A DNA stretch of 64,000 nucleotides from contig NZ_VMBG01000002.1 of the NCBI RefSeq assembly GCF_007559335.1, forward strand, positions 186,001-250,000, read 5' to 3'. A model generated the notes under the pieces. The model ran no database searches. It was not told the origin of the DNA and worked only from the letters and a program-made list of their open reading frames with translations. The DNA is from Rariglobus hedericola (GTDB taxonomy: Bacteria; Verrucomicrobiota; Verrucomicrobiia; Opitutales; Opitutaceae). Below are positions 1 to 64,000 of the stretch, piece by piece; positions within the stretch are counted from its first letter, which is position 1, and each line of letters opens with the position of its first letter. Made by a program: the position numbers and the translations under genes.

Positions 1-809
1 TTGGCCGTGATCCGGTCCGGTTCGGTGAACGGTTCTTTTTGCAGCGTTTGCAGCTCGCGCGATTTCTCGCGGTGGCGGTCTTCGAGCGCGAATAAATGCC
101 GTTCGAGGTGCTTCTCGCGACGAGTCGTCAGTGTGGGATTGTTGACGAGATTGAGCCAGGTTTGTTCGCAGGCCTCGGCTGAAGGGGAAGCGTGCGAGGG
201 TTCAGGATAATCCAACAGCACGAATGTCTGTTGGTGAAAAGCATAGGCTGCTTTGACGGTATCCGCCGGAGTCACCTCAGCCCACAAGCCGGGGGCGTCG
301 CACTCAAGCAGCGGGGGAATCTCAATCGCGTGCGCGCGCTCATCGCCCAAATGAGAGCGAAGGTGTTTCAGGGCATGGTCCGGCGCCTGCGCGAAGTCTT
401 CGTGGCGGATGACGTGACAAGCCTCCAGGCAGTTCCATTGAACGCATGTGGAGAGCGCGGTGCGGGCGGACTCGCTCACGACAAAATCCCTGAAGGCGGC
501 CGAGGCGGGTTTGGTGCGGTCGATGCCGAGCTGTGTCTGTGCGAAGGCGAGCAGGGCATCGAGCGGGTGGCGCAGGAGCATGACAGTTTTGAAACCGTGA
601 TGTTGCAGCGCGGTCAGGAGCGCGGCGTCGGGAAGACCGGAAAACGTCACGATGCAATGAGCCGGAAGACGGGTAAAATCAGTTCCGGGTTCGTGCGCGT
701 TGACGGGGAGATCGCGACCATGGATCGCTTGCAACCAAGGGGAGAGAGGCGAATTTACGGCGGCAGATCCGACGAGGAAAACACGCAGTAGGGGAGCGTC
801 AGGAGGCAA
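1..809 (-). CDS. Sulfotransferase-like protein (3' end outside window)
   Basis: The minus strand is open from about 809 to the left edge, giving about 269 residues. No ATG fits; a TTG at 809-807, overlapping the end of the aminotransferase gene, is my choice of start, with a CTG seven codons further in as an alternative. Residues 75-90 (GFKTVMLLRHPLDALLAF) match the PAPS-binding 'RxPxD' strand-helix of sulfotransferases, and VIRHEDF at about 133-139 matches their 'YEDL' element. HEPGTDF at 39-45 precedes a CIVTFSG strand. The usual PKSGTTW phosphosulfate loop near the N-terminus is not recognisable (VGSAAVNSPLSPW instead), so it may be divergent or inactive. The visible C-terminal part is charged and probably helical. 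It is the last visible gene of the glycosyltransferase operon, which suggests sulfation of a lipid or glycan; that is inference. Confidence 0.55.
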   Translation of the reverse strand, partial: MPPDAPLLRVFLVGSAAVNSPLSPWLQAIHGRDLPVNAHEPGTDFTRLPAHCIVTFSGLPDAALLTALQHHGFKTVMLLRHPLDALLAFAQTQLGIDRTKPASAAFRDFVVSESARTALSTCVQWNCLEACHVIRHEDFAQAPDHALKHLRSHLGDERAHAIEIPPLLECDAPGLWAEVTPADTVKAAYAFHQQTFVLLDYPEPSHASPSAEACEQTWLNLVNNPTLTTRREKHLERHLFALEDRHREKSRELQTLQKEPFTEPDRITA

Positions 810-2034
810 AGTGGGGGGTGGTAGGCAGGGAGTCGAAGGCGATGCCGATGCGACGCAGGGCTTCGTCGATGTCGGCTTCGGTCATGGCGGCGCTGATGAA
901 CCAGTTGTGGTGGGGGTGGATGAAAACACCTTGGGCCACGATGGCGGTGCACAAGGCCTGGGTGCGCATGAAGGACGGATCATCTTTTACGCGGAGGTAG
1001 GGCATCGCGGGAGGTCCGCTGGCGATGAGGTCAACGCCGTGTTTTTTACCGAGGGCGAGAAAGCCGTCCACGAAGCGCTGGCCGAGGAGGGCGAGGCGTT
1101 GGGGGATTTGTTCGCGAGCGATGATGTCGAGCGTGGCGAGGGCGGCGGCCATGGGCGCGGGGTCGCTCCAGTAGCTGCCGGTGAGGAAGACACGACTGGC
1201 GGCGGCTTTGTGCGAGGCGCGGCCGACACAGGCGGAGATCGGGTGGCCGTTGGCGAGGGCTTTGCAGTAGATGGCGAGATCGGGTTTGTATCCGTAAAGT
1301 GAATGCGAGCCGTCGGCGGTGAGACGGAAGCCGCAGCGGACGTCGTCGAGAATCTGCAAGGCGCCGTGTTCGCGACAGAGACGGTTGCAGGCGGCGACGA
1401 ACTCAGGCGTGGGCAGCACGGAGTCGGCAAACGCGGGGTGATGGAACGGCGTGAGGATCAGGCCGGCGACTTGGCCGCGGTGTTGGGCGAAGAGCGCTTC
1501 GAGCGCGGTGATGTCGTTGAAGGGGAAGTCGGCTATGTCGACGCGGTCGGAGGGGATGAGCCCGCCGTGGCCCGGGGTGCACCACGCGGCGGTGCCGTGG
1601 TAGGCGCCGCGGATTTTGAGGATCTTGGGGCGACCGGTGACTTCGCGGGCGACCATGATCGACCAGTTGGTGAGGTCGGCGCCGTTTTTGGCGAAGACGG
1701 CCCAGTCGGCGAAGTCGATGCGTTGGGTGAGTTTTTCCGCGAGCTCGACGAGGAGGGGCGTGGGGTGGTTGAAGGCTGCGCCGAGCTGGCGGGCGGCGTG
1801 GGCGGCGGCTTCGACCTCGGGGTGGTGATAACCGAGGACGAGCGGACCGTAGCCGCCCATGAAGTCTATGAAGACGTTGCCATCGACGTCGCGGTAGCGG
1901 CAGCCGAAGCCCTCGGCGGCGAAATACGGAACGGCGCCCGGCACGGTGGCGGCGGGTGTAGTGTGCCCGTAAATACCGCCGGGAATCACAGCGGCGGCGC
2001 GGCGGAAGAGAGCTTGCGACTGGTCGAAGTTCAC
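799..2034 (-). CDS. Class III aminotransferase (glutamate-1-semialdehyde aminomutase-like)
   Basis: This 411-residue PLP enzyme of aminotransferase class III is closest in style to HemL. The Schiff-base lysine is K258 in AIYCKALANGHP. The PLP-contacting strand is ILDDVRCGFR (228-237), where many family members have LDEV. VFAKNGADLTNW at about 113-124 and RGAYHGTAAW at 142-151 are cofactor-binding segments. The start is the ATG whose last two bases overlap the upstream stop codon (ATGA), so it is translationally coupled to the SCP2-like gene. The position between a glycolipid-type glycosyltransferase and a sulfotransferase-like gene, rather than among tetrapyrrole genes, argues against a true HemL. 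It more likely transaminates a keto group on a lipid or sugar intermediate. The substrate cannot be read from sequence. Confidence 0.8.
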   Translation of the reverse strand: MNFDQSQALFRRAAAVIPGGIYGHTTPAATVPGAVPYFAAEGFGCRYRDVDGNVFIDFMGGYGPLVLGYHHPEVEAAAHAARQLGAAFNHPTPLLVELAEKLTQRIDFADWAVFAKNGADLTNWSIMVAREVTGRPKILKIRGAYHGTAAWCTPGHGGLIPSDRVDIADFPFNDITALEALFAQHRGQVAGLILTPFHHPAFADSVLPTPEFVAACNRLCREHGALQILDDVRCGFRLTADGSHSLYGYKPDLAIYCKALANGHPISACVGRASHKAAASRVFLTGSYWSDPAPMAAALATLDIIAREQIPQRLALLGQRFVDGFLALGKKHGVDLIASGPPAMPYLRVKDDPSFMRTQALCTAIVAQGVFIHPHHNWFISAAMTEADIDEALRRIGIAFDSLPTTPHFAS

Positions 2035-2780
2035 GGGCGGAGCAGGTTGCCGGCTTTGAGCATGACGAGGCTAAGATTTTCGGCGAGCGGGAGATAGCCG
2101 GTGATGCGCAACGTGCCGAGGCCGAGGGCGGCGGGAGCGTCGAGCTGGTTGTCCAATTCGGCCATCAGTGTGGCGAGATCGCCAAACGCGATGCGCACGG
2201 TGACGGGTGAGGCGGGCGTGCCGGTGCCTGAGTTGAGCGTGGCGAGATCGAGCCACAAAGGAGCGGGCAATACGGGACACTCAAATACAACCGTGCCGGT
2301 GCCGAGACGCGCATGGGTGGCGGGTCCGTCGGGGTGGTGGCGCAGCCAAGATGCGGCGGCGGCGAGTGCGACGAGAAGACTGCCCCAGGCGTGAAGGGCG
2401 AGGTGGGCGTCGGCGCGGGTTTGCAGCAAGGTATCGAGCCGCGCGCCGGCTGTGGAAAAACGGCGGAGCTGGGTGAGTTGAGTCCATCCACCGCCGGGCA
2501 GCGCCAGCGCAGATCGGTTGGAAACCGTGCGGAGAAATTGTCCGGCCGAGGGAAACCACAAGCTCAGATCGCCGGGCTGCGGAGTCGTCGAGGTGGTGAT
2601 GGCTCCATCGGTCGCGAAGGCCAGGCGGCGCCGGGAGTGTCCGCGCACCGCGAGCGTAATCGCAAAGGGGCGCGAACCGGCGGCGGCGGAGCGGAGAGAG
2701 GCGTCTTGCGCGGAGAGTTCGGCCAGTGCAGGTAACACGGCTTCGAGGTAGAGGGCGGCTTTGAGTGTGTCGCCGGTCAT
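2031..2780 (-). CDS. SCP2-like putative lipid-binding protein
   Basis: A 249-residue protein without signal peptide or transmembrane helices. The C-terminal 60 residues, especially GDLATLMAELDNQL followed by LRITGYLPLAENLSLVMLKA, resemble the end of SCP2 sterol-carrier domains (as in UbiJ/UbiT), which bind lipid in a hydrophobic tunnel. The N-terminal half has alternating strands, which fits the SCP2 fold. It is coupled by ATGA overlaps both to the upstream glycosyltransferase and to the downstream aminotransferase, so the three proteins are made together. I infer that it holds or delivers a lipid substrate to the neighbouring enzymes. Assignment to SCP2 rests on pattern similarity only; it may otherwise be called hypothetical. 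Confidence 0.6.
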   Translation of the reverse strand: MTGDTLKAALYLEAVLPALAELSAQDASLRSAAAGSRPFAITLAVRGHSRRRLAFATDGAITTSTTPQPGDLSLWFPSAGQFLRTVSNRSALALPGGGWTQLTQLRRFSTAGARLDTLLQTRADAHLALHAWGSLLVALAAAASWLRHHPDGPATHARLGTGTVVFECPVLPAPLWLDLATLNSGTGTPASPVTVRIAFGDLATLMAELDNQLDAPAALGLGTLRITGYLPLAENLSLVMLKAGNLLRP

Positions 2781-3919
2781 GCACGGTCGTGGATCCAGCG
2801 GACGATTTGCTCGGGATGTCCGGGCGGGCGGGCGGCGCGAAGGCGCTCTTTGAGGGCGGCGAGCGAGGACGGATTGTCGAGAAGATCGAGGGCTTCACGC
2901 GCGACCTCGCGAGCGCTGCCGCCGAAGCGGGCGCAGGAGTGTTGTCGGCAGTATTGGACGGTGATCAACTCCTGCGGCATGACGCCGCCGATGCCGTTGT
3001 GGATGAGCGGAGTGCCGAGGAGAATGGCCTCGCTGGTTGCGCCGGTGCCGGGTCGGGCGACGAGGACGGAGGAAAGGCGCTTGAGCCCGACCATGCGTTG
3101 AGTGTGGCCCAGCGCGCGGATCGTCAGCTGGGGATGGCGGCGGGCAAAGGCTTCGATGCGGGTGCGCACGGCTTCGTTGTGCGAGCAGAGGGCGATGACC
3201 TGCAGTTTTTTTCCGCTGGCGGCGAGTTGGCGGAGAATGGGGAGGTGGTTGTTGGCGCCGGCGAGACCGGTGCTGAGGAGCAGCGTGAAGACGTTGCGGT
3301 CGAGCTGGAGCTCGGCGGCGAGCGCGTTGGCCTCGGTTTCGATTTCGGCGTCGCTCGCGTAAAACGGAGGGCGCAGCAAGAACCCGCCGAAGAGGACATT
3401 TCCGTCGGGCGTGCCCACGGCCTTGGCGGCGGCGCAGACCTCGGACGAGGCGCCGATAAAACCGTCGGCGCGGGGGTTGGCCCAATGCCGGCTGAAGCCG
3501 TAGCCGCCGTAGAGTTCTCCGCAGTAAGTGATGCAGGGAACGCGGCGTTCGGGGGCGGCGGCGCGCACGAGATCGAAGAAGCCGTGGTTGGTGTGGGCGT
3601 GGACGCTGATGACGCGGTCGGGCTGCCAGTCTTTGAGGAGCCGCGTGAACGCGTCGCGGCCAAGGATTTTCGTGCCGCGGCGATGCATGCCGGCGATCTC
3701 GAGGTAGTTGAAATAGATGTGATGCAGGCGCGGGGCGCGGCGCTGGATCATATTGTAGAGCTCGACGCCAAACCGGTAGAGGCCGTGGGTGCTTTCGAGG
3801 GCGGCGTGGATGCGGATCTCGACGGACGGCCCGTAAACGCGATGCGCCCAATGCTTCAACGACTCGGCGCGCATATTGTGGCCGGTGCCGGTGGAGGAGG
3901 TCAGGATCAGCCAGCGCAT
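2777..3919 (-). CDS. MGDG-synthase/MurG-like (GT28) glycosyltransferase
   Basis: A 380-residue GT-B glycosyltransferase of the monogalactosyl/glucosyl-diacylglycerol synthase type. The N-terminal acceptor domain has TSSTGTGHNMRAESL at residues 7-21, matching the GxGH loop of MGDG synthases and diglucosyl-diacylglycerol synthases. The C-terminal nucleotide-sugar site is VARPGTGATSEAILLGTP (287-304). No membrane span is evident, which fits a peripheral membrane enzyme. It is the first gene of the four-gene operon, starting about 50 bases after the terminator of the phosphofructokinase gene. Such enzymes make non-phosphorous glycolipids from diacylglycerol; here the sugar and acceptor are unknown. 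Confidence 0.8.
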   Translation of the reverse strand: MRWLILTSSTGTGHNMRAESLKHWAHRVYGPSVEIRIHAALESTHGLYRFGVELYNMIQRRAPRLHHIYFNYLEIAGMHRRGTKILGRDAFTRLLKDWQPDRVISVHAHTNHGFFDLVRAAAPERRVPCITYCGELYGGYGFSRHWANPRADGFIGASSEVCAAAKAVGTPDGNVLFGGFLLRPPFYASDAEIETEANALAAELQLDRNVFTLLLSTGLAGANNHLPILRQLAASGKKLQVIALCSHNEAVRTRIEAFARRHPQLTIRALGHTQRMVGLKRLSSVLVARPGTGATSEAILLGTPLIHNGIGGVMPQELITVQYCRQHSCARFGGSAREVAREALDLLDNPSSLAALKERLRAARPPGHPEQIVRWIHDRA

Positions 3920-3971
3920 GAAGGTGGATTCAAGATGCGGGCGCGGAGGGTGATGGGAAGCGAGTTTTCAC

Positions 3972-4004
3972 AAAAAAACCGGCCCGTTGCGGGGCCGGTT
4001 TGGT
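3972..4004 (-). terminator. Intrinsic terminator of the phosphofructokinase gene
   Basis: On the minus strand a GC-rich hairpin, AACCGGCCC pairing with GGGCCGGTT around a short loop, is followed directly by a run of seven Ts. It lies about 40 bases after the phosphofructokinase stop codon and before the next minus-strand gene. It should insulate the glycolipid operon from the upstream gene. Confidence 0.85.
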
Positions 4005-4044
4005 GAGGGAAGGAGGCGGGCGAACCCGCGACCTCCGTGCTTAG
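4001..4044 (-). other. tRNA 3'-half-like sequence overlapping the pfp stop codon
   Basis: Read on the minus strand, the segment runs from the TAA stop of the phosphofructokinase gene through TAAGCACGGAGGTCGCGGG and TTCG to an end in CTCACCA. It looks like the 3' half of a tRNA (anticodon-loop exit, variable region, T arm, CCA). The T arm has GCGGG-TTCG-CCCGC, a 4-nt loop instead of seven, as if three bases were deleted. No 5' half is present because that position is coding sequence. It forms a strong UUCG-capped hairpin just before the terminator. It may be a decayed tRNA end left by an integration, or only a second 3'-UTR hairpin. Confidence 0.35.
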
Positions 4045-5300
4045 AGCTCGTAAGCGGCGAGCTGCTTGTCGACGCGGACTTTCTCGAGCTTTGCGAAGAC
4101 CGGGAGACCGTTGTCGTAGGGGACGACGGTTTCGCCCTGAATGAGGGGCTGGGCGTAGCGGACGAACTGGTGGTTCATGCTGATGCCGTCTTCGTTGATC
4201 CACTCGCGGGGGAGCTTCTTCACGCCGTTGGCGATGTCGGAGAGGGGCGCGAGGCCGGTCTCGACGGTGTAGTGGTCGTGGTCACCGCGGAGGAGGGTGA
4301 TCATCTTGTCGGTCTCGCCGTTGATGGCGGCCTTCACGGCGGCCTGGCCGGCGAGGTAGGCTTCATCGACGTCGGTCTTGGAACCGGCGTGAACGGCGGC
4401 GCGCTGGGCCATGCCGAGTTTCACGGTGCGGGCCTTGATGCCGGGGAGGTTCTGCTCGATGAGGCCTTGGAGGAAGTCGGCGGCGCCGCCCAGCTGGGCG
4501 TGGCCGAAGGCATCGGTGGCCTCGGCGGCGGAGACGTAGTTGCCATCGGCATCGATGAGGCCTTCGCCGACGACGATCATGCAGGACTTCTCGCGCTTGA
4601 GGACGCGCTGGACGTCGGCGATGAACTTTTCCTGGGAGAACGCGACCTCGGGGAGGAGGATGATGTGGGGGGCGTCGTGCGGGTGATCCTTGCGCTTGGC
4701 GAGGGAGGCACCGGCGGCGATCCAGCCGGCGTTGCGACCCATGACTTCGACGATCTGCACGAGATCGTGCTGGCCCATGGCCTCGTTGTCGCAGGCGATC
4801 TCGCGGACGGTGGTCGAGATGTATTTGATCACGGAGCCGTAGCCGGGGCAGTGATCGGTGATGGCCAGGTCGTTATCGATCGTCTTCGGGATGCCGATGA
4901 CGCGGAGGGCGTAGCCCTGCTCCTGGGCGAGCTTGGAGATCTTGTCGGCAGTGTCTTGGGAGTCGTTGCCGCCGGCGTAGAAGAAGTAGCGGATGTTGTG
5001 GGCCTTGAAAACTTCGAGGACGCGCTCGAAATCGGCCTGCTTCTTGAGCTTGTAGCGGCAGGTGCCGAGGGCGGCGCCGGGGGTGTGCTTGAGACCGCGG
5101 ATGGTCTGCTGGGACTCGGACGCGAGATCGACGAAGTCTTCCTGAAGGATGCCGAGGACGCCGTTCAGGGTGCCGTAGATCTCTTCGATCTCGTTGTTGT
5201 TAAGGGCTTCGGCGATGACGCCGGCAACGCTGGCGTTAATGACGGCAGTGGGGCCGCCGGACTGGCCGATCAGGGCATTACCTACGAGATCTTCAGACAT
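4041..5300 (-). CDS. pfp: Diphosphate-type 6-phosphofructokinase
   Basis: A 419-residue phosphofructokinase catalysing fructose 6-phosphate phosphorylation in glycolysis. The nucleotide or diphosphate loop is YAGGNDSQDTA (108-118), and the fructose-phosphate site is IPKTIDNDLAITDH (137-150). Lysine in PKTIDND, where ATP enzymes have PGTIDND, is the signature of diphosphate-dependent enzymes. GRNAGWIAAGAS follows at about 190. Reading frame extends upstream to 5540, but the N-terminal family motif GNALIGQSGGPTAVIN begins seven residues after the ATG at 5300, so I use that start. Transcription probably ends at the hairpin at 3972-4004. The gene appears monocistronic. Phosphoryl donor is inferred from motif, not proven. 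Confidence 0.9.
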   Translation of the reverse strand: MSEDLVGNALIGQSGGPTAVINASVAGVIAEALNNNEIEEIYGTLNGVLGILQEDFVDLASESQQTIRGLKHTPGAALGTCRYKLKKQADFERVLEVFKAHNIRYFFYAGGNDSQDTADKISKLAQEQGYALRVIGIPKTIDNDLAITDHCPGYGSVIKYISTTVREIACDNEAMGQHDLVQIVEVMGRNAGWIAAGASLAKRKDHPHDAPHIILLPEVAFSQEKFIADVQRVLKREKSCMIVVGEGLIDADGNYVSAAEATDAFGHAQLGGAADFLQGLIEQNLPGIKARTVKLGMAQRAAVHAGSKTDVDEAYLAGQAAVKAAINGETDKMITLLRGDHDHYTVETGLAPLSDIANGVKKLPREWINEDGISMNHQFVRYAQPLIQGETVVPYDNGLPVFAKLEKVRVDKQLAAYEL

Positions 5301-5437
5301 GTGCGTGGATGGGTTGTTAAAAAAGGGAGCTAACAGTGAACGTGAAAGGTCAGGGTGTCGGCGGGCGGGCGGCACTGGCAAACTCAAAGTTCGGCCCGGT
5401 CCCGGTGTTTTCCGGCGTGCCCGCAGGCACGGGAAAA

Positions 5438-6364
5438 TCAACGCGCCGCAGAGCTGGCGGAGTTGGCCGCATTTTCGGATGGCATGGGCTTGATGTCGTG
5501 GGGGCGCGGGCCCTCGCCCAACGGAATGGCGGGCGTCCATTTGAACCAGCGGTCTTCCGCCCGGTCGTTCAGCGGAAACACCGTGCCGGCGGCCGCGGTG
5601 GGCGCGGGTTCTTCAGGCGTGGCAAACGCGATGCCGCCGGAAAGCAGCGAGGAGAGGGAATTGGTGCGGATCTTGGCTCCGCGGAAAAGGCCGATATCGA
5701 CATCGACGCCGCTGGCATTCCAGAAGACGGAATTCGCACGAACGAGGCGGTCGTAAGGCGCGTCGATGCGGGCTTGGACAACCACATGCGTCGCGTCGGG
5801 GGCGAGAAACACATCGAGAATACGGCCCACCGAGACCTCGCGATAAAGGATGATCTGGCCGCGTTGCAGGGAGCCGCGGCGGGAGGCGTGCAGGGTGAAC
5901 TCGGTGCCGGCCGAGCTGTTGTCAGGCGGGGCGGATTCGAGGCCGGTGAAGTTAAGGGCCGGTCCGCCTGTGCCGGGCAGGACTGCGATCGTGGGCCCGC
6001 TGAGGATGGTATCGAGGCCCTTGACGCCGGCGGCGGTGATCTCGGGGCGCACGATCCAGAAGCGTGAACCGTCGCGGGCGAGCGGCGCCGCGCTGCGATT
6101 CAACTCGATGGTGAGTTCGATACCCGAGAAATCGGGCAGCAAGGCGACATCCGAAACGACCCCCATGGGCAGGCCTTTGTAGATAAGATGGGTCTGGTTG
6201 GGCGTGATGCCCTCGCCGTCCTCAAAACGGATGGTGATGCGCGGGCCGTGGGTGGCGAACTCGCGTTGCACGAGGTAGCCGCCGATCGCGAGCGCGAGGA
6301 GGGGCACGATCCAGACGAGCAGTTGGCGACGGGGTTTGATGACAGGCGTTTCAGGGACACTCAT
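5438..6364 (-). CDS. pqiB: PqiB-like MCE-domain protein
   Basis: A 308-residue inner-membrane-anchored protein with one N-terminal helix (about residues 13-30) followed by two MCE/MlaD domains: the first begins ITIRFEDGEGITPNQT (42-57) and the second begins near EFTLHASRRGSLQ. MCE proteins form periplasmic rings or tubes that move phospholipids between membranes. Proteobacterial PqiB usually has three MCE domains, so this is a short version. It is coupled by an ATGA overlap to the upstream pqiA-like gene. No PqiC lipoprotein gene follows; the next minus-strand gene downstream is the unrelated phosphofructokinase. Confidence 0.85.
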   Translation of the reverse strand: MSVPETPVIKPRRQLLVWIVPLLALAIGGYLVQREFATHGPRITIRFEDGEGITPNQTHLIYKGLPMGVVSDVALLPDFSGIELTIELNRSAAPLARDGSRFWIVRPEITAAGVKGLDTILSGPTIAVLPGTGGPALNFTGLESAPPDNSSAGTEFTLHASRRGSLQRGQIILYREVSVGRILDVFLAPDATHVVVQARIDAPYDRLVRANSVFWNASGVDVDIGLFRGAKIRTNSLSSLLSGGIAFATPEEPAPTAAAGTVFPLNDRAEDRWFKWTPAIPLGEGPRPHDIKPMPSENAANSASSAAR

Positions 6365-7506
6365 GATTTTACGGGAGCAGAGGATGGGCCGGACCGGGCG
6401 AAAAGAAGACGGGGAGGGAAGGTCTCCACGGCGAGAATGGTGAGAATGACCGCCGCGGCGAAGGCCGGTGCGGCCGGACCGGGACGGACATAGCCGAGAG
6501 CGCCGAACTGGATGAGTCCGGTCAGCAGGCCGATGAGCAGGATATCGAGCATCGACCAGCGTCCGATGAAATCCAGAAAGCGATGCAGGCGCACGTCGTA
6601 GGCGCTGCTACGCTGCGTGCGCGAACGATGAATCAGCCAGCCGAGCCCTGCGAGTTTGCCCAGCGGAACGAGGAAACTCGCGATAAACACGATCAGGCCG
6701 ATGCCCCACATGCCTTCGTTCCACAGAAGCAGAATGCCGCCAAAAATGGTGTTGAGGGTATTTTTACCCGAAAGGGAAATTTCCATCATCGGCAGCATAT
6801 TGGCGGGGATGAGCATGATGGCGGCCGCGACCAAGAGTGCTAACGAAAGAGCGTCGGAAGCCGGAGGACCGGGCGCGCGGAGGCGGGACAGCATCTCGGT
6901 GTCGCGTAAACGCCGGCGAACCTCCGCCGGATCAAAAATCTGCATGGCACCGGTGAGGGCGAGGGTGCCGAGCACCAGCATGAGAAAACCCAGACCGACC
7001 GAGGCCGTGGCCAAGGTGCCGATTTTCAAGAATGACACTACGATCGCGAGCAACAACACCTCGGGCATGGACCAACGCTGGGCGAAGCCGGTTACTCGCA
7101 ACATGAGCCGCCACCCGGGAAACGCCCATTGCAGGCGGGCGGCCAGCAGCAGAGTGAGCACACCCGACAGCAACAAAACCGGCCCGATGATCAGGCAGAA
7201 ATTAACGAAGGTGCCGAGCAGCGGCATGCCTTCATCGCCCATCGAAGAACCGACCCCGCTGAGATGAATCGAGCGATGCATCCCGATTTTGTTGACCGTC
7301 ATCAGCGGCAAAAATGTCAGCGTGAAAAATGCGATCGCAGCGGTCAGGGCGAAGGCGAGTGAAGTATCCAGGCTGAACCGGCGGTTCTCCTTCAGCGGCG
7401 TTGAGCAATGGCGGCAACAGGCGATCCGGCCCGGAGGCGGCTCGGCGGGTTGATGCGCCGTGCCACACGTCGGACAGTCAAACGGCTCTCCGGTGGTGGC
7501 ATTCAT
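6361..7506 (-). CDS. pqiA: PqiA-like multi-pass membrane protein
   Basis: A 381-residue protein of the paraquat-inducible protein A family. The N-terminus has a rubredoxin-like zinc ribbon (C11, C14 and C31, C34: CPTC and CRHC). Hydrophobic segments are arranged as two PqiA-type blocks, about 60-200 and 225-360, each with about four helices. PqiA is thought to feed lipid substrate to the PqiB tube in envelope lipid transport. It is first in a two-gene operon with pqiB. In proteobacteria each half carries its own zinc ribbon; here the second half lacks an obvious one. Confidence 0.85.
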   Translation of the reverse strand: MNATTGEPFDCPTCGTAHQPAEPPPGRIACCRHCSTPLKENRRFSLDTSLAFALTAAIAFFTLTFLPLMTVNKIGMHRSIHLSGVGSSMGDEGMPLLGTFVNFCLIIGPVLLLSGVLTLLLAARLQWAFPGWRLMLRVTGFAQRWSMPEVLLLAIVVSFLKIGTLATASVGLGFLMLVLGTLALTGAMQIFDPAEVRRRLRDTEMLSRLRAPGPPASDALSLALLVAAAIMLIPANMLPMMEISLSGKNTLNTIFGGILLLWNEGMWGIGLIVFIASFLVPLGKLAGLGWLIHRSRTQRSSAYDVRLHRFLDFIGRWSMLDILLIGLLTGLIQFGALGYVRPGPAAPAFAAAVILTILAVETFPPRLLFARSGPSSAPVKS

Positions 7507-7561
7507 ATTTTCAAGGCAGGGAACACGCGGAAGGCGCCTGGTTCCGCGTGTTCATGTGGTT

Positions 7562-7621
7562 TTACAGCAGTTTGCCGGGCTCGTAGGTGGAGGCAACCTT
7601 CACCTTGCAGGTAGATTCCAA
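7562..7621 (-). pseudogene. Stray copy of the purB C-terminal end
   Basis: On the minus strand this stretch reads ESTCKVKVASTYEPGKLL and then a TAA stop. The genuine PurB (ending at 9164) finishes TTTRKVKGAATYEPGKLL and stop. Twenty-two consecutive bases are identical. The frame is closed upstream by a stop near 7685 and has no good start codon, so it is not a gene. It lies in the short divergent intergenic region between pqiA and the TPR gene and looks like a relic of a duplicated purB end. Confidence 0.7.
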
Positions 7622-7674
7622 TCGAATCAGGGATGCGCTCGCCTTGCTTGTGATGCCCGTATCTAAAAATACGG

Positions 7675-8718
7675 ATGCTTTGGATTACCCCCCGATTTAG
7701 TCGTTGGCTGGCACTCATGGCGGTTTTGTTCAGCGCTTTCGCCGAGAGCCGCGCGTGCATTTGGGACAGCGATACGCTGGCGATGGAGCAGGCCCGGTTT
7801 CCGGGAATGCTGGATGTCATGGGTGGAAACTTCCCTCGACATTCGCCGGAGTTCTATGCCTGGCGCATTGAACGTGTCCGCGTGCTGCTGGTTAAGGATC
7901 CACGCAACGCTACGTTGCGGGATGATCTGTCGGTGGCGCTCCATAAGTTGGGGCGACACGCGGAAGCGATTCAGGTGATGTTAGACTCGCTGGCGATCAC
8001 GCCTAACCGCTACGAGACGCTTTCGAATCTGGGCACCTTTACGATTTACACCGGCGACCTGCCGGCGAGCCGCGTGTGGCTGCAAAAGGCGCTGGCCATT
8101 AATCCCAACGCGCATTTCGGGCGCGAGAAATACCAGCTTTGGTTGGTCGAGTATCTGATGTTGCGCGCTGATCCGGCGAGCGTGCCAGAGATAACCGATC
8201 GGTTGCCTCCGTATAGCTTCGCCAAGGTGCGGGAGAACTATGCGGAGTTCGTCATGTTCCAGCAGGGCAAGGCATCCGGTTGGCTGGAAGAGGATGCACG
8301 TGGCGCCGCGTTGCGCGGGGTGCTGGGCATGATGCTGTTTGCTGATTACCAGAACCCGGTGTTGCTGGAGGCGCTCGGTGATATTTTGGAGCAGGGGGAT
8401 CCGCGTAAGAATGCCGTGCACATGGCCGAGCAGGCCTATGCACTCGCCCGTGATTTGTATGGCGAAAAAACGGCTGCGGAACGGCTGGACAGGAAAACCA
8501 AAGAGGCTGATTCGAGCTATTCGTCGAAATCGGCACCTGATTTGAAGAAATTGAAGAAGGCCATGTCGGAGGCCCAAACGGCGGGAAAAGCACTCGCGAA
8601 ACGAGTGCGCGAGGATGAACTCAAGTGGATCGCCTCGGGGCAGGATGCGGGACGTGAGTTCGAGAAAAAATATCTGGGGGCATCGACGCCGACGGTGGAA
8701 TTTCGAGCAGGGAAGTAG
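7675..8718 (+). CDS. Exported TPR-repeat protein of unknown function
   Basis: A 347-residue protein with an N-terminal hydrophobic export signal (about residues 8-25) ending SRACIWD. The sequence right after it, CIWDSDTLAMEQARFP, is a recognisable start of a family of uncharacterised planctomycete/verrucomicrobial periplasmic proteins. TPR-like helical repeats occupy roughly residues 75-150 (SVALHKLGRHAEAIQVML, then SNLGTFTIYTGDLPASRVWL). The C-terminal 90 residues are lysine- and glutamate-rich and probably helical. It stands alone, divergent from pqiA and convergent with a small membrane protein gene. A scaffolding role is possible, but no function can be assigned. Confidence 0.75.
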   Translation: MLWITPRFSRWLALMAVLFSAFAESRACIWDSDTLAMEQARFPGMLDVMGGNFPRHSPEFYAWRIERVRVLLVKDPRNATLRDDLSVALHKLGRHAEAIQVMLDSLAITPNRYETLSNLGTFTIYTGDLPASRVWLQKALAINPNAHFGREKYQLWLVEYLMLRADPASVPEITDRLPPYSFAKVRENYAEFVMFQQGKASGWLEEDARGAALRGVLGMMLFADYQNPVLLEALGDILEQGDPRKNAVHMAEQAYALARDLYGEKTAAERLDRKTKEADSSYSSKSAPDLKKLKKAMSEAQTAGKALAKRVREDELKWIASGQDAGREFEKKYLGASTPTVEFRAGK

Positions 8719-8740
8719 AACGACGGCCGTCCAGTTACTC

Positions 8741-9148
8741 TCAGACGAGAGCTTCCATGACTTGGCCAAGCGCGTCCATGATCGCGGTTCCGAGAAGGAT
8801 GGAGATCAGTGCGAGGACCAAGTTGCAGCCGGAGATGACAAGCAGGGCGGTGAGTGGGCTGCGCACCTTATACGCAGCGACGCCGGCGACGACAGGCAGT
8901 GCGGCGCTCAGCGAGATAAGCGGCGAGTTGGTCGACTGGGCGATTTGCAGGCTGAGCGGGATCGGAGCCCCTTTGAGCATTCCGGTGAAAAACAAATGGG
9001 CTGATCCTGCGGAAAACGACCATGACAGTCGCACGGCGATGTAGCCGAGGATCAGAGTCAGCACGAGGAATCCGATGCGGCAGCCTAGGTCGAGATCACG
9101 CAGAGTGCGTTCAGGTAGCGGCAGAGGCTGCGAGACTGCGGGATTCAT
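8741..9148 (-). CDS. Small multi-pass membrane protein, unknown
   Basis: A 135-residue protein with three or four hydrophobic helices (about 24-45, 75-95 and 100-130) and a short charged N-terminus containing PLPERTLRDLDLG. I do not recognise the family. It lies directly downstream of purB on the same strand, 15 bases after its stop codon, so it is probably cotranscribed with purB. It is convergent with the TPR gene. Confidence 0.6.
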   Translation of the reverse strand: MNPAVSQPLPLPERTLRDLDLGCRIGFLVLTLILGYIAVRLSWSFSAGSAHLFFTGMLKGAPIPLSLQIAQSTNSPLISLSAALPVVAGVAAYKVRSPLTALLVISGCNLVLALISILLGTAIMDALGQVMEALV

Positions 9149-9163
9149 GCCGTGTAACTCCGA

Positions 9164-10588
9164 TTACAGGAGTTTGCCGGGCTCGTAGGTGGCGGCGCCT
9201 TTGACTTTGCGGGTCGTGGTTTTGACGGTGGCGACGAAGGTGTCGACTTGCTGCGGGGCGGCGCCGACGAAGCGTTTGGCGTCGCTGAGGATGGCGCGGA
9301 GAGCCTTTTCCGAGAGACCGAGACGGGTGTCGGCGGCGAGCAACACGACGAGGTCGGATTCGCCTTGACCGGTGCGGATGGATTTGGCGGCGGCGAGGGC
9401 GTTTTCTTTGATCGCGAGGTGGGCGGTTTCGCGGCCGACTCCGGCTTTCACGGCTTCCATGAGGATGGTCGTGGTCGCGAGGAAAGGGAGCTGGCGCTGG
9501 ATCTCGGCGGCGATGGCCGCCTCGAAGACGTCCATCTGGTTGAGGACGGCGAGGAGCGTTTCGAGGAGTCCGTCGATGGCGTAGAAAGCGTCGGGCAGCG
9601 CGACGCGGCGGACGACGGAGCAGGAGACGTCACCTTCGTTCCATTGGTGGCCGGAGAGCGCGCCGGTCATGGTGACGTAGCCGGAGAGAATCGTGGAGAA
9701 ACCGCAGATGCGCTCGCAGTTGCGGGCGTTGACCTTGTGCGGCATCGCGGAGGAGCCGACCTGGCCTTTTTGGAAACCTTCGGTGAGCAGGCCTTGGCCG
9801 GCCATGAGGCGGAGCGTGGTGGCGAAGCTCGCGGCGGCGGCGCCGACTTGGTGGAGGGCGGCGACGACTTCGAAGTCGAGCGAGCGCGGGTAAACCTGGC
9901 CGACGGCGTTGAGCGTGGATTTGAAGCCGAGGTGTTTGATGATGCCGGCTTCGAGGCGGGCGACTTTCTTGGCGTCGTTGAAAAGCGTGAGCTGGTCGAG
10001 CTGGGTGCCGACGGCGCCCTTGAGTCCGCGGACCGGATAACGCGCGGTGATCTCGTCGAGTCCGGTGAAGGCGGCGAGGAGTTCCTGGCCGAACATCGCG
10101 AAACGCTTGCCGAGGGTGGTCGGCTGGGCGGGCACGTTGTGCGTGCGGCCGGTGAGCATGAGCGAGCGGTATTGCTTCGAGCGCTTGGAGAGCTTCAGCA
10201 GCGCGGCGGCGGTCTTCATGCGCACGACTTCGAGGGAGCGGGCGATCTGAAGCTGCTCGACGTTTTCAGTGAGGTCGCGGGAGGTGAGGCCGAGGTGGAT
10301 GGACTCGCGGCCGGCGAGGGCATTGAAGGCTTCGATGCGGGCCTTCACGTCGTGGAGCGTGACGCGTTCGCGGGCGTCGATATCGGCGAGATCGATCTTG
10401 GTTTTGACCTTCTCGTAATCAGCGATGGCGGCGGCGGGAATGGGCAGGCCGAGGTCGCGCTGGGCCTTCATGACGGCGATCCAGTAATCGCGTTCGATGG
10501 TGATGCGTCCGGTGGGCGACCAGATGTCTTTGATGAGGGGCGAGGCGTAGCGTTCGGCGAGGACGTTGGGAATGGCGGCGGAGGACAT
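9164..10588 (-). CDS. purB: Adenylosuccinate lyase
   Basis: A 474-residue member of the fumarase/aspartase superfamily. It releases fumarate from adenylosuccinate and from SAICAR in purine synthesis. The superfamily signature GSSAMPHKVNARNCER (about residue 290) carries the flexible catalytic-loop serine, and GLTSRDLTENV (about 107) contributes to substrate binding. Length is normal. An in-frame ATG 19 codons upstream exists, but homology-like sequence starts after MSSAAIPNVLAERY, so I use 10588. The C-terminus (KGAATYEPGKLL) is duplicated as a fragment at 7562-7621. Confidence 0.93.
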   Translation of the reverse strand: MSSAAIPNVLAERYASPLIKDIWSPTGRITIERDYWIAVMKAQRDLGLPIPAAAIADYEKVKTKIDLADIDARERVTLHDVKARIEAFNALAGRESIHLGLTSRDLTENVEQLQIARSLEVVRMKTAAALLKLSKRSKQYRSLMLTGRTHNVPAQPTTLGKRFAMFGQELLAAFTGLDEITARYPVRGLKGAVGTQLDQLTLFNDAKKVARLEAGIIKHLGFKSTLNAVGQVYPRSLDFEVVAALHQVGAAAASFATTLRLMAGQGLLTEGFQKGQVGSSAMPHKVNARNCERICGFSTILSGYVTMTGALSGHQWNEGDVSCSVVRRVALPDAFYAIDGLLETLLAVLNQMDVFEAAIAAEIQRQLPFLATTTILMEAVKAGVGRETAHLAIKENALAAAKSIRTGQGESDLVVLLAADTRLGLSEKALRAILSDAKRFVGAAPQQVDTFVATVKTTTRKVKGAATYEPGKLL

Positions 10589-10752
10589 GTTGAAATCAAG
10601 AGCGAAGCAGGTGGCGGGGCGTGGGGCTAGAACGTTTTGGGGCACACGGGTAATGCCTTAAGGGAATGCTCGAAAGTAGGTAAAGTTAAGCGGGGTAAGT
10701 GCCGATGGGGTGTTACGTCTTTCCCGACCTGCATTCCCTTCGCCCCGTTGTC

Positions 10753-12201
10753 ATGAAAACCTTTTCGCTTTCTCAAAAGCTAGGCGGCCTGGTGGCCTTG
10801 TTATTGTTACTCTCCGTCGTGCTGGGCGGGCTCGGTGTCTATGCCATCCGTGCAACCAACCAGGGTTTGCTCACGGTCTATCAAGACCGCGTGGTTCCTT
10901 TGAAGCAGCTCAAGGTGATCGCCGATGCGTATGCGGTGAATCTGATCGATGCTGCCAATAAAGCCAACGCAGGTATCTTTACGCCCCGACAAGCGTTGAC
11001 TTCGGTCGTGGATGCCCGCGCGTCAATCAAGCGCGAGTGGGGAAACTATCTGGCGACCTATCTTACCCCGGAGGAGGCGGCATTGGCGAAACAGGCGGGT
11101 GATTTGCTGGCCGCTGCCGATAATGATGTCGAGCGGTTGGAGGCGACATTGAGGAAGCTGGGCGATGCCAAGGCCGAGGCCGGCGTGCTGGTTGAATTCG
11201 ACGGGCCGCTTTACGCGAAGATCGATCCAGTATCTGCGAAAATTTCCGATCTGGTGGAACTGCAACTGCGCGTTGCCGGCGAGGAGTATGAGGCAGCCCA
11301 GAAGCGTTACAGCCGGCTGCTGCTCCAGTTCGCTCTGCTGATAGCGTTGGGTGGCGGCGGGTCACTGATCGGAGCGTTTCTGCTCATACGGCGTATAACC
11401 GGCGTGTTGCATGCGGCATCGGCTGAAATTCAATCGGCCGCCGTGCAGGCGTCGAGTGCGAGCGAGCAGGTGTCCAGTGGGAGCCAGACCATCGCGCACG
11501 GCGCAAGCGAACAGGCGGCCACATTGGAGGAAACGGGCGCCTCCCTTGAGGAGATCGCCAGCATGACTTCACGCAATGCCGAGAACGCCGCCGCCGCGCA
11601 CACCGCCGCTTCCGATACGCGTGAATCGGCCGAACGGGGCGTTGCCCAAGTCGCCAGATTGCAAAGCTCGATGCAGGCGTTGGTGGAGTCCTCCGCCGAT
11701 ATCACCAAGATTCTCAAGACCATCGAGGAAATCGCTTTTCAGACCAATATACTGGCGCTCAATGCGGCGGTCGAAGCGGCGCGTGCGGGCGAAGCAGGCG
11801 CTGGATTTTCCATCGTGGCCGACGAGGTGCGATCGCTGGCGAAGCGGTGCTCCGAGGCTGCGCGCGACACGGCCGCCAAAATCGGCGTGGCTAACGAAAA
11901 CAGTGGGATCGGCGCGTCGACCAGTCGCGAGGTAGCGGCTACTTTGGAGATGATTTTGTCCAAGGTGCGCGACGTTGATTCACGCATCGGGGAGATTGCC
12001 ACGGCTTCCGGCGAACAGAGCATCGGGCTTACTCAGCTCAACACCGCGGTCCGCCAACTGGACCAGATCACGCAAGGCAACGCGGCCACGGCCGAGGAAA
12101 CCGCGAGCGCGGCCGAGGAGCTCAACGCGCAGTCCGCCGAGCTCATTAAGATCGTCGACCGCCTGGTCGGTTTGATCGACGGCGCGAGTGCGATACCCTG
12201 A
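10753..12201 (+). CDS. Methyl-accepting chemotaxis protein
   Basis: A 482-residue chemoreceptor. TM1 is at about 10-30, the periplasmic region of about 160 residues resembles the four-helix-bundle (4HB_MCP) sensor, and TM2 is at about 190-212. The cytoplasmic signalling tip is [20 protein letters not shown] followed by [15 protein letters not shown]. After TM2 the protein runs almost directly into the methyl-accepting coiled coil, with no clear HAMP domain. No C-terminal pentapeptide for CheR binding is present. An ATG 18 codons upstream is in frame, but [12 protein letters not shown] is a typical receptor start. No che genes lie nearby, so the kinase partner is elsewhere. Confidence 0.9.
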
Positions 12202-12213
12202 TAGCGGTGGTGT

Positions 12214-13197
12214 TTATCCTCCCACGGTGTTTTGCGGGTGGCCGCTGAGAAAGGCTCGCACGTTGGCGGCGGCGATGTCCAAGAGGCGCTGGCGGGCGGC
12301 GCGGGTGGCCCAGGCCTGATGCGGGGTGACCAGGCAGTTCGGAGCGGCGAGGAGGGGGTTGGCCGGTGGCGGAGGTTCGGCGCTCAAGACGTCGAGTGCG
12401 GCACCGGCGATGCGGTGGTGGTGGAGCGCCTCGACCAAGTCGGCTTCGGAGATGAGCGGGCCGCGTGAGGTGTTGATCAGGAGCGCGGTGGGTTTCATGC
12501 GCGCAAGCGAGGCGGAGTTGATGAGGTGCCGGGTGTCGTCGGTGAGCGGGCAGTGCAGCGAGACGATGTCGCTGTCGGCCAGCAAGCGCTCGAGGGAGAG
12601 AAACGTGACGCCGTCGCTGACACGCGTGGAGGCGGAGCGGCTCGTGGCGACGATCTTCATGCCGAAGGCGCGGGCGAGCGCGGCGACTTGGCGACCAATG
12701 CTGCCGTAGCCGACGATGCCGAGGGTGAGTCCGTCGAGTTCGACGAGCGGTTTTTGCCAGTAACACCAATCGGAGGAGCGCGACCACGCGCCTTCGCGGA
12801 CACCGGCGGCGTGGAGGCCGACGTGGTTGGTTGCTTCCAGGATCAGCGCGAGCGTGTGCTGCGCTACGGAGCGCGTGCCGTAACCGGGGATGTTGGTGAC
12901 GCAAATGCCGCGTGCGCGGGCGGCAGGGACATCGACGACATTAGTGCCGGTCGCGAGCACGCCGATGTAGCGGAGCTTGGGCAAGCGGGCGAGGGTGTCG
13001 GCGGTGAGCGGCGCTTTGTTGGTGAGGATGAATTCGGCGTCGTGCGCGCGGGCGATGATCTCGCTGGTTGTCGTGCGTTCGTGGATACGGCAGTTGGCGA
13101 GCGCGTGAAAGGCGTCCCACGAGAGGTCGCCGGGATTGGTGGCGTGGCCGTCGAGCACGACGAGTTTTGGGGCGGTGAAGATGGTCGTGCTGTTCAT
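12214..13197 (-). CDS. D-2-hydroxyacid dehydrogenase
   Basis: A 327-residue NAD-dependent dehydrogenase of the glycerate/phosphoglycerate dehydrogenase family. The Rossmann loop is GIVGYGSIGRQVAALARAFG (about 148-167). The catalytic arginine lies in LINTSRGPLI, the glutamate in LDVLSAEPPP and the histidine in LVTPHQAW. It reduces a 2-keto acid or oxidises a D-2-hydroxy acid; glycerate or hydroxypyruvate is the commonest substrate for this subgroup. It is coupled by ATGA to the FAD oxidoreductase gene upstream. The pair suggests a two-step oxidation of a sugar acid or similar carbon source. Confidence 0.88.
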   Translation of the reverse strand: MNSTTIFTAPKLVVLDGHATNPGDLSWDAFHALANCRIHERTTTSEIIARAHDAEFILTNKAPLTADTLARLPKLRYIGVLATGTNVVDVPAARARGICVTNIPGYGTRSVAQHTLALILEATNHVGLHAAGVREGAWSRSSDWCYWQKPLVELDGLTLGIVGYGSIGRQVAALARAFGMKIVATSRSASTRVSDGVTFLSLERLLADSDIVSLHCPLTDDTRHLINSASLARMKPTALLINTSRGPLISEADLVEALHHHRIAGAALDVLSAEPPPPANPLLAAPNCLVTPHQAWATRAARQRLLDIAAANVRAFLSGHPQNTVGG

Positions 13198-14633
13198 TGA
13201 GTCGTGAGCGTGCGCGACAGGGTTTTCTGCGGAAGATTCGCGCCGTGGGCGCGCAAGGTGTTCACCAATTCCTCCGTATCGATTTCAGCGGCGGAGCGGC
13301 CGGTGCGCAGGCTTTGCACGGCGGCGGTGCCGGCGGCTTGTCCCATCATGGAGGCGGCGGGTTGCACGCGGATGGAGCCGTGCACTGAGACATCACTGGA
13401 GGCGCAGCGTCCGGCTACCCAGAGATTTTTCCAGCCGCGAGGCACGAGGATGCCGTAGGGGATGCCGAACCACTCGCCTGCCTTGAGGCGCGCGGTTTTG
13501 TCCTTCTCGGTGCTGAAGCGTTCGTATTCCTCCTTCGAGCAGTCGTAAGGGTGGATATCGACGAACTTGTTGAAGATGCCGATCTGGTCGGGGAATTCGC
13601 GGCGTGCGAGGTAATCGCGGAGCGTGAGTTCGTATTCGCCGACGATGCGGCGGGATTCGCGGATGCCGAGGAGCGAGGCGGTGGTAACGTGTTCGATCTT
13701 CGCGCAACCGGGAACGTATTTGCGGTAGAACTCCATGTATTCGAGTGCGAGCTTGCGGCCCCACATCACGCCGTCGCTAAGATCGCGGCAGCGGAGCGCG
13801 TTGAGGTTGAACAAGTGTCCGCCGTTGAGATAGCCGACTTGGTGGCCGACTTTGCTCATGCCCGGCAGGTGGCGGTCGTATTGGGTGAAGTGTCCGTCGG
13901 CGAGCGCTTGCGGGAGGTAGTCGTTTTGCTCGTAGCCGCGCGGCACGGCCCAATCGACTCCGGTGAACAACGACGCGAGCGTGGACGGCATGATCTTGGG
14001 TGTGTCGCGTCCGGCTTCGCGACAGGGCACGCCGCAGAGATTTGCGAGGATGGCATCGCCGGTCGCGTCGACGAAGGTGCGCGCCTTCACGTAGGAGTAG
14101 CCCTCGACGTTGGACAACACGACGCCGTTGACGTGGCGATCCTGCGCATCGACATCCGCATCGATCACGCGCGTGAAAAAGCGCACTTCCACGCCGGCGC
14201 TCAGGGCGAATTCATCGAGCATGAGCTTCAACCCTTCCGCTTTGAACGGGGACCAAGAGTGGAACTTCTTCCGCCAGGAATTCGGGTCTATGCCGGGGGA
14301 CATGAAGCCGCGTGCATACATGGTCTCGACGAGTTCGAGCATGAAGCCGCCCACCAGCCCTTGCTCGCCGTTGGCCATCGGATCGAATGCGGTCACCAAG
14401 CCGGACGAACCCATGCCGCCGAGGCAGCCGGTGGACTCGACGAGCAGAACCTTGGCGCCTAGGCGGGCCGCGCAAATGGCGGCGGCGGCACCGGCGGGGC
14501 CTCCGCCCGCGACGACCAGATCGTAGCCAGCCTCGGCTCGAATGGTGCGATCAAGGCGGTAACTGCCGTCGGCGTGCCCGTAGGTTTTGGAGCCGACGAG
14601 GGACTGAAGCGAAGGGGCAGCGGCGGATGTCAT
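13194..14633 (-). CDS. FAD-dependent oxidoreductase (FAD_oxidored family)
   Basis: A 479-residue flavoprotein. The dinucleotide-binding loop is DLVVAGGGPAGAAAAICAA (about 39-57), followed by the FAD ribose glutamate and LVESTGCLGGMGSSG, a hallmark of the FAD-dependent oxidoreductase group frequent in Planctomycetes and Verrucomicrobia. DATGDA in the middle and the C-terminal NLWVAGRCASSDVSVHGS segment complete the FAD site. No export signal is seen, so it is probably cytoplasmic. It is first in an operon with the hydroxyacid dehydrogenase and divergent from a PocR/AraC-type regulator, the likely controller. Substrate unknown. Confidence 0.85.
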   Translation of the reverse strand: MTSAAAPSLQSLVGSKTYGHADGSYRLDRTIRAEAGYDLVVAGGGPAGAAAAICAARLGAKVLLVESTGCLGGMGSSGLVTAFDPMANGEQGLVGGFMLELVETMYARGFMSPGIDPNSWRKKFHSWSPFKAEGLKLMLDEFALSAGVEVRFFTRVIDADVDAQDRHVNGVVLSNVEGYSYVKARTFVDATGDAILANLCGVPCREAGRDTPKIMPSTLASLFTGVDWAVPRGYEQNDYLPQALADGHFTQYDRHLPGMSKVGHQVGYLNGGHLFNLNALRCRDLSDGVMWGRKLALEYMEFYRKYVPGCAKIEHVTTASLLGIRESRRIVGEYELTLRDYLARREFPDQIGIFNKFVDIHPYDCSKEEYERFSTEKDKTARLKAGEWFGIPYGILVPRGWKNLWVAGRCASSDVSVHGSIRVQPAASMMGQAAGTAAVQSLRTGRSAAEIDTEELVNTLRAHGANLPQKTLSRTLTTQ

Positions 14634-14646
14634 GAGGTGGCTATTT

Positions 14647-14692
14647 TTGCATAAATCATCCGCTCTTTCCTTGCATGCTTGGCTTAAATCAT
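14647..14692. promoter_or_regulatory. Possible operator: paired TTGCAT/AAATCAT direct repeat
   Basis: In the short gap between the divergent oxidoreductase operon and the AraC-type regulator gene, TTGCAT at 14647 is followed by AAATCAT at 14653, and the same two words recur at 14671 and 14686. Direct repeats in this position are typical of AraC-family operators. If functional, the second copy overlaps the proposed start of the regulator gene, which would favour the downstream ATG at 14714 as the true start. Confidence 0.35.
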
Positions 14693-15586
14693 GGCTTTTT
14701 CTGCTACACGGTCATGCATCAACCCAGCGTCATGGAAGTGCCCGAGTGGGCGATCCAGGTGTTTGAAAAACAAAAAGACCTGAGGGTGGTGGTGCATGAT
14801 TTGACCGCGACGCTCGGACCTTTTTTGCAGCCGGAGCGTTTCAAGCACCGTGCGCCTTGCTGCATCGCCGTGAAGGCGCGGCATGACTGGGCATGTGTGG
14901 ATTTTGAGGTGACGCGGTTGCGGGCGGAGCTGCCGGATTTTCCCGAGGGCCGCTATCACCGGTGTCACGCGGGGTTCATGGAATGGGTCGTTCCGGTGTT
15001 TATCAAAGGACGGCTGGCGTGGATTTTGTTCGCGGGCCAACGACGGGCCGCGGGCGATTACCGGCATCTCTTTCGAGATGTGCGCACCACGTCGGGAACC
15101 GGGGTGCAAGCGAAGGCGCTGCGTGAAACCGGTGAGACGGATGCGGAGGTGATTTTGGAGTCGTTGCGGCAGTTGCGCTCACGGTTGCTGGAGTGGCACG
15201 GACAGGTGGCGGTGCTGTTGAAAAACACGCGTCAGCCGGAGGCGGGCGGAGCCGAGGACATGGCGGGGCGGCGACGGTTGATTCAGAATTTTTTGCACGC
15301 GAGCCACACGGAGAGTGCCACGAGTCTGGAGGATCTGGCGAAGGCGCTACACCTGGGCGAAAGCCGCACGTCGCATCTGGTGAAGGAACTCTTCGGCTGC
15401 AGCTATGTGGAGTTGCTCACCGAACTCAGGCTGCGCACGGCGGCGTCATTGCTGCGAGCAAGCGAGTTGTCCGTGACCGAGGTGTGCCTGAACAGCGGCT
15501 TCAGCGATCTGTCGCATTTTCACCGCTGCTTTCAAAAGCGCTTCGCCACCACGCCGTTGAAATACCGGCGGATGTCGAACGCGTGA
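14675..15586 (+). CDS. AraC-family regulator with PocR-type sensor domain
   Basis: A transcription factor of up to 303 residues. The N-terminal half (about 45-140) resembles the PocR ligand-binding domain: paired cysteines in APCCIAVK, a YHRCHAGFMEWVVPVF strand pair and GRLAWILFAGQ. The C-terminal 100 residues are an AraC DNA-binding domain with two helix-turn-helices: SLEDLAKALHLGESRTSHL, then TEVCLNSGFSDLSHFHRCF, ending FATTPLKYRR. Start is uncertain: ATG at 14675 is used here, and ATG at 14714 is equally possible. It is divergent from the FAD oxidoreductase/dehydrogenase operon and probably regulates it. Confidence 0.85.
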   Translation: MLGLNHGFFCYTVMHQPSVMEVPEWAIQVFEKQKDLRVVVHDLTATLGPFLQPERFKHRAPCCIAVKARHDWACVDFEVTRLRAELPDFPEGRYHRCHAGFMEWVVPVFIKGRLAWILFAGQRRAAGDYRHLFRDVRTTSGTGVQAKALRETGETDAEVILESLRQLRSRLLEWHGQVAVLLKNTRQPEAGGAEDMAGRRRLIQNFLHASHTESATSLEDLAKALHLGESRTSHLVKELFGCSYVELLTELRLRTAASLLRASELSVTEVCLNSGFSDLSHFHRCFQKRFATTPLKYRRMSNA

Positions 15587-15590
15587 GTTT

Positions 15591-16709
15591 TTAGGCGGCC
15601 GACAAGCACCGCACGGCCATTTCGCGGAGGACTTCGTTTTGCTCGTTGGGACGTTTTACGATCTCTTCGAAGGCGCGGATGAAGTCCTGCTGGTTGTCGA
15701 TCAGGCGACGCAGTGAAGGGAGTTTTCCGCTGCCGGCGAGCTTGCCCACATACCAGGCGTTTTGACTGAAGAGGTTGTAGGCGCTCTTCTCGGTGACGCC
15801 GATGAAGTGGTGTCCGTAGGCCGTGGCGGCTTTCGGCAGACCGTCGAGTCCGCGCTGGCCGACGCGTGCTTCGCCAGAGTCGACCAAGGCGCGAACCTGG
15901 ATGAGAATGCGGTTGCGATTCTGCATCGCGCTGATGATCGGCCGGGCGTCGCCGCCGGTGAAGAAATGATGATGCAGCGCGGCCAGCGTCCACTTGAGAT
16001 CGCCGCTGAAAAACGCTTCGGCGGCCTCGAAGAAATCGCCCTCGGCGGTATTGGCGGTGAGCTCGGCGACGTGGGCCTCCTCGATGACGGTGGCCTTGCC
16101 GTCGGGGCCGCCGGCGAAGGTGGCGAGCTTGCGGGTCTCCTCGATGAGCAGGCGGGTGTTGGCGCCGACCTTGGCGAGAAGGAGTTGAGCGGCGCCTTCG
16201 CCGAACGTGACGCCGAGTTCACGGGCCTCGGCGAGGATGACGCCGCCGAGGGCTTCGGATCCGCCTTCGCCATCACCGCCGCCAACGAGGGAAAAGTCGG
16301 CGGTTTTTTCGCACCATTTGGGGAAGGCGCGGCGGCGGTCGATGGGCGCGGCGGTGATCACAATCGCGACCTGCGCGGGATCGACGGTGGCGAGGAGCTC
16401 CTTCAGGTCATCGACGAGCTTGAGGGTGCTCTCGGCGCGACCGGTGACGGAGTCGGCGAGGAAGTTGACGTCCTTAAACCAGACAACGCGTTTGCCACCG
16501 AACATGGAGACGGTTTGCACGCTTTCGCGGAAGCGATTGATGGCGCTTTCGACCTCGCCGACGTTGTTGGCAAAACCGCTGATGATCTCGCGGGCGAACT
16601 CATCGGTCACGTCGGCGGTGAGCTCGTCGTAACGCGTCTTGCCGAGTCGATTGACGAGGAAGTCATCGGCTCCGCAGACGAAAATGAACGGCTTGGCGGC
16701 GTCGGGCAT
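15591..16709 (-). CDS. holA: DNA polymerase III delta subunit
   Basis: A 372-residue clamp-loader delta subunit, which opens the sliding clamp during loading. The N-terminus PFIFVCGADDFLVNR matches the degenerate nucleotide-binding start of HolA, VVWFKDVNFLADS corresponds to the strand after the clamp-binding region, and the C-terminal helical domain contains LAALHHHFFTGGDARPI. Length is typical. It is convergent with the AraC gene (4-base gap) and divergent from the sulfatase gene. Confidence 0.85.
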   Translation of the reverse strand: MPDAAKPFIFVCGADDFLVNRLGKTRYDELTADVTDEFAREIISGFANNVGEVESAINRFRESVQTVSMFGGKRVVWFKDVNFLADSVTGRAESTLKLVDDLKELLATVDPAQVAIVITAAPIDRRRAFPKWCEKTADFSLVGGGDGEGGSEALGGVILAEARELGVTFGEGAAQLLLAKVGANTRLLIEETRKLATFAGGPDGKATVIEEAHVAELTANTAEGDFFEAAEAFFSGDLKWTLAALHHHFFTGGDARPIISAMQNRNRILIQVRALVDSGEARVGQRGLDGLPKAATAYGHHFIGVTEKSAYNLFSQNAWYVGKLAGSGKLPSLRRLIDNQQDFIRAFEEIVKRPNEQNEVLREMAVRCLSAA

Positions 16710-16785
16710 GGAAGAGAACTGTGGCGGCGGGCGCGGGCGCGAGGCAAGCGCGGAGGCCGGGACGTTTACCCGCGAATGAATAAAA

Positions 16786-16818
16786 ATTCATCTGTCGTTC
16801 ACGAACGGTTCACGAGCG
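16786..16818 (+). promoter_or_regulatory. Three 11-nt direct repeats, PHO-box-like
   Basis: Three contiguous 11-base units, ATTCATCTGTC, GTTCACGAACG and GTTCACGAGCG, end 35 bases before the sulfatase start. An 11-base period with a GTTCA-type core is the architecture of PhoB/PhoP boxes. The first unit also forms ATGAAT-AAAA-ATTCAT with the bases just upstream (16776-16791). Assignment to a phosphate regulator is inference; no phoB gene is in the window. Confidence 0.45.
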
Positions 16819-16853
16819 GCCGGTAGGGTGAGGCGACTTTTGGCACCCCTCCT

Positions 16854-18914
16854 ATGAAAATCCCTGCGCTGCTCCGTTCTCTGGTCGCCCGCCGTCATGG
16901 CGGCGTTGTTTTGTTTGTTGGACTCTTCATGCTGCTCGCGTTGGTCACCCGTATCGCGCTGCTGGCGCAGTCGGGGTGGGCGTTGGATTGGAATGCCACT
17001 CTGATCGCTTCCTTTGCGTGGGGTGCCTTGTTCGACCTCGGAGCGGCGCTGCTTTTTGCCGTGCCGCTGGCATTGGTTTTAACGCTGCTGCCGGCAGGCA
17101 TCTTCGAGCGCCGCTGGGCGCGGGCCGGCGCGCATGGGGTTTTTATCGGAGCGATCGGACTGCTGCTATTCAGCGCGGTGGCTGAGTGGTTTTTTTGGGA
17201 TGAATTCAGCACGCGCTTTAACTTCATCGCGGTCGATTACCTCGTCTATACGACCGAGGTGGTGGCCAACATCCGCGAGTCCTATCCGATGCCGGCGATT
17301 CTGGGGGTGATCCTGCTCGCGAGTGTCGGGCTGCACCTCTTGCTCGCTCGGACGGGGCTGATCGACTGCTGGCTGGAGGCGCCGCGCGTGACGACACGCC
17401 GACGTTATGTGCAAGGCGGCGCTTGGATGGCGGCGGCGTTGGTCGCGGGAGTGGCGCTCGATTCGAACCAGTTGCCCGCATTTGCCAACACCTACAATCG
17501 CGAGCTTGCGAAGAACGGCCCGTGGTCGCTGTTTGCGGCGTTTCAGCACAACGAAATCGATTACGACCAGTTTTACGCGAAGCTTCCCGTGGACGAGGCG
17601 TTTTCGCATCTGCGCACGGAACTGGCGCAGGACGGCAGCCTGCCGCTCGGTCTCAAAGACGCGCGCGACACGTTGCGTTACATCAAAAACGAAGGGCCCG
17701 AGAAACACCTCAACGTGATCCAGATCACGGTCGAGAGTCTGAGCGCCAGTTTCGTCGGCGCGTATAATCCCGATTCAAACCTCACGCCAAATCTCGATGT
17801 GCTCGCGAAGCAGAGTCTGGTGTTCGACAATCTCTACGCGACCGGCACGCGCACGGACCGCGGCATGGAGGCGCTGACCTTGTCGATGCCGCCCACGCCC
17901 GGACGTTCGTTGGTGAAGCGTCCGCACAACGAGAATCTGTTCACCCTCGGCTCGGTTTTTCGCAGCCGCGGTTACGACACGGCGTTCATCTATGGTGGCT
18001 ACGGCTACTTTGATAACATGAACACGTTCTTTGGCGGGAACGGCTATCGCATCGTGGACCGCGCCGCCGTCGCCAAGACCGACATCACCTTCGCCAATGC
18101 CTGGGGGGCGTGCGACGAGGACGTATTCAACTGGACACTACGAGAGGCCGACCGCTCCGCCGCCGCGGGCAAGCCGTTTCACTACTTCGTGATGACGACT
18201 TCCAATCACCGCCCTTACACGTATCCGGACGGTCGCATCGATCTGCCGTCGAAGATCTCCCGCCGCTCCGGCGCGGTGAAATACACCGACTACGCCATCG
18301 GAAAACTCATCCGCGACGCGTCGTCCAAGCCGTGGTTTAAAAACACCGTCTTCGTCATCGTGGCCGACCATTGCGCGTCCGTCGCGGGCAAGACCGAGCT
18401 GCCCGTTCAGAACTACCACATTCCGATGCTGGTGTATGCGCCCGGCGGGCAGGTCGCGCCCGGGCACATCGGCGATTTGATGAGCCAGGTGGATTGCGCG
18501 CCGACGATCCTCGGTCTGCTCAACTGGAGTTATGCCACGCGCTTTTATGGGTGGGACGTGCGCACCGCGCATGGCGACCGCCGCGCGCTCATCGGCAATT
18601 ATCAGAAGCTCGGGCTCTACGAGGAAGGCACGCTCGATGTGCTGAAGCCGGTGCGCGGTTACAGCGCCTATCGCTACGACCCCGTGACCTTCGCACTGAC
18701 CGGACGCCCCAAGGAAACCGAGGAACGCGACGAGACGATCGCCTACTACCAGACGGCCAGTTACCTTTATAAGAGCGGTGGTTATCGTGCCGTGAGCGAT
18801 GCCGATCAGACGGGCTACACCGCGCAGATTCTTGCGCTGAACCCGGATCGCTCGACCGCCGCCGTTTCCGCCCCCAAAACCACTGCGGACACTGCCGCTG
18901 AAATCATCCGATGA
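16854..18914 (+). CDS. LTA-synthase-like membrane sulfatase
   Basis: A 686-residue protein with about five N-terminal membrane helices (residues 18-200) followed by a large extracytoplasmic alkaline-phosphatase/sulfatase-fold domain, the layout of lipoteichoic-acid synthase, MdoB and related phosphoglycerol or phosphoethanolamine transferases. Metal and nucleophile segments are QITVESLSASF (about 290-300), ATGTRTDRGMEAL (about 329-341, with candidate threonine nucleophiles) and VIVADHCAS (about 501-509). It is coupled to a PAP2 phosphatase by an ATGA overlap. A role in adding phospho-groups to an envelope lipid or periplasmic glycan is likely. Upstream 11-nt repeats suggest phosphate control. 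Confidence 0.82.
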   Translation: MKIPALLRSLVARRHGGVVLFVGLFMLLALVTRIALLAQSGWALDWNATLIASFAWGALFDLGAALLFAVPLALVLTLLPAGIFERRWARAGAHGVFIGAIGLLLFSAVAEWFFWDEFSTRFNFIAVDYLVYTTEVVANIRESYPMPAILGVILLASVGLHLLLARTGLIDCWLEAPRVTTRRRYVQGGAWMAAALVAGVALDSNQLPAFANTYNRELAKNGPWSLFAAFQHNEIDYDQFYAKLPVDEAFSHLRTELAQDGSLPLGLKDARDTLRYIKNEGPEKHLNVIQITVESLSASFVGAYNPDSNLTPNLDVLAKQSLVFDNLYATGTRTDRGMEALTLSMPPTPGRSLVKRPHNENLFTLGSVFRSRGYDTAFIYGGYGYFDNMNTFFGGNGYRIVDRAAVAKTDITFANAWGACDEDVFNWTLREADRSAAAGKPFHYFVMTTSNHRPYTYPDGRIDLPSKISRRSGAVKYTDYAIGKLIRDASSKPWFKNTVFVIVADHCASVAGKTELPVQNYHIPMLVYAPGGQVAPGHIGDLMSQVDCAPTILGLLNWSYATRFYGWDVRTAHGDRRALIGNYQKLGLYEEGTLDVLKPVRGYSAYRYDPVTFALTGRPKETEERDETIAYYQTASYLYKSGGYRAVSDADQTGYTAQILALNPDRSTAAVSAPKTTADTAAEIIR

Positions 18915-19639
18915 TCACGCGCCGACCTTTTATTGATCGCACGCTGTGGCCGGTGTTCGCAGTGCTCGCCGGGCTGTTTCTGCTTTTCGAATTCACGCAG
19001 GTGGATTTGTGGGTGCAGGACCGGTTGTATGATTTCTCCGCGCACGCCTGGATGGTGAACGAGAAAGACCTGTGGCCGCGCATCTTTTTCTACACGGGAC
19101 CGAAGGTGCTGATCATTGCGCTGGCGGCCGGCTTGATGACCCTCGCGCTCGGGCCCGAGCGGTGGCGTGTTCGCGGGTCGTTCACCTTGAGGCGCTGCGA
19201 CATTTGGGTCGTTATCGCCACGCTGGCGACGGGACCGGCCTTGATCGCGACGAGCAAGGCCACGACCAACGTGTTTTGTCCGCGGGAGATTCGCCGCTAT
19301 GATGGCTTCGCCCCGTATGTGCGCGTGTTGGAATCCTATCCCGAGGGTGATCGTCCCTCGCGACGCGGACGCGGGTTTCCGGCAGGGCATGCCAGTGGCG
19401 GCTTTGCATTGCTGAGCCTCGCCGGGCTCGCGCGCAGTCGTCGCGGTCAACTCATCGGTGCCTCCATCGGCTTCGCGGTGGGCGGGGCGATGGGCGGCTA
19501 CCAAATGCTCAAAGGCGCGCACTACCTGAGCCATACCGTGATCACGGCGCTGGTGTGCTGGTTATTGTTTCTCATCTGGCGTCGCCTGCTGAAGGCCACG
19601 ACGGGTAATGAACAAAAATTAATTCCTGCTTCATCCTGA
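18911..19639 (+). CDS. PAP2-superfamily membrane phosphatase
   Basis: A 242-residue protein with about six membrane helices. PAP2 motifs are SKATTNVFCPREIRRYDG (C1-like), FPAGHASGGFALL (C2, with the catalytic-site histidine) and KGAHYLSHTVITAL (C3). The family dephosphorylates lipid phosphates at the outer face of the inner membrane, for example lipid A, phosphatidate or undecaprenyl diphosphate. C1 with a cysteine and C3 with GAHYLSH resemble the lipid-A-phosphatase-like branch. It is coupled to the sulfatase; such pairs are common in lipid A remodelling. Confidence 0.85.
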   Translation: MITRRPFIDRTLWPVFAVLAGLFLLFEFTQVDLWVQDRLYDFSAHAWMVNEKDLWPRIFFYTGPKVLIIALAAGLMTLALGPERWRVRGSFTLRRCDIWVVIATLATGPALIATSKATTNVFCPREIRRYDGFAPYVRVLESYPEGDRPSRRGRGFPAGHASGGFALLSLAGLARSRRGQLIGASIGFAVGGAMGGYQMLKGAHYLSHTVITALVCWLLFLIWRRLLKATTGNEQKLIPASS

Positions 19640-19650
19640 GTTCATCTCCG
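19618..19650 (+). promoter_or_regulatory. Second PHO-box-like 11-nt repeat set
   Basis: Units ATTAATTCCTG, CTTCATCCTGA and GTTCATCTCCG follow each other without gaps, starting inside the last codons of the PAP2 gene and ending 17 bases before the yceI-type gene. The two right-hand units share the TTCATC core and the 11-base period seen at 16786. The left unit matches weakly. The distance to the start codon is short for an activator site. Confidence 0.35.
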
Positions 19651-19667
19651 TCGGTTAACGTATCGCC

Positions 19668-20216
19668 ATGAAATTACTCCCGCTTCTGATTGCCGGCCTG
19701 TTGCCGGTTTTCGCGATCGCGGCTCCCTCGCCGTTGGCCATCGATCCAGGCCAGTCGCACATCGAAATCGCGGTCAAGGCCACCGCTGCTTCGTTCACAG
19801 GAAAACTCGACGCCTACACCGCGGTGATCGCCGTCGAGTCGGGCCACGTCACCTCGGCTACGTTCACATTCAACTTCGCCGATGTGCGCACCGGCAAGGA
19901 AGCGCGCGACGAGGCCATGAACGAATGGCAGGAAACCCCGAAGTATCCGAAGGCAGGCTTCACCTTGAAATCCATCGACACCGCGGCCGACGGAAAACTC
20001 ACCGCGCGCGGAGTGCTTACGCTTCATAATGTCGCTCGCGCGATCGCCTTTCCCCTCTCGATCACGAGCGATCAAAAAATCTATGCGATCGACGGTCATG
20101 CGGTGTTCGACACGCGTGACTTCGGTCTGCCGATCATCCGCAAGTTCGGCCTGCTCAAAGTCGACCCGCTCGTGGAAGTTCACTTCCACCTGCAAGGCTC
20201 CGTCAACGTCCGCTAA
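19668..20216 (+). CDS. YceI-family periplasmic lipid-binding protein
   Basis: A 182-residue protein with a cleavable signal peptide (about 1-18, ending AIAAPSP). The mature part starts LAIDPGQSHIEIAVKAT, and the typical YceI elements FTFNFADVRTGKEARDEAMN and SIDTAADGKLTARGVLTLHN follow. YceI proteins are periplasmic lipocalin-like barrels that bind isoprenoids such as polyprenyl quinones. The gene is followed after 15 bases by a polyprenyl synthetase gene, which makes an isoprenoid ligand plausible here. Confidence 0.88.
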   Translation: MKLLPLLIAGLLPVFAIAAPSPLAIDPGQSHIEIAVKATAASFTGKLDAYTAVIAVESGHVTSATFTFNFADVRTGKEARDEAMNEWQETPKYPKAGFTLKSIDTAADGKLTARGVLTLHNVARAIAFPLSITSDQKIYAIDGHAVFDTRDFGLPIIRKFGLLKVDPLVEVHFHLQGSVNVR

Positions 20217-20231
20217 CTCCCCGATTATCCC

Positions 20232-21128
20232 GTGAACTCGTCCGCCGCTTATCTGCGCCTGTGCGACGCGCTGATGGAAAACAGTCCCGCTCTGCTGGCT
20301 ACCGATCAACTCCTGCGCGATACGCTGACCCTCTCGTCAGGCAATCCCGGTAAACTCATCCGAGCCCGTCTCGTGCTGGCCGCCGCCGATGCGCACGGCC
20401 TCGAAGAAGGCCCCGCCGAACGGCTCGCCTGCGCGGTCGAATATTTTCACATCGCCTCGCTGCTCCTCGACGATCTCCCGTGCATGGATGATGCCTGGAC
20501 GCGTCGCGGCCGTCCCTGCGCCCATAAACTTTACGGCGAATCCTCCGCCATCCTCGGCGCGCTCGCCTTCATCAACCGCGCATATGCGCTCACCGGCTTC
20601 GTGTTTGCCTCGCACCCGGCGGAGATCCGCTTGCAGGCGACGGCGTGCCTCGATGCGTGTCTCGGCCCCGCGGGACTCGTCGGCGGACAAGCTGCCGATT
20701 TGAGCTTCGCGCAAAGCGATCGCTCGGCTCGCGAAGTCGCGATGATCGCCGCGCGCAAGACCGGTTCGCTGTTCTGGCTCGCGGTGTATTTCCCGGCGCT
20801 GCTCGGGGCGCCCTCGCAGAAGGAGCTTCATGCGCTGAAGGCGCTGTGTGTTTACTGGGGCCTCGCTTATCAGGCGGCCGACGATCTCCAGGATGCGTTG
20901 CTCAACGCATTCGAAAGCGGAAAAACCGCCGGTCGCGACCGCGCGCTCACGCGTCCGAATCTCGCCCACGCTATCGGCGTGCCGGCAACGCAGGCGCGCA
21001 TCGCACGGCTAATGGAACAGTCGCGCCGCGTGGTGGAACGGCTCGGCGCGACATCGCAACGCTGGGGTTATCTCGGCGGGTTTCATCGTGAATTCGTCGA
21101 GCCGATGGTCTGCGCCGTGGCGGCCTGA
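20232..21128 (+). CDS. Polyprenyl (farnesyl/geranylgeranyl-type) diphosphate synthase
   Basis: A 298-residue trans-prenyltransferase starting at GTG. The first aspartate-rich motif is LLDDLPCMDDAWTRRGRP (about 77-94), matching the DDLPCMDDD motif of IspA/CrtE-type short-chain synthases. The second is YQAADDLQDA (about 213-222). These bind the magnesium-diphosphate of allyl and homoallyl substrates. KLYGES and LVGGQAADL are additional family segments. Only 15 bases separate it from the yceI-type gene and 35 from the ABC permease gene, so the three probably form one transcript. Chain length cannot be read with confidence. Confidence 0.85.
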   Translation: MNSSAAYLRLCDALMENSPALLATDQLLRDTLTLSSGNPGKLIRARLVLAAADAHGLEEGPAERLACAVEYFHIASLLLDDLPCMDDAWTRRGRPCAHKLYGESSAILGALAFINRAYALTGFVFASHPAEIRLQATACLDACLGPAGLVGGQAADLSFAQSDRSAREVAMIAARKTGSLFWLAVYFPALLGAPSQKELHALKALCVYWGLAYQAADDLQDALLNAFESGKTAGRDRALTRPNLAHAIGVPATQARIARLMEQSRRVVERLGATSQRWGYLGGFHREFVEPMVCAVAA

Positions 21129-21163
21129 GCCGCGGACCCGTCAAACCACGAAACGGCGAACTC

Positions 21164-22276
21164 ATGCGTTTTCTTTCCCTTATCTTCACCAACCTCCGAC
21201 GCCACCGGCTGCGCGCGCTGATCGGCGTGGCGGGCATCGGTTTCGGTGTGGCGGCGATGCTGGCGATTCTAGCGATCGTCACGGGTGCGATCGGCATGTT
21301 TGAACGCATCCTCTCGACGGACAGTCATTATCTGGTGTTTGAGAAAAATGTGTCGGACCTGTTTTTCAGCTCGGTCACGACGGAGCAGGTGCGCACGATC
21401 CGCGCACTGCCTCAAGTCGAGGCGGCGCATCCACTGCTGTTCGGCATCGTGTCCGCGCCGGGAAATCCGGTAGTGACGTGCTTCGGCATCGAGGCCGACG
21501 ACCCGCGCCTCGTGCGCGGCGAGTGGCGCGCGGGTTCGCGTGACACCTTCGGCAAGACGACCGGTGAAGTTTATCTGGGCGCGCGTTCCGCAGAGTTTCT
21601 CAAGGCGAAGTTCGGCGAGACCGTCGCGATCGGCCGGGGCACGTTCAAAGTGGGAGGCATTTTCAAAAACGAAAACGGCTTCGAGGATGGCGGCGTGTTT
21701 TTGCCGCTGCCGGATGCGCAGGCATTTTTCCATCGCGAAGGCGCGGCCTCGGTCGTGGCGGTGAAGTTGCGCGATCAAGCCCAAGGTGCGGCGTTCAAGG
21801 CGGCGGTGGAAGCGGCGAACCCCGGCGTGATCGCGCTGGAAAACCGCGAGTTCAGCCAGAGTTACAACAGCTTTAAGATCTTGAATTTCACGGCGTGGGC
21901 GGTGGGCATCTGCGCGTTCTTCCTGGGTGGGTTGGGCGTGGCGAACACGATGTTGCTCTCGGTGTTCGGGCGCATCCGCGAAATAGCGGTGCTGCGCGTG
22001 TGCGGATTTTCGGAGCGGCAGGTGGCCGCGTTGATTTTCGGCGAGGCGGGGGCGATTGCGTTGGGCGGGCTGGTGCTCGGATTTTCAATCGGACTGCTGA
22101 TGCTCGCGGTGGTGGCGCACATGCCGCAGTTCAACGGCTACGTGCAGGCCCGCGTGGAGCCGCTCGTGGTGGTGGGAATTGTGGTGACGGCCCTGATCAC
22201 AGCGATCGCCGGAGCGATTTACCCGGCCCGCTTCGCCTCACGCATCCAACCCGCGGAGGCCCTAAGATATGAATAA
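21164..22276 (+). CDS. ABC transporter permease (MacB/LolC-like, FtsX domain)
   Basis: A 370-residue permease with TM1 at about 20-45, a periplasmic MacB-type core domain (about 48-240) and three C-terminal helices forming the FtsX domain (about 250-360). The coupling segment GRIREIAVLRVCGFSERQVA (about 270-289) is the site that contacts the ATPase. It ends YPARFASRIQPAEALRYE, a classical terminus of this family. Such mechanotransmission ABC systems extract lipoproteins or move hydrophobic molecules through the periplasm. The partner ATPase lies 114 bases downstream, across an intergenic palindrome. Confidence 0.87.
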   Translation: MRFLSLIFTNLRRHRLRALIGVAGIGFGVAAMLAILAIVTGAIGMFERILSTDSHYLVFEKNVSDLFFSSVTTEQVRTIRALPQVEAAHPLLFGIVSAPGNPVVTCFGIEADDPRLVRGEWRAGSRDTFGKTTGEVYLGARSAEFLKAKFGETVAIGRGTFKVGGIFKNENGFEDGGVFLPLPDAQAFFHREGAASVVAVKLRDQAQGAAFKAAVEAANPGVIALENREFSQSYNSFKILNFTAWAVGICAFFLGGLGVANTMLLSVFGRIREIAVLRVCGFSERQVAALIFGEAGAIALGGLVLGFSIGLLMLAVVAHMPQFNGYVQARVEPLVVVGIVVTALITAIAGAIYPARFASRIQPAEALRYE

Positions 22277-22316
22277 ATCTAATCTACATAACTCATTTAT
22301 GCGACAAGGCGTAAAA

Positions 22317-22347
22317 CCAGTTTGTAACTTATTAAGTTACAAACTGG
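22317..22347. repeat. 31-nt perfect palindrome (copy 1)
   Basis: Two 15-base arms, CCAGTTTGTAACTTA and its exact complement, meet at a single central T. It lies between the ABC permease and ATPase genes in locally AT-rich DNA. No T run follows on either strand, so it is not an intrinsic terminator. Its central 23 bases are repeated exactly at 47562-47584. It is best explained as a protein-binding operator for the downstream redox operon, or as a dispersed repeat. Confidence 0.85.
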
Positions 22348-22390
22348 CGGGGTGGCCGATTGCCTCCGATTTGGAAAAGGGGGCGGGGTT

Positions 22391-23068
22391 ATGAGCGGGC
22401 GTGGGGAGGTGATTGCGAGCGTGCGGGAGGTTTCGAAGACCTATGACGGCGGGCGTATTCAAGTGCTGCGTGAAGTCAGCCTTGAGGTGCGGGCCGGTGA
22501 AATGGTCGCGCTGTGGGGGGCGTCGGGGTCGGGCAAGAGCACGCTGCTCCATCTGCTCGGTGGTCTCGACAAACCGGATACGGGCACGATGTCCGTGTGC
22601 GGCTTCGATCCGTGCGTGGAGGCGAGCCGCAACACGCTGCGCCGCCACCATCTCGGGTTCGTGTTTCAACTGCACAACCTCATCCCCGATCTCACGGTCG
22701 AGGAAAACATCCGCGTGCCCGCGCTGGCCGCCGGACGCAGTCGCGAAGATACCGCCGCGCGCGTGCGCGAACTGGCGGCGCAAGTGGGGTTGTCGCACCG
22801 CATCGGCCATCGTGTGCAGGATCTCTCGGGCGGCGAGCGCCAGCGCACCGCGATCTGTCGGGCGCTCATGAATGCGCCGCGGTTGTTGCTGGCGGACGAG
22901 CCGACGGGATCGCTCGACGAGCAGACGGGCGATGCGATTTTTGCGTTGTTGAAAGAACTCGCCGCGCGCGAAAACGTGGCGGTCGTGCTGGCGACGCACG
23001 AGCGACGGTTCGCCGAGGCGTGCAATCGCATCGTGCGCGTGCGCGACGGCCGGTTGTCCGAAATCTGA
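22391..23068 (+). CDS. ABC transporter ATP-binding protein (LolD/MacB type)
   Basis: A 225-residue ATPase. Walker A is GASGSGKSTLL (about 43-53), the signature is LSGGERQRTAIC (about 146-157), and Walker B with catalytic glutamate is LLLADEPTGSLDE (about 165-177). The H-loop is VLATHERR. Sequence style is that of LolD, FtsE and MacB ATPases, matching the upstream permease. An ATG 13 codons upstream is in frame, but the ATG at 22391 precedes the conserved start and follows a GGGGG-rich ribosome site. It is first in the redox operon: its stop is two bases before the next ATG. Confidence 0.88.
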   Translation: MSGRGEVIASVREVSKTYDGGRIQVLREVSLEVRAGEMVALWGASGSGKSTLLHLLGGLDKPDTGTMSVCGFDPCVEASRNTLRRHHLGFVFQLHNLIPDLTVEENIRVPALAAGRSREDTAARVRELAAQVGLSHRIGHRVQDLSGGERQRTAICRALMNAPRLLLADEPTGSLDEQTGDAIFALLKELAARENVAVVLATHERRFAEACNRIVRVRDGRLSEI

Positions 23069-23070
23069 TC

Positions 23071-24327
23071 ATGAGCGGCCTCCGACAGTTCGGCGGCACA
23101 GTCGGCCGGATCGCGGAGTTCCATGCGATCGGCTGGCTCGTCGCAGCCAATGCGGTGGGCGTGCTGCTCGCGGCCGAGTTGGTGTGGCCCGCGTGGGGCG
23201 ATGCGCTCGCGCCGCTGACCTACGGACGTTGGATGCCGTTGCACATGAACTGGCAGCTTTACGGTTGGTGCGCGCTGCCGCTGGTGGGCGTGTTGCTCGC
23301 GTGGTGTATCGATGAACGGCATCCGCAGGCGAAAACGCATGTGCGCATCGCACTGGGCGCGTGGTCGCTGGCGCTCGTGCTCGGCGGAGTGGCGTGGCTG
23401 GCGGGAGTCACCAGCGGGAAGCTGTTTCTCGACTGGCACGGCTGGGCGCGGGCGTTGTTGTCTATGGCGATGGTGGTGTTGTGGACCGTGTGCGCGGCGC
23501 ATGCGTGGTGGCGGCGCGGTGAATCGGGCGGACGCGGAGCGGATTGGTTGCGCGCGGGTTTTCTCGGCGGGCTGCTATTTGTGCCGGGACTGCTTTACTG
23601 GTCGGCGGGGCGCGAGGTCTATCCGACGGTCAATCCCGACAGCGGTGGCGCGACAGGCGCGAGTCTGCTGGGATCGACGCTCGGGATCGTGATGATTTTC
23701 GGACTGCTGCCGGTGATGCTGCGCGTGAACAAAGTGCGGGCCGGGTGGCGCACCGATTGGTTTTGGGTGGCGTTTGCGGTGTCGGTCGGGGTGTTTGCGG
23801 TGATCGATCATGGCAATGCATCGCATCATGCGTGGGGGCAGATGCTCGGGCTTGGATTGCTTCTGCTGTGGGTGCCGCTGGCGTGGATGTATTTCCGGTT
23901 GTTCGCGTGGGATGTGACGGCGCGTCCGTGGCTGGCGGCGGCGTTTGGTTGGTGGTTGCTCCTGGTCGTCACGGGACTGCTCACGTTTTTACCGGGGTTT
24001 TCGGAGCGTTTGAAATTCACCAACGGACTGGTGGCGCATGCGCATCTGGCGATGGCGGGACTGCTGACGAGCGTGAACTTCGCTATTCTGCGACAACTCT
24101 CGCCGGCACCGGAGCCGCGCGGGAACTTCGGGTTGTGGCAATGGGCGTGTGCCGTGCACGTGGTGGCGCTGCTGATGCTGGGCTGGTGGGAGCGCGACTA
24201 TGCGGGTGACCTGTTTCGCAGCGAGGCGTGGACACAGGGATTCTATGGTGTGCGGCTGGCGGCGGGTGCGGGCATGCTGGTGGCCTCGGTGCGGTGGCTG
24301 TGGGCGCGAAAGGCACGCACGTCATGA
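23071..24327 (+). CDS. Heme-copper-oxidase-like (CcoN-related) membrane protein, atypical
   Basis: A 418-residue integral membrane protein with about 11-12 helices. PLHMNWQLYGW (56-66) fits helix II of subunit I of cbb3-type and NO-reductase-type heme-copper oxidases, with H58 as candidate low-spin heme ligand. VAHAHLAMAGLLTS (321-334) fits helix X with H323 and H325. DHGNASHHAWGQMLGLG (about 245-262) lies where helix VII is expected. The helix VI WxxHN segment, which gives a CuB histidine and the crosslinked tyrosine in cbb3 enzymes, is replaced by NPDSGGATGASLLGSTLG. It may therefore bind b-type heme without being an oxygen reductase. It overlaps the next gene by four bases and precedes a c-type cytochrome fusion. 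Confidence 0.7.
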   Translation: MSGLRQFGGTVGRIAEFHAIGWLVAANAVGVLLAAELVWPAWGDALAPLTYGRWMPLHMNWQLYGWCALPLVGVLLAWCIDERHPQAKTHVRIALGAWSLALVLGGVAWLAGVTSGKLFLDWHGWARALLSMAMVVLWTVCAAHAWWRRGESGGRGADWLRAGFLGGLLFVPGLLYWSAGREVYPTVNPDSGGATGASLLGSTLGIVMIFGLLPVMLRVNKVRAGWRTDWFWVAFAVSVGVFAVIDHGNASHHAWGQMLGLGLLLLWVPLAWMYFRLFAWDVTARPWLAAAFGWWLLLVVTGLLTFLPGFSERLKFTNGLVAHAHLAMAGLLTSVNFAILRQLSPAPEPRGNFGLWQWACAVHVVALLMLGWWERDYAGDLFRSEAWTQGFYGVRLAAGAGMLVASVRWLWARKARTS

Positions 24328-24728
24328 AGCCATTGATTTTGAAAGGGGCGCGTCTGCTGGCGATGGGTGCGGGGGCGATGGATTTCGCAACCGGGCTGGC
24401 GCTGGTGTTCGTGCCGGCGCGGGTGCTGCCGTGGATGCACGTGGCGGTGCCGGCGGGTGACGCGTTGGTTTTTCTGAGGTGGATGGGCGCGTTTGTGGGA
24501 GCGGTGGGCGCGAGTTACCTGCTGGCGTGGTGGCGCGGCGGAGAGGCGCGGTTGCGAGCGGTATTCGAATTTACGATACTCTTCCGGCTGGCGGCGGGCG
24601 GGTTCAGTGCGGCGGCCATCGGGGTGGGCTGGCTACCGGTCGCGTGGGTGAGCGTGCCGGTGACGGATCTCGCGCTGGTGGTGGTGCAGGCGCTGTTATT
24701 GAGAAGGAGGGACTGGGGCCATGATTGA
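24324..24728 (+). CDS. Small membrane protein of the redox operon
   Basis: A 134-residue protein with about four hydrophobic helices (10-32, 45-66, 78-98 and 105-125) and few charges. It has no heme or metal motif that I can see. Its start overlaps the stop of the oxidase-like gene (ATGA) and its end overlaps the cytochrome fusion gene by eight bases, so it is certainly part of the same transcript. It may be an accessory subunit of the membrane redox complex. Family not recognised. Confidence 0.7.
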   Translation: MKPLILKGARLLAMGAGAMDFATGLALVFVPARVLPWMHVAVPAGDALVFLRWMGAFVGAVGASYLLAWWRGGEARLRAVFEFTILFRLAAGGFSAAAIGVGWLPVAWVSVPVTDLALVVVQALLLRRRDWGHD

Positions 24729-26562
24729 GCGCAGGTTTGAGCGTAAGGTATCGGCTGCGGCGGTCGTGGTGATCGCGGCGACGTATGGGTATTTTCTGAT
24801 TTTTGCGGAGTTCTCGTTTTTGGAATTGCTGCGCATGTCCGTAGGTGGCGACGGCCTGCGTCCGGCGATGGGGGCGTTGTGTGCGGGAGGAATCGTCGGG
24901 AGCGTGGTGGCCGCGTGGCGGTTTCGCTTGGAGATGTATGCGCGGTCTTTGCAGCTGGGCGCGGTGGCGTGCGCGGTGGCGGCGGGGCTTGCGTGTGTGC
25001 AGGCGTCGGCGTGGACGGCGGTGGCGATCGGGCTTTCGCTGGGCTGGCTTACAGTGACGTTGACGTCGGGATTGAGGGCGGTGCTCGGCGTGGAGCGGCT
25101 CGGGCTCGTCGTGGGATTAGGAACGGGGCTGGCATATGCGTTGTGCAATCTGCCGGTGGTGTTTCACGCGACGCCGCGCATCCAGGCGGGAATCGCCATC
25201 GCGCTCATGGTGCTGGCGGTTGTCGCGGCGGTGGCGCTGGGGAAGGGCACGGCGGAGTGCTCGGAGGCCCCGGATTTTAAAGCGAGGCCGGCGACGTGCT
25301 GGGTGGTGATTTTTATGGCGTTGGTGTGGATGGATTCGGCGGCGTTCTACATCATTCAGCATACTCCGGCGCTGTTGGCGGAAACGTGGAGCGAGACGAC
25401 GAGCCTGTGGATCAACGCGACTATTCATCTCGCGGTGGCGGTGGTTGCGGGGCGATTGATTGATCGCGGTTGGCTGGGACGCATCGCGATCGGAGCATGG
25501 GTGGGGCTGGCGGTGGCGTGCGGATTGTTGACGGCGAGCATGCAGGCGTTTGCCGGCGCGGAGATTTTATACACTGCGGGTGTGTCGCTCTATTCGGTGG
25601 CGCTGGTGTATTATCCGGCGAGGAGCGGGCGGCCGTGGCTGGCGACGGCGGTGTTTGCGGTGGCGGGCTGGATCGGATCGGCGCTCGGCATCGGCATGGC
25701 GCAGGATCTCAACGCGGTGCCGGTGTGGTTCGTGGTCGCGGCGGGCGTGGTGGTGATCGGGCTGTTGATCGTGAGGCAGCACGGACGCCACGGCTTGCGG
25801 CAACCGCTGTTGGTGCTGGCGCTGCTGGGCGTATTGGGAAGCCGCGAGGTTCGCGCGGACGAGGAGGCGCAGCTGATTGCGCGCGGTCGCGAGGTGTTCA
25901 TCGGTGAAGGCTGCATTCATTGTCATTCGCAGTTTGTGCGGCCGGGCACCGTGGATGTGACGCGCTGGGGACCGGAGAAGCCGCTGGTGGAAATGATCAC
26001 CGGTGCGCCACCTTTACCCGGCAACCGTCGACAAGGCCCCGACCTCGCGCAAGTGGGCAACCGGCGTTCGCCGGAATGGAACCGTCTGCATTTGATGACG
26101 CCGCGCGAGGTGTCGCCGGGATCGCGTATGCCGTCGTATGCGCATCTGTTTCGCGAGGGTGACGGGCGAGGCGATGCGTTGGTGGCTTATCTGGCGTCGC
26201 TCGGTGCGGAAACGCTGGAGCGGCGGTCTGCACAGGTGCAGGCGTGGAAACCCGCGACGGATGTCGTGATCAATGAGGCCAAAGGAGCAGGGTTGTTTGC
26301 GCGGCTCTGTGCGAATTGCCACGGAGACGAAGGGCGAGGCGACGGCGTGCTGACGGCTCGATTGAGCATGCATCCGCCGGATTGGTCGCTCGGAGCGTGG
26401 CGACGGGTGGATGCAACGGATGAGGCGGCGTCAGTGGCGCGAATCATCAAGTTCGGTCTGCCGGGATCGCCGATGGCGGGACATGAATATCTGCGAGACG
26501 AAGAAGTGGTTTCGCTCGCGCGGCACGTGCGAAGCCTGCAGCGTGGCGCGAAGGCCCCATGA
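24721..26562 (+). CDS. MFS-like membrane domain fused to two c-type cytochrome domains
   Basis: A 613-residue protein. Residues 1-375 contain about 11-12 hydrophobic helices, arranged like a major facilitator. Residues 385-490 are a monoheme CcoO-like cytochrome: GREVFIGEGCIHCHSQF carries the heme site C398-I-H-C401-H402, then FVRPGTVDVTRWGP, and an SRMPSY methionine. Residues 520-605 are a second cytochrome with CANCH (C530-C533-H534) and a likely distal methionine in GSPMAGHE. The cytochromes must face the periplasm. In cbb3 oxidases the CcoO partner has one helix; here it is replaced by a transporter-like domain. It is coupled to a response regulator gene by ATGA. It probably accepts electrons from, or gives them to, the oxidase-like protein. 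Confidence 0.82.
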   Translation: MIERRFERKVSAAAVVVIAATYGYFLIFAEFSFLELLRMSVGGDGLRPAMGALCAGGIVGSVVAAWRFRLEMYARSLQLGAVACAVAAGLACVQASAWTAVAIGLSLGWLTVTLTSGLRAVLGVERLGLVVGLGTGLAYALCNLPVVFHATPRIQAGIAIALMVLAVVAAVALGKGTAECSEAPDFKARPATCWVVIFMALVWMDSAAFYIIQHTPALLAETWSETTSLWINATIHLAVAVVAGRLIDRGWLGRIAIGAWVGLAVACGLLTASMQAFAGAEILYTAGVSLYSVALVYYPARSGRPWLATAVFAVAGWIGSALGIGMAQDLNAVPVWFVVAAGVVVIGLLIVRQHGRHGLRQPLLVLALLGVLGSREVRADEEAQLIARGREVFIGEGCIHCHSQFVRPGTVDVTRWGPEKPLVEMITGAPPLPGNRRQGPDLAQVGNRRSPEWNRLHLMTPREVSPGSRMPSYAHLFREGDGRGDALVAYLASLGAETLERRSAQVQAWKPATDVVINEAKGAGLFARLCANCHGDEGRGDGVLTARLSMHPPDWSLGAWRRVDATDEAASVARIIKFGLPGSPMAGHEYLRDEEVVSLARHVRSLQRGAKAP

Positions 26563-27227
26563 AAATCCTCATCGTCGAAGACGAACGCAAAGTGGCGCAG
26601 TTTGTGGAGCGGGCGCTTGCTGAACAAAGTTACACGCCGCGCGTGGCGGGGAGCTGCGCGGCGGCGCGGGATGCGCTGGCCGAGTCGCCTTACGACGCCG
26701 TGGTGCTGGACATCGGACTGCCCGACGGGGACGGTTTGCAATTGTTGAAGGAGTGGCGGGCGAGCGGCTTTAACGAGCCGGTGCTTATCCTCAGCGCCCG
26801 CGACGCGGTGACGGACCGTATCCACGGTTTGAATCTGGGCGCCGATGACTATCTGGCGAAGCCGTTCAGCATCGATGAGCTGCTCGCGCGCGTGCGTTCG
26901 CTGTTGCGACGCAAGGCGGGCAACAAGACGACGGTGCTGGAGCATCGCGGGATCCGCATGGATTTGCTGGCGCGGGTGGTGACGTATCAAGGCGCGGCGG
27001 TGGAACTGACGAGCCGCGAATTCGCGCTGCTGGAACTGTTTTTGCAGAACGCGGGACGGGTGCTCACGCGGACCTTAATTGCGGAGCGCGTGTGGGAGGC
27101 GTCGTATGACATGGAGACAAATCTGATCGACGTGTATGTGCGCAAGTTGCGGCAGAAATTCCCGTCGGTGGAAGGCGCGGAGCCTTTGTTCAAGACCGTG
27201 CGCGGGACGGGATATCAACTCGCATGA
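26559..27227 (+). CDS. OmpR/PhoB-family response regulator
   Basis: A 222-residue regulator. The receiver domain has acidic residues in VEDERK (7-12), the phosphoacceptor aspartate in VVLDIGLPDGDG (about 48-59) and the lysine in DDYLAKPF. The C-terminal winged helix spans about 125-222, with LTSREFALLELFLQ and DVYVRKLRQK. It overlaps the cytochrome gene start-to-stop and the kinase gene, so it is encoded with the operon it probably controls. Style is that of the CusR/TctD branch. Confidence 0.9.
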   Translation: MKILIVEDERKVAQFVERALAEQSYTPRVAGSCAAARDALAESPYDAVVLDIGLPDGDGLQLLKEWRASGFNEPVLILSARDAVTDRIHGLNLGADDYLAKPFSIDELLARVRSLLRRKAGNKTTVLEHRGIRMDLLARVVTYQGAAVELTSREFALLELFLQNAGRVLTRTLIAERVWEASYDMETNLIDVYVRKLRQKFPSVEGAEPLFKTVRGTGYQLA

Positions 27228-28594
27228 TCGGCCCGTATACACGCCGGTTGATGGTGCGGTTTTCCGCGCTGGTGACGGTCACCACGGTGATCGTGTTGCT
27301 CGCGGGGGGACTGCTCCTCGAGCGGGAAATGTTACGCAGCATGGAAGGCATGCACGAAGTCGAGGCGGACGAAGTGTTCGAGGTGTTGCGCGATCATCCG
27401 GGCTTGAAGGGCGATGATCTGGCGGGGCGCATCGACACCAAGCTCGGCAGTGATGCGGCGCTGTATTTTATCCAGATTCACGATGATCGCGGGGCTATTC
27501 TCTACCGCTCGGAAAACCTCGGGGATGCGGTCATGCCGGACCTGAGCCGGATGGAGGAGAACGAGCACGTGCTGGCCGAGTTGCCCGGGGTGGGCGGCGT
27601 GCGGTTGTCGGAGTTTCGAGAGGGTGAATGGCATGTGCAGATCGCCAGCCGCCTTAAGCCTGTGCACCGCATTCTGACGAATTATGCGAAGGTGAGTGCG
27701 CTGCTCGTGCTGGGCACGGCGGTGGCCAGCCTGGGTCTGGGTTATGCGTTCAGCCGGTTTACGCTGAGGCCGGTGCGGGCGATCGAACTCACGGCGCGGC
27801 GCATCAGCGCGGACAACTTGCGCGAACGGATTCCGGTGCTGGCGGTGCGCGATGAACTGGCTGATCTCGCGATGTTGCTCAACCAGATGTTCGACCGTCT
27901 GGAAGGCTCTTTTGAACAGGTGAAGCGGTTCACCGCGGATGCTTCGCACGAGTTAAAAACTCCGCTGGCATTGATCCGTCTCAATGCGGAAAGATTACGC
28001 ACGCGCCTGGCCGGCGATCCGGAGGCGGTCGCGGGGTTGGAGGACCTGCTGGAAGAAATCACGCGGATGAATCGTATCATCGAGAGCCTCTTGTTCATCG
28101 CGAAGGCGGAGAGCGGTGCGCTGTTGCTCGATTTGAAAGAGCACGATGTGCGGGCGCTGCTGGCGCCCTTTGTCGAGGATGCGCGGGTGCTGGCGGAGGA
28201 TCGCGGCGTGCGCTTCGAACTGGCGCGTGACGATGCGGGTTCGCTGCGGCTGGAGCCGGCGTTGCTCCGGCAGTTGCTGCTGAATCTGGTGGCCAACGCA
28301 CTCAACGTGTCGCCGGCGGGCGGACTGGTCACGCTCGAGTCGGTGCAGACGGAGCACGGCTGGTGGTTCATCGTGACCGACGAAGGCCCGGGTTTGCCGG
28401 CCGCCCAGCTGGAAAAGATCTTCGAACGCTTTGTGCGCTTTGAGCCCGCGACGGGTGAAAATCGCGCGCGTGGGCATGGGCTGGGCCTAGCGATTTGCCG
28501 CAGCATTGCGGAGCTGCACGACGGAGAGATTCGCGCGGAGAACCGCACGGACGGACGGAGCGGATTGCGGGTCGTGGTGGCGCTGCGCCGCTAA
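27224..28594 (+). CDS. Sensor histidine kinase (HAMP, CusS-like layout)
   Basis: A 456-residue membrane kinase: TM1 about 12-32, a periplasmic sensor of about 120 residues, TM2 about 158-180, HAMP starting FTLRPVRAIELTARRIS, phosphoacceptor histidine near residue 242 in ASHELKTPLALIR, N box LLNLVANALNVSP, and G boxes DEGPGLP and GHGLGLAIC. The organisation matches the Cus/heavy-metal sensor kinase type, but the periplasmic domain gives no metal motif. Its stop overlaps the stop of the convergent MBL hydrolase gene by four bases. Partner is the response regulator just upstream. Confidence 0.9.
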   Translation: MIGPYTRRLMVRFSALVTVTTVIVLLAGGLLLEREMLRSMEGMHEVEADEVFEVLRDHPGLKGDDLAGRIDTKLGSDAALYFIQIHDDRGAILYRSENLGDAVMPDLSRMEENEHVLAELPGVGGVRLSEFREGEWHVQIASRLKPVHRILTNYAKVSALLVLGTAVASLGLGYAFSRFTLRPVRAIELTARRISADNLRERIPVLAVRDELADLAMLLNQMFDRLEGSFEQVKRFTADASHELKTPLALIRLNAERLRTRLAGDPEAVAGLEDLLEEITRMNRIIESLLFIAKAESGALLLDLKEHDVRALLAPFVEDARVLAEDRGVRFELARDDAGSLRLEPALLRQLLLNLVANALNVSPAGGLVTLESVQTEHGWWFIVTDEGPGLPAAQLEKIFERFVRFEPATGENRARGHGLGLAICRSIAELHDGEIRAENRTDGRSGLRVVVALRR

Positions 28595-29559
28595 ATGCGC
28601 AGGCCTTCGCCCGGAGCGCAGGTGCGGAAAACGTCCGGTGAAAGTCCGGCGGCGGCGAGCGCAAGGGCGAGTTCGCGCGGCGGTTCTGCGAAGCCGTCGT
28701 CGGTGAGAGGAAACGTGCCCCAATGCATGCCGAGGCTGGTGCGTGCACCGAGATCGCGGTGGATTTGAATGGCCTCGGCGGGGTCGCAGTGTTGCTCCTT
28801 CATGAACCAGCGCGGCGCATAGGCACCGACGGGAATCAGCGCGAGGTCGGGAGGGCCGAATTTTTTTTGGATGTCGTTAAACATCGTGTCATCGTAGGCC
28901 GTGTCGCCCGCGAAGAATGCGGTGACCGCGGGCGCTGAGATGAAGAAGCCGCCCCAGAGCCGGCCGTTGCGCGGGCCGCGCAGGCGATTGCTCCAATGGC
29001 GGGCGGGTGTGAGCGCGATGTTTAGGCCGGATGCGAGCGCGTGCGACTGCCACCAGTCGAGTTCGATGATGCGATCAGGCGCGAAACCGGCGGAGCGGAA
29101 CAACGGTGCGTTGCCGAGCGGGGTGATCGCGAGAGGCGCATGTTTCCGCCACAGGCGGCGCAACGTGGCGTGGTCGCAATGATCATAGTGATCGTGGCTG
29201 AGCAGAACGACGTCGATGGCGGGCAGGTCATCGAACGCGATCCCGGGCGCGCGCACGCGGCGGGGTCCGATGCGATTGGCCGGACCGATGCGGTCGCTGT
29301 AAACCGGATCGGTGAGGATATTGCCTAAGCGGGTTTGCAGCAGAAATGTGGACTGACCAATCCACGTGGCGGCAAGGCGGTGGGCGGGATCGAGCGGCGC
29401 GGGAGTGATGCGTGCGGGTAGCGGTTGTGCCGGCCAGGGCGCGGGCCGCGAGGAACGTTTCCAGCGCAACACATCGAGCCAGTTGCGATCCTGATGATGA
29501 TGCGGATTAAAAAAACGCCGGCCGTCGCAGTGATCGGAAACGGGGAAGGACGCGGACAT
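28591..29559 (-). CDS. MBL-fold hydrolase (NAPE-PLD/UlaG-like)
   Basis: A 322-residue metallo-beta-lactamase-fold enzyme. The metal site is LLSHDHYDHCD (about 130-140), with AGDTAYDD and GMHWGTFPLTDD providing further ligands. The block PRWFMKEQHCDPAEAIQIH followed by HWGTF is characteristic of bacterial relatives of N-acyl-phosphatidylethanolamine phospholipase D. No export signal is obvious. Phospholipid or phosphodiester cleavage is possible but unproven. Confidence 0.82.
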   Translation of the reverse strand: MSASFPVSDHCDGRRFFNPHHHQDRNWLDVLRWKRSSRPAPWPAQPLPARITPAPLDPAHRLAATWIGQSTFLLQTRLGNILTDPVYSDRIGPANRIGPRRVRAPGIAFDDLPAIDVVLLSHDHYDHCDHATLRRLWRKHAPLAITPLGNAPLFRSAGFAPDRIIELDWWQSHALASGLNIALTPARHWSNRLRGPRNGRLWGGFFISAPAVTAFFAGDTAYDDTMFNDIQKKFGPPDLALIPVGAYAPRWFMKEQHCDPAEAIQIHRDLGARTSLGMHWGTFPLTDDGFAEPPRELALALAAAGLSPDVFRTCAPGEGLRI

Positions 29560-29627
29560 GGATCAGAGTCCCCCTGCGAGCGGTTGCTGGCGAGACAAGA
29601 CGTAGCCGCGTCACATGCCGCGTGCGG

Positions 29628-30344
29628 TCAGGCTCGTTCGACCATGAGCTTCTCAATCAACGGAGGCAAATCGCGCAGGCTGCCGAGGGTGAAAAAGTGA
29701 TTTTTTTCGAGGGGAATGACATCACTGCGCTCATGTTTCCACGTGATGTGGTAGGGCAGGTGGACGGCGTAACCGCCGAGTGCGGTCACGGGGAAAATGT
29801 CGGACTTGAGAGAGTTGCCCACCATGAGGAAATTCTCGGGAAGGATGTCGTGACGCTTGAGGATCGACGCGTAGGTGGCCGTGTCTTTTTCGGAGACGAT
29901 CTCGGCGGCCTTGAAATAATCGGCGACGCCGGACTTGGAAAGTTTGCGCTCCTGGTCGCGCAAATCGCCCTTGGTGATAACTAGGAGACGATGCGCCGGT
30001 GCGAGGGCGGCGAGGGTTTCGGCGACGCCGTCGAGCAACTCGACCGGATGAGCGAGCATGGTGCGGCCGAGATCGATCAACTGGCGGATTTCCTCGGCGC
30101 TGATCTTGCCGCCGGTGAGTTGGATGGCGGTCTCGATGGCGGAGAGCGTGAAGCCTTTGACGCCGTAACCGTAAAGATCGAGGTTGCGCATCTCGGTTGC
30201 AAAGAATGCGTCTTCGACGGCTTCGGTGCCGTGGTAACTGGCGAGCATGTCGCGGTAGCGGGCATGCACATCTTCGAAGATGTTTTCGTTGTGCCAGAGG
30301 GTGTCGTCGGCGTCGAAGGCGATCACTAGTTCACGGGAAGGCAT
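29628..30344 (-). CDS. HAD-superfamily hydrolase
   Basis: A 238-residue haloacid-dehalogenase-type phosphatase. Motif I is IAFDADDTLWHNE (about 8-20), motif II LVITKGDLRDQE (threonine), motif III lysine around KLSKSG, and motif IV MVGNSLKSDIFPVTALG. The asparagine in VGNS where most have VGDS is seen in some subgroups. It lacks a large C1 cap insertion beyond a helical cap. Substrate unknown. It stands alone between two other minus-strand genes. Confidence 0.83.
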   Translation of the reverse strand: MPSRELVIAFDADDTLWHNENIFEDVHARYRDMLASYHGTEAVEDAFFATEMRNLDLYGYGVKGFTLSAIETAIQLTGGKISAEEIRQLIDLGRTMLAHPVELLDGVAETLAALAPAHRLLVITKGDLRDQERKLSKSGVADYFKAAEIVSEKDTATYASILKRHDILPENFLMVGNSLKSDIFPVTALGGYAVHLPYHITWKHERSDVIPLEKNHFFTLGSLRDLPPLIEKLMVERA

Positions 30345-30413
30345 ATAATGGTCGGTGCCATCAGCAGACGGAGTGCCTGAAATGACGGCAAGCCTCCGCC
30401 GCGCGCGGGTTGC

Positions 30414-31499
30414 TCAAAATAAGGCGAGTTGTCCGTCCGCATCCGGGCGTTGAAAACCCGTGGTATCCAGGTCGAAGCGGTTGCGATTCATCCCCGCGCG
30501 CCGGGCGGTGATTTGAAAGAGATCGCGTAATTGATCCGCGAATACGCCTTCACCCTGAAGCCGCGAGCCCCAGGCGGTTTCGTTGAGCCTGCCGCCACGC
30601 AAGTCGCGCAAACGGTCGAGGACGCGGGCTTTTTTGGAGGGCGCGTGATCGTCGAGCCACTGGCTGAAAACGTCCTTCACCGTGTAGGGCAGGCGCAGGA
30701 GAACGTAGCCGGCGGAACGCGCACCGGCATCCGCCGCGGCGGCAAGAATGGCGGGCAGTTCCGCATCGGTGAGCCCGGGAATGACCGGCGCGACCATGAC
30801 GCCAACGGGAATGCCGGCTTCGGCCAGTTTGCGGATGGTGCGCAGGCGGTGTTCGGGTCGGGCGGCGCGGGGCTCAAGTTTTCCGGCGAGTCCGGCGTCG
30901 AGTGTCGTGATGCTGACGTAAACCGCGGCACACCGGTGGCGGGCGAGGTCTGAGAGCACATCGATGTCGCGGGTGACGAGCGCGTTCTTGGTGATGATCG
31001 CGACGGGGTTGCGGAACTCGGCGAGCACTTCAAGGCAGCCGCGCGTGAGCCGGAAATGGCGTTCGGCGGGTTGATAACAATCGGTGACGCCACTCATTGA
31101 GATGGTTTGCGGGCGCCATTTTTTCGCGGAGAGGGCGGCGCGCAACAACTCGGGCGCGCGACGCTTGACCATGATCTTCGTTTCGAAGGCGAGTCCGCTG
31201 TCCCAGCCGAGGTAATCATGCGTGGGACGCGCATAACAGTAGGCGCAACCGTGCTCGCAGCCGCGATACGGGTTAAGGCCCATGCCCATCGGCAGGTCCG
31301 GGCTGTCGATGGGATTCAGAATCGATTCGCTGGCGTCGTCGAAAAACTGCGTGCGCGGGTGAGGCGTTTCGCCGCAGTCGGGACCGAGGTCGGCATCGGG
31401 ATCGGGCTCGACGTGCAGGCGCTCGAAACGATTTGGGAGCGAAAGAGCCGTGCCGCGCCCGGGAATGGCGGAAGGGTGCGGGGACTCGGGCGCATTCAT
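30414..31499 (-). CDS. Radical SAM protein (PA0069/SplB-like family)
   Basis: A 361-residue radical SAM enzyme. NPYRGCEHGCAYCYARPTH carries the CxxxCxxC [4Fe-4S] site at C81, C85 and C88. The family signature continues GLAFETKIMVK, and later KNALVTRDIDVL and VAPVIPGLTD are TIM-barrel strands. An ATG 12 codons upstream is in frame, but the N-terminus is low-information, and I take the ATG at 31499. Members are found widely as single genes; some relate to spore photoproduct lyase. The reaction is not known. Confidence 0.85.
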   Translation of the reverse strand: MNAPESPHPSAIPGRGTALSLPNRFERLHVEPDPDADLGPDCGETPHPRTQFFDDASESILNPIDSPDLPMGMGLNPYRGCEHGCAYCYARPTHDYLGWDSGLAFETKIMVKRRAPELLRAALSAKKWRPQTISMSGVTDCYQPAERHFRLTRGCLEVLAEFRNPVAIITKNALVTRDIDVLSDLARHRCAAVYVSITTLDAGLAGKLEPRAARPEHRLRTIRKLAEAGIPVGVMVAPVIPGLTDAELPAILAAAADAGARSAGYVLLRLPYTVKDVFSQWLDDHAPSKKARVLDRLRDLRGGRLNETAWGSRLQGEGVFADQLRDLFQITARRAGMNRNRFDLDTTGFQRPDADGQLALF

Positions 31500-31586
31500 G
31501 CGCAGGGAATGTGGCGGCGCCGGCACGGCCCGCAATGCGCACGGACCGGCGATTTCTCAACCGCCTGATCCGTCGCGGGCTGGAGG

Positions 31587-32399
31587 TTAAAATTTATACG
31601 AAACGCCGGTGCCGGCGCCGAAATCAGGCGAGGCGTCGGTGAAGCCGGCGAGCACGTAAACGAGAGCGCTCCAGCGTGTGGTCAGCGTTTGCTGGGCGAA
31701 CACCATGGCGTCCACCGAGTCGTCTCCGCCGGACACGATTTTTTCGCGCCAGCTGACGGAAACACCCGCGGTCGTCTTGTCGGTCACGGGCGTGGCCACA
31801 CCCAAGGAAGCGAACAGACCATCCTCAAGCGGATAGGCGGCGCTGGTGCCGAGGATGCGGTAGCCGACCGTGGCAAACGGCGTGAAGCGACCGTAGGTTT
31901 TGCGCACGTCGAATTGCAGATAAAAATCCGTCTTTCCGGTGCCGAGGCCCTTGTCTTCATCGGCGGTGGGGAACTTCACCTGTGCGGTGAAATCGGTCTC
32001 GATTTCGGCCGGTGTGAGCGGGCCGAATTTATAGGTGCCGCTCAGGGTGACGTCGCCCAGTCCGCTCTCGGTAGAATCGGGTGGCCGGGTGCCGACACCT
32101 GCTCCACCACCGACTACCGTGGCCGGGCCTTTGATGTAGAGGAAAGGCACGCCGGCCTGAAAACGCCAGGAGGCGGTGTCGTAGACGAGGTTTGTCGCAG
32201 CGACGTAAACCTCGGTGTCGTCGGCGAGACCGTAGTCACCGCGGCTGTAGTTGAAGCTGGCATCAGCTCGCCAGGGTAACACCGGGGCGTCGGGGATGAC
32301 TGGCGTGGTATTTTCCTGAGTGGTGTTATCCTGGGCGATGCTCATCGCGGGCAAGGCAAGAGCGAGAAGGGCGAGGCGAAGGGAAGAGGCGGAATTCAT
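31587..32399 (-). CDS. Outer-membrane beta-barrel protein
   Basis: A 270-residue protein with signal peptide (about 1-22, ending MSIAQDN). The mature part starts with a threonine/asparagine-rich stretch and a proline-rich linker. It then has alternating strands rich in aromatic residues: SFNYSRGDYG, GTYKFGPLTP, DFYLQFDVRK, and a final strand ending in phenylalanine (GTGVSYKF), the usual signal for outer-membrane assembly. It resembles the phenol-degradation MetA-pathway/transporter barrel family (Phenol_MetA_deg). An upstream in-frame ATG (32489) would hide the signal peptide. Substrate unknown. Confidence 0.75.
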   Translation of the reverse strand: MNSASSLRLALLALALPAMSIAQDNTTQENTTPVIPDAPVLPWRADASFNYSRGDYGLADDTEVYVAATNLVYDTASWRFQAGVPFLYIKGPATVVGGGAGVGTRPPDSTESGLGDVTLSGTYKFGPLTPAEIETDFTAQVKFPTADEDKGLGTGKTDFYLQFDVRKTYGRFTPFATVGYRILGTSAAYPLEDGLFASLGVATPVTDKTTAGVSVSWREKIVSGGDDSVDAMVFAQQTLTTRWSALVYVLAGFTDASPDFGAGTGVSYKF

Positions 32400-32453
32400 G
32401 TGAGCGGAAGCTGGATAGGACGCGGGATGAAAGTGTTTCGGAGTGGCGTGCAA

Positions 32454-32480
32454 AAGCCGGACTCGCGTGGAGTCCGGCTT
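32454..32480 (-). terminator. Intrinsic terminator of the Ala/Asn-rich protein gene
   Basis: On the minus strand a perfect 11-bp stem (AAGCCGGACTC with its complement) around a 5-base loop ends in TTTT, 30 bases after the stop codon of the upstream gene. It separates that gene from the outer-membrane protein gene, which therefore needs its own promoter in the 50 bases that follow. Confidence 0.85.
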
Positions 32481-32509
32481 GGGATGCATGGGCGGATCAG
32501 ATCAAACGC

Positions 32510-33280
32510 TTAGTTCGAGCTGTCGTTGTTTTTGTTTTCGCGGGAGGCGCTCAGGTTGATCTCAGCGGTGGCCTTGGCATAGGCCTCGTAGTCATCGGCG
32601 AGACGCTCGCGGGCTTTGTCCCAACGGGCTTCGGCGGAGTCGCGGGCCTTCTCAAGGGAAGACTCGAGGCGCTCACGGGCCTTCTCGGCGCGCTTGATGG
32701 CGGAGCTGGATTGCTTGCGGGCCTCGTCGTTAACGCGGCTGACGGCGGTGGCGGTGGCCTCCTTGGTCTGGGCGACGCGCTGGCTGACCGAGCTCACGAT
32801 CTGGTCGCGGGCCTGGAAAGCGGAAGCACGGATATCGCGGGTCACTTGGAGGGTGTTGAGTGATCCGGAGAGCGACTGCGTCGAGCCGGCGGCCAAGTTG
32901 CGACCGTTGACGTTGGCTTCGCCGCCGAGGGTGTTGGTGACTTCGCCCGTGGCGGTGACGCCGTTACGGACGGGGCGGCTGGCGTCGAGAGAGCCATTGG
33001 CTGAGGTGGCGCTGTTGACGGCGGCACCGGCGTTGTTGACCGCGCCGGCGGTGGCGTTGGAGGCGTTCACGGTTGCCTGCGTGGCGGAGTTGACCGCGTT
33101 GCTGGTGGCATTCGTGGCGCTGTTGACGCCGGCTTGGGCGTTGGTGACCGCGGTGTTGGCGGCGTTGGTCGCGGCGTTCACGGTGGCGGTGGCTTCGGCA
33201 CCGGCGTTAGGATTGGCAAACGATACCGTGGCAAAAAAAGCGGCTGCCGTGGTGGTGAGGAGAACGGTCTTCTTATTCAT
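32510..33280 (-). CDS. Secreted Ala/Asn/Thr-rich repetitive protein
   Basis: A 256-residue protein with signal peptide MNKKTVLLTTTAAAFFATVSFA. Residues 25-95 are built of alanine, asparagine, threonine and valine in a heptad-like pattern (NAATNAANTAVTNAQAGVNS and variants), reminiscent of helical or beta-solenoid repeats. Residues 150-250 are strongly charged and likely a coiled coil (RARDQIVSSVSQRVAQ, then KRAEKARERLESSLEKARD). It is monocistronic with its own terminator. I do not recognise the family. A structural periplasmic or cell-surface role is possible. Confidence 0.7.
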   Translation of the reverse strand: MNKKTVLLTTTAAAFFATVSFANPNAGAEATATVNAATNAANTAVTNAQAGVNSATNATSNAVNSATQATVNASNATAGAVNNAGAAVNSATSANGSLDASRPVRNGVTATGEVTNTLGGEANVNGRNLAAGSTQSLSGSLNTLQVTRDIRASAFQARDQIVSSVSQRVAQTKEATATAVSRVNDEARKQSSSAIKRAEKARERLESSLEKARDSAEARWDKARERLADDYEAYAKATAEINLSASRENKNNDSSN

Positions 33281-33566
33281 GGTGGTTATAGGGATTCAGG
33301 GTTCGATGAGCGCCGTAATGGCGCCCAACTGGTTGCGGATTCTCTATTCCATTATTCATGCCAGCAGGTTTTTCGGGGGCTGAAGTGCGTCGCATCTTAT
33401 TTAATATCAAATCGATGGAATTTCGAATTTCCGACGCGGCGAAAAACGAGGGATTTCGCCTATATTGCAGGATGCAAAAGCAAACGGGGCTGAATTCGCA
33501 ATATGCTCGGCGCAATGCAGGTTTGCGCGGCACATGCGGCGCGGCAGATTGTCACCGCTTCATCTC

Positions 33567-34427
33567 ATGAAATTTTACGCGCGTCTTTTAGTGCTGGTGG
33601 TTTGTCTGCCGTTGGTCGCGTTGCGCGCGGAGGATAAACCCGCGCCGTCCAAGGCCACGCAGGAGTTGCGCGTGCTCGTCGAGCGTCAACGCGATCTGCT
33701 GGCCAAGGCTGCGGAAAAAACTACGCAGGCCGAGGTCGAGGACATGCGCTCACAGTTTCAAGAACTGGTGTTCAACTTCGACGACTACCTGAAAAAATAT
33801 CCCAACGAGGCGGCTGGTTACGTGAGTTATGCGCTGCTGCTCAACCAACCCGTGCTGGACGAGCGCAAGCGTGCGGCGGCGTTGCTCCTGAAGGCCAACA
33901 AACTGGATTCGAACCTGCCGCTGGTGAAGAACCAGCTCGGCAATTATCTGGCGGAGGAAGGCAAGCCGCTGGATGCGCTCAACTACTATCTCGCCGCCGT
34001 GAAACTCGCGCCCGCGGAGCCCCTTTATCACTACCAGATCGGCACGTTGCTGACGGAGGCCCGCGAGGACTTTATCAAGAGCGGAGCGTGGACGCGCGCG
34101 ACGGTCGACCAAGCCATGCAGGAAGCGTTTGAGCAGGCGTCGGCGTGTGCGCCGGGCAACACGGCTTACGCATATCGTTATGGAGAATCGTTCTATGATC
34201 TGGAGCGGCCCGAGTGGTCGGCGGCGCTGGCGTTCTGGCGCGAGTTTGAAGGCAAAGTCGGCACACCGCTTGAAAAGGAAACCGTGCGCCTGCATCAGGC
34301 CAACGTGTTGATCCACGAACAAAAATTCGCCGACGCGCGCACGTTGCTCGCGACGGTCAAAGAACCGGCCTTGCAGGCACAGAAGCAAAAGCTGGTTGCG
34401 CAGCTCGACGCGGAGCCGGCAAAGTAA
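33567..34427 (+). CDS. Exported TPR-repeat protein
   Basis: A 286-residue protein with a signal peptide (MKFYARLLVLVVCLPLVALRA). TPR-like helices follow from about 65: GYVSYALLLNQPVLDERKRA, NQLGNYLAEEGKPLDALNYY, HYQIGTLLTEAREDF. The in-frame extension to 33465 lacks signal character, so I choose ATG 33567. It is six bases upstream of a site-2-protease gene, so the two are probably cotranscribed, and the TPR protein may be a partner or regulator of the protease. The 286-base divergent region upstream holds no gene that I can see. Confidence 0.78.
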   Translation: MKFYARLLVLVVCLPLVALRAEDKPAPSKATQELRVLVERQRDLLAKAAEKTTQAEVEDMRSQFQELVFNFDDYLKKYPNEAAGYVSYALLLNQPVLDERKRAAALLLKANKLDSNLPLVKNQLGNYLAEEGKPLDALNYYLAAVKLAPAEPLYHYQIGTLLTEAREDFIKSGAWTRATVDQAMQEAFEQASACAPGNTAYAYRYGESFYDLERPEWSAALAFWREFEGKVGTPLEKETVRLHQANVLIHEQKFADARTLLATVKEPALQAQKQKLVAQLDAEPAK

Positions 34428-34433
34428 CCGCTC

Positions 34434-35090
34434 ATGACAAACGGCATCGGACTCGCGGAGCTGCGAGAAGGACTCATTTTCTACATCTTTCTCGTCACGA
34501 GTCTGAGCATTCACGAGTGGGCGCATGCGTTTACCGCCGACAAGCTCGGTGACCCGACGCCTTCCTCCCAAGGTCGCGTCACGCTCAACCCGATTGCCCA
34601 CATGGATTTGATGGGCACGGTGATTTTCCCGCTGCTGTGCATCTTCGTGCTGCCTGGAAATTTTCTGTTTGGGTGGGGCAAGCCGGTCATGATCAACACG
34701 TCTTATTTTCGCCATCGCGTGCGGGATGACATTCTCACGACCATGGCCGGACCGGGGTCGAATCTCGTGCTGGCGTTGCTCGCCGCGATCATCGGCGGCT
34801 TGTGCTGCCGCTTCATTGATCCGGCACTCGCTCAACTGGTGGGGACGTTTATTTTTCTCAACGTCGTGCTCGCCGTGTTCAACATGATCCCGATCCCTCC
34901 GCTCGATGGCAGCCACATATTGCGGCACGCGGTCGGGATGAGTGACGAGACGTATTACAACCTGTCGCGGTGGGGCTTCGTTGTGCTGATTGTTGCAATC
35001 AATCTGCCGCCGATTCGCGCGGCGTTGGGCTATGCGATCGACGCCGTTTCGACGCCGTTTGTTTTGCTGTTCAAACTGGTTGCCGGCTGA
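34434..35090 (+). CDS. Site-2 protease family (M50) membrane protein
   Basis: A 218-residue membrane protein with about six helices. The zinc motif is SIHEWAHAF (H27, E28, H31) in the first helix, and the third ligand is in NMIPIPPLDGSHIL (aspartate near residue 156). This is the compact cytoplasm-facing M50B type without PDZ domain. Such proteins cleave substrates within the membrane. Substrate unknown; the upstream TPR protein is probably functionally linked. Confidence 0.88.
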   Translation: MTNGIGLAELREGLIFYIFLVTSLSIHEWAHAFTADKLGDPTPSSQGRVTLNPIAHMDLMGTVIFPLLCIFVLPGNFLFGWGKPVMINTSYFRHRVRDDILTTMAGPGSNLVLALLAAIIGGLCCRFIDPALAQLVGTFIFLNVVLAVFNMIPIPPLDGSHILRHAVGMSDETYYNLSRWGFVVLIVAINLPPIRAALGYAIDAVSTPFVLLFKLVAG

Positions 35091-35125
35091 TTGGGTGACG
35101 TTTTCTTTACGCCGATTTAACAATC

Positions 35126-36100
35126 GTGGCCACTTCCCCTAAAAAACCAAAGCCCGCGCGGGCCAAACCAGTCGCGAAACCCGTCGTAAAACCGGTCGCG
35201 AAAAAGAAGGAGATCCGTCCGGTCACCTTGGGCGATTGGTTGAAGCATGCGATGGCCCGTTACAAGAAGACCGGCGTCGCGCTCGGGCAGGTGGCGACCA
35301 ATGCCCACGACGAGGCGCTTTATCTTTTGTTGCGCACGCTGGCCCTGCCGCTCGACAGCGATCCTTCGGTCCTCAAGCGCAAGCTCACGGCGGCCGAGAT
35401 CATGGCGGTGGAAAACATGCTGCAGCGCCGGTTGGATAAACGCATTCCCGCGGCGTATCTCACGCGCGAGGCGTTTCTCGGTGAGTATCGTTTCTATGTC
35501 GACGAGCGGGTGATCATTCCGCGCAGCTACTTTTTGGAGATCATCCCGCAGCAGTTGGATGCGTGGTTGCCGGCGCCGGCCAAGGTGAAGCACGTGGTGG
35601 ATGTGTGCACCGGCTCGGGCTGTCTCGCGATCCTGCTCGCCCATCATTTTCCCAAGGCGAAAGTGGATGCGGTGGATCTTTCCCCCGATGCGATCGACGT
35701 CGCGCGCATCAACATCAAAAACCACAAGCTCACCCGTCGCGTGAAGCTCCATGAGAGCGATGTGTTCGATGCGGTGCCGAAGGTGAAATACGACGTCATC
35801 CTCAGCAATCCGCCCTACGAGCCGAGCGCTCATTGCGACAAGCTGCCGGCCGAGTTCCACAACGAACCGCGCATGGCGCTGGATGGCGGCAAGGACGGCC
35901 TGGATATCATTCGCAAACTTCTGCGCCAGGCCCGCGACCGTCTGCAGCCGCATGGCGTGTTGCTGATCGAAGTCGGCGGCTTGCAGCGGGCGATGGACAA
36001 GGAATTTGCCGCGCTCGACTTGTATTGGATGCACACGGCCGACGGGAGCAATTGCGTGTGCCTCATCCAAGCGGGCCGTTTGCGTGCGTGGAAAGGCTGA
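35126..36100 (+). CDS. prmB: N5-glutamine methyltransferase, PrmB-like
   Basis: A 324-residue SAM-dependent methyltransferase starting at GTG. A lysine/alanine/proline-rich tail fills residues 1-30. The helical domain contains TNAHDEALYLLLRTLALP, characteristic of PrmB (ribosomal protein L3 methylation) rather than PrmC. The SAM loop is DVCTGSGCLAI, and the catalytic substrate motif ILSNPPYEPS holds NPPY. VIIPRSYFLEII precedes the SAM domain. PrmC, which modifies release factors, is the alternative. Confidence 0.83.
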   Translation: MATSPKKPKPARAKPVAKPVVKPVAKKKEIRPVTLGDWLKHAMARYKKTGVALGQVATNAHDEALYLLLRTLALPLDSDPSVLKRKLTAAEIMAVENMLQRRLDKRIPAAYLTREAFLGEYRFYVDERVIIPRSYFLEIIPQQLDAWLPAPAKVKHVVDVCTGSGCLAILLAHHFPKAKVDAVDLSPDAIDVARINIKNHKLTRRVKLHESDVFDAVPKVKYDVILSNPPYEPSAHCDKLPAEFHNEPRMALDGGKDGLDIIRKLLRQARDRLQPHGVLLIEVGGLQRAMDKEFAALDLYWMHTADGSNCVCLIQAGRLRAWKG

Positions 36101-36129
36101 GCGACGCGATTCGGCGTGCGTCGGGTGGT

Positions 36130-38769
36130 TTACTTTAAACCAACCGGTTCGTTTTTTGGCGTAAACCGTTCCAGCGTTTCCGAGAGTTCTCGCGTGCGCA
36201 CGGGTTTGCCGAGGACGACCGCGGCGCCGGCGTGTAACCAGCGCACATGCGACTCGGGCGTGAGATCGGCGGTGAGCGCCACGATGGGCGTGCGGGCGTT
36301 GAGCGCGTCCTTAGGCCACTGGCGCACACGGAAGGCGACCTCCCAGCCGTTGAGGTCCGGCATTTGTCCGTCGAGGACGATGATGTCGTAGGATTCACGC
36401 GCCAGTTGATCGAGCGCGGCGAGACCTCCGGTGACCGTGGTGACCTCGCAATTGCATTGGCCGAGCTGGGCCGTGCTGACGCGCAGGCTCAGGGCGTTGT
36501 CGTCGGCGAGCAGCACGCGGCGGCGCGGGCCCGCGGGCGCGACGAACGGGGATTGCGAGGGTGTGGAGGCGGAGAGCAGCGCCGAGGCGAGACTGCGGCG
36601 ACGCAGCGGAGCCGTGGTGGCGGAGGGCTTTGACTCGGGCGCGGCGAGCGCGATCACCGTGCAACCGGCCGCGATCCAGTCCTTGGCGGGCGATTGCTCC
36701 AAGGCCGTGGATTCCACGATCAAGGCTCCGCCAGCCGAGGGCAGGGAGTTGGCCGATAACTCAACCGCATCCATGCCGAGGCTGCGCAATCCCTGAATGA
36801 CGGCGAGGCAACGAATGGTATTTGCAAGATCCACGGCGACGCGACGACCGGTGGCCTGACCGGTCAGTCGGGCGACGCCCGCGCCGACGGCGGAGTCGTC
36901 CACGATGGGCAGCTCGAGGACGAACACGGTGCCTTCGCCGGGCCGGCTGCTTACGGTGACGGTGCCGCCCATCGCCTCGGCGAGACGCCGCGTGATGGCG
37001 AGGCCCAGTCCGGTCCCCTCGACGCGACGGGCGAGCTCGGGATCGCCGCGATTGAAGGGATTGAACAGGTTGGCCAGATGTTCGGGTGCGATGCCGCGAC
37101 CGGTATCGGTTATTTCGATACGAAGCGAGGGGCCGTCCCGCAACGCGCGCACGGTGATGCCGCCGCGCTCGGTGAACTTGACGGCATTGCCCACAAGATT
37201 GAAGAGCGCCTGACGCAGGCGGTCGGCGTCGCCACGAAGTCCGCCGGGCAGGCCGGGCTCGATCCAGTGGGCGAAGAAAAGGCCCTTGCGATGGGCGGCC
37301 GGGCCGAGGAGATCGGCAATCTGGTCGAGCACGTCGTCGAGCTGGAACGGCTCGTGGGCGAGATCGAGACGACCGGCTTCGATACGGCTGAGATCGAGAA
37401 GATCGTTGATGAGGCGCAGCAAGGCGTCGCCCGCATCGCTGATGGTGGCGACCTCGGTTTGTTGCGCGGCATCGAGCGGGCCGGAGCGCAACACCTCGGT
37501 CATGCCGAGGATGGCGTGAAGCGGAGTGCGCAGATCGTGGCTGACCTGTGCGAGGAAGTTGCTCTTGGCGGTGCTGGCGGCCATCGCCTCCTGGGCGAGC
37601 GCGTCGGCGCGGACGAGTGTTTCTTCGAGCTCCTGCTTTGCGTGGAGGAGGGCGATTTCGGCGCGTTTTTGTTCGGTGATGTCGCGCAGCACGATCAGAT
37701 TGCCACGGGCGCGACCATCGGCCTCGTCGAGCGAGGTGGATTGAATCGTCCACCAGTTGTCTCCGAGTGAAAACGTGTGCGGATCCGTGCGCGTGGTGCT
37801 TTCGAGAATGCCGGCGCCGAGTTCGGGGTGCTGTGCGAAACCGCTGAGGAGCGGCTGACCGATGTGGCGGTCGATGCGGCCGAAGCGTTGGATCGCGGCC
37901 AGGTTGGCGCGCACCAGACGACCGAGGGGATCGGCCACCAGCACGGGATCGGGGATGTAGAGAAACAGGGTGTTGGCGGCGACGGGCACCAGTTCGAAAA
38001 GCCGCATGCGCACGACCGCCCAGGAAAACAAAATTCCGCTCACCGCGAACCCCACCGGCGTGTGATCGAGCTCGGGCAGCGGGCCGAGGCGCATGACGTA
38101 GATGACGCTGGTGAACCAGGGCGCGAGCGTGGCGAGGATGATGATCCACGCCTGCTGCCGGAACACGTTGCCCATGCTGATCGTGTGGGCGGCGAGCATG
38201 ACCGAACTCGCAAACATAAAGCCGTAGCAGTAAGCGACCGTGACCCAGAACATCGGCCCGCGCTCGTAGTTGGCAAAGACGAACTTGCCGCGCTGGACCG
38301 CGGTGACCTCGGGCCAGTGCAAGCCATGCCAGGAGTTGGTGAACGCCGACAGGAGAACGAGCAGGCCGATGAGGCAGATGACCACGGAGACGGCCCGGCG
38401 CGGACTCGCTCCGCCGTGGGTGTGCGCGTAGGTGAAATGAAAAAGCGAAATCGGGCCCATCACGATTCCGATGTAGGAAATCTGGGTCCAAAAAATCTTC
38501 GCCGGCACCGCGACGGCCAGGAATTCCAGCGCGCCGGCAAAGGACCAAAGGATCGCGCCGCCGAGCACGGCGACCAGCCACGCGGCGGCGGTGGACTCAC
38601 GGCGTAAAGGCCAGACGAAACCGGCGGCGATCAGGCACAGGCCGGCGGCGATCGCCTGCGGAAGGGCCAGTGCCGTGAGTTGATAGGTAAACAAAGTGCT
38701 CACGTGCGCGCCAAAAATTACCCAGCCCTTCTGGGGCGACAAGGCGATAGCATTGAGGATAATCTGCAA
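36130..38769 (-). CDS. Hybrid sensor histidine kinase with 7TM N-terminus
   Basis: An 879-residue protein. Residues 1-230 form about seven membrane helices of the histidine-kinase 7TM type. A PAS-like segment follows (PDPVLVADPLGRLVRANLAA). Then HisKA with phospho-histidine in FLAQVSHDLRTPLHAILGM, HATPase with N box NLVGNAVKF and G boxes DTGRGIA and GTGLGLAI. A degenerate inter-domain region precedes the receiver domain: acidic pair in LLADDNALS, phosphoacceptor in IIVLDGQMPDLNGWE and lysine in LGKPVRTRE. No partner regulator is adjacent. Signal unknown. Confidence 0.9.
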   Translation of the reverse strand: MQIILNAIALSPQKGWVIFGAHVSTLFTYQLTALALPQAIAAGLCLIAAGFVWPLRRESTAAAWLVAVLGGAILWSFAGALEFLAVAVPAKIFWTQISYIGIVMGPISLFHFTYAHTHGGASPRRAVSVVICLIGLLVLLSAFTNSWHGLHWPEVTAVQRGKFVFANYERGPMFWVTVAYCYGFMFASSVMLAAHTISMGNVFRQQAWIIILATLAPWFTSVIYVMRLGPLPELDHTPVGFAVSGILFSWAVVRMRLFELVPVAANTLFLYIPDPVLVADPLGRLVRANLAAIQRFGRIDRHIGQPLLSGFAQHPELGAGILESTTRTDPHTFSLGDNWWTIQSTSLDEADGRARGNLIVLRDITEQKRAEIALLHAKQELEETLVRADALAQEAMAASTAKSNFLAQVSHDLRTPLHAILGMTEVLRSGPLDAAQQTEVATISDAGDALLRLINDLLDLSRIEAGRLDLAHEPFQLDDVLDQIADLLGPAAHRKGLFFAHWIEPGLPGGLRGDADRLRQALFNLVGNAVKFTERGGITVRALRDGPSLRIEITDTGRGIAPEHLANLFNPFNRGDPELARRVEGTGLGLAITRRLAEAMGGTVTVSSRPGEGTVFVLELPIVDDSAVGAGVARLTGQATGRRVAVDLANTIRCLAVIQGLRSLGMDAVELSANSLPSAGGALIVESTALEQSPAKDWIAAGCTVIALAAPESKPSATTAPLRRRSLASALLSASTPSQSPFVAPAGPRRRVLLADDNALSLRVSTAQLGQCNCEVTTVTGGLAALDQLARESYDIIVLDGQMPDLNGWEVAFRVRQWPKDALNARTPIVALTADLTPESHVRWLHAGAAVVLGKPVRTRELSETLERFTPKNEPVGLK

Positions 38770-38829
38770 ACAGAGGGGGTGAACTCCTTAGGTTCGCTCT
38801 GGTGGGTTTGGGGACGAAGCCCCGGCGGA

Positions 38830-39438
38830 TCAGCGCGTGAGATCGTAGAGGGCGTAGCCTGCGAGCAGATTGGGCAGGAGGCTATTCCGGCTTTTCCAAT
38901 CGCCGCTGAGGTGGGCGTGACGCGCGATCTTGAGCTGGCGCAGTGCGCAGAAGTCTTCGAAGTCGGCGATGCTCGCGGGATTCGTCGGGCGGCTCTCGAA
39001 CCAGGCGGTGGTGTAAACCGCGTTGCGCGGTTTGCGTCCGAGGAAGAAGGCGGCGGCGCGGTTTTTCCAGTAGCCGTGGTTCACGAAGCCAACGGTAACC
39101 GTTTTTCCGATACGGAGGGCTTGTTCGATGATGGCGCCGGGATCGGGGAGTTCTTCCAGCGTGCGTGAGCAGATGACGCGGTCGAAGTGGTTTTCGGGCA
39201 GTGCGCGCATGAGGGACATCATGTCGCCTTGATACGCGGTGAGTCCGCGGCGCACGCAGGCGGAGATCTTGTCGAAATCGAGATCCACGCCGACCGCGTG
39301 GATTTGTTTCGTCTGCACGAGGTAGTCGAGGAGCACGCCGCGGCCGCAGCCGAGGTCGAGCACGCGGGAGCCGGGCTCGATCCAGTCGGCGATGATCTGC
39401 ATGTCGACGCTGCGCTTGATGTGGGTGTGCTTGGACAT
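38830..39438 (-). CDS. metW: MetW-like methyltransferase-fold protein
   Basis: A 202-residue protein with the SAM-binding loop VLDLGCGRGVLLDYL and the MetW-typical block FDRVICSRTLEELPDP, then VGFVNHGYWKNR. In many bacteria MetW works together with MetX in methionine synthesis, and here it lies 14 bases downstream of metX on the same strand. Length is normal. Confidence 0.9.
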   Translation of the reverse strand: MSKHTHIKRSVDMQIIADWIEPGSRVLDLGCGRGVLLDYLVQTKQIHAVGVDLDFDKISACVRRGLTAYQGDMMSLMRALPENHFDRVICSRTLEELPDPGAIIEQALRIGKTVTVGFVNHGYWKNRAAAFFLGRKPRNAVYTTAWFESRPTNPASIADFEDFCALRQLKIARHAHLSGDWKSRNSLLPNLLAGYALYDLTR

Positions 39439-39452
39439 GGCGTGGCGCGGCG

Positions 39453-40661
39453 TCAGTTGAGGAAACCGCGCACGAGATCGTAGAGCTGCGGCGACTCGAG
39501 CAGGAAGGAGTCGTGGCCGAGGTCGGTCGAAAGCTCGGCATAACTCACGCGTTTGCCGGCGCGCAGGAGGGCGAGGGCGATGTCGCGGTTCTGATCGGGC
39601 GGGAACAGCCAGTCGCTGGTGAAACCAATCACGAGCGTGGCGGCTTGCACCTCGGCAAACGCGGCTTCGAGCGAGCCATGGGTGGCGGCGAGATCGAACT
39701 GGTCGAGGGCACGCGTGATGTAGAGATACGAGTTGGCGTCGAACCGGTTGATGAAGCTCTGGCCCTGGTAGCGCAGGTAGCTCTCGACCTCGAAGCGCAC
39801 GTCAAACGTGGCGGCGGGCGCGACAGGGTCGATGCCCTCCATGGAGAGCTCCGAAACGTCGCTGGCGGGCGAAGGCTTGCGATGGGCGGCGACGGCCTTG
39901 CGGCCGAATTTACGGTCCATCGACGCGTCGGATAGGTAGGTGATGTGGGCCATCATGCGGGCGATCGCGAGGCCCACGCGGGGACCGCCGCTCTTCGGGT
40001 AGTAACCGTGGTTCCACTCGGGATCCTGCAGGATGGCCTGGCGACCAACCTCATTGAAGGCGATGGCCTGCGCGCCCTCGCGGGCGGTGGTGGCCATGGC
40101 GAGTGCACGCTTCACAAACGACGGATATTCGATGCTCCATTGGAGCACCTGCATGCCGCCCATCGAGCCGCCGATGGCGGCGTAGATCGAAGTGATTCCG
40201 ATGGAATCGAGCCAGAGCTTCTGCGTGCGCACCATGTCGCGGATGGTGACGGAGGGGAACGTGATGCCGTAGGGCTTGCCGGTGCGCGGGTCGATCGACG
40301 ACGGACCGCTGGAGCCCTGGCAGCCGCCGATCACGTTGGAACAGAGAACAAAAAACTTGTTGGTATCGACCGCCTTGCCGGGGCCGATGAGGTTGTTCCA
40401 CCAACCGGGTTTGCGGTCGTTGAGCGAGTGGATGCCGGCGCAGTGGTGGTCACCCGAAAGCGCGTGGAAAATCAGAATCGCGTTGTCGCGCGCGGCGTTG
40501 GGACGACCGTAGGTCTCGTAGCGCAGCGTGAAGCCGGGAGTCGTCTGGCCGTTGTCGAAGGTGAACGGCTCGGTCGTGATAAAGTCCCGCGGCTCGACCA
40601 GCCCGACCTCGCCCGGCTCGGAGCGGGTGGCGGAAGGGATGTCATCGTCGGCGTCGTTCAT
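39453..40661 (-). CDS. metX: Homoserine O-acyltransferase (MetX)
   Basis: A 402-residue alpha/beta-hydrolase. The nucleophile elbow is AIGGSMGGMQVLQW (catalytic serine about residue 162). The oxyanion and substrate segments FHALSGDHHCAG and VLCSNVIGGCQGSSGP are family signatures, and the acid and histidine lie near SDWLFPPDQ and DLGHDSFLLE. It activates homoserine for methionine synthesis, usually with acetyl-CoA; acyl specificity is not certain. First gene of metX-metW. I saw no convincing SAM riboswitch in the 160 bases upstream. Confidence 0.92.
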   Translation of the reverse strand: MNDADDDIPSATRSEPGEVGLVEPRDFITTEPFTFDNGQTTPGFTLRYETYGRPNAARDNAILIFHALSGDHHCAGIHSLNDRKPGWWNNLIGPGKAVDTNKFFVLCSNVIGGCQGSSGPSSIDPRTGKPYGITFPSVTIRDMVRTQKLWLDSIGITSIYAAIGGSMGGMQVLQWSIEYPSFVKRALAMATTAREGAQAIAFNEVGRQAILQDPEWNHGYYPKSGGPRVGLAIARMMAHITYLSDASMDRKFGRKAVAAHRKPSPASDVSELSMEGIDPVAPAATFDVRFEVESYLRYQGQSFINRFDANSYLYITRALDQFDLAATHGSLEAAFAEVQAATLVIGFTSDWLFPPDQNRDIALALLRAGKRVSYAELSTDLGHDSFLLESPQLYDLVRGFLN

Positions 40662-40821
40662 GGGAGGGACTCAGGCACAGCAGTAACCACTAATAGGAGC
40701 GAATGAACACTCATTTTTCAACGCGCAACGCCACCTCGTTCAGCGGGATGCCGCCGGGCGCGGGAATCCCATAAGCAGGCTTGTGGCAAATGGCCCCGCG
40801 GGCTTTAGTCGGTGATCTTTC

Positions 40822-41745
40822 ATGGCCGAACCGTCCGCCAAACTCGATGAACTGTTACTCGATGACTGCCACGTGCGTTATGCGCTCGGGCTGTTGAAGG
40901 AGTTGCATGGTGACTTTGAGCTGCGGGTGAAGGCGATCCAGCAATCCTTCAGTTCGCGCACGCGGTTTCTCCCCACGATCGGCCGTTCGGATGAATTGGC
41001 GGCCCACGAAGCGGCCCGAGCCGAGCTGGCGAGGGTGGTCTCGGCGCAGGAGACGATGGAGCGCCTGCATCCGTTGATCGCCGAGGGCCTGGCCGGTGAG
41101 TTGGATAATTACGTGCGCCTGGCGTCGCCCGCCTATCTGCGCGGACTGGCGGCGATCGATAACCTCACGGCGTGGCCGGCGCTGTTGGAGCGGCTGCATG
41201 CAAAACTCGATGAGCTCCTGCGGGCGCTCGTGGAGGCGCGCAACATGGCGGCCTCGGGCTACGACTGGCAGCGCGGCCGTCTTTCGCCGGCGGCCAATGA
41301 GGCGATCGACCGTGCCTTGTTGGTTGCCCACCAGCTCGACGAGGAGGTCAACTTGGTGAACAGCCGTGCGGACCGGCATCAGATGGAGATTTTGGATACA
41401 CCGCAGGCGGCCGCATTGCTGCCGCGCATGCCGGTGGTGGGGTTTCAGGTGCGTATCGAACGCGTGCGCACGTTGATCATCGCCGAGGTGCAGGCGGAAT
41501 TTAACCGCATCACGGAGATGCTCGCGCTGCTGGAAGAGACGGGCATCGCCGGTTTGCGCGAAGCCACGGATCGGGTGGCGGTCGTGCATCGCGAGTCGTC
41601 GCAGGCCTATTTGCAGACTTACCTCGGGCAACTCCGCGCCCACATGGACGAACACCGCTTGGTTCCGACCGAAACCACGGCGCGCATCCACCGGTTGCAG
41701 GCAAAGTATCTGGGGGGAGTGAACTTTCCCTTCGATCTGGGTTAA
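40822..41745 (+). CDS. Hypothetical alpha-helical protein
   Basis: A 307-residue soluble protein, rich in leucine, alanine, glutamate and arginine, with long predicted helices throughout and no signal peptide, membrane span or recognised motif. KLDELLLDDCHVRYALGLL near the start and LRAHMDEHRLVPTETTARI near the end are the more distinctive parts. It is divergent from metX and followed by a lipoprotein gene in the same direction. Function unknown. Confidence 0.65.
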   Translation: MAEPSAKLDELLLDDCHVRYALGLLKELHGDFELRVKAIQQSFSSRTRFLPTIGRSDELAAHEAARAELARVVSAQETMERLHPLIAEGLAGELDNYVRLASPAYLRGLAAIDNLTAWPALLERLHAKLDELLRALVEARNMAASGYDWQRGRLSPAANEAIDRALLVAHQLDEEVNLVNSRADRHQMEILDTPQAAALLPRMPVVGFQVRIERVRTLIIAEVQAEFNRITEMLALLEETGIAGLREATDRVAVVHRESSQAYLQTYLGQLRAHMDEHRLVPTETTARIHRLQAKYLGGVNFPFDLG

Positions 41746-41784
41746 GCGCGCGGTTCACGCCGAGCTCAAACGCGCACACTTTAT

Positions 41785-42618
41785 ATGACCAAACTACCTC
41801 TTGGTTTAGCGGCATTGATAATGGCAACGTTTGCGCTGGAGGGATGCGCGACGAAACCGTCGGTTGCTGTGATGCCGCCGCCGGCTGCGGATTTTCCCGT
41901 GAAAGTGGAAAATATAACTCCGCGGGTTCCCCTGCAGGTGACGGCGGCGGCGCAGTATGTGCGAATCACTGGTGCGGCTCCCGCTGCGAAAGGCGTGCTG
42001 GCGTTTCTGGGCGATGAGAAGGGACTTCGCTCGGGCACGATTGTGTTGACGCGGAAGCAGGCGGACGCGGCGTTAGAGGAGCTGGTGAAAGTATCCGGGC
42101 AGGAAGTGAAGTTGTTACCGACGGTCACGGTGGCGGCGGGGAATGCGGCGCGAATGGTTATTGGGCCCAAACTTGATGGGAGCGATTCGGAGGTGCCGTC
42201 GGTGAGTATTAACGGACAGCCTTTTAGTGCGCGTCGGGATCTTTCCGTGGAACTGGCGATTTCGCCCGGCGTGTCTTCGGATGGATTGATTCAGATGAGC
42301 GTGGATGCGCAGGTGACCCTGTTCGAGGGGTTCGTGGAATACGGGGACAAGACTGTGACCTTATTGTTAGGAGAAAAACTGGGCACTCCGACTGAGGTGA
42401 AAATACCCAAGGGGTTTTATCAGCCGATTTTTTCAACACTTTCGGCGAAGGCCGAGGTGCGTTTGACGTCAGGTTCGGTGGTCGTGCTGTGCGCCGAGCG
42501 TGTCGAGGAACCTGCGCCGGAGAATTTGCAGGGTCGCGATGGAAAGAAGATGGAGCGTATTCCTGCGGAAACTATGCTGGTTTTTCTTACGGCGAAAACA
42601 GTGGCGATCAAGCGGTGA
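41785..42618 (+). CDS. Putative lipoprotein of unknown function
   Basis: A 277-residue protein with a lipoprotein signal: hydrophobic residues 5-19 and lipobox LEGC (cysteine 21), then a proline-rich linker. The mature domain is mostly beta-strand with repeated valine-rich segments (ITPRVPLQVTAAAQYVRI, LSVELAISPGVSSDGLI), a little like the N-domains of secretins, but this is weak. The gene ends before a bidirectional terminator. Family not recognised. Confidence 0.68.
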   Translation: MTKLPLGLAALIMATFALEGCATKPSVAVMPPPAADFPVKVENITPRVPLQVTAAAQYVRITGAAPAAKGVLAFLGDEKGLRSGTIVLTRKQADAALEELVKVSGQEVKLLPTVTVAAGNAARMVIGPKLDGSDSEVPSVSINGQPFSARRDLSVELAISPGVSSDGLIQMSVDAQVTLFEGFVEYGDKTVTLLLGEKLGTPTEVKIPKGFYQPIFSTLSAKAEVRLTSGSVVVLCAERVEEPAPENLQGRDGKKMERIPAETMLVFLTAKTVAIKR

Positions 42619-42662
42619 GCTGACGCGGACGACATGGAGTGCCGTCTCTACCTGTTCAGGCA

Positions 42663-42701
42663 ATAAAAGCCCTGTCGATTTTTGGATCGGCGGGGCTTTT
42701 G
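42663..42701. terminator. Bidirectional intrinsic terminator
   Basis: AAAAGCCC pairs with GGGCTTTT around a 22-base loop region that contains an internal GTCGAT/GATCGGC pairing. T runs flank the stem on either strand. It lies between the convergent lipoprotein gene (ends 42618) and yidC (ends 42741). Confidence 0.75.
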
Positions 42702-42740
42702 TTCGGACCGGGGCGGCGACCCCGGTTACGTTTTTCGCGA

Positions 42741-44567
42741 TTATTTCTTCTTGGGGGGCGTGACGTTCTTGAGTTTCTTGCCCTTGCCGGTGCCGCTGGG
42801 GACGCCGAGCGGGGTGGGGACGGGATCGGTCTTGGTGTATTTGTTCACCACGAGCTGCTGGCCGATGGTGAAGAGACCGTTGATCGTCGAGTAGAGGGCG
42901 AGGGCGCAGGAGAAGTTGTAGCAGATCGCCGTGAAGAAGAACGGCATGAACTTGAAGATCTTCGCCTGCATGTTGTCCGTCGTGGGCGACGGCGTGAGCT
43001 TCATCTGGAAGAACATGGTGACGCCCATGAGCAGCGGCATGATGTTGAGCGGGAGGCCGAAGATGCGCGCCACGGTGTCGGGGGCCGACAAGTCATGAGC
43101 CCAGAGGAACGACTGGAAGCGCAGCTCGGCGGTGCCCTGCAACATCGTGAAGAAACCGATGAAGAGCGGGATCGTAATGAGAATCGGGATACAGCCGCCG
43201 GCGGGGTTTACCTTGTGCTCCTTGAAGAGCTCCATGGTGGCCTGGTTGAGCTTCTGGGGCTGATCCTTGTATTTCTCGCGGACGGCCTGCATGAGCGGCT
43301 GGAGCTTCTGCATGCGCTTGGCGGACTTCGAAGCGGCGAGCGTGAAGGGTAGAGAGATGACCTTGAGGAGGATGGTCATCAGGATGATGGCGATGCCCCA
43401 GTTGTGGACGAAGCCGTAGGTCCACTTCATCAGCTTGTTGAGCGCCGGGGAAACGATGCCGCTCAGGAAGATCTTACCCATGCCACGGCTGAACTGCATC
43501 ACGAGGTCTTCGCGATTACCCAGTTTGTCGAGGCGGGTGTATTCCTTCGGGCCGACATAGAGTTCGCCGGTGATCGAGGCCGAGCCGGCCGCGGGAAGGA
43601 CCGGTAGGTCGAAGCGGGCGGCACCGGTGAGGCCGATGCTCGGATAACTGGAACCGGCGAGCGCGGGCAGTTCGATGCGGCGCACGAGCACGCCGACACC
43701 GGGTTTCTCCGGGGTGAAGATGCTGGCGAAGAACTGGTTCTTCACGCCGGCCCAGACGGTTTTCTGGGTGAGTTCGAGGGAGGGCAGATCGGCTTTGTTG
43801 CCGATGCCGAAGCCACTCAGGAAGCCGCCTCCCTGGAGGGCGCCGCGATCGGTGAAGTGCGCGTCTTCGCCGTCGTAGCTCGCGAGGTTGAGGTATTGGC
43901 CGGTGTCGTTGCGGTCGATGAGGTTGGCGGTGCCGAGATTGACGGCGGCGCGGGGCAGCGGGGTGGTCTGGTCGGTGAGATTGCGGAACGTAGTCTCGTG
44001 GCGGATACGGTAGGGGTCGCCCGTGGTGTCGCCGGGGGCGCGGAGCACGTAGCGGCGGGTGACCTCGATGCGGTTCTCCAGAACGGCGCGGTAAACGACC
44101 TCGGTGGATGTGGCGCTCACCAGCGCGTAACGCGCGGAGCGGTCGAGACCGGGGAAATCATCCAGTGCGAGGATCGGCGAGGCGTGGAGATGATTGAAGA
44201 CGAACGGCTCGGGCTGGCCCTGGATGGCGGCGTATTTCTTGAAGGCGACGTCGCGGATGGCGCCGCCGAAATCGGTGAGGCGCAGTTCGACGTAGTCGTT
44301 GGCGAGCGTGGTGATGGACGCATCGGCGTTGTCGTTGGCGAGCGCGGCAAACGTGGAGTTCGTCGGGGCGGGGAGCGCGGGTGCGCTCAACGTGCCGGTC
44401 GGGGGCGTCGTGCCGGCCGGCTGGCCTTCGACGGCTGCCGTGGACGCAGGGGTCACCGCATCAGGCGTGGCGGTCGGAGCGGCACCCGGTTTGGGGCTGG
44501 CGAAGTAGAGGCTGGCAAAGGCGACGAGGAGCAGGATGACGCCGATGGTCGTATTCTTTTTATCCAT
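42741..44567 (-). CDS. yidC: Membrane protein insertase YidC
   Basis: A 608-residue insertase of the gram-negative type. N-terminal TM at about 7-24, then a large periplasmic beta-domain (about 75-370), then the conserved five-helix core starting KWTYGFVHNWGIAIILMT. The core contains the substrate groove with arginine after AASKSAKRMQKLQ and NPAGGCIPILITIPLF. The C-terminus is lysine-rich (GKGKKLKNVTPPKKK), suited to ribosome binding. Part of the rpmH-rnpA-yidD-yidC block. Confidence 0.93.
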   Translation of the reverse strand: MDKKNTTIGVILLLVAFASLYFASPKPGAAPTATPDAVTPASTAAVEGQPAGTTPPTGTLSAPALPAPTNSTFAALANDNADASITTLANDYVELRLTDFGGAIRDVAFKKYAAIQGQPEPFVFNHLHASPILALDDFPGLDRSARYALVSATSTEVVYRAVLENRIEVTRRYVLRAPGDTTGDPYRIRHETTFRNLTDQTTPLPRAAVNLGTANLIDRNDTGQYLNLASYDGEDAHFTDRGALQGGGFLSGFGIGNKADLPSLELTQKTVWAGVKNQFFASIFTPEKPGVGVLVRRIELPALAGSSYPSIGLTGAARFDLPVLPAAGSASITGELYVGPKEYTRLDKLGNREDLVMQFSRGMGKIFLSGIVSPALNKLMKWTYGFVHNWGIAIILMTILLKVISLPFTLAASKSAKRMQKLQPLMQAVREKYKDQPQKLNQATMELFKEHKVNPAGGCIPILITIPLFIGFFTMLQGTAELRFQSFLWAHDLSAPDTVARIFGLPLNIMPLLMGVTMFFQMKLTPSPTTDNMQAKIFKFMPFFFTAICYNFSCALALYSTINGLFTIGQQLVVNKYTKTDPVPTPLGVPSGTGKGKKLKNVTPPKKK

Positions 44568-44596
44568 GAATTTGAAAGGAGCTTAAAATTGAAAAA

Positions 44597-44908
44597 TCAG
44601 CCGCGCACACAGACGGGGCGTGAAGAGTGGCGCGGTGCGGGCACGGGATCGATGCCGCCCGGATGCAGCGGCGTGCAACGCAACAACCGGCGCACCGCCA
44701 GCCACACGCCGCGGATCGCACCATGCGTGCGGACGGCGTCCGCGGCGTAGTATGAGCAGGTCGGGTGAAAGCGACAGGCGCAGGCCTGGCCGAACACGGC
44801 GGGAATCGCGGGCGAAAGCGTGTGCTGATACACCCACACCAAGCCGAGCAAAGCCTTCGCGGGAAGGCGAAGGACGAGCGGCAGGAGTGTGGACGAAGAG
44901 GCAGGCAT
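44597..44908 (-). CDS. yidD: Membrane protein insertion factor YidD
   Basis: A 103-residue protein. [19 protein letters not shown] and [18 protein letters not shown] are the conserved YidD blocks, including three cysteines. An amphipathic N-terminal helix associates it with the inner membrane, where it helps YidC. Its ATG shares one base with the stop of rnpA (TGATG), showing translational coupling. Length is normal. Confidence 0.92.
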
Positions 44909-45381
44909 CAGGCTTTGGCGGCCGGGAAAATTTTGAGACAGGCGTCAGCGAATCTTCGTTCGATCTCGCGATACTCAAGCCGATTGAGCGAGCTGCGGGC
45001 AACGAGCAGCAAATCGTAACCGGCGGGAACGCGCAGTTGATGCTGGCGAAAGGCCTCGCGCAGACGGCGTTTGGCGCGGGCGCGTTGCACGGCGTTGCCG
45101 ACGGCGGACTTGGAGGCGACCACGCCGACGCGGGCGGGAATCGGGCCGCTCGCAGATTTTTTTTGATGAGAACGGCTGCGTGGAGCGGTCTCGGCCGGGG
45201 TGGCCCCGTCGGGGCTTACGGCGTCAGTGGACGCTGCGGGAACGGCTGCTACAGGCGCGATCGGGGCGGCCTGTCGAGCATACCAAAGCATAAAGGCGCC
45301 GCAATCGTGGCGGCGCCCGTGGGTGCGGACATGCTGGAAATCCAACTGGCGCCGCAGGTGTTGCTCGGCGCGGAAACGCAT
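44908..45381 (-). CDS. rnpA: Ribonuclease P protein component, with insertion
   Basis: A 157-residue RnpA, against about 110-130 usual. It assists the catalytic RNA in tRNA 5' processing. The start [17 protein letters not shown] and the end [24 protein letters not shown] are typical. Residues about 38-80 are an alanine/proline/serine-rich insertion between the first strands ([18 protein letters not shown] and onward), with a [11 protein letters not shown] tail. The normally near-invariant RNR box (RNRxKR) reads [11 protein letters not shown], with alanine for asparagine. Position between rpmH and yidD confirms identity. Confidence 0.9.
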
Positions 45382-45422
45382 GTCAGGCAGTGAGATGTAG
45401 AAGTCGCGAAGCGACCGTGTCG

Positions 45423-45560
45423 TTAGACGACGGTCAACCGCTTACGGCCTTTGCGGCGACGGTTGGCGAGGACCTTGCGGCCGCCAACGGTGGCTTTACG
45501 GGCAAAGAAACCGATCTTGCGGGCGCGCTTAAGGCGGTGCGGGCGGAATGTGGGTTGCAT
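45423..45560 (-). CDS. rpmH: Ribosomal protein L34
   Basis: A 45-residue protein, too short for many gene finders: [19 protein letters not shown] continues into [19 protein letters not shown] and ends RKRLTVV. This is the complete L34 pattern (TFxPxxLKRxRxxGFxxR, GRxVLxxRRxKGRxRL). It is the first gene of the rpmH-rnpA-yidD-yidC block, 41 bases before rnpA. Confidence 0.95.
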
Positions 45561-45674
45561 ACTAGTAAATGATTAAGAGGTGACTGAAGTGCCGGACCGT
45601 TTGGCGGCTGTCAAGGCACGGTTTTGGGGGCAGTGTCCTGATGCGAATCAAGGGAATGGCCGGCAAGAGGTGGA

Positions 45675-46994
45675 TTATGACGCGCTCACGCTGAGGGCCG
45701 ACACGCGTGGGGCGAGACGGAAGCGGGCCAGCTCGTCGTCGTTGGGGCGGAGGTCGCCGCTGGCGTCGCCCTCTTCGATTTGCAGATCAGGGATGCGATT
45801 GAAGGCAATGCGGACGGGCGCGTAATCGAGGGCTCCCAGCGCGCCGCCGAAGACGACGGTGTTTTTGCCGAGCTTCTTATTAATGTGATCGAGGGCGGCG
45901 TTGAGGCCGGCGCGTTTGTCGCCGTTGTCCACGATGCCGGGCAACATGGCCGTGTGGCCGGCGGTGGTGCCGAGATCGAAGAGCGTCACGCCGACGCCGT
46001 GAATCGCGGTGGTGCCGGAGGGGCGGCGGACCCAGAGGAGATTAAAGATGCGGGTGAGTTCGAGCGTGTCCTGAGTCTCGGTGAACGTGGCGGCGGTGCT
46101 CCATTGTTTGTGTCCGGAGAGTCGCAACGCGAGGTGCATGCCGCCGGCGTAGAATCCGGAGGCGCGCAGACGCATCGAAGCCTTTTGCAGGAGGCGGTGC
46201 AACGTGGCCTCGGCGCCGGCGAGGTTGCGCAAGTGCGGTGGCAACACGTGCGAGTGGCCGAGGGAACTGGTGCGTTTCGGCGGGAGCGGGACTTCGGTGC
46301 CGCGAAGGCGTTCCCACATGCGCTCGCCTTCGATGCCGCCCCAGATGTGGCGGAGTTTTTCCACGGAAGCGGCGTAGAGTTTTTCGACCGTATCGAGACC
46401 GGCGGTGCGCAGTCGCGTCTCCATGTTGCCGCCAATGCCGGGGAGATCGCGCAGCTTGAGCGGAAAAAGACGTTGCGGGAGTTCCTCGGACTCGATGACG
46501 ACCAGGCCGTCGGGCTTCTCCAGGTCGGAGGCGATTTTGGCGAGCCAGGCGTTGGGCGCCACGCCGATGCTGCACGTGAGGCATTCGCCGGCGATGAGAC
46601 GGATGGCGGTTTTTATTTTGCGCGAGGTGGCGAGGGCGTCGGTGCGGTTTTGCCAGTCGGGTGGCAACGTGCACCAGACCTCGTCGATGGACCAGACCTC
46701 GGTGATCGGCAGGCACGTCTCCACGGCGGTGATCAGCTTCTGATGGTAGCGGATATAAACCTCGGGCCGCGATTCGATGATAACGATGCCCGGACAGAGT
46801 TGACGGGCTTCGGAAACGGGTGTGCCGACTTTAATCCCACGCGCGCGGGCATCGTAACTGCTGGCAATGACGCAGGTGGATTCGGTCATCACGGGAACGA
46901 CGGCCACGGGGCGCCCGCGCAACTCCGGCCGCTCCTGTTGTTCGCAGGAGGCGAAGAAACCGTTGTAGTCGATAATGAGGGCGCGCAGCGACAC
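45675..46994 (-). CDS. Y-family DNA polymerase (ImuB/DinB-like)
   Basis: A 439-residue translesion polymerase from a GTG start. Catalytic metal sites are IIDYNGFFASCEQ (5-17) and TEVWSIDEVWC (about 101-111); the aspartate-glutamate pair of SIDE is intact. LRDLPGIGGNMETRLRTAG is the helix-hairpin-helix after the palm, and the C-terminal little-finger domain follows. An ATG 109 codons upstream is in frame, but the family starts at LRALIIDYNGFF, so GTG at 46994 is used. No imuA or dnaE2 lies next to it, and a C-terminal clamp motif is not clear. Divergent from a small phosphodiesterase. Confidence 0.87.
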   Translation of the reverse strand: MSLRALIIDYNGFFASCEQQERPELRGRPVAVVPVMTESTCVIASSYDARARGIKVGTPVSEARQLCPGIVIIESRPEVYIRYHQKLITAVETCLPITEVWSIDEVWCTLPPDWQNRTDALATSRKIKTAIRLIAGECLTCSIGVAPNAWLAKIASDLEKPDGLVVIESEELPQRLFPLKLRDLPGIGGNMETRLRTAGLDTVEKLYAASVEKLRHIWGGIEGERMWERLRGTEVPLPPKRTSSLGHSHVLPPHLRNLAGAEATLHRLLQKASMRLRASGFYAGGMHLALRLSGHKQWSTAATFTETQDTLELTRIFNLLWVRRPSGTTAIHGVGVTLFDLGTTAGHTAMLPGIVDNGDKRAGLNAALDHINKKLGKNTVVFGGALGALDYAPVRIAFNRIPDLQIEEGDASGDLRPNDDELARFRLAPRVSALSVSAS

Positions 46995-47084
46995 GGCGCG
47001 AAAATCGTCGGTGCGGCGGGGCCGGTCAAACGTCGCGACAAAAGCGGGATGACAGCGGCAGGCAATGTGCTCAGGTTGCCGGAC

Positions 47085-47525
47085 ATGCGTATTGCAGTTA
47101 TTTCCGACACCCACGGGCAGTATCCGGCCTGCCTGCCGGAGCGGCTGCGCGGCGCGGACGAGATCTGGCATCTGGGCGACGTGACCGATCCCGCGGTGTT
47201 GGTGGAGTTCGAACAACTCGGCGTGCCGTTGCGGGTGGTGCGTGGCAACTGCGACGACTGGCCGGCGTGGCCGTTGACGCTTAATCTGGAGCGGGGCGGT
47301 GTAAAATTTCACCTCGTGCATATCCCGCCGAAGCGGGCGCCGGCGGGCACGCGGGTGTTATTACACGGCCACCTGCATGTGCCGCGTGACGAGGTGGATG
47401 TGCGCGGCGTGCGCTGGCTGAGCCCAGGCTGCATCTCGCAACCACGCGGCCACGGCTGCAGTTTCGCGTGGCTGACTGTGGAAGTGGGGCGCTTTCACTG
47501 GATGCTGGAAACACTCGAAAAATGA
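47085..47525 (+). CDS. YfcE-type metallophosphodiesterase
   Basis: A 146-residue calcineurin-like phosphoesterase. Motifs: RIAVISDTHGQYP (2-14), EIWHLGDVTDP, VRGNCDDWP and VLLHGHLHVPRD, which together form the two-metal site. Small proteins of this type cleave phosphodiesters such as cyclic nucleotides in vitro. Starts at ATG 47085; the upstream frame is only the shadow of the polymerase gene. Confidence 0.88.
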   Translation: MRIAVISDTHGQYPACLPERLRGADEIWHLGDVTDPAVLVEFEQLGVPLRVVRGNCDDWPAWPLTLNLERGGVKFHLVHIPPKRAPAGTRVLLHGHLHVPRDEVDVRGVRWLSPGCISQPRGHGCSFAWLTVEVGRFHWMLETLEK

Positions 47526-47561
47526 AAACGCTATTATTTTATAATAAGAGTCTTATGAATG

Positions 47562-47584
47562 TTTGTAACTTATTAAGTTACAAA
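47562..47584. repeat. 23-nt palindrome (copy 2)
   Basis: Eleven-base arms TTTGTAACTTA and its exact complement around one central T, identical to the core of the palindrome at 22317-22347. It lies 37 bases after the phosphodiesterase stop and 88 bases before the metalloprotease start, in locally AT-rich DNA. No T run follows. Flanks differ from copy 1 apart from one base on the left, so only the core is conserved. Confidence 0.85.
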
Positions 47585-47671
47585 TAGGATTGGGGTTGGC
47601 CTTTAAAAAAAGGGGCTGAAAACAGGCAATGTGACTGTGGCCGGGTGCGGTGATCTGGCTGCGGGTGGGCA

Positions 47672-48475
47672 GTGGTGAAACAACGATCTGGCGCCGGGCG
47701 GGGGGATGCGTTTACTCGCGGCTCAAACGTGAGCGAGGCCGAGCAACCCAGTTTCTTTGATTTTTTTGGCGGTTCCAATTCGGACGCCGGAGTGGAGGCG
47801 CCGACTGAAAGGCCCGACGTCATTTTTGAGCGCAGTGCCAAGGCGACGCGTTACCGGCTCACGCTCAAAAAAGACGGGACTGCTGTAGCCATTATTCCAC
47901 TACGCGGCAGCGAGCGTGAGGCAAAGGCCTTCGTCGAGGAACACCGCGACTGGCTGGAGCGCGCCCGTGAACGGCAGAAACATAAGCCGCGTGGAGCGAC
48001 GTTGTGGAACCTGGGCGCGCATGTGTTGTGGCGCGGAGAAATGAGCGAGATCCGCAAGGCGAGCGACGGGGAGCGTCCGCAGGTGTGCATCGCGTCAGAT
48101 GTGTTTCGCGTGCTGAAGCTCGAGGGCGATTTAAGGCCGACCCTCGAGGCGCATTTTCTGCGTTTGTCGAAAGCCGAACTGGCGGCACGGACGTGGGAGC
48201 TGGCGGCGATCACGGGTATGGCGGTGAGCGCGGTGTCGGTGCGCAACCAGCGCACGCGGTGGGGTTCATGTTCGGCCGATGGCGGGATTTCGCTCAACTG
48301 GCGATTGATCCAGACGCCGGACTTTGTGCGCGACTACATCATTTACCACGAGCTGATGCATCTTAAGGAGATGAACCACTCGGATCGTTTCTGGGCGCGG
48401 GTCGAGGAAGTGTGTCCGGACTGGCGCGAGGCCGAAAAGTGGCTCAAGCGGAACGGATCGCTGCTGGGGCTGTAA
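47672..48475 (+). CDS. YgjP-type M48-like metalloprotease
   Basis: A 267-residue soluble protein. The zinc site is IIYHELMHLKEMNHSDRFW, with HExxH and the third ligand in HSDRFW. RNQRTRWGSCSADGGISLNW is the family signature. N-terminal 55 residues are variable and acidic (SFFDFFGGSNSDAG). A later start near residue 20 is possible. Upstream lies palindrome copy 2. Substrate unknown. Confidence 0.85.
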   Translation: MVKQRSGAGRGDAFTRGSNVSEAEQPSFFDFFGGSNSDAGVEAPTERPDVIFERSAKATRYRLTLKKDGTAVAIIPLRGSEREAKAFVEEHRDWLERARERQKHKPRGATLWNLGAHVLWRGEMSEIRKASDGERPQVCIASDVFRVLKLEGDLRPTLEAHFLRLSKAELAARTWELAAITGMAVSAVSVRNQRTRWGSCSADGGISLNWRLIQTPDFVRDYIIYHELMHLKEMNHSDRFWARVEEVCPDWREAEKWLKRNGSLLGL

Positions 48476-48487
48476 CTTGGACATGCC

Positions 48488-49207
48488 CTAGCGGGTCATG
48501 GCGTAGACGTAGATGTTCACGACCATCTGCATGCACTGCTCGGTGTGGCCGGCGGGGGCGATCATGCGGTCCCAGCCGCATTGGAGTCCGCTCAGGCTGA
48601 TGACCGAACAGAGGCGTCCTGAAGAATTGAATACACCGTAGAGCGGGTGTCTCGCCCAGCGCGGGTCGTGGATGGCGTCGTGGTAGGTGTGGGGCGGGAC
48701 TTCCTTTAGCGTGAAGAAGCAGCGGTAGATCTCGTGGTCGGTTGCGAGGGGTTTGACGGCGCAGCCGGGAAGAATTGCGCGGAAGAGCGCGGTGTTGTCG
48801 GCGAGGAAGACGTCGGGATCGGGCGTTACGTTGCGGTTGATGCAGGAATCAACGAGCAGGAAGCCGCCGCGATCCAAGTATTCGGCGAGGTTTTTGCGAC
48901 GGAGCGGATCGCGGATCGTGGCGAGGCCGGTGGAGAAAATGAACGGGTAGAGCGCGAGGTCGTCGAGGCGGGTGGGCGTGGCGGTGTGCCAGACGGGATC
49001 GAGGTTCAGGCTGGTGCGGGTCTTGATGTAGTCGGAGAGATTGTTGTCGCTGCGCGTGTGGCGCTCCCATTCGGGATCGTCGCTGATGAGGCGGGCCCAG
49101 CCTACGCGGCCACCCCGCGGGGAGGTGGTGGCGGGCGAAGATTCGCCGTGAAGCGCGGTGGCGGAAAGCAGGATCAGGACGAGCAGCGAGCGGAGGACGG
49201 CGCTCAT
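48488..49207 (-). CDS. DUF4159 protein (paralogue 2)
   Basis: A 239-residue exported protein with signal peptide MSAVLRSLLVLILLSATALHG. The DUF4159 domain is seen in LALYPFIFSTGLATIRDP and LAEYLDRGGFLLVDSC, then VYGVFNSSGRLCSVIS-like C-terminal strands and GWDRMIAPAGHTEQCMQMVV. It overlaps its paralogue by four bases. Last gene of the Bat-like operon. The fold resembles class I glutamine amidotransferases, but catalytic residues are not evident. Function in the envelope system unknown. Confidence 0.83.
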   Translation of the reverse strand: MSAVLRSLLVLILLSATALHGESSPATTSPRGGRVGWARLISDDPEWERHTRSDNNLSDYIKTRTSLNLDPVWHTATPTRLDDLALYPFIFSTGLATIRDPLRRKNLAEYLDRGGFLLVDSCINRNVTPDPDVFLADNTALFRAILPGCAVKPLATDHEIYRCFFTLKEVPPHTYHDAIHDPRWARHPLYGVFNSSGRLCSVISLSGLQCGWDRMIAPAGHTEQCMQMVVNIYVYAMTR

Positions 49208-49950
49208 GTCTGCGTCATCGCGAAGGCGTAGATGTTGGCGCCCATCTGCATGGCGCGGAGAGCGGAGCCGCGGCCGAACCATTGGTCGCCGTTGGTCCAG
49301 CCGCAGTGGATGTCGCTCGGGCTGAGCAGGGCGATGATGCGTCCGTTGAGCATGAGCCCGTGCAGGCCGTGCGGCGTGCCTTGCATGTGAGGGATACCGT
49401 CGCGGAAATCAAAGACCGTGTGGAAGACGGGGTGATCGTTGGGCAGGCGGACGAGTTTCGCCTCGGGAACGATGCGGGTGAGTTCGGTCTCGGCCATGTG
49501 GCGGAAAAAGAAATCATTGAGACGGCTCTGGCCGAGGTTGCCCTGGCCGATCACACAGTCCTCGGCGAAGAGGAAGCCGCCGCGCAGGAGGTATTCGCGA
49601 AGGTTGGCACGTTCGGTGTCGGTGAGCACGGGCGGGAGTTCGCCGTGCATGAAAATAAACGGATAGGCCGTGAGGTCTTCGAGCGAGGCGACGTCGGCGA
49701 CGTTCCACTTGCGGGCGATGTTGAGCGTGGTGTTGGTCGTGAGGTGGTCGATCAGGTTGAGATCGCCGTGCGGGTGGACGCCCCAATCTTTGTCATCGGC
49801 TTGGCGCGCACGGAAACGGACGCGGGCCCACGGGAGGAGCGAACCGGTCTTGATCGCGGATGCGGCGGAGGCTTGCTGGCTGAACGCGGGACGGGCGAGC
49901 AACGACACGCCGCCGAGTGCGAAGGTGTTGATGAAGGCTTTGCGGTTCAT
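49204..49950 (-). CDS. DUF4159 protein (paralogue 1)
   Basis: A 248-residue exported protein starting MNRKAFINTFALGGVSLLARPAFS, a Tat-like or Sec signal without a twin arginine. Domain blocks: LTAYPFIFMHGELPPVLTD, LREYLLRGGFLFAEDC and GLMLNGRIIALLSPSDIHCG, ending in the same GANIYAFAMTQT-type tail as the neighbour. The pair probably arose by tandem duplication. It is 34 bases downstream of the von Willebrand gene in the same operon. Confidence 0.85.
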   Translation of the reverse strand: MNRKAFINTFALGGVSLLARPAFSQQASAASAIKTGSLLPWARVRFRARQADDKDWGVHPHGDLNLIDHLTTNTTLNIARKWNVADVASLEDLTAYPFIFMHGELPPVLTDTERANLREYLLRGGFLFAEDCVIGQGNLGQSRLNDFFFRHMAETELTRIVPEAKLVRLPNDHPVFHTVFDFRDGIPHMQGTPHGLHGLMLNGRIIALLSPSDIHCGWTNGDQWFGRGSALRAMQMGANIYAFAMTQT

Positions 49951-49984
49951 GAGCGTGCGGGGAGAAGTTGGCAGAAACGCGGGC

Positions 49985-52285
49985 TTAGAGCAATTGCCAG
50001 CGACGGCGGAGGAGGAGCTCAGCGGCGTAGAGGGCGAGCAGGACGGCGAGAAGTGCGCCGCCGTGCCAGAGGGGCGTGCGTTGTTCGCGGAGGAGGTCGG
50101 CGCCGGTTTCGTGGGCGGCGGGAAGCCACGCTGAGGGCGCGGTATTTTCGAGGACGGAGCCACCGGTGCGGCGGGCGAGCTCCTGGAGGAGGGATTCGTC
50201 GGGCGGGAGGCCGGAGTTTTCGCCGGCGGGCAGGGCGTTGCTCACGGACAACCAGTGGCGGACGGTGCGGTTGTCGGCGTCGGTGAGCGTGAGCAACCAA
50301 AGGCCCGGCGAGGCGGGAGTCCACGTGTGCTGGCGGGAACCGTTGGGTTGAGCGGTGGCGGGCAGGGTGATGGCGGGCGAGTTTTCGAGTTGAGCGGTGA
50401 GGCGCGGGTTGCGGCCGCCGGCGGTGCGGAGAATGACCTCGCGTCCGGTTTCGGCGGTGAGCGGAGTGCGCTCGAAATGCGGGCCGCGCGGGCGTTCGCG
50501 AGCGAGCCAGGCGAGGAGGTTTTGCCAGAAGACTTCGACGCCGCGTTCTTTGCTGGGCTGGTTGAGCTTCCAACGCCAGAGGGCGTCGCTGGTGAGGACG
50601 GCGCTTTGTCCGCGACCGTAGCGCTGGAGGGCGAGGAGGATGGCGCCGGAGCCGTCGGCGGACTTTTCGGAGGGGTGGCGGGCGAGGACGGTGGCACCGG
50701 GTTTGGCGCGTTCGACGCGGGCGAAGTTGGCGAAGCGCGGGGTGGCGGCGACGGTGTCGGCACCAAGGAGGCCGGCGGCCTCGGGCACCCAGGCGAAGGC
50801 GGAGAGCGCGGGGGCGCCGCGAACGCGTTTGGCCTGGCTGGCGAAGGCGGCTTCGGTGCCGCCGTGGGCGCCGCCGCTGAATTGGGAAATGCGACGGCGG
50901 AAATCGGCGGTGGCCGCGTCGTTGTCGTTTTCGATGCGGTCGCCGGTGAAGACGACGGGGAGCATGCGCTCCATCTCGGAGCCGGAGTAGCCATGGGTGG
51001 CGTCGTCGTCGGGGGCGAGGAAGAGCAGCACGCCGCCGGCGCGGACCCAGGCGGTGAGGGCGGCCTGTTGCGCGTCGCTGAATTGGGAAGCAGCGGCGTT
51101 GGCGAGGACGACGACATCGTAGGCGTCGAGTCCGGCGGCGGTGTCGGGGAGGTCGGGCAACGCGCCAGGCGGGGCGGTGCGCGAACGCGGGGTGCCCTCG
51201 GGGGCGAGGTTAAAGATGGGGGTGAGGGCGAAGGCGGGGTCGCGGCGGAGGATGTCGGAGAGGAAGCGGTAGCCCCAATCGAGTGAGCCTTGGTAGTAGA
51301 GGATGCGCGTGGTATCCGGAGCGGCGATACGCACCTCGGAACGGCTGGAGACGGCGGAGGCGCCTTCGCCGATGACGAGTTCGAGCGGGAGATTGCCGGG
51401 AGCGCCGGCGGCGATGTCGGCTGACCACGTCACGGCGCGACGACCGGCGGGGAGCGCGAGGAGTTCGGCGGGGCGCCATTGGTTGCCGACGCGCAAACGG
51501 ACGGGAACGGCGCGGGCGGCGGATTGGAAACTTTCGAGGGTGAGCTCGAAGGTGAATTGCGAGCGCGGCGGCACCTGCGACGGAACGGTGAGATCGCGGA
51601 GAGTGAGAAATTCGCCGCCCGCGAAACGGTTGCGGCCGGCGAGGGAGAAGACGGGCGTGGCGGCCGCGAGTGCGGTGCTGACGGATTTATCGAGGGCGGC
51701 CTTGGTGTCTTCGCCGCTGGTGTCGAGACCGTCGGTGAGGAGGACGACGGCGCCCCAGCCGCCGGGAGGCGCGGCGTCGAGGGTGCTTTGCAGCGAACGG
51801 AACACGCGGGTGCGGCCGGTCTTCAGCGAGGCCGTGTCGTCGGGCGAGGAGAGGGTGGTGAAGTCGTCGGCGAAGGCGAAGACCTTGGGGTCGCCGAAGG
51901 TTTTTTGGGCGGCGGGGGCGAGGGCGCGCCAGCGGCGGAGGGCGTCGTCGGCGCGGCGGGTGCCGCGGTTGTCGGCGGCGGTCATGCTGTCGGAACGATC
52001 GAGGACGACGGCGAGGGGGCGGGTTTGTTTTTGCGCGTAAGTGCGCTCGATGCGCGTGGGGCCGGCGAGGGCGAGCAGGAGGATCAGCCAGAGGGCGACG
52101 CGCAAGCCGGTGAGGGCGGCGCGACGGCGGGGCGTGAGTGTGACGAGCGTGCGGCGGTAGTTGACGATGATCCAGACGAGTCCGGCGATGCCGACTGCGC
52201 CGAGGATCGACCACGCGAGCGCGGGCGGGAGATCGGCGAGCGGGCCGCCGAAGCGCCAGGAGAAGGTGGTGACGGAAGAAGACAC
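49985..52285 (-). CDS. Membrane protein with von Willebrand A and GATase-like domains
   Basis: A 766-residue protein. Two membrane helices lie at about 22-45 and 60-80, then a VWA-like domain from about 90 with MIDAS-type VVLDRSDSMTAAD, and AVVLLTDGLDTSG. A glutamine-amidotransferase-like segment lies around residues 390-430 (YDVVVLANAAASQFSDAQ, RAGGVLLFLAPDDD). The C-terminus is an Ig-like domain plus a final helix at about 745-765. This layout is that of large Bat-operon proteins in Planctomycetes and Verrucomicrobia. Confidence 0.83.
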   Translation of the reverse strand: MSSSVTTFSWRFGGPLADLPPALAWSILGAVGIAGLVWIIVNYRRTLVTLTPRRRAALTGLRVALWLILLLALAGPTRIERTYAQKQTRPLAVVLDRSDSMTAADNRGTRRADDALRRWRALAPAAQKTFGDPKVFAFADDFTTLSSPDDTASLKTGRTRVFRSLQSTLDAAPPGGWGAVVLLTDGLDTSGEDTKAALDKSVSTALAAATPVFSLAGRNRFAGGEFLTLRDLTVPSQVPPRSQFTFELTLESFQSAARAVPVRLRVGNQWRPAELLALPAGRRAVTWSADIAAGAPGNLPLELVIGEGASAVSSRSEVRIAAPDTTRILYYQGSLDWGYRFLSDILRRDPAFALTPIFNLAPEGTPRSRTAPPGALPDLPDTAAGLDAYDVVVLANAAASQFSDAQQAALTAWVRAGGVLLFLAPDDDATHGYSGSEMERMLPVVFTGDRIENDNDAATADFRRRISQFSGGAHGGTEAAFASQAKRVRGAPALSAFAWVPEAAGLLGADTVAATPRFANFARVERAKPGATVLARHPSEKSADGSGAILLALQRYGRGQSAVLTSDALWRWKLNQPSKERGVEVFWQNLLAWLARERPRGPHFERTPLTAETGREVILRTAGGRNPRLTAQLENSPAITLPATAQPNGSRQHTWTPASPGLWLLTLTDADNRTVRHWLSVSNALPAGENSGLPPDESLLQELARRTGGSVLENTAPSAWLPAAHETGADLLREQRTPLWHGGALLAVLLALYAAELLLRRRWQLL

Positions 52286-52292
52286 GGAAGGT

Positions 52293-55169
52293 TTAAGGGC
52301 GTGGCTTGGCGGTCGCTTCGCGGGAGAGGCGTTCGAAGTAGGACTCGATGGCTTCGCGATAGGCAGGGTCGAGGTCCTCGGGGTTGAAGCGGCGGACGGT
52401 CTCGTCGCGTTTGTCGTCGGAGACGGCGGCGGCGAGCAGGAGGCGGAGATGATCGACGGCGGCGCGGACCTCGGGGGTCATGACGACGTGGGCGAATTTA
52501 TTCGTGGGGCGGAAGGTGTTGATGATCGTGTTGGCGTGTTGGGCGGACTCGGTCGTGTTGACGACGGCGTTTGCGAGTTGCGCACCGAGGATGAGTTCGG
52601 CGGTGCGGATGTCGGTGGCCGGACGGGACGCGCCGCCGGGGCTGGTGCCCTCGCCTTGGCCGGGGCCGGAACCGGAGCCACTGCCCGCGCCTTCGCCGGA
52701 GCCGCGCAGAAGTTGGCGGGCGGCGCGATTGGCGGCCTCGGTGCGATCAGAGAGGGCGACTTGGGCGGTGGCGGCGGCTTGCGCGGCTTTTTCGACGGGC
52801 GTGAGACGCAAAGCTGGCCCAGAGCCAGACCCTGATCCCGAACCGGGTTGGGAACCTGGGCCCGAGCCAGAACCTGAACCTGTGCCGCCGGAGCCGGGTT
52901 GGGTGCCGGGGGTTTGACCGGAGCCTTTGCCTTCACCCTGGCCTTGTCCCTGACCCTGGCCTTTGGAGTCGGGTTGTTGTCCCTGGCCCTGACCGTTGGG
53001 ATCGGATTTTTCGCCGGGACCGTCGCCTTGTCCGGGCTCCTTGCCAAGCGCTTCGCCTTTACCTTCGCCGGGTTGTTTGCCGGCGCCGGGGAGGTTTACG
53101 GTCAGCTCTTGGTCGCCCTTGGGGTCGGGGGCGAGTTGTGTGCCTGGCTTGTCACCGGGTTGATCGCCCGGTTTGTCTCCGCCGGGACGTTGGCCGGGTT
53201 GATCACCCGGTTGCGTGCCAGGCTTGTTGCCGGGCTGGTCGGATGGGGACACGTTGCCCGGTTGGTCCCCGGGTTTGTCGCCGGGTTGAGGGCCGGAGTC
53301 GGTGCCTTTGCGGGCGGCTTCGGCGGCTTTCGCGGCTTCGCGAGCGGCGGCTTCGAGCTGGCGGGCGGCCTCGGCGGAACCGGATTGCTGTTGTTCGATG
53401 GCGGCTTCGTGGAGTTGGCGGGCGACGGCGTCGATTTTTTCGGCGCGGGCGGCGGCGTTGGGTTCGCGGGCCGCTTCGTTGAGGGCGCGGCGGGCGGCTT
53501 CGAGGGCGGCACGGGCGGCGTCGCGTCCGGCTTTTTCCTGGGCGGCGGCGGCGTCACGGAGGGTTTGCGCGGCGGCTTGGGCCGGGGCGCGGGCGGCGGA
53601 GACGTCGCCTTGTTTGAGCTGGTTGGCGGCGGCGGCGGCATCGCGGGCGGCTTGGGCGGCGGCTTTTTGCGCGGCCTCGCTCAGCTTCTGATTCTTGGCG
53701 AGTTCCTCGGCGCGGCGGGCGAGCTCGGATTGTTCGGCGGCGGAGGGCTGCGGTTTTTTGTCGCCGGAGGATGGAGATGGATCGGTTTTTTCGGCCTGTT
53801 CGGATTGATCTTTGGCGAGTTGTTCGAGCTGGCCGGCGGGGGTGTCCTTGCGCGGCGGCATCTTGTAGCGTTGTGCGTCTTTGAATGGATCGGCGGGTGC
53901 CGGGGGAGGCGGGGTGCCGGGGGTGCCGCCTTCGCTGATGATTTTCCGGAGGATTTTTTCGATCTCGGTGATGAGGGCGAGAGAGCGACCTTGGGGACGC
54001 GCGGCGGCTTCGTTCTCGACGGCGCCGATGAGCTTCGCGGCCTCATTCATCAACGGAACGACCTGGGTGAGGTTGTCCACGACGAGCGCGGGAAGCTGTT
54101 CGGTGATCGCGAAGGCTCGCACCTCGTCGGCCTTGGTGGCGAGGAGGGCCTGGTCGGTGGCGACGGACGTGTTGGCGTCGGTCCAGGCCGGAGCGGTTTT
54201 GGGAATGGAGGCGTGGGCGAGGAGGAAGTTTTGTTTGAGCAGGGACAGCTGGGCGGATTTGAGAGCGGCGATGAGTGAGGCGCATTGGCCGGTTTTTCCG
54301 CCTCCTTTGCGTTTTTCGACGTCGTCGCGGGCGGGACGGATCTGGATGAACTGAAGAGGAGAGGTGACGACGGGGGCGGGCTCGCGGGTTTCGCGGTCGG
54401 CGCGGAGGTGGTAGGCGACGATGTCGAATTCGGCGGGGGAGATTTCGTCGAGGTAGAGCGGGAGTTTGACGGCGTGGGTGCCGGGCTTCGCGAGGGTTTT
54501 TATCGTCGCGGCGTCGAGCGGGAGGGAGAGGCGCGGCTCGCCGTTGACGGAGATTTCCAAGCTCATGGAGCGGAAGCCGGTGCGGGTATCGGCGGAGGCG
54601 GCGAGGGGGATCTCCTCGATGGAGGTGGCCTTGAGTTCGCTCTCGGGAGCGCGCCATTCGATGGAGGCGCTGATGTCTTCGGGCGGAGGCGGCGGGGCGG
54701 GCGGTTTAGCGAATATCCGAATTGTGAATACAGTGGATTCGATGAATAGGAAGATGAGCGCGAGGATGAGCGTGAGTTGTCCGGTGTGCCAGGCGAGGGC
54801 GCGGGGCAGGCGTCGGCCGGCGAGGCGTTGAGCGGCGTCGGCACGCTGGGCGGCCGCGAGGGCGGAACGGTCGGAAGCGAGTTCGGCGGCGGCCTCGACG
54901 CGGGCTTTGAGCTGCCACTCGGTGTCGAGGTCGCGGGCGACGTGGTTTTCATCGAGACGGCGGGCGCGGGCGAACCAGGTTGTCAGCGCGATGGCGGATG
55001 AAATGCCGAAGATCCAATGGCCGATGACGAAGGACGGAGGCAGCCAGCGGATATGGATCGCGAGGGCGAGGACCGCGGCGATGAGGGCAAGGGCGAGCGT
55101 CCACACGAGCAGCGTGTAACGGCGGCGGCGGTGCTGGGTGCGGACGAGGTGGTCGGGCGTCTGGCTCAT
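52293..55169 (-). CDS. DUF4175-like membrane coiled-coil protein with Gly/Pro/Gln-rich linker
   Basis: A 958-residue protein. Two or three helices occur in the first 150 residues (TLLVWTLALALIAAVLALAI and LTLILALIFLFIE). A beta-rich domain at about 165-290 follows. A long alanine/glutamate/lysine coiled coil spans about 430-620 (RRAEELAKNQKLSEAAQKAA). Then comes a low-complexity linker of PGDKPGDQPG and GQGQGQG units at about 625-790, and a helical C-terminus. Its start overlaps the stop of the BatA-type gene (ATGA). It is likely the scaffold of the Bat-like envelope complex. Confidence 0.78.
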   Translation of the reverse strand: MSQTPDHLVRTQHRRRRYTLLVWTLALALIAAVLALAIHIRWLPPSFVIGHWIFGISSAIALTTWFARARRLDENHVARDLDTEWQLKARVEAAAELASDRSALAAAQRADAAQRLAGRRLPRALAWHTGQLTLILALIFLFIESTVFTIRIFAKPPAPPPPPEDISASIEWRAPESELKATSIEEIPLAASADTRTGFRSMSLEISVNGEPRLSLPLDAATIKTLAKPGTHAVKLPLYLDEISPAEFDIVAYHLRADRETREPAPVVTSPLQFIQIRPARDDVEKRKGGGKTGQCASLIAALKSAQLSLLKQNFLLAHASIPKTAPAWTDANTSVATDQALLATKADEVRAFAITEQLPALVVDNLTQVVPLMNEAAKLIGAVENEAAARPQGRSLALITEIEKILRKIISEGGTPGTPPPPAPADPFKDAQRYKMPPRKDTPAGQLEQLAKDQSEQAEKTDPSPSSGDKKPQPSAAEQSELARRAEELAKNQKLSEAAQKAAAQAARDAAAAANQLKQGDVSAARAPAQAAAQTLRDAAAAQEKAGRDAARAALEAARRALNEAAREPNAAARAEKIDAVARQLHEAAIEQQQSGSAEAARQLEAAAREAAKAAEAARKGTDSGPQPGDKPGDQPGNVSPSDQPGNKPGTQPGDQPGQRPGGDKPGDQPGDKPGTQLAPDPKGDQELTVNLPGAGKQPGEGKGEALGKEPGQGDGPGEKSDPNGQGQGQQPDSKGQGQGQGQGEGKGSGQTPGTQPGSGGTGSGSGSGPGSQPGSGSGSGSGPALRLTPVEKAAQAAATAQVALSDRTEAANRAARQLLRGSGEGAGSGSGSGPGQGEGTSPGGASRPATDIRTAELILGAQLANAVVNTTESAQHANTIINTFRPTNKFAHVVMTPEVRAAVDHLRLLLAAAVSDDKRDETVRRFNPEDLDPAYREAIESYFERLSREATAKPRP
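52800..53290 (-). repeat. Tandem low-complexity repeat coding Gly/Pro/Gln linker
   Basis: Within the DUF4175-like gene, imperfect short repeats encode PGDKPGDQPG-type units (53138-53290) and then GQGQGQ, GSGSGSG and similar units (52800-53060). The repeats preserve frame and probably vary in length between strains. Confidence 0.85.
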
Positions 55170-57136
55170 CGGGTGGTGCGGTTGGCGAAGGTGAGTTCGG
55201 CGAGGGCGAAGACGGCCATGGCGGCGAAGCACCACCACCAGAGCGGGCTTTGTTGTTCGGCGTCTTGGTCGGCGAGTTGGAGGCGTTCGACGGCGGCGGA
55301 AGGGGCGACGCGTTCGGTGGATTCGAGTTGGGTCCACGGCGTGCCTTCGGACCAGGCGGCGAGGTCGCTTTCCTCGGGCGGGACGTTGATGGCGTAGAGC
55401 GTGCGCTCGCGTCCGCGGGTCCATTCGTAAACGCCCGGGGCGCGGGGCGTTAGAGCGCCGCCGGCGGTAGCGGGAGGCTGGTCGATGGCAGGACCGGCGA
55501 GGGCGCGCCAAGAGCCGGGTTCGCCGTCAGGCAGGGTGAGCGGCTGGCCGACGACAGCGGCGTTGACGGCGATGGCGCCGGTTTCGAGGAGGTGCAGAAC
55601 GGCGCGGTGTAGGAACGGAACGAAGGCGGGGGCGAGCGGCCATTCGCCGTCGCGGCGGTCGGCGGTGAAGCCGGCGATCAACACGCGACCGGAGCCTAGG
55701 CGGAGTTCGCCGAGGGCGGGAGCGCCGTCAGACCACGAGGCGAGCGGTTCGACGGAGTCGGCGGGGAGGGACCAGCCGCGTTTGAACGACCAGCCGACAA
55801 GGCTGCGGAGGTTGGCGGCGGCGAGCGGGGCGACGAGTGGATGATCGACGGCCCAGTCGCGCACGCGGGCATCGGCGGCGGGGCGGGCGACGGGCGTGAT
55901 GCCGTGGCGGGCGAGCCAGGTGAATTGGTCGGCGCCGCCGTCGAGGAAGATGAGCGCGGAACCGCCGGCGGCGAGAAACGCGTCGAGGCGGGTGGCGGCG
56001 TCGCCGGTGAAAGAAGTGTTGTTGCGCAGGACGGCGGCGGCGCGGGCGGGCCAGGCGACATTGGGAATCGGCGAGACGCGCAATTCGGGCGGGAGCGTGG
56101 CGAGGGTGTTGCAGGCGGTGGCAACGTAGTCGGCTTCGGCACCGGCGGGTGCGGGATCAATCAGCACGAGACGTTTGGCGCTGGCGGAGGATGGCGCGAG
56201 GGCCCAGACGGTGTCGTCGGCGGGAAGGTCGTCGGTATCGAGTGAGAAACGTATCCACGCGGTGGATAACACGGCGGCGGCGGGCAACGTGACTCGGACC
56301 GTGCGGGTTTCGTCGGCGGCGAGATCGAGCGTCTCGATGTGAAGGGGGTTCTTCGTGTCGCCGGCGAAGATGCGGAGGTTGGTGCGGGCGGCGGGGCCGA
56401 AGTGGCGGACGACGACGGTGGCGGTGAGCGTGTCGCCGGACGGACTGAGCGCGGGCGAAAGTAGGGCGGTTTGCTGTTTGGTCGGTGCTGAGGGTTTCTC
56501 AGGGAAGACGGCGGAGACGCCGGCGGGCAGGTGGCGGGCGAAATCGGTGCCGGCCCAGCCGAGCGTCTGGTGGTCGCCGAGGTAGATGAGTTTACGGGTG
56601 CGGGCGGCGGAGGCGGCGAGGGTGTCGGCGGCGAGACGCAAGGCGGGTTCGGCGCGGGTGGTTTCCCAGCCGGGTTGGAGATCGTTGAGCGCGGCGAGGG
56701 CGGCGGCGGTGTCGCGGGTGGGCGGCACGAGCCACGACGGACGCGGGTTCATGAGAAGCAGGCCGACGGTGTCGCCGGCGGACGCATTGCCGAGTTCGCG
56801 GCGGGCCCAGTCTTTCAGCTGCGGCCAGCGGTCGGGTGCTTGGAGGCTGAAAGAGTTGTCGATGACGACGACGGTGGCGCGGGCGGAGGTGGAGGCGGGT
56901 TGTCCGAAAAACGGACGGGCGAAGGCGGCGGCGAGCAACGCGAGCACGAGGCAGCGCAACGTGAGGACAAGGCGGCGGTAGAAATTCTGACGGCGGTCGC
57001 GGGGATGGTTGGTTTTCAAGAAACGCAACGCGGGAAACGGCACGGTGCGGGTGACGCGGCGGCGCAGCAGGTGAAGGACGAGCGGCAGGGCGATCGCGGC
57101 GGCGGCGAGGAGGAAGTTGGGGCTGAGCCAGTTCAT
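55166..57136 (-). CDS. BatA-domain membrane protein
   Basis: A 656-residue protein. The aerotolerance-regulator N-terminal domain is clear: FLLAAAAIALPLVLHLLRRR, then PFPALRFLKTN and a second helix LVLTLRCLVLALLAAAFARP. A VWA-like domain follows with VVIDNSFSLQAPD, a divergent MIDAS. Later domains include a GATase-like part (LDAFLAAGGSALIFLDGG) and a C-terminal helix near 630-650. It lies three bases after the DUF58 gene. Membrane-anchored periplasmic complex component by analogy with Bat proteins. Confidence 0.85.
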   Translation of the reverse strand: MNWLSPNFLLAAAAIALPLVLHLLRRRVTRTVPFPALRFLKTNHPRDRRQNFYRRLVLTLRCLVLALLAAAFARPFFGQPASTSARATVVVIDNSFSLQAPDRWPQLKDWARRELGNASAGDTVGLLLMNPRPSWLVPPTRDTAAALAALNDLQPGWETTRAEPALRLAADTLAASAARTRKLIYLGDHQTLGWAGTDFARHLPAGVSAVFPEKPSAPTKQQTALLSPALSPSGDTLTATVVVRHFGPAARTNLRIFAGDTKNPLHIETLDLAADETRTVRVTLPAAAVLSTAWIRFSLDTDDLPADDTVWALAPSSASAKRLVLIDPAPAGAEADYVATACNTLATLPPELRVSPIPNVAWPARAAAVLRNNTSFTGDAATRLDAFLAAGGSALIFLDGGADQFTWLARHGITPVARPAADARVRDWAVDHPLVAPLAAANLRSLVGWSFKRGWSLPADSVEPLASWSDGAPALGELRLGSGRVLIAGFTADRRDGEWPLAPAFVPFLHRAVLHLLETGAIAVNAAVVGQPLTLPDGEPGSWRALAGPAIDQPPATAGGALTPRAPGVYEWTRGRERTLYAINVPPEESDLAAWSEGTPWTQLESTERVAPSAAVERLQLADQDAEQQSPLWWWCFAAMAVFALAELTFANRTTR

Positions 57137-57139
57137 GGG

Positions 57140-58120
57140 TCAGCGTTGGCCGTTGCGGCGGGCGAGGCAGGCGCGGAGGGCGTCGAGCGGAGGTTCGTCG
57201 GTGCGCAGCTCGAGGGCGTCGCAACCGTAGTCGCGGGCGGTGGAGGAAACGGCGGTGCGGTGGGCGGAGAATTTCGCGCGGTAATCGCGGGCGGCGGCGG
57301 CGGGATCGAGCAGAAGTTCGGAGCCGGTTTCGATGTCGAAGAACACGCCGGGGTCTTGGAAGTTGAAATCCACTTCGGCGGGATCGGCGATTTGCAGGGC
57401 GAGCATGTCGTGATGCTCGTGGCGCAGGCGCTGGATGACCGGAGTGAGCGCGGTGGGATCTTCGTAGAAATCGCTGGCGACGATGAAGAGGCAGCGGCGC
57501 GGCGCGACTTCGAGCACGGTGTGCAAGGCGTGGGCGAGCGAGGTTTCGGTGCCGGGCGCGGGCTTGTCGAGCAGGCCCCAGATGGCGCGGAGGCGTGCGG
57601 GCGAACGGGATGGCGGCAGCCACGTGCCGAGATCGTCGGAGATGAGGCCGGCGCCGCAGGCATCACGCTGACGGCGGACGAGTAACGCGAGTGCGCCGAG
57701 CAAGGCGCGGGCGTAGTCGAGTTTGCTGAGAGCGCCCTTGCGGCTGGCGTAGGCCATCGACGGCGAAACATCGAGGAGCAGCACGACGCGGAGGGGAGTT
57801 TCCTCGTGGGCCTCGCGGATGTGGAGGCGGTCGGTGCGCGCGAAGAGCCGCCAGTCCACGCGGCGAAGATCGTCGCCCATCTGGTAGTCGCGGTAGTCGG
57901 CGAACTCGATGCTGGAGCCCTTGCGGCGGCTGGTGTGTCCGCCGATGCCGAGGGCGTCGGCGAGTCGGCGGGCGCGCAGCGGCAACGTGCCGAGCGCGGC
58001 GAGTTCGGCCATGTCGAGCGGTTGCATCGGCGGCGGTGCGTAGCCGATGCGCCGCATGAGGTGCGGAGACACGGGCGGCACGGGTGCGACGCCGGAGGAG
58101 GCTCGGTTGATCAAGGCCAT
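57140..58120 (-). CDS. DUF58 protein
   Basis: A 326-residue protein. The DUF58 signature EFADYRDYQMGDDLRRVDW continues with RLFARTDRLHIREAHEE, followed by a VWA-like fold with VVLLLDVSPSMAYAS (DxSxS). No membrane span, unlike longer DUF58 proteins. It lies 11 bases downstream of moxR, its usual partner. MoxR ATPases are thought to act as chaperones on VWA and DUF58 proteins. Confidence 0.9.
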   Translation of the reverse strand: MALINRASSGVAPVPPVSPHLMRRIGYAPPPMQPLDMAELAALGTLPLRARRLADALGIGGHTSRRKGSSIEFADYRDYQMGDDLRRVDWRLFARTDRLHIREAHEETPLRVVLLLDVSPSMAYASRKGALSKLDYARALLGALALLVRRQRDACGAGLISDDLGTWLPPSRSPARLRAIWGLLDKPAPGTETSLAHALHTVLEVAPRRCLFIVASDFYEDPTALTPVIQRLRHEHHDMLALQIADPAEVDFNFQDPGVFFDIETGSELLLDPAAAARDYRAKFSAHRTAVSSTARDYGCDALELRTDEPPLDALRACLARRNGQR

Positions 58121-58131
58121 GAGGGCGCGGC

Positions 58132-59148
58132 TCAGGCTTTCACGGCCTTGAGGAGGTCGGCGATGATGACGTCGGCGGTGAGGTTGTCGGCCTCGGCGCG
58201 GTAGTTGAGGATGAGGCGGTGGCGCAGCACGATGTTGGCGGCGGCGGCAACATCCTCGGCGGCGCAGTTGAGGCGTCCGTCGAGCGCGGCGGCGGCCTTG
58301 GCGCCGAGGGCGAGGGCCTGCGAGGCGCGGGGGCCGGCGCCCCACTGGACGCAGCGTTTCACGGAGGCGGGCGCGAGGGCGTTGTTGGGACGCGTGGCGT
58401 GAACGAGACGCACGGCATATTCGGCGACACTGGCGGGCACGTGGACGCGGCGGACGGCGCGTTGCAGGCCGAGGAGGGTTTCGGCGGTGCAGACTTTTTC
58501 GAGGGCGGCGGGCGGGGCGCCCGTAGTGGATTGGAGGATACGCACCTCGTCGGCCGCGGTCGGGTAGCCGACGTGGAGACAGAATAAAAATCTGTCGAGC
58601 TGCGCCTCGGGAAGCGGGTAGGTGCCTTCCTGTTCGATGGGATTCTGGGTCGCGAGAACGAAGAACGGCGCGGGCAGGTCGCGGGTGCGGCCGGCGACGG
58701 TGACGCGGCGCTCCTGCATGGCTTCGAGTAGGGCGGACTGCGTCTTGGCGGGGGCGCGGTTGATTTCGTCGGCGAGGAGCAGCTGCGTGAAGACGGGGCC
58801 GGCGATGAAGCGGAACTCGCGTTTGCCGTGGTCGTTTTCCTCGATGATCTCGGAGCCGGTCACGTCGCTCGGCATGAGGTCGGGAGTGAATTGAATGCGG
58901 TTGAACGAGAGATCGATGGCCTCTGAGAGGGTTTTTACGATGAGCGTCTTGGCGAGGCCGGGGACGCCGATCATGAGACAGTGACCCTGGGCGAGCAGGC
59001 CGAGGAAGAGGTGTCGCAGGACTTCTTCCTGGCCGACGATGCGCTTGGAGAGTTCGCCTTGAAGGCGGGCGTAGAGTTTCGGCACCTCGCGGAGGAGGGC
59101 GACGTCGGCTTCGTCGGTGGCGGGCAACGGGGCGGAGGAGGATGACAT
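58132..59148 (-). CDS. MoxR-family AAA+ ATPase
   Basis: A 338-residue ATPase. Walker A is IGVPGLAKTLIVKTL, Walker B LLADEINRAPAKTQSALLEA, sensor 1 FVLATQNPIEQEGTYPLPEA, and the lid domain contains GPRASQALALGAKA. Lysine and threonine of Walker A are intact (GLAKT). It is the second gene of the envelope operon, 31 bases downstream of the DUF3857 gene. Confidence 0.93.
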   Translation of the reverse strand: MSSSSAPLPATDEADVALLREVPKLYARLQGELSKRIVGQEEVLRHLFLGLLAQGHCLMIGVPGLAKTLIVKTLSEAIDLSFNRIQFTPDLMPSDVTGSEIIEENDHGKREFRFIAGPVFTQLLLADEINRAPAKTQSALLEAMQERRVTVAGRTRDLPAPFFVLATQNPIEQEGTYPLPEAQLDRFLFCLHVGYPTAADEVRILQSTTGAPPAALEKVCTAETLLGLQRAVRRVHVPASVAEYAVRLVHATRPNNALAPASVKRCVQWGAGPRASQALALGAKAAAALDGRLNCAAEDVAAAANIVLRHRLILNYRAEADNLTADVIIADLLKAVKA

Positions 59149-59179
59149 AAAAATAAGAGACGGGTGGGTTCGGAGAATC

Positions 59180-61666
59180 TTAGCGGGAAAAATCGAGCCA
59201 GCGGGCGCGCAATGCCGGATAGGCCTCGGGGCTGATCGGGCCGGCGGGCAGGTCGAGCGTGCCGTTGGCGTGGACGAACCGCGTGGCTCGGCCCTCGTCC
59301 CACGAGATCGGACGAGAAATGGTTTCGGTGGCGAAGAAAGCGGCGAGGCCCGGCACGGAAAGAGGGGGCGGGAGTTTGCCGCGCAGGAGGTTGACCTCGG
59401 CTTTCACCACAAACGGCGCGGCGAGGTCGTAGGGATCGCCGAGTTCGATGCGGGTGACAGTGAATCCGTTGGTTGGATACAGGGATTGCAGGCGGCGGGC
59501 GCGTTGGTCGGGCGAAAGATCAAGGAAGAGGTGGCGCAGATCGACGTCGGCGGCACCGTCGGCTCCAAGTAGGAGCGTGGCGCGGTTGTCGGCGCCGGGA
59601 GTCCAAAGTTCTTTCCAGACGGACGACGGCTCCTGCGCGGCGGTGATTTCGTAGAAGGTGGCTTTGGAAAAGTCGCGGGAGAAGGCGAGGGCGTGGCGGC
59701 CGAGGTCGCCCGGAGCGACTATACCGAAGGGCACGAGGCGGTCGGTGGTGTCGAGCCAGAGATCGTGGGGTTGTCCGTCGGACGGTGCGGCGGGGACGCG
59801 GGCGAGGGCGTGGTTGAACTGCCAGGACGGCCAGTCGGTGAACGTGTGGCTGAAGCGATTGACGAGGCAGAATTCGGCGGGGATGCCGAGTTTTTCGAGG
59901 ACGGCGACGAGGAGGTTGGCTTTGTCTTTGCAGTCGCCGTAGCGCTGTTTCCAGACCTGTTCGGGCGTGCGCGGGCGGAAGGCGCCTACGCCGAGTTCGA
60001 TCGCGACGTAACGGAGAGCGGATACACGTTCGTAGGCGGCGCGGAGACGGCCGGCGCGGTCGGGGTGGGCTTGGGCGATTTCGTCGGCGAGCAACGCGAT
60101 GCCGGGGCCGGTGGTGTCGCTGCCGGTGGCGATGCGTTGATACCAGGAGGCGAAAGATTCCCACGAAGCGAGTGAACTCACACCGACCCACGGAGCGATG
60201 CGGCTGGAGGGCGGATCGCCGGCGCGGGGATCGAAGGCGGGGAGGTCGGTTAGTGTCCAGGCATGCGTGCCGTTGACTTGGATGTAGCTGGGCAGATTGG
60301 GGGCGACGACGGTCCACGGTGTGCCATTGGGGGTGGCTACGCGAAGATTGAGCAGGCGGATCGGGTAACGCTCCGCCAGGAACCATTGTTCTGAAAATTC
60401 CGGAGTGTCGCGCGGGCCGTGACGCTCGATTGTCCAGGCTGCTTCGACGATGCAGCCGGCGGTAACCTCGGGCAGCGGCAGGACGGGCGGGGCCAAGGGG
60501 CCGGTCGGACGGTTTTCGGTGCGCGCGTTGTCGGCTTCCTTGTTATCCGCGATGCGCCGTTCGTCGTAGGAGCGCGGGTTGACGAGGACCTGCGACCCAT
60601 CGGGTTTGATGATGCGCACGCCCTCCAGGCGGGTGGTGTAGAACGGTGGACTCGAAGGCAGGTTCAATGTGCCGAATTCGTCGAGCGATTCGCCGGTGCG
60701 GAGGAATACGCGGTGGCGATGGCTTTCGCGGACGGCGAAGTCACGATAGACCTCGAATTCGTTGTCCATGCGCAGATAGAGCGCGGCGTAGGCGGAATTT
60801 TTGGCGGCGTCGCGGGCCTCGGCGAGAAGGGCGCGGGTTTCGTCGGTGGCGGGCTTGCGGGTGATCTCGGTGTCGTCCTCGGGCTTGGGGATGTTGATGT
60901 CGGCGACGGAGAAACCGGGCGTGGGGCCGGCGGGACGGCTGGCCGGAGTGGGGGCGGGCGCGGCGGCCTTGGAGAACGGCGCCTCGATGATACGACCGGC
61001 GGTGCGGTCGATGAGTCGGGCGTGTTCGCCTTGGGCGAGCGAGGACGATGTGTAGTAAGTTTCGACGCGTTTGGCGGCAGAGTCGGCGAGCTCGGCGAAC
61101 GAGGCTTTGGGCGTGGCCACGAGGGATTCGGCCCAGGCGTCGGCGAAACGCGTTTCGTTGATCTCGCCGCTGTCGGCGGTGGCGGCGACGGCTTCGACGT
61201 TGGGCAACGCGAGCAATGGAGGCAGGAAACCTCCGCTGGCGGGAGTCGCGATGACGACAAAAGTGCGTCCGGACAGGGCTTTGACGGTGGTGGTGAGATC
61301 GGCGGCTGTGAGGCGCGGGCCGGAAACTTGGAAGCTGAGTTCACCTCCACGGGCGACGGAAGTGCCAAGGAGCACGATCCACGTTTCGTTGTCGGCTGCG
61401 GATGGGGCGTCGGGTTTGAGCGCGGCGAGCACGGCGTCGCGCCGGAGCCGTTCGCCGGAGGTGCCGAGCACGGTGACCGCAGAGGGCGTGAAACCGCGGG
61501 CAATAAACCCCTCGCGCAGGGTTTTCGCGTGGGTTTGGAGGCGCTCGGCCTGGGTTTCGCCGGCGGCGAGACCGACGACGATCACGGCGCGGGGCGCGGC
61601 GAATACAGGCATGGAGATACCTGTGATTAAAACCAGACAGACCAGCGGGAAGCGTAACCGGGGCAT
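59180..61666 (-). CDS. DUF3857/transglutaminase-like protein with caspase-like N-domain
   Basis: An 828-residue exported protein with signal peptide (about 1-24, ending VFAAPRA). Residues 25-165 resemble a caspase/C13-like hydrolase fold: strand AVIVVGLA, WIVLLGTSVARGGELSF, FVVIATPASGG. The usual histidine of the LLGHG motif is threonine here, and the second catalytic position is also unclear. Residues about 300-540 are DUF3857. A transglutaminase-like domain follows, with cysteine in RYGDCKDKANLLVA, histidine in FNHALARV and aspartate in LWLDTTDRL, all three in place. It begins the Bat-like operon. The ATG at 61666 is used because a longer form would bury the signal peptide. Confidence 0.83.
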   Translation of the reverse strand: MPRLRFPLVCLVLITGISMPVFAAPRAVIVVGLAAGETQAERLQTHAKTLREGFIARGFTPSAVTVLGTSGERLRRDAVLAALKPDAPSAADNETWIVLLGTSVARGGELSFQVSGPRLTAADLTTTVKALSGRTFVVIATPASGGFLPPLLALPNVEAVAATADSGEINETRFADAWAESLVATPKASFAELADSAAKRVETYYTSSSLAQGEHARLIDRTAGRIIEAPFSKAAAPAPTPASRPAGPTPGFSVADINIPKPEDDTEITRKPATDETRALLAEARDAAKNSAYAALYLRMDNEFEVYRDFAVRESHRHRVFLRTGESLDEFGTLNLPSSPPFYTTRLEGVRIIKPDGSQVLVNPRSYDERRIADNKEADNARTENRPTGPLAPPVLPLPEVTAGCIVEAAWTIERHGPRDTPEFSEQWFLAERYPIRLLNLRVATPNGTPWTVVAPNLPSYIQVNGTHAWTLTDLPAFDPRAGDPPSSRIAPWVGVSSLASWESFASWYQRIATGSDTTGPGIALLADEIAQAHPDRAGRLRAAYERVSALRYVAIELGVGAFRPRTPEQVWKQRYGDCKDKANLLVAVLEKLGIPAEFCLVNRFSHTFTDWPSWQFNHALARVPAAPSDGQPHDLWLDTTDRLVPFGIVAPGDLGRHALAFSRDFSKATFYEITAAQEPSSVWKELWTPGADNRATLLLGADGAADVDLRHLFLDLSPDQRARRLQSLYPTNGFTVTRIELGDPYDLAAPFVVKAEVNLLRGKLPPPLSVPGLAAFFATETISRPISWDEGRATRFVHANGTLDLPAGPISPEAYPALRARWLDFSR

Positions 61667-61844
61667 GGGTTGGGGCGCGGGCGGGGAAAGAGTTGCAAGC
61701 AGATTGAGGGACGGGCGGTGCGGCAAGTGTTATGTCGTAAAATCGTTGTCATGGGCCTTGCGAATAACGTGTTGGCAACTTTGGGGAACTTCCGGTTGCG
61801 TTCGGCCCCCGTGCGAACGACTTTTCGCGCGTCATGACCGACTC

Positions 61845-62780
61845 ATGCAAACCGACCCCTTCACCGGACGACCGACCTGCATCCAAGGCGGACGGCTCCC
61901 GTCCGACGAAGACCGACGCGCGCTTCAACACGATCACCGGCGAAGACTGGAAGCGCTCGCTCGTCTCAGCGCGGCAGCGGAGAAAGTCGGAATCGGAACG
62001 GATCCGGACGATAGTCTCGTCCTCTGGGACGCCGACGAAGTAGGTCTGCTGGCGGCGGCTGATCCGCTCTGGCATGAATTGCACGAGGCGGCGGCGGCGT
62101 TTCGCGAATTGTTGCCCATCGTTTCGCTCGAAGACTTTGGGTTTCCTGAACACGTGGAGGATTTGCTGGCCGAGTGCGGTCCGCGACTGCGTCCGATCAG
62201 CAGTGGCGTGGAGGCGACGGCGTTCGAGGCGCAGGACCATTCGATCTATAAATTTTTCATGCCGCGTGAAAGCGGACGCATCGGCGGCACGTTTGCGTTT
62301 CGCCGAGGCGAGGAAGTCGCGTTGCTGGCGGATGCGGCCGACGGCAGCTACCGCGCGATGTTGGAAAAATTCGACCTGATCGTGCGGCTCGACGGCATGC
62401 CGACCGAAGTGATCGGCGTGACCAAAAATGAAGGCGTGCTCATCACGAAACAAACGCTCGGCAGCCTGCTCTCCGAAGGCGCGGATACGTCAGGTGTGCA
62501 GCCGGCGGCGTTGATCCCGATCCCGTCGCGGTTTCTACGAGCGCACCGCGATCATCCGCGGCTCTATTTTGTGGATGGCACGCCGTGGCTGGTGGCCGAC
62601 CTGCATTCGAAAAATCTCGTGCGCGCCGTGGACGGACAACTGCGGGCGATCGACCTGCTGGCTGCGCCTTTCCCGGCGGAGTTGGTGGCGAAAGAGCCGT
62701 TGCTAACGGACTGGCTGGAGCGCGCACGGCTCGACCCCAAGGCGGCGCTGCTGCGGCCGGTGCACGACGACGAACTGTGA
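61845..62780 (+). CDS. Polyvalent-protein-type kinase-like protein
   Basis: A 311-residue protein. SSGVEATAFEAQDHSIYKFF (about 119-138) resembles a nucleotide loop plus ATP lysine (K136) of a divergent kinase. VADLHSKNLV (about 250-259) matches the catalytic HxDLHxxN loop, and LRAIDLLAAP could be the metal-binding aspartate. The pattern resembles the kinase domain found in phage/plasmid polyvalent proteins (Kinase-PolyVal). It is a single-domain protein, divergent from the Bat operon. Presence of a kinase fold is probable; activity and target are unknown. Confidence 0.6.
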   Translation: MQTDPFTGRPTCIQGGRLPSDEDRRALQHDHRRRLEALARLSAAAEKVGIGTDPDDSLVLWDADEVGLLAAADPLWHELHEAAAAFRELLPIVSLEDFGFPEHVEDLLAECGPRLRPISSGVEATAFEAQDHSIYKFFMPRESGRIGGTFAFRRGEEVALLADAADGSYRAMLEKFDLIVRLDGMPTEVIGVTKNEGVLITKQTLGSLLSEGADTSGVQPAALIPIPSRFLRAHRDHPRLYFVDGTPWLVADLHSKNLVRAVDGQLRAIDLLAAPFPAELVAKEPLLTDWLERARLDPKAALLRPVHDDEL

Positions 62781-62797
62781 GGTTTTTATTTGGAGGA

Positions 62798-64000
62798 CTA
62801 CTCCCAGATTTCTTGGGGGACGATCGTGACATCTGAATACATCCAGAAGTAGTGGTTGCCTTTGATATCCTGCCGGACCGAGTGAAGCTCATACCACTCT
62901 CTCGTGGTCCACGGCACTCGCAAGGTCGCGGGCAAGGCGCGTCGGGAGACTCCGCCGTCGTCTCTCCACAGTTCACCATCTTTCAACAGCCACCACGTTC
63001 CGTGGCTATCGACTACCGGACTCGGCCAGACTTGCCCGGCGGGCCGCAGACCTTTGAAGATGCTTTCGGGAGGCGTGACCGAGGCTTTTTTGCGATCAGC
63101 TTGTTCGCGGGCATAACGGGACGGTTGGGAGGATTGTTGGCGCCAGCCGCTTTCATCCTGATAGCGCCAGACCTGTTCTGTTTCGAGCGACTCGTAAAGG
63201 GACACTTCGGGGTGTCCGTCCGCGGAGAACTGCAGACCGGCAATGCCCCCGTTATTTTTAAGTGGAGGAAGCGATTTCCAAGCGTTGGCCTTGAAGAGAG
63301 ACACGGCGTCTCCGCCCAGCCAAAGCAAAGCTTGCCCGTTCGAGTGCCAGACGGGACGGTTGTTTTCTTCGGAGCGTTTGGCGGCGAGCCAGGTGGGTTT
63401 CCCTGACGATGCCTCTTCGGCCACCCGTGCCCGCAAATTTTTATGACGCTGCCAGATGGGCTCAGGGTGACCGGGATCAAGCACCCACACGGGATCTTCC
63501 GCGCCTTTTAAAAGCCACAGCCGGCGCTCGGAATCCTGCATGAGCTTAAGCGCATTATATTTATCGTCTTCAGGTGCGGCCCACTGGCGCAACCGTTGGC
63601 CGTCCCAGTAATTCACCACTCCTTTTCCAGGGCCGATCTCCTCCAGGGCCGCGAGCGTATCGCCGATTCCTTGAACGGGTTCGCTAAACGTGATGATGGC
63701 GGGCTCTGGTTGCGCGAGGGCTGCGGCCAGTTCTCCGGGCTTCAAAATAACGGAGGAAATGCCGGTCACGATAGCCTCTCCTGAAGGCAGCACATAGGCC
63801 CCGCTTGGAAAGTGGCCACGAGATCCGATGCGCCAGCCGAGGGGGCGAATGACCGCGTCGGGTTGATTCAACGCGAGGACGTGTGCGCGATGGGGGCCGG
63901 TTAAAATCAGATGTCCATCGTAACGTATCCAGCGGGCGCCTTTCCCCGTGGTTGCCAGCATCGCCGAGCCTTGGGACGAGTTGTAGTGGAAACGTCCGTG
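62798..64000 (-). CDS. Hypothetical protein, possible beta-propeller (5' end outside window)
   Basis: The minus strand is open from the right edge at 64000 through the methionine at 63961 to the stop at 62798, so the gene almost surely starts outside the window. About 400 residues are visible, without membrane span. Repeated WLL/WWLL-type strands (RRLWLLKGAEDPVWVLD, GTWWLLKDGELWRDD) about 40-60 residues apart suggest a beta-propeller such as that of two-component-regulator sensor modules or secreted repeat proteins. No catalytic motif. It converges with the kinase-like gene (17 bases apart). Confidence 0.6.
   Translation of the reverse strand, partial: HGRFHYNSSQGSAMLATTGKGARWIRYDGHLILTGPHRAHVLALNQPDAVIRPLGWRIGSRGHFPSGAYVLPSGEAIVTGISSVILKPGELAAALAQPEPAIITFSEPVQGIGDTLAALEEIGPGKGVVNYWDGQRLRQWAAPEDDKYNALKLMQDSERRLWLLKGAEDPVWVLDPGHPEPIWQRHKNLRARVAEEASSGKPTWLAAKRSEENNRPVWHSNGQALLWLGGDAVSLFKANAWKSLPPLKNNGGIAGLQFSADGHPEVSLYESLETEQVWRYQDESGWRQQSSQPSRYAREQADRKKASVTPPESIFKGLRPAGQVWPSPVVDSHGTWWLLKDGELWRDDGGVSRRALPATLRVPWTTREWYELHSVRQDIKGNHYFWMYSDVTIVPQEIWE

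Follow-up and report, generated by a model that had tools for sequence, protein, structure and literature searches.

A recurring gene cassette of Rariglobus hedericola that places a cbb3-derived redox protein among isoprenoid and lipid genes

In the LcoA-BcnA system a membrane b-type cytochrome is partnered by a YceI lipocalin, and its authors suggest that the pair cycles a YceI-bound quinone (PMC9113575). Cbp2D of Cellvibrio japonicus joins YceI to c-type cytochrome domains (PMC8981238), and MamZ is an MFS protein fused to a predicted ferric-reductase domain, with redox-coupled import proposed for MamX/MamZ/MamH (PMC3971196). The locus described here lies in a window of 64,000 nucleotides (contig NZ_VMBG01000002.1) from Rariglobus hedericola (Opitutaceae) and is a cbb3-derived redox cassette whose oxygen site has been dismantled or remodelled. 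This speaks for a membrane redox system that has yet to be described and against a terminal oxidase. A search of titles and abstract openings in open-licence PubMed Central found no description of such a cassette among the matches listed.

The gene run and its recurrence

The cassette forms a same-strand run of eleven genes at 16854–28594 (+), and is thus larger than the span 22391–28594 delimited in an earlier sequence-only reading. The genes, with start codons chosen by us within 22391–28594, are as follows.

16854–18914, + strand: sulfatase-fold membrane protein (PF00884, E 4.2e-41), opening the run
18911–19639, + strand: PAP2 phosphatase, lipid A phosphatase-like (PF01569, E 1.6e-11; NF028538 118.1 bits, below the cut-off of 275)
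19668–20216, + strand: YceI-family lipocalin, recurring core (PF04264, E 4.5e-19)
20232–21128, + strand: polyprenyl diphosphate synthase, FPP/GGPP-like with putative product, recurring core (PF00348, E 7.2e-37)
21164–22276, + strand: LolC/MacB-type (FtsX/LolC-type) ABC permease (PF12704 and PF02687)
22391–23068, + strand: LolD-type ABC ATPase (PF00005, E 1.3e-33; LolD model 230.9 bits, below the cut-off of 307.75)
23071–24327, + strand: COX1L, an oxidase-like protein of CcoN fold, with H58, H323 and H325 present and A197, D246 and H247 leaving no complete CuB triad
24324–24728, + strand: small membrane protein of no named family (ATG at 24324, stop at 24728), without a Pfam match
24721–26562, + strand: MFS-cytochrome fusion (MFS, long helix, CcoO/FixO heme domain, second cytochrome c domain)
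26559–27227, + strand: OmpR-family response regulator (PF00072 and PF00486)
27224–28594, + strand: membrane sensor histidine kinase, CusS/CopS-like below cut-off (PF00512, PF02518, PF00672; TIGR01386 231.4 of 292.55 bits)

The six genes from the ATPase to the kinase, all on the + strand, are two bases apart or overlap, and 114 bases separate the permease end (22276) from the ATPase ATG (22391). The tight packing of these six and the permease upstream had been read correctly from the sequence; as a statement of the unit's extent that list is right in what it names and falls short in omitting YceI and the polyprenyl synthase, which are linked to COX1L in 39/45 and 55/65 loci. The sulfatase-fold protein, which we take to be LTA-synthase-like, has counterparts labelled eptA in neighbour listings, and it and the PAP2 gene are linked in some Opitutaceae-type loci only.

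The same gene set is found across phyla, mainly in Verrucomicrobiota and also in Acidobacteriota and Bdellovibrionota, so the cassette is not a chance arrangement. Its carriers in culture include Terriglobus roseus DSM 18391, Acidipila rosea DSM 103428 and Haloferula luteola. The recurring core comprises YceI, the polyprenyl synthase, the LolC-type permease, the LolD-type ATPase, COX1L, the small protein and the MFS-cytochrome fusion. Linkage on the same strand within 6.5 kb of COX1L was scored in 79 of 80 named loci (L127 has no COX1L hit), for each gene in the loci with enough flank; the testable loci with linkage are those given above for YceI and the synthase, 63/70 for the permease, 67/75 for the ATPase, 65/71 for the small protein, 61/64 for the MFS part and 60/62 for the cytochrome. 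Genes further away than this count as absent, so that L131 is scored without the synthase, and L087 and L091 without the MFS and cytochrome parts, though these are present in the loci. None of the cassette genes is near COX1L in every testable locus among the 79. The synthase, the ABC pair or both are missing from several loci (e.g. L133); synthesis and export are therefore not all essential. The cassette is a recurring redox-plus-transport unit, and to our knowledge no cbb3, aa3 or bd operon is like it; to that extent its earlier description as a redox-transport system unlike known oxidase operons is sustained.

Further fusions are seen in some relatives: the COX1L, small, MFS and cytochrome parts share a single reading frame in L054, L055 and L057, which are three of the four genomes compared within one genus, and L095 has COX1L and the small protein in a common frame. 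The small protein was aligned from 19 of 71 loci plus the window (A5), and of these 20 members one matches DUF4345 (E 0.012), the others matching unrelated families equally weakly. Gaps holding reading frames occur inside loci L116, L131, L108 and L087, with a similar gap in L091, and clustering of neighbours for further recurring genes was dominated by antisense frames. Viral contigs, searched with six exact peptide patterns, and plasmids gave no match to the window protein. Of 26 matching genomes, seven match through CcoN-type paralogues only.

The gene immediately downstream of the cytochrome encodes a response regulator in 19/59 testable loci, and 7/53 have a divergent regulator upstream. 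Two-component control is thus common in cassette loci and not universal, and the proposal that the system has its own regulators holds for the window and fails for the cassette as a fixed part.

The oxidase-like protein and its metal site

COX1L is a distant CcoN relative with the CcoN fold. Its predicted structure (pLDDT 93.5, pTM 0.92) matches cbb3 chains in Foldseek (9g83_t at E 7.5e-10, 3mk7_A at E 6.6e-9), and in fold comparison it reaches Z 28.5 to 3mk7_D with 15% identity over the fold; NorB is tied with CcoN here (Z 27.9 to 4xyd). Profile matches to solved CcoN are weak: one has E 0.0014, and the other, at E 0.5, is no stronger than a hit at 0.93 that looks accidental. A long branch separates COX1L from the four CcoN-type controls L002, L029, L032 and L035 in a tree made by a quick method. 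These four are the rows with canonical ligands among 14 controls, L001 being mis-picked and the others divergent. The genome has in addition a COX1 gene that scores strongly (525.9 bits) and a frame matching both COX1 and full-length FixO, by position a CcoN-CcoO fusion.

COX1L sequences from 76 of the 80 named loci plus the window were aligned (A3, 77 rows; L100 and L107 are partial, and L127 and L134 fall under the score limit). The positions of the low-spin and b3 heme histidines on helices II and X are as in cbb3, with H58, H323 and H325 of the window matching the four controls; H58 is kept in 77/77 rows and H323 in 76/76 readable rows, and 11 of 76 readable rows lack H325, which is expected to be the second ligand of the low-spin heme. 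The three-histidine CuB set is complete in one of the 77 rows (L092) and incomplete in 76, and the same count holds for the three-histidine FeB set of NorB, whose positions we take to equal those of CuB. A lax count (any histidine in 188–205 plus HH anywhere in 238–257) finds five of the 77 rows, the window not among them, and an HH pair within 242–249 is present in three, of which L092 alone combines it with H197. HMMER places the CuB histidine pair at 246–247 and MAFFT at 244–245; we adopted the HMMER placement, guided also by the motifs GHN/GHS and HH in L088, L092 and L096. With its copper-oxygen site taken apart, the complex would not reduce O2 in the way of cbb3.

The residues left at and near this site could belong to a heme/non-heme metal reductase, in which histidine and carboxylate ligands would have shifted from the CuB positions to the VII–VIII loop to form a new centre (e.g. 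for NO, peroxide or another small molecule). L092 keeps all three CuB-type histidines, and H197 and H247 are both kept in L088 (on the contig of L058), L096, L059 and L060; H252 is found in 72/77 rows and an acidic residue (D/E) at 246 in 50/77; and H197 occurs with N252 in 3/3 A3 rows and L060, as if one histidine had replaced the other, L059 having both. However, D/E246, H247 and H252 stand together in only 21/77 rows, the putative ligand set differs between clades, N252 appears without H197 in L112 and L142, and the quick tree shows the three A3 rows with H197 to be closely related. We regard such a reductase as unlikely.

The MFS-cytochrome fusion

The fusion consists of an MFS part (residues ~1–360), a long helix (362–396), a CcoO/FixO domain (C398xxCH402, M470) and a second cytochrome c domain (C530xxCH534, M585). 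The CcoO/FixO assignment follows from 98.2 bits to PF02433 (cut-off 29.6) and E 2.7e-23 to 3mk7_B; the match covers FixO profile positions 49–143 of 219 and is therefore to the heme domain only, and the NCBIfam ccoO model scores below cut-off (94.1 of 200.65). The second domain matches 3mk7_C (CcoP) weakly (E 8e-6) and another cytochrome, 6h5l_B, better (E 3.7e-13), with a CcoP model score of 28 of 179.95 bits, and as the fusion has one heme domain beyond CcoO it does not supply a diheme CcoP subunit. The sequence-only reading was thus fair in noting the lack of CcoP and too strong in excluding any classical oxidase subunit, as the fusion holds a CcoO/FixO heme domain beside a distant CcoN relative; the cbb3 derivation of the unit had been missed.

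MFS and cytochromes share one frame in 65/80 named loci, some of the remainder being cut by contig ends, and 62 of these 65 proteins plus the window were aligned (A4, 63 rows; L085, L098 and L145 are incomplete). In all 63 the fused part has matches to FixO and cytochrome c, and no ferric-reductase family appears in it among the matches listed (25 of 30 families). The MFS part has fold matches with Z up to 31.4, in a comparison of the fusion model that bore on this part, the cytochrome identity coming from sequence.

This architecture could point to a redox-coupled importer, in which the MFS part would take up a metal ion or small substrate to be reduced or oxidised by the attached cytochromes. 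The MFS fold, its common frame with the cytochromes and the conservation of D205 and H236 (63/63) agree with this, as do the CusRS/CopRS-like two-component system and the precedent of MamZ (PMC3971196). Against it, no MFS hit is found in L047, L049, L050 and L082, the MFS protein of L058 and L060 has a gene of its own, and YceI and the prenyl synthase are left unexplained. The motifs MxxxM and HxxxM, given for the CcoA/CalT copper importers (PMC6362234), occur together in one of the 63 MFS parts, with MxxxM alone in 16 and HxxxM in five, matched anywhere irrespective of helix position. The metal function proposed earlier drew on regulator and kinase similarities below the curated cut-offs (211.6 of 279.2 bits for the regulator); we consider an importer distinctly improbable.

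Proposed function and comparison with known systems

With YceI, the polyprenyl synthase and the Lol-like ABC pair among the recurring genes, isoprenoid or lipid chemistry is a more likely theme than metals. The Asp-rich motifs of the synthase are intact (D80, D81, D86 and D217, D218, D221) in 63/63 rows scored, its best NCBIfam models being below cut-off, and it is one of three PF00348 proteins in the genome. The cassette YceI is likewise one of three, and the breadth of the YceI family and the two other genome copies count against a lipid reading, as does the loss of H325 in 11 of 76 readable rows; a possible remodelled metal site at D/E246, H247 and H252 weighs on the same side. In the oxidase fold both heme pairs lie on one side of the membrane. 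Cytochrome b561 (PF01292) has no match in the genome at E 0.001, in a search positive in 8/14 controls, and none among the ten cassette proteins scanned, such that COX1L could fill the place of b561; it is no obvious stand-in for the transmembrane b561 wire, however, because of the one-sided heme pairs.

The reading we favour, tentatively, is that a cbb3 oxidase has been retooled into a membrane redox complex for an isoprenoid lipid, which the operon encodes. COX1L would carry heme of the b type, probably two, and each cytochrome c domain of the fusion would bind one c-type heme in the periplasm. The complex would presumably move electrons, in one direction or the other, between a prenyl lipid or quinone, putatively bound by COX1L or the cassette YceI, and cytochrome c. 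The polyprenyl synthase may make the lipid tail, the LolCD-like ABC pair may extract the lipid from the inner membrane, and YceI may carry it in the periplasm, where it would quench or repair envelope lipids that have been oxidised, or else supply another reductase. A linked small substrate could be moved by the MFS part, and the two-component system, where present, would switch the cassette on under envelope or redox stress. A bolder proposal is that the heme-copper oxidase (HCO) fold was re-ligated, with the helix VI CuB histidine lost, a new histidine gained in the VII–VIII loop and intermediates still alive in Opitutales, and that the complex is an undescribed class of periplasmic lipid/quinone oxidoreductase, linked with a lipocalin and with the making and export of isoprenoids; we think this version somewhat doubtful. 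A terminal oxidase of cbb3 type that is unusual yet functional, or an accessory in the assembly of the normal cbb3 oxidase of this genome, would suit the CcoN fold, the CcoO heme domain and the COX1 gene and CcoN-CcoO fusion frame found here, but with the CuB triad incomplete in 76/77 rows, a weak CcoN profile match and a long branch to the four controls it is very improbable.

Relatives of heme-copper oxidases are usually labelled respiratory enzymes, and the cassette branch would be a new use of the fold and would give a natural series for the loss or movement of a metal site. The case also cautions against counting PF00115-like or FixO hits as terminal oxidases, and the cassette would offer a handle on envelope protection or wiring in Verrucomicrobiota and Acidobacteriota.

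The fold match to NorB, tied with CcoN, contrasts with the missing three-histidine site in 76/77 rows and the CcoO-like partner. MamZ similarly joins MFS to a redox part, which in the cassette is a c-type cytochrome. Cbp2D resembles the cassette in bringing together YceI and c-type cytochrome domains, there within one protein, and differs as a cellulose-binding protein linked to LPMO; electron supply to an LPMO, an idea taken from Cbp2D, was rejected, as the genome has no LPMO_10 match (one of 14 controls was positive). The CcoN fold, heme-ligand positions and CcoO heme domain are shared with cbb3 oxidase (CcoN/CcoO/CcoP), in contrast to which the cassette has no complete CuB triad, a fused MFS, isoprenoid- and lipid-handling neighbours and weak CcoP likeness. 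With LcoA-BcnA, a defence against lipid peroxidation, it shares a YceI lipocalin gene beside a membrane b-type heme protein and perhaps isoprenoid-quinone cycling; in place of cytochrome b561 it has as membrane partner a derivative of cbb3 bearing c-type cytochrome domains, and a prenyl synthase, an ABC pair and MFS are added. Our best reading is that the cassette may work by analogy to LcoA-BcnA without being a member of that system.

Gene run and recurrence of the cassette

Eleven genes lie on the + strand of the window between 16854 and 28594, overlapping or spaced by at most 114 bases. The six genes from the ABC ATPase to the kinase, together with the permease, are located as the sequence-only reading had claimed. 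The order, 5′ to 3′, is as follows.

16854-19639, +, sulfatase-fold protein and PAP2 phosphatase
+, YceI
+, polyprenyl synthase
+, LolC/MacB-type permease
+, LolD-type ATPase
23071-24327, +, COX1L (oxidase-like protein, CcoN fold)
+, small membrane protein
24721-26562, +, MFS-cytochrome fusion
+, response regulator
ending at 28594, +, kinase

The cassette, running from YceI to the fusion, is a real unit and not an artefact. COX1L relatives are present in 11 of 56 near genomes (own genome counted in), and 26 of the 387 genomes in a phylum-wide draw match COX1L, or 19 after removal of seven that match through CcoN-type paralogues only. A species-level scan (one genome per species, two peptide patterns) gave 116 relative-encoding stretches, of which the best 80 of 116 were kept. 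The 77-row COX1L tree includes 60 Verrucomicrobiota, 11 Acidobacteriota, two Bdellovibrionota, one row titled Rhodanobacteraceae, and three ungrouped rows including the window; acidobacterial carriers include Terriglobus roseus, Edaphobacter modestus, Acidipila rosea, and Thermoanaerobaculia bins. The Rhodanobacteraceae-titled row nests within the Terriglobus clade; its contig may have been mis-binned.

Among testable named loci (those with sufficient flank), genes on the same strand and within 6.5 kb of COX1L are YceI (39/45), polyprenyl synthase (55/65), permease (63/70), ATPase (67/75), the small protein (65/71), MFS (61/64), and cytochrome (60/62). Gene order is alike in most mapped loci; YceI is placed 3′ of the cytochrome gene in 6 of 10 Terriglobus clade rows. 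MFS and cytochrome are encoded by two genes in L058 and L060, and the MFS part was not found in L047, L049, L050, and L082. In L054, L055, and L057, which are three out of four genomes obtained from a single genus, one open reading frame spans all four parts (COX1L, small protein, MFS, and cytochrome), which argues for these forming one complex.

Several other genes flank the cassette. The sulfatase-fold/PAP2 pair is 5′ in the Opitutaceae-type loci L040, L044, L077, L084, and L104, and 3′ in L079 and L081. An MMPL-family transporter gene lies 3′ in an acidobacterial locus (L108:14537-16969), and its frame falls in a 6-locus cluster. L144:6064-6567 is a frame that diverges from YceI; it belongs to a cluster of 21 loci, many with equal offset at the cassette edge, and gave no Pfam match at E 0.01.

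COX1L and the CuB positions

COX1L is related to CcoN and lacks a normal CuB site. Its Pfam COX1 match is weak (20.3 bits, cut-off 34.8), 39 of the 77 members match at E up to 0.1, and a whole-genome COX1 search misses it while finding three other COX1 genes. Of the two matches of the COX1L profile to solved CcoN, one has E 0.0014; the other, at E 0.5, ranks next to a match at 0.93 that looks like chance. The best fold matches of the confidently predicted model (pLDDT 93.5, pTM 0.92) are cbb3 chains (E 7.5e-10 and 6.6e-9); 3mk7_D superposes on it over 389 residues with an rmsd of 4.1 and Z 28.5, and NorB is tied at Z 27.9.

All 77 rows keep H58, the His of helix II, and all 76 readable rows keep H323, the first His of helix X; the second (H325) is present in 65/76 readable rows and absent from the ten-row Terriglobus clade and L094. 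The CuB positions in the window protein are A197, D246, and H247. A complete three-His set occurs in one of 77 rows (L092), and H197 with H247 is retained in L088 and L096, plus L059 and L060 outside the 77-row alignment. A lax rule allowing for misalignment, requiring a His between 188 and 205 plus HH between 238 and 257, picks up 5/77 rows. Position 252 is His in 72/77 rows; H197 rows carry Asn there, except L059 with His at both positions, and Asn252 occurs without H197 in L112 and L142. From the alignment it looks as if a ligand has shifted out of helix VI into the VII-VIII loop, with the caveat that H197 rows are few in number and related.

Another CcoN-like protein encoded by this genome (G000:C4:144514-145749; locus L003; L065:8410-9876) no longer has, in alignment, the His residues usual at the heme and CuB positions. 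A FixO-domain protein follows, and a multiheme cytochrome, a large molybdopterin-like protein, and NrfD-like proteins are neighbors, a setting that presumably resembles an alternative complex III cluster. Six of the eleven CcoN-type rows L029-L039 (L030, L033, L036, L037, L038, L039) keep the helix-II His and lack the helix-X His pair and CuB ligands; degenerate CcoN paralogues therefore coexist with the COX1L family in Verrucomicrobiota.

The fusion and two-component control

The fusion model (pLDDT 90.4, pTM 0.80) has an MFS transporter fold at residues 1-360, and MFS_1 matches 14/63 members at E up to 1. Helix 362-396 connects this part to a CcoO heme domain (3mk7_B, E 2.7e-23). For the second cytochrome c domain, 6h5l_B is a stronger match (E 3.7e-13) than CcoP (E 8e-6). 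Two CxxCH motifs and M470 are present in 63/63 rows, and M585 in 62/63 with one gap. D205 and H236 of the MFS part are invariant (63/63), which suggests that it may have a specific substrate.

A response regulator is directly 3′ of the cytochrome gene in 19/59 testable loci, and a divergent one is 5′ of the cassette in 7/53, six of these seven in the Terriglobus clade. Inducible control, which had been proposed as the cassette's own, thus occurs commonly without being a defining feature; as to the suggested CusRS style, similarity to heavy-metal regulators scores under curated cut-offs. In Terriglobus roseus the divergent two-component genes are separated from the cassette by a short gene (L103:6514-6975) whose PepSY_TM-like matches are weak (22.6 bits, under the cut-off).

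Lipid genes and comparison with known systems

The genome has three PF00348 genes; the one in the cassette, the polyprenyl synthase, has intact catalytic Asp residues in 63/63 rows. The sulfatase-fold/PAP2 pair is an envelope link. According to PMC9113575, octaprenyl compounds or ubiquinone-8 are reported ligands of YceI lipocalins, and BcnA, a YceI lipocalin, acts with cytochrome b561 LcoA against lipid peroxidation; the authors suggest, untested by them, that LcoA re-reduces BcnA-bound quinone. A PF01292 search of this genome gave no match at E 0.001. By analogy, COX1L and its cytochromes would stand in for the b561 partner of the YceI lipocalin. That the cassette forms a cbb3-derived redox complex for isoprenoid lipid is a tentative proposal, to which we give somewhat less than even chances.

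The view that the cassette matches no familiar terminal oxidase operon held up in that it is not a standard one, and no description of it was found among the matches listed in open-licence PubMed Central. The cassette is derived from the cbb3 kind but is not a member, because a cbb3 oxidase has a complete CuB site and a CcoP subunit whereas the cassette, as tested, shows neither. Cbp2D (PMC8981238) likewise brings YceI together with c-type cytochrome domains, there fused within one protein.
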